From the NCBI GenBank assembly GCA_021785795.1, contig JAJYEK010000211.1:1-5922 (forward strand): a stretch of 5,922 nt of DNA, in the 5' to 3' direction. This DNA is from Pseudomonadota bacterium. Its GTDB lineage: Bacteria; Pseudomonadota; Gammaproteobacteria; Acidiferrobacterales; UBA6901. The stretch's first letter is position 1, and the number at the start of each line of letters is the position of its first letter. The notes under the pieces are model-generated. The model worked only from the letters and a program-made list of their open reading frames with translations. It did no database searches and was not told the origin of the DNA. The position numbers were made by a program, and so were the translations under genes. Positions 1 through 5,922 of the stretch are shown here, piece after piece.

Positions 1-689
1 ACTGTCCGCCTACGCGGGCGGTTTGTGAAGTATTTGCTGCGTTAGCGCCCGGCGTTTTGATGAGCGGGTTGTGCCCGCTGCGCCGGTGGTAGCGGTGAAC
101 AGGTCACTTGGCGGACCCTGGATCAGCGACCCGTTTACATTGCCGGTCACGATGGAACCGGTCTGTCGGCGTAATCCCTGCTGTGCGGACGATCGCAGAG
201 CGCTTTGTTCCGCCGGTACTTTTATTGCCATGATCGCCACGTTTTTTCGCCATCCCATGGCGCCGGTGCCTATTGCGCTGCGTTCCGGCGTTTCGGAGCC
301 TTCGAAAGATAGTGCGAGGAGGGGTCGCGGCCAGGACAGTGCAGTTTTATCAGGGGCCGTCGAAAGGAAGTGCGGAATGGGTTCCGGGAATTCCGGGGAA
401 TGCGCGCCGCTGCGGGCCGCTATGGGGCCATCACCTGCAGAATAGACGTTCCGGCACGGAATTCTCGCGGCACGGCGGGCGCTGGGGCGGGCCGGCGAAA
501 CCCATCCTCCCGTTTGCACCATCGGCATATTGGGGGCGCGCCCGCGGTTGCTGCGCCGGCAACGTGACCGGGTACGGGCTGCCGTGACGGCGCGTGATTG
601 CGTTACTTCCTGCCGTCAGTCTAGCCATGTCTGAAGCAAGCCGAATCTGGTGGCGCGGCCCCTGTGCCCGGCTGGACGCCGCCCGGGAT
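1..689. other. No confident gene; GC-rich noncoding or decayed stretch
   Basis: I see no gene here that I can support. Open frames exist on both strands, as expected in GC-rich DNA, but none has a convincing ribosome binding site or a family motif I recognise. The least implausible is a minus-strand frame of 82 codons (258 down to 10), starting Met-Gly-Trp-Arg. It has no Shine-Dalgarno sequence and no recognisable domain. Two small GC hairpins lie near the left edge: CCGCC/GGCGG (6-10 with 17-21) and AGCGGG/CCCGCT (63-68 with 74-79). Bases 590-689 lie just downstream of the minus-strand secreted-protein gene and show no clear terminator with a U-tract. Confidence 0.4.
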
Positions 690-1577
690 CTAGTCTTGCT
701 CCCGCGTGTACCGCCGGGCAATGCCGAGCAACCCCACTAGGCCGGATGCGAACAGCCACGCAGCACGCGGCAATGGTACCGGGCTGGTAAGAAATTTACC
801 GGATGCTGAGGTGTATGAGCCGGGTCCGTTCAGGGTTAGCGTGACATGCGGAGGGTCATACAGGTCTGCGGTCGCGATGTTGAAGCTGTTGTTTGCCGCG
901 GCGCCGAGAGCGAAGGCGATCTCGGTGGGGGTATTGTTGGCGAGCGGGATCGACAGCGACAGGGTTTCGGAGGGATTGCTTGCATTGAGCACCGTCACGC
1001 CTGATCCGAAGGGGTCGGAACCCGAACCGGAGCCGCAGGTCGACCCCGCCGTCAAGCCGACGAGGTACCCTGCACAGGCCCCGCCGAAACCAACGTCGGT
1101 AAAACTTCCGGACACGCTAAAATTGAGCGTTGCTGTCTCGCCGGCCGTCACGCCGGAGAAAGTCAGCGTGTCCCAGAAACCGGCGCCGGCCGCGGCGCTG
1201 GACCCGGTTGTCCCGTCCTCTTGCGCGTAGGCTTGCAGCACGCCGGTAGATAGATCCGCGGCCGACTTTGCCGAGCCGATTCCGGCCACGATCGATGACG
1301 AGTTCGAGACGGTCGTGAACGGATTTCCGAGCGTGTTCTGGCAGGTCGATCCGAAGCACGGTGACACGCTGCTCGCGCTCAGAGTGCCGTAGGGGTACAG
1401 GGCCACCGGCGCGCCGGAGAGTGCGTTTTCCACATATGCAATATCGGGGTTGCCCACCGTGCTCGCGCGGGCCGATGCTGACCAGCCAGCTGCCAGCAGC
1501 ACCGGGATCGTCGCAACGCAGACGAACTGCAGTTCCCTGCCAATCTGGCGGGGACGATGTATGGGATGGTTCTTCAT
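690..1577 (-). CDS. PEP-CTERM (VPLPA-type) sorting-signal secreted protein
   Basis: A 295-residue exported protein of unknown specific role. Residues 1-38 look like a signal peptide: a basic N-terminus (HRPRQIGR), a hydrophobic stretch about 18-31, and a likely cleavage after Ala-Arg-Ala at 36-38. The mature part is rich in Ser, Thr, Gly and Asn and looks beta-rich, with cysteines at 74, 79, 168 and 181. The C-terminus (267-295) has the tripartite sorting signal: VPLPR, a hydrophobic helix (AAWLFASGLVGLLGI) and basic ARRYTR. In this family the tail is recognised by exosortase and the protein is released to the surface or to exopolysaccharide. An in-frame ATG upstream (1784) would add 69 residues, but this start has GGAGGAGA seven bases before it and puts the signal peptide at the N-terminus. 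The motif's last Ala is Arg here (VPLPR). No exosortase is in the window, so processing would depend on genes elsewhere. Confidence 0.85.
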   Translation of the reverse strand: MKNHPIHRPRQIGRELQFVCVATIPVLLAAGWSASARASTVGNPDIAYVENALSGAPVALYPYGTLSASSVSPCFGSTCQNTLGNPFTTVSNSSSIVAGIGSAKSAADLSTGVLQAYAQEDGTTGSSAAAGAGFWDTLTFSGVTAGETATLNFSVSGSFTDVGFGGACAGYLVGLTAGSTCGSGSGSDPFGSGVTVLNASNPSETLSLSIPLANNTPTEIAFALGAAANNSFNIATADLYDPPHVTLTLNGPGSYTSASGKFLTSPVPLPRAAWLFASGLVGLLGIARRYTREQD

Positions 1578-1584
1578 GATTCTG

Positions 1585-1592
1585 TCTCCTCC
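1585..1592 (-). promoter_or_regulatory. Strong Shine-Dalgarno of the PEP-CTERM gene
   Basis: On the minus strand GGAGGAGA lies seven bases before the ATG at 1577. It is a near-perfect match to the anti-Shine-Dalgarno sequence and fixes the start, ruling out the longer frame from 1784. Confidence 0.85.
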
Positions 1593-1733
1593 ATTGAAAT
1601 GATGGATACCTGTGAGCGGAAAACCTTTTTCCGGAATGCACCGGCCCGACGCAGCCTCGCGGGCATCGATGCTCAGGCACTGCCCCGTTCGCCCGTTCAT
1701 CCAGTACCGTGTGGATGCTAGCAGTTCGGGGAT

Positions 1734-1753
1734 TACAGATTGGGTACAGATTG
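1734..1753 (-). repeat. Tandem 9-mer CAATCTGTA, 11-bp period, upstream of the PEP-CTERM gene
   Basis: On the plus strand TACAGATTG occurs at 1734-1742 and again at 1745-1753; read from the minus strand it is CAATCTGTA-cc-CAATCTGTA. The 11-base period is about one helical turn, as expected when two subunits of an activator bind the same DNA face. The site lies about 160-180 bases upstream of the minus-strand ATG. That it binds a regulator is inference only. Confidence 0.35.
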
Positions 1754-2096
1754 CGGATAGATTAAGGAAAAACCCGGCTTTCAATGTGGTTTCCCTGTCC
1801 TTGGTCTGGAGCGACCTGGCACGGCCTCAGGAGGTTGCGCTGCACCCCGTGACGCAGGGGCGTGAGCACAGTTCTGGGCTCGAGCGCTGCCGTGAAGGGC
1901 CGGTTTGGGCTTCTCGGCGCGTCACGACCATCGGCATGCGGTGCATCGGTATCCGTGCGCGTGATATGCTGTTTGACGCCGAGCCGGGGTAAGGACAAGA
2001 GCAGTCTCAAAGAAAGGCGCCGGAACCGATTGGCTCGATTTTCCGTGGCGTGCCGGGCGCATCGCGTGGCGGCCATGGCGGGGACTCTGGCGTTGC

Positions 2097-2103
2097 AGGG
2101 GGG
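2097..2103 (+). promoter_or_regulatory. Shine-Dalgarno that selects the GTG start of the DUF2157 gene
   Basis: AGGGGGG lies seven bases before GTG at 2111. The other in-frame starts, ATG at 2075 and a start at 1862, have no comparable site, so this decides the start. Confidence 0.65.
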
Positions 2104-2110
2104 AAACCTG

Positions 2111-3193
2111 GTGAGCCGCGCTCCTTCCCGAACCGAGGCGCAGCAGCGCGCCGACGAGATCAGGAATTTCCAGCGCGAGCTGGAGCGCCTGGAGGGCGAG
2201 GGCATCGTGGAACTCACGGCGGCGCAGCGCCAGGCGATCGCCGCATATCACAGCCGCCTGTTCGCGGAGTACACCCGGGCTTACGACATCGATCACGACG
2301 TGCACGCCAGGCAGCTCTCGCTGGGCCTGCGTGTTGCCTCGTTCCTGGGTGCGCTCGCGCTGGCTGCCAGCGTCGTCTTTCTCTTCAATCAGTTCTGGGG
2401 GCGGTTGCCGATGGCCGCGCAGGTGGCCGCGCTGCTTCTGGCAGCGCTGGGTTCGTTTGCGGCGACGGTCTGGATCCAGGGGCGAGACGGCACCGGCTAC
2501 TTCACCAAGCTGGCGGCAATGGTGGCGTTTGCCTGCTTTGTGCTCGACATCGCGATGCTCGGCCGCATTTTCAACGTGACTCCTTCCGACAGGGCGCTGA
2601 TTCCGTGGGCCGGGCTGGCACTGCTTCTGGCCTACAGCTGCGACCTTCCGCTGCTGCTGGCGACCGGCATCCTGTGCGTGATTGCCTATTTCTCGGCCCT
2701 CGCCGGAACATGGGGTGGCGTGTACTGGCTGTATTTCGGCGAACGTCCGGAAAATTTTTTTCCTGTGGCGATCGCGCTGTTTCTCGTGCCGCAATTCATC
2801 GACCATACGCGCTTTCCGCGGTTTGCCGCCCTATACCATGTCTTCGGGCTGCTCGCGTTCCTGCTGCCGGTATTGGTTCTCGCCAACTGGGGGCAGGCGA
2901 GCTACTTCGATTTCGATCCGAGTGTGGTAAAGGGGATGTATCAGCTGGTCGGGTTCGCAGTCAGCGCCGCGGCAATCTGGCTCGGTGCGCGTCGACAGTG
3001 GCCGGAGGTACTGAATACCGGTGTGGTCTTCTTCGTCATTTTTCTCTACACCAAGTTCTTCGACTGGTGGTGGGCGGTGATGCCGAAGTACCTGTTCTTT
3101 CTGGTGCTGGGGCTGATCGCCATCCTCGTCATTTTGGTGCTACGGCGGCTACGGACGATGAAGTACCGTCTGGAGCGAGGGAGCAGGCCATGA
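2111..3193 (+). CDS. DUF2157-family multi-pass membrane protein
   Basis: A 360-residue inner-membrane protein from a GTG start. The N-terminal 70 residues are soluble, charged and helical (about 8-30, then 35-57), with the LEGEGIVELTAAQRQAI pattern typical of the DUF2157 N-terminus. About ten hydrophobic segments follow, near 74-93, 100-121, 134-155, 163-176, 179-198, 217-231, 243-259, 276-292, 303-316 and 327-345. A basic tail (RRLRTMKYRLERG) closes the protein and should be cytoplasmic. There is no enzyme motif and the family's function is not known to me. The stop overlaps the next ATG as ATGA, so the two genes are probably translationally coupled and form one complex or pathway. The reading frame can be extended upstream to 1862, but that part lacks a Shine-Dalgarno and looks noncoding. 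The DUF2157 call rests on overall pattern and on the DUF4824 neighbour. Confidence 0.8.
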   Translation: MSRAPSRTEAQQRADEIRNFQRELERLEGEGIVELTAAQRQAIAAYHSRLFAEYTRAYDIDHDVHARQLSLGLRVASFLGALALAASVVFLFNQFWGRLPMAAQVAALLLAALGSFAATVWIQGRDGTGYFTKLAAMVAFACFVLDIAMLGRIFNVTPSDRALIPWAGLALLLAYSCDLPLLLATGILCVIAYFSALAGTWGGVYWLYFGERPENFFPVAIALFLVPQFIDHTRFPRFAALYHVFGLLAFLLPVLVLANWGQASYFDFDPSVVKGMYQLVGFAVSAAAIWLGARRQWPEVLNTGVVFFVIFLYTKFFDWWWAVMPKYLFFLVLGLIAILVILVLRRLRTMKYRLERGSRP

Positions 3194-4062
3194 TCCGCTG
3201 GTCGCGCATGCACGCCGCGCTTGCGGGCGTAGCGCTCATTCTGGTCACCAATGCTGTACTGCTGCTGAGTGTGGTCTACAACCGCTCCGGGACTCCGGGA
3301 GGAACATTGGTCCTGTCTCAGCGCGAACTCCGGCTGCCCGCTTACGCCGTGGCCGGAAGGGAGAACAGCGGACTGGCACTGCGCCTCGAATGGCGGGTGC
3401 TCGAAGACGCGGTCGGCGGTGCTTCCCGGGCGGCGGCGAGCTATTCCGGCGGTACGCCGGCCTGGCTCAATAAGGCCAAGCTGGCGGCGCTGGGCTTTGA
3501 CGTATCGAAACCGGCGGACACCGCCGAAGGCCGCTTGTATTATCGGAAGGTGCTTTCCAAGGAGGTGTTGCTGGTGCTGGAGCTGGCCGGTCCGGCGTAC
3601 CAGACGGTGCTCGATGACGCACGCAAGCAGCTGCAGGATGCGCAGGCGCTGCGCGCAGCCGATCCTTCGAAGAAGGTGCTGGAGCAGCGGGTGCGCAATG
3701 CCACTGCACTGCTCAGCCGGGAAGAGACCCAGAGCAGCCGGCTGTTTGTCGTGGACGCCGGGCGGGATGCCCAGGCGCTGCGGGCCCGATATCCCGACCG
3801 CACGAAGTACGCCCTCATGCGCGGCCAGGTGTCGCTGCGGATCGTCCAGATCGATGGCCGGCCGCGGCTGTCCGGATACATCAGCGGTCTTGCTATCGAC
3901 GAAGTCAACGTGCCGCGCGCCTACCGGCGTGCCTTTCTGCCATGGCTCGACCCATCTGGGCATAGCGGAACCCCGAGCCCACCACGGTACGAGGTGTCGG
4001 TCGCGTTTGGCAAGCGGCTGGAGCCGTGGATCACCGCCGTATCCGTTCCGCCGGGATCATAG
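3190..4062 (+). CDS. DUF4824-family membrane-anchored protein
   Basis: A 290-residue protein with one N-terminal membrane anchor (about 8-29) after a basic start (MIRWSRMH), so most of it should face the periplasm. Features I associate with DUF4824 are the NRSGTPGGTLVLSQREL segment just after the anchor, WLNKAKLAALGFDV at 92-105, the YYRKVLSKEVLLVLELAG strand region at 117-134, and GRPRLSGYISGL followed by EVNVP at 223-242. Residues 137-180 are charged and probably helical. No catalytic motif is apparent. The ATG overlaps the DUF2157 stop, and AGGGAG (3178-3183) lies just before it, so it can be translated by coupling or on its own. The pairing suggests a periplasmic partner of the DUF2157 protein; the role is unknown. 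The first codons match the family N-terminus as I remember it, and an upstream extension in this frame is only a shadow of the DUF2157 gene. Confidence 0.78.
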   Translation: MIRWSRMHAALAGVALILVTNAVLLLSVVYNRSGTPGGTLVLSQRELRLPAYAVAGRENSGLALRLEWRVLEDAVGGASRAAASYSGGTPAWLNKAKLAALGFDVSKPADTAEGRLYYRKVLSKEVLLVLELAGPAYQTVLDDARKQLQDAQALRAADPSKKVLEQRVRNATALLSREETQSSRLFVVDAGRDAQALRARYPDRTKYALMRGQVSLRIVQIDGRPRLSGYISGLAIDEVNVPRAYRRAFLPWLDPSGHSGTPSPPRYEVSVAFGKRLEPWITAVSVPPGS

Positions 4063-4124
4063 TTCTGTTCGTAGCGCGCCCCGCGCGATGGCGCTCGCGA
4101 AATTCCGCGGCCTCGGTCTCGATG

Positions 4125-4143
4125 GGTGCGTCGGGGACGCACC
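4125..4143 (+). terminator. Hairpin after the DUF4824 gene; terminator or REP-like palindrome
   Basis: GGTGCGTC (4125-4132), a three-base GGG loop, then GACGCACC (4136-4143) form a perfect 8-bp GC-rich stem 62 bases after the DUF4824 stop. No T-run follows, so a standard intrinsic terminator is doubtful. It could stabilise the 3' end of the message or be a REP-type dispersed palindrome. Confidence 0.35.
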
Positions 4144-4162
4144 GTGCCGCGTCCCGGTGGCG

Positions 4163-4218
4163 GTCGTCCGGAAACAGGTCCGGCGGGAATCCGGGCGGTT
4201 GTCGTCCGACACCTGTTT
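4163..4218. repeat. Paired direct and inverted repeats (GTCGTCCG, AAACAGGT/ACCTGTTT)
   Basis: GTCGTCCG occurs at 4163-4170 and 4201-4208. Each copy is followed within two bases by one arm of an 8-base inverted repeat: AAACAGGT at 4172-4179 and ACCTGTTT at 4211-4218. The arrangement is unlikely to be random but is too short to identify as a known element. Confidence 0.3.
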
Positions 4219-4401
4219 TCGCGCCAGACGGGTTGCCGGATCCGTCGCGGGGACCGGGCCGGGCTGGCCGAGACCCCTATTGTAGGGGCGGGAACATAGT
4301 AACGGGGCCGCGGCCTACGCTAAGCCTAACAGCTGCCTCGCATCGCAGGTATTCGCGGCGGCCTTGCTGTTTTGCTGTGCTGCCATGGGATCGGCCTCGA
4401 T

Positions 4402-4442
4402 TGTTGACACTGTCAAGTGCAGCGGAAATGTTGACGGTGTCA
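4402..4442. repeat. Two copies of a TGTTGAC-NN-TGTCA palindromic box
   Basis: TGTTGACACTGTCA (4402-4415) and TGTTGACGGTGTCA (4429-4442) differ at two central bases and start 27 bases apart. The first is part of a perfect odd palindrome, TTGACA-c-TGTCAA (4404-4416). Twin copies of such a box look like binding sites for a dimeric repressor or activator. They sit 36 bases or more upstream of the mqsRA operator and do not resemble the MqsA site, so another regulator is implied. The TTGACA in the first box could also act as a -35 element, but I see no good -10. Confidence 0.4.
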
Positions 4443-4477
4443 GTACTTAATGGGGTGCCCGCTCACCCAACACCCAA

Positions 4478-4486
4478 AATAACCTA
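4478..4486 (+). promoter_or_regulatory. Additional upstream MqsA half-site
   Basis: AATAACCTA at 4478-4486 is the exact reverse complement of TAGGTTATT at 4506-4514, with 19 bases between. It contains the AACCT half of the E. coli MqsA site, has no close partner of its own, and lies just upstream of the putative -35. It may be an auxiliary half-site, spaced about two helical turns from the main operator. Confidence 0.45.
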
Positions 4487-4487
4487 C

Positions 4488-4516
4488 TTGCCAAAAATAA
4501 CCCAATAGGTTATTAT
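4488..4516 (+). promoter_or_regulatory. mqsRA promoter (-35 TTGCCA, -10 TATTAT)
   Basis: TTGCCA (4488-4493) and TATTAT (4511-4516) are separated by exactly 17 bases, each one or two changes from the sigma-70 consensus. The -10 ends six bases before the ATG at 4523, so transcription should start at or within a base or two of the A of that ATG. The mRNA would then be leaderless or nearly so, which fits the absence of a Shine-Dalgarno. The MqsA-type operator covers the spacer and the -10. Confidence 0.6.
4496..4514 (+). promoter_or_regulatory. MqsA operator palindrome
   Basis: AATAACC (4496-4502), five bases, then GGTTATT (4508-4514) form a perfect 7-bp inverted repeat. Its core AACC-N5-GGTT matches the spacing of the AACCT/AGGTT palindrome bound by E. 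coli MqsA, as I recall it. It lies over the spacer and -10 of the mqsRA promoter, as expected for autorepression. MqsA residues that contact this kind of site (Asn97, Arg101) are present in the product of this operon. Confidence 0.7.
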
Positions 4517-4522
4517 CCGGCC

Positions 4523-4820
4523 ATGGAAAAGAATAAACCGCACTATAGCTTTGCCGATCGTGCATTCCCTGATCGCGGCAGGAAAGGTGCGGTTCACGGT
4601 GTCGGCGTTGGCCGGAGGTGCGGCCCTGGGATTTGACTTGGATGGGATCGTCGAGGTTATCCAGGCGCTCGGGCCGGGTGACTTCTACAAGAGCATGACG
4701 ACGTATGCCGACCACATGGTGTGGCAGGACGTGTACCGGCCGGCGACGAGCGCCGGTGAGGTCTACGTGAAACTGACGGTGGTTGAGGATCTGTTGATCG
4801 TATCGTTTAAGGCGCTCTGA
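4523..4820 (+). pseudogene. mqsR: MqsR-family mRNA interferase toxin, frameshifted after codon 9
   Basis: MqsR is a RelE-fold, ribosome-independent ribonuclease that cuts mRNA mainly at GCU. From ATG 4523 the first nine codons read MEKNKPHYS, like the E. coli start MEKRTPHTR. The frame then runs out of phase to a TGA at 4634-4636, giving only 37 residues. From the TTG at 4551 a different frame reads LPIVHSLIAAGKVRF and on to SFKAL (89 residues). Removing one T from the TTT run at 4550-4552 joins them into 98 residues, the length of E. coli MqsR, aligned without gaps. Lys56, Gln68, Tyr81 and Lys96 (restored numbering) are kept, as is FYKSMTTYADH. Starting at TTG 4551 would lose the first nine residues and lacks a Shine-Dalgarno. 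So the toxin may be knocked out, be made by slippage or TTG initiation, or the extra T may be a sequencing error. Identity is near certain; activity is not. Confidence 0.88.
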
Positions 4821-4851
4821 TGACATCGATCAGGAGATCCAGAAAACGGAT

Positions 4852-4857
4852 AGGAGA
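4852..4857 (+). promoter_or_regulatory. Shine-Dalgarno of mqsA
   Basis: AGGAGA lies seven bases before ATG 4865. It favours this start over an in-frame ATG at 4820 that overlaps the toxin stop and would add 15 basic residues absent from the family. It also allows the antitoxin to be made independently of toxin translation. Confidence 0.8.
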
Positions 4858-4864
4858 ACGAGAA

Positions 4865-5281
4865 ATGAAATGCCCGATCTGCGGTAAGGCCGCGCTGGTG
4901 CACGACACCCGCGACCAGCCCTATACCTACAAGGGCGAAACGACGACCATCCCGGCTGTGACCGGCGACTACTGCACGGCGTGCGGCGAGGCCATTCTGG
5001 AAGCAGCAGAAGCGGCGCGCGTGAGCGCGGCCATGCTGGAGTTCAACAAGCAGGTCAACGCCTCGATCGTCGATCCGGAATTCATTGTCCGTGTTCGCAA
5101 GCAGCTCGGCCTCGACCAGCGCGAGGCCGCGGAGATCTTCGGTGGCGGGGTCAATGCCTTCTCGCGCTACGAGAACGGCAAGACCAAGCCGCCGGTGGCG
5201 CTCGTGAAGCTCTTGAGGCTGCTCGAGCATCATCCGGAGCTGCTGGAGGAGATTCGGTCGGGGGGCAGCCGGGCAGCCTGA
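4865..5281 (+). CDS. mqsA: MqsA-family antitoxin and transcriptional repressor
   Basis: This 138-residue protein is the antitoxin of the mqsRA pair. It binds MqsR, covers its active site and represses the operon. The N-terminal zinc domain has Cys3, Cys6, Cys37 and Cys40 in the same positions as E. coli MqsA. The C-terminal half is an HTH-XRE domain with the signature PEFIVRVRKQL (71-81) and EIFGGGVNAFSRYE (90-103), including the DNA-contact residues Asn97 and Arg101. Numbering matches E. coli MqsA through Arg131, followed by a seven-residue extension (SGGSRAA). The start is set by AGGAGA (4852-4857), with 44 bases between the toxin stop and this ATG. The gene is intact, unlike the toxin. Toxin before antitoxin is the usual order for this family and is the reverse of most type II systems. 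Confidence 0.95.
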   Translation: MKCPICGKAALVHDTRDQPYTYKGETTTIPAVTGDYCTACGEAILEAAEAARVSAAMLEFNKQVNASIVDPEFIVRVRKQLGLDQREAAEIFGGGVNAFSRYENGKTKPPVALVKLLRLLEHHPELLEEIRSGGSRAA

Positions 5282-5338
5282 TAACACCGGTCAGCACGGT
5301 TGCTTGCATTGTATGCGTCCACGCGACACCCCATCCAG
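5282..5338. other. Short gap between mqsA and the integrase remnant; no clear terminator
   Basis: These 57 bases separate the convergent mqsA and integrase remnant. I see no strong hairpin with a U-tract on either strand and no tRNA or att-like repeat, so where the mqsRA transcript ends is unclear. Confidence 0.3.
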
Positions 5339-5662
5339 CTACCGCGCTAGGTGATGCGCCCGCAGGTGGGTATGCCGACTCAGCATCGAAAGTGTTCGAT
5401 GTCCCGAGATCCGGGCGATCTCCATGGCATCGAGATCCGTGCGCTCGAAGAGCCGCGAGATCGCCTCATGCCGTAGATCGTGGAATGTCAGCCCTTCTAT
5501 TTCCGTGGCGCGGATGACAAGCTACCAGGCCAGGCTGATTGCGTTCTCGCTCAACCCAAAGACGCTTGGATCTTCCTTGCCCTCGCCGTCCTTGCGGCGC
5601 GGGACTCCAATATGACTCCATTGGAAGCCGAGATAGGCCCTGAACTGAACTAAAATGGTCAT
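5339..5662 (-). pseudogene. Tyrosine recombinase (phage-type integrase) C-terminal remnant
   Basis: Read on the minus strand, this is the end of a site-specific tyrosine recombinase. From about 5605 it reads PRRKDGEGKEDPSVFGLS, then SLAW, an in-frame TAG (5522-5524), then [40 protein letters not shown] and a TAG at 5339-5341. The frame is continuous on both sides of the internal stop. The catalytic box His-Asp-Leu-Arg-His is intact (5482 to 5468) and the Gly-His pair is kept (CAT at 5399-5401). The nucleophile expected in R-Y-THL is His (CAT, 5372-5374), one transition from Tyr. The N-terminal core-binding domain and the first catalytic Arg are missing; an in-frame TAG at 5666-5668 closes the frame upstream, and residues before PRRKDG do not look like an integrase. 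It is inactive on three counts: truncation, stop and lost nucleophile. The ATG at 5660-5662 marks only the frame limit. Confidence 0.8.
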
Positions 5663-5786
5663 TCCCTACCGTAGTCCAATTCCCTTCAAAGCGGACATCC
5701 CCAATGCGTGATACGGGGTAAAAACGCAGGCTGTCTCCTGCTGGTTGCTACCCATCGCCAGGTTATGCAGGAACGTGTCACGGGGT
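5663..5786. other. Gap between integrase remnant and vapB promoter; no gene recognised
   Basis: Nothing here continues the integrase frame or encodes a product I recognise. It may be the deletion junction where the 5' part of the integrase gene was lost. A minus-strand open frame of 66 codons overlaps the vapB promoter and has no family features. Confidence 0.3.
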
Positions 5787-5815
5787 TTGCAGGATCCTGT
5801 TGTGATGTGTATAGT
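5787..5815 (+). promoter_or_regulatory. vapB promoter (-35 TTGCAG, -10 TATAGT)
   Basis: TTGCAG (5787-5792) and TATAGT (5810-5815) are separated by 17 bases. The expected start near 5822 leaves a leader of roughly 20-25 bases before ATG 5845. The -10 overlaps the left arm of an inverted repeat, which suits repression by the toxin-antitoxin complex. Confidence 0.6.
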
Positions 5816-5834
5816 TCTGTTAAACAATACACAT
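5805..5834 (+). promoter_or_regulatory. Inverted repeat, probable VapB/VapBC operator
   Basis: ATGTGTAT (5805-5812) and ATACACAT (5827-5834) are perfect 8-base inverted arms with 14 bases between. They cover the -10 and the expected transcription start, the usual place for an autorepressor site in a vapBC operon. Binding is inferred from position and symmetry. Confidence 0.6.
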
Positions 5835-5835
5835 T

Positions 5836-5840
5836 GAGGT
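5836..5840 (+). promoter_or_regulatory. Shine-Dalgarno of vapB
   Basis: GAGGT lies four bases before ATG 5845, a slightly short but workable spacing that supports this start. Confidence 0.6.
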
Positions 5841-5844
5841 ACCC

Positions 5845-5922
5845 ATGCGCACCAACATCGTCATCCGGGACAAGCTTATGTCGCAAGCGCTTAAGATCAC
5901 CGGCTATAAGACCAAACGCGAG
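5845..5922 (+). CDS. vapB: VapB-family antitoxin, 5' part (cut by window end)
   Basis: The first 26 codons of a probable type II antitoxin, continuing beyond the window. The start MRTNIVIRDKLMSQALKITG followed by YKTKRE matches the N-terminus of VapB proteins of the PF09957 type as I recall it: a short beta strand (TNIVI), then a helix (KLMSQALKITG) and a Lys-Thr-Lys-Arg turn of a ribbon-helix-helix DNA-binding fold. Such antitoxins bind a PIN-domain VapC ribonuclease normally encoded just downstream, which would lie outside this window. The start is supported by GAGGT, a sigma-70-type promoter and an overlapping palindrome. The call is on a short fragment, so the family is likely and the subfamily is not settled. 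Confidence 0.75.
   Translation, partial: MRTNIVIRDKLMSQALKITGYKTKRE

What the first reader, a model, noticed from the sequence alone, without database searches (positions are those of the whole stretch)
4523..4636. MqsR toxin with a one-base frameshift but preserved active site
Seen directly: MEKNKPHYS from ATG 4523, then LPIVHSLIAAGKVRF in another frame from 4551; deleting one T of the TTT at 4550-4552 gives 98 residues. From family knowledge, E. coli MqsR is 98 residues and Lys56, Gln68 and Tyr81 matter for activity; all are in place. The rest of the gene shows no other damage, so the change is recent, a sequencing or assembly error, phase variation, or slippage. An intact antitoxin with a disabled toxin fits selection against a toxic protein.
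Basis: partly seen in the sequence, partly recalled or inferred. Interest (0 to 1): 0.7.

Follow-up and report, generated by a model that had tools for sequence, protein, structure and literature searches.

The report
Broken MqsR toxin, intact MqsA antitoxin
A bacterial toxin-antitoxin pair in which the toxin gene has fallen out of its reading frame near its start while the antitoxin gene is whole; this looks like an ordinary, probably recent loss of a toxin, though a sequencing error cannot be excluded.

Summary
The frame break is really there. The first nine codons of an MqsR-type start (ATG 4523) and the other 89 codons (4551-4817; Pfam MqsR, 2.2e-28) lie in different frames; the ATG frame stops at 4634-4636 after 37 codons. 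Lys56, Gln68 and Tyr81 equivalents and all 41 strongly conserved columns are kept. The antitoxin mqsA (4865-5278) is whole.

A normal short MqsR is not supported: 58 of 66 comparable relatives start at an ATG nine codons further upstream, and the internal TTG/GTG are not conserved. The window's promoter lies 6 nt before that ATG, as in many relatives, so the message is probably leaderless. Phase variation and recoding find no support.

Best reading: a recently inactivated toxin beside a kept antitoxin, near an integrase remnant. Among 85 related loci toxin-only damage outnumbers antitoxin-only damage 16 to 2, but damaged toxins are commoner in metagenome bins (19 of 60) than isolates (1 of 20). 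No reads were available; an assembly error stays open (about 0.3). Ordinary kind; low interest. The leaderless layout of this MqsR subfamily is the more interesting by-product.

The parts
4488..4516 (+). sigma-70-type promoter-like site TTGCCA-17-TATTAT, ending 6 nt before ATG 4523
   Evidence: 10 of 12 matches; 39 of 65 relatives have a promoter-like match ending 4-8 nt before the toxin start, against 2.5% of mononucleotide shuffles. Consensus match, function inferred.
4496..4514 (.). MqsA operator-like palindrome AATAACC-N5-GGTTATT
   Evidence: exact, expected 0.01 by chance in the window; a TAACC-N3-6-GGTTA palindrome lies within 60 nt upstream in 53 of 66 relatives. Binding inferred from the published AACCT..AGGTT motif (PMC4894380, abstract start).
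4523..4636 (+). first piece of mqsR: nine family-like codons from ATG, then out of frame to TGA 4634-4636
   Evidence: no Pfam match as a whole
4551..4820 (+). second piece of mqsR: residues 10-98 of an MqsR toxin in the other frame, with its stop
   Evidence: PF15723 2.2e-28; 3hi2 1.1e-27; active-site residues kept. Called in a public protein database as an 86-aa protein that begins at GTG 4560 (P0001).
4865..5281 (+). mqsA antitoxin, intact, with its own AGGA ribosome-binding-like site
   Evidence: PF15731 6.3e-65 over profile 1-131 of 131, TIGR03830 4.2e-47; AGGA upstream of ATG 4865; the four Zn Cys named for E. coli MqsA (3, 6, 37, 40; PMC4803016 passage) are present (read)
5342..5665 (-). 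tyrosine integrase remnant: C-terminal piece (5342-5521), in-frame stop 5522-5524, upstream piece (5525-5665)
   Evidence: PF00589 6.4e-07 over profile 121-170 of 172 for 5342-5521; no match for 5525-5665; stop seen
5845..5922 (+). start of a VapB-type antitoxin gene, cut by the window end
   Evidence: PF09957 3.0e-08 over profile 1-26 of 47

Best explanation
This is an mqsRA toxin-antitoxin operon whose toxin gene has recently lost its reading frame near codon 10, while the antitoxin gene stays whole. Transcription probably starts at or next to ATG 4523, so ribosomes begin there without a Shine-Dalgarno, read nine MqsR codons, then nonsense to the stop at 4636; no MqsR nuclease, or next to none, is made. 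MqsA has its own ribosome-binding site and is still made; it probably goes on binding the operator at 4496-4514, now without the toxin that would relieve repression. Shown: frames, family matches, operator and promoter patterns, conservation. Inferred: absence of toxin, leaderless start, continued antitoxin function, and that the break is biological.
For: Frame break and family assignment. Own antitoxin and own 86-aa toxin form are each listed on 4 contigs, longest 90,841 bases, one member sequence each, so the listing shows no intact copy of this allele; the next listed toxins are at most 80% identical and the next antitoxin 84%. Toxin-only damage 16, antitoxin-only damage 2, of 85 loci; in metagenome bins alone 15 against 1. 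Breaks at various places in relatives with whole antitoxin, including an isolate with a stop codon in mqsR (L005, Pseudomonas sp. UMAB-08). Other long frames of the window are open through runs of 6-7 equal bases (2098, 2755, 5260), so the contig is not visibly error-prone. The integrase next door is decayed. Promoter position and lack of a strict SD speak for the ATG as the real start.
Against: No reads; the four contigs may come from one assembly or re-deposits. All 41 conserved columns are intact, which also fits an error in a working gene. Damaged toxins are rarer in isolates (1 of 20) than in bins (19 of 60; p 0.017), so part of the damage in relatives may be artefact. In the class sample only two of nine genomes with a toxin match showed a damaged toxin beside a whole antitoxin (one of them is L005's own), and one genome had a split antitoxin instead.
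Confidence: 0.6

Rival explanations
1. The break is a sequencing or assembly error in a working mqsR.
For: No other damage in the 89 codons and no departure at 41 conserved columns; the sequence appears to be a metagenome or other record without a held genome; damaged toxins are commoner in bins than in isolates.
Against: The same 86-aa form is listed on 4 contigs (independence unknown). The junction is not a long homopolymer, while longer runs in neighbouring open frames are read without a break. Errors should hit the longer antitoxin gene at least as often, but it is hit far less in relatives.
Confidence: 0.3
2. A shorter MqsR (86-89 aa) is made from TTG 4551 or GTG 4560 and works, the family's first residues being dispensable.
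For: The public protein database carries it as an 86-aa protein (P0001), and 5 further listed homologues are 83-89 aa. Lys56 and Tyr81 are kept; in E. coli loss of the His7 side chain leaves moderate cleavage (PMC9636575 passage).
Against: No SD-like AGGA/GGAG/GAGG before either codon; codons 10 and 13 are not conserved as starts (TTG 9 of 66, GTG 7 of 66); relatives and the window share the upstream start and promoter position. The short listed homologues may be gene-calling or contig-edge effects.
Confidence: 0.07
3. The frame is switched or bypassed: phase variation by slippage, or ribosomal frameshifting.
For: Only the general point that the downstream frame is still well conserved.
Against: No long simple tract at the junction; codon 10 in relatives is mostly CTG or CTC (46 of 66), so no shared slippery site; breaks in relatives are scattered.
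Confidence: 0.03

Closest known systems
MqsR/MqsA (E. coli mqsRA, type II toxin-antitoxin system)
   Same: Toxin-first order, toxin family PF15723 and antitoxin family PF15731/TIGR03830, operator-like palindrome before the toxin, active-site residues, antitoxin Zn cysteines.
   Different: Toxin in two frames; toxin start lies 6 nt behind the promoter-like -10 with no strict SD, whereas the E. coli copy looked at has a GGGAGG before the toxin ATG and its operator further upstream.
Orphan (unpaired) antitoxins left by decayed toxin-antitoxin pairs
   Same: Antitoxin whole beside a toxin that cannot be made as such; described as abundant in Klebsiella (PMC7192599, passages) and E. coli (PMC10790755, passages); toxin pseudogenes also reported in Acidithiobacillus (PMC4226512, passage).
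   Different: Here the toxin remnant is almost complete and conserved, so the loss is at an early stage, or not real.

Membership tests
MqsR toxin (PF15723) | profile match over the domain | tested here: met
   2.2e-28 over profile 9-94 of 95 for the second piece
MqsR toxin (PF15723) | one open frame of about 98 codons | tested here: not met
   two frames, 37 and 89 codons; 114 of 120 listed homologues are 98 aa
MqsR toxin (PF15723) | catalytic Lys56 and Tyr81 | tested here: met
   both present, invariant in 114 homologues; role from PMC9636575 (passages)
MqsR toxin (PF15723) | mRNA cleavage at GC-containing sites | not testable with these tools
   needs expression or assay
MqsA antitoxin (PF15731) | full-length zinc-finger plus HTH protein downstream of mqsR | tested here: met
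   6.3e-65 over profile 1-131 of 131; TIGR03830 4.2e-47
MqsA antitoxin (PF15731) | palindromic operator upstream of the toxin | tested here: met
   4496-4514, exact, 0.01 expected; binding itself not tested
Orphan antitoxin | antitoxin without a working toxin partner | tested here: inconclusive
   toxin frame broken in the given sequence, but no reads and no genome held; a second mqsR elsewhere in the genome could not be looked for

The most novel reading that the evidence does not exclude
In the MqsRA subfamily to which this locus belongs, the toxin message starts at the toxin's own start codon (leaderless, no Shine-Dalgarno), while the antitoxin has a Shine-Dalgarno. This would be a built-in translation switch: any change in how well leaderless messages are read would shift the toxin to antitoxin ratio, and the toxin frame can be lost without touching antitoxin synthesis, as here. 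E. coli mqsR, the model, does not have this layout.
Probability: 0.35. Interest if true: 0.5.

Novelty: new member of a known kind. Interest (0 to 1): 0.2.

Why it matters
Taken alone, little: one more toxin-antitoxin pair that seems to have lost its toxin first. It is a caution for annotation, because a public protein database carries the remnant as an ordinary 86-aa MqsR protein (P0001). The comparison made along the way matters more: the promoter-to-start spacing suggests leaderless toxin messages in this MqsR subfamily, which could be tested directly by mapping 5' ends, and it explains why toxin and antitoxin can decay independently.

Tried and rejected
Whole genome of the window: none held, so a second mqsRA copy, coverage and strain variants could not be examined. 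Exact search of the first 27 bases of the gene in viral contigs: 0 matches. Phage records: one 72.7% match, 14% of the window, in the DUF2157 region, nothing at mqsRA. Plasmid records: relatives only, none covering 80% of the 4200-5922 query. tRNA and Rfam scans of the window: nothing. Phase variation, recoding and a normal short form: considered and set low.

Shine-Dalgarno scan, result partly against the leaderless reading: with a wider set of 4-mers that includes AGGT, 43 of 65 toxin starts score (81 of 81 antitoxin starts; 12.6% of random 13-mers). I read these as mostly the operator half-site AGGTT at about -16, which overlaps the -10 region and would lie upstream of the transcript, but did not test this one by one. 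With AGGA/GGAG/GAGG only, it is 0 of 66 toxin and 78 of 81 antitoxin starts. The shuffle control keeps base composition only, not dinucleotides, and shared ancestry of the relatives was not corrected for.

The six loci (two of them contigs already counted) have full toxins and antitoxins and were not added. The isolate/bin split was read off the titles by hand. In the class sample the 14 control genomes gave no toxin match and E. coli no antitoxin match over the cut-off, so its negatives are weak.

Papers: only passages were seen of PMC2791442, PMC9636575, PMC6918082, PMC13048404, PMC7192599, PMC10790755, PMC7280312, PMC4226512, PMC3598666, PMC4803016, and for PMC9031893, PMC8138138, PMC8406201 only lines from their reference lists. 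No paper on a frameshifted mqsR stood out in the 19 titles, and none on leaderless mqsR in the 10 listed of 33 or the one; this is not proof that none exists.

Full report
What is there. The window holds, on the + strand, an mqsRA operon. From ATG 4523 nine codons read MEKNKPHYS, after which that frame gives residues unlike the family and ends at TGA 4634-4636. From 4551 a different frame gives 89 codons that are an MqsR toxin by Pfam (2.2e-28) and by similarity to solved E. coli MqsR (1.1e-27). The antitoxin, with ATG 4865, matches MqsA over the whole profile (6.3e-65).

Is it a break or a normal short gene? Of the 120 listed homologues (856 found), 114 are 98 aa and six are 83-89 aa, the window's own 86-aa form among them. 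In 65 of 85 the toxin is whole from a start codon that corresponds to ATG 4523. In the 66 with the whole frame, that codon is ATG in 58, GTG in 6, TTG in 1 and AGG in 1 (L023, counted as lost start). Codon 10, where the window has TTG, is TTG in 9 of 66, and codon 13, where the window has GTG, is GTG in 7 of 66. So the internal codons are not conserved as starts.

The promoter tells the same. The window has TTGCCA-17-TATTAT ending 6 nt before ATG 4523. Of 65 relatives, 49 have a promoter-like match of at least 8 of 12 within 80 nt; in 28 of these the gap to the start codon is exactly 6 nt and in 39 it is 4-8 nt, against 2.5% of composition-only shuffles. An initiation point about 7 nt behind the -10 element would be the start codon itself, so the toxin message is probably leaderless. 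Strict SD-like motifs (AGGA, GGAG, GAGG) precede 0 of 66 toxin starts but 78 of 81 antitoxin starts. With AGGT allowed, 43 of 65 toxin starts score; I attribute these mainly to the operator half-site at about -16, which I did not test case by case. The E. coli copy fetched has a GGGAGG before the toxin ATG and its operator further away, so the layout is not family-wide. An exact operator-like palindrome lies at 4496-4514 (0.01 expected).

How old is the break? Of 41 columns at least 97% conserved in 114 homologues the window departs at none; 90 of the 114 also depart at none. The remnant has therefore had little time to decay, or the break is not real.

Is it an error? No reads or genome were available. 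The window's own 86-aa toxin form and its own antitoxin are each listed on 4 contigs, longest 90,841 bases, one member sequence each. No intact copy of this allele appears among the listed proteins, the next listed toxins being at most 80% and the next antitoxin 84% identical; but the four contigs may not be independent. Neighbouring frames run open through runs of six or seven equal bases. In relatives, toxin-only damage is found at 16 loci and antitoxin-only damage at 2 (p 0.0013). Damage is at various places and includes one isolate (L005). Against this, damaged toxins are commoner in metagenome bins (19 of 60) than in isolates (1 of 20; p 0.017), though within bins the bias is still 15 toxin-only to 1 antitoxin-only. 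In a class-wide sample of 369 genomes, 9 had a toxin match; 2 of these had a damaged toxin beside a whole antitoxin (one is L005's own genome), and one other genome had a split antitoxin with no toxin match. Its control genomes did not ring for the toxin family, so that sample is weak.

Surroundings. Downstream on the - strand lies a tyrosine integrase remnant with an in-frame stop at 5522-5524, then the start of a VapB-type antitoxin gene cut by the window end. Upstream are a DUF2157 and a DUF4824 gene. This fits a worn mobile island carrying toxin-antitoxin genes, inserted beside chromosomal genes (inference).

How it most likely works now. MqsR is not made, or hardly; the Lys56/Tyr81 pair essential in E. 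coli (PMC9636575, passages) is encoded but out of frame with the start. MqsA is translated from its own site. In E. coli mqsA also has promoters inside mqsR (PMC6918082, passages); the consensus scan of 4060-5922 found none inside mqsR here. E. coli MqsR relieves repression by MqsA (PMC4803016, passage), so without it the operon would stay autorepressed (inference). Orphan antitoxins of this sort are reported as abundant (PMC7192599 and PMC10790755, passages), with anti-addiction or regulatory roles suggested there.

Verdict. Observation confirmed; interpretation partly supported. Real recent inactivation 0.6, error 0.3, working short form 0.07, switching or recoding 0.03.

Noticed in passing
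L001-L085 upstream of mqsR; window 4488-4523: Promoter-like -35/-10 sites sit at fixed distance before the mqsR start codon (gap 6 nt in 28 of the 49 relatives with a match), and the toxin lacks strict SD motifs (0 of 66) while the antitoxin has them (78 of 81): probable leaderless toxin messages (wider motif set less clear).
   Followed up: partly
window 5342-5665 (-): Tyrosine integrase remnant with in-frame stop; the place of the catalytic tyrosine reads His by a weak alignment to L084.
   Followed up: partly
window 5845-5922 (+): Start of a VapB-type antitoxin gene running off the window, so a second toxin-antitoxin pair may follow.
   Followed up: no
window 4402-4443: Two copies of a TTGACA-N-TGTCAA-like inverted repeat 27 nt apart (second with 2 mismatches), 0.09 expected; absent without mismatch from the 134 fetched loci. 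Possibly an operator of another regulator.
   Followed up: partly
L054 and L071 and L046: Frame breaks of mqsR in three relatives fall at about residues 26-29, more clustered than the rest; not tested against chance.
   Followed up: no
window 690-1784 (-): Secreted-looking protein whose C-terminal end resembles a PEP-CTERM sorting signal (recalled resemblance; no significant family match).
   Followed up: no
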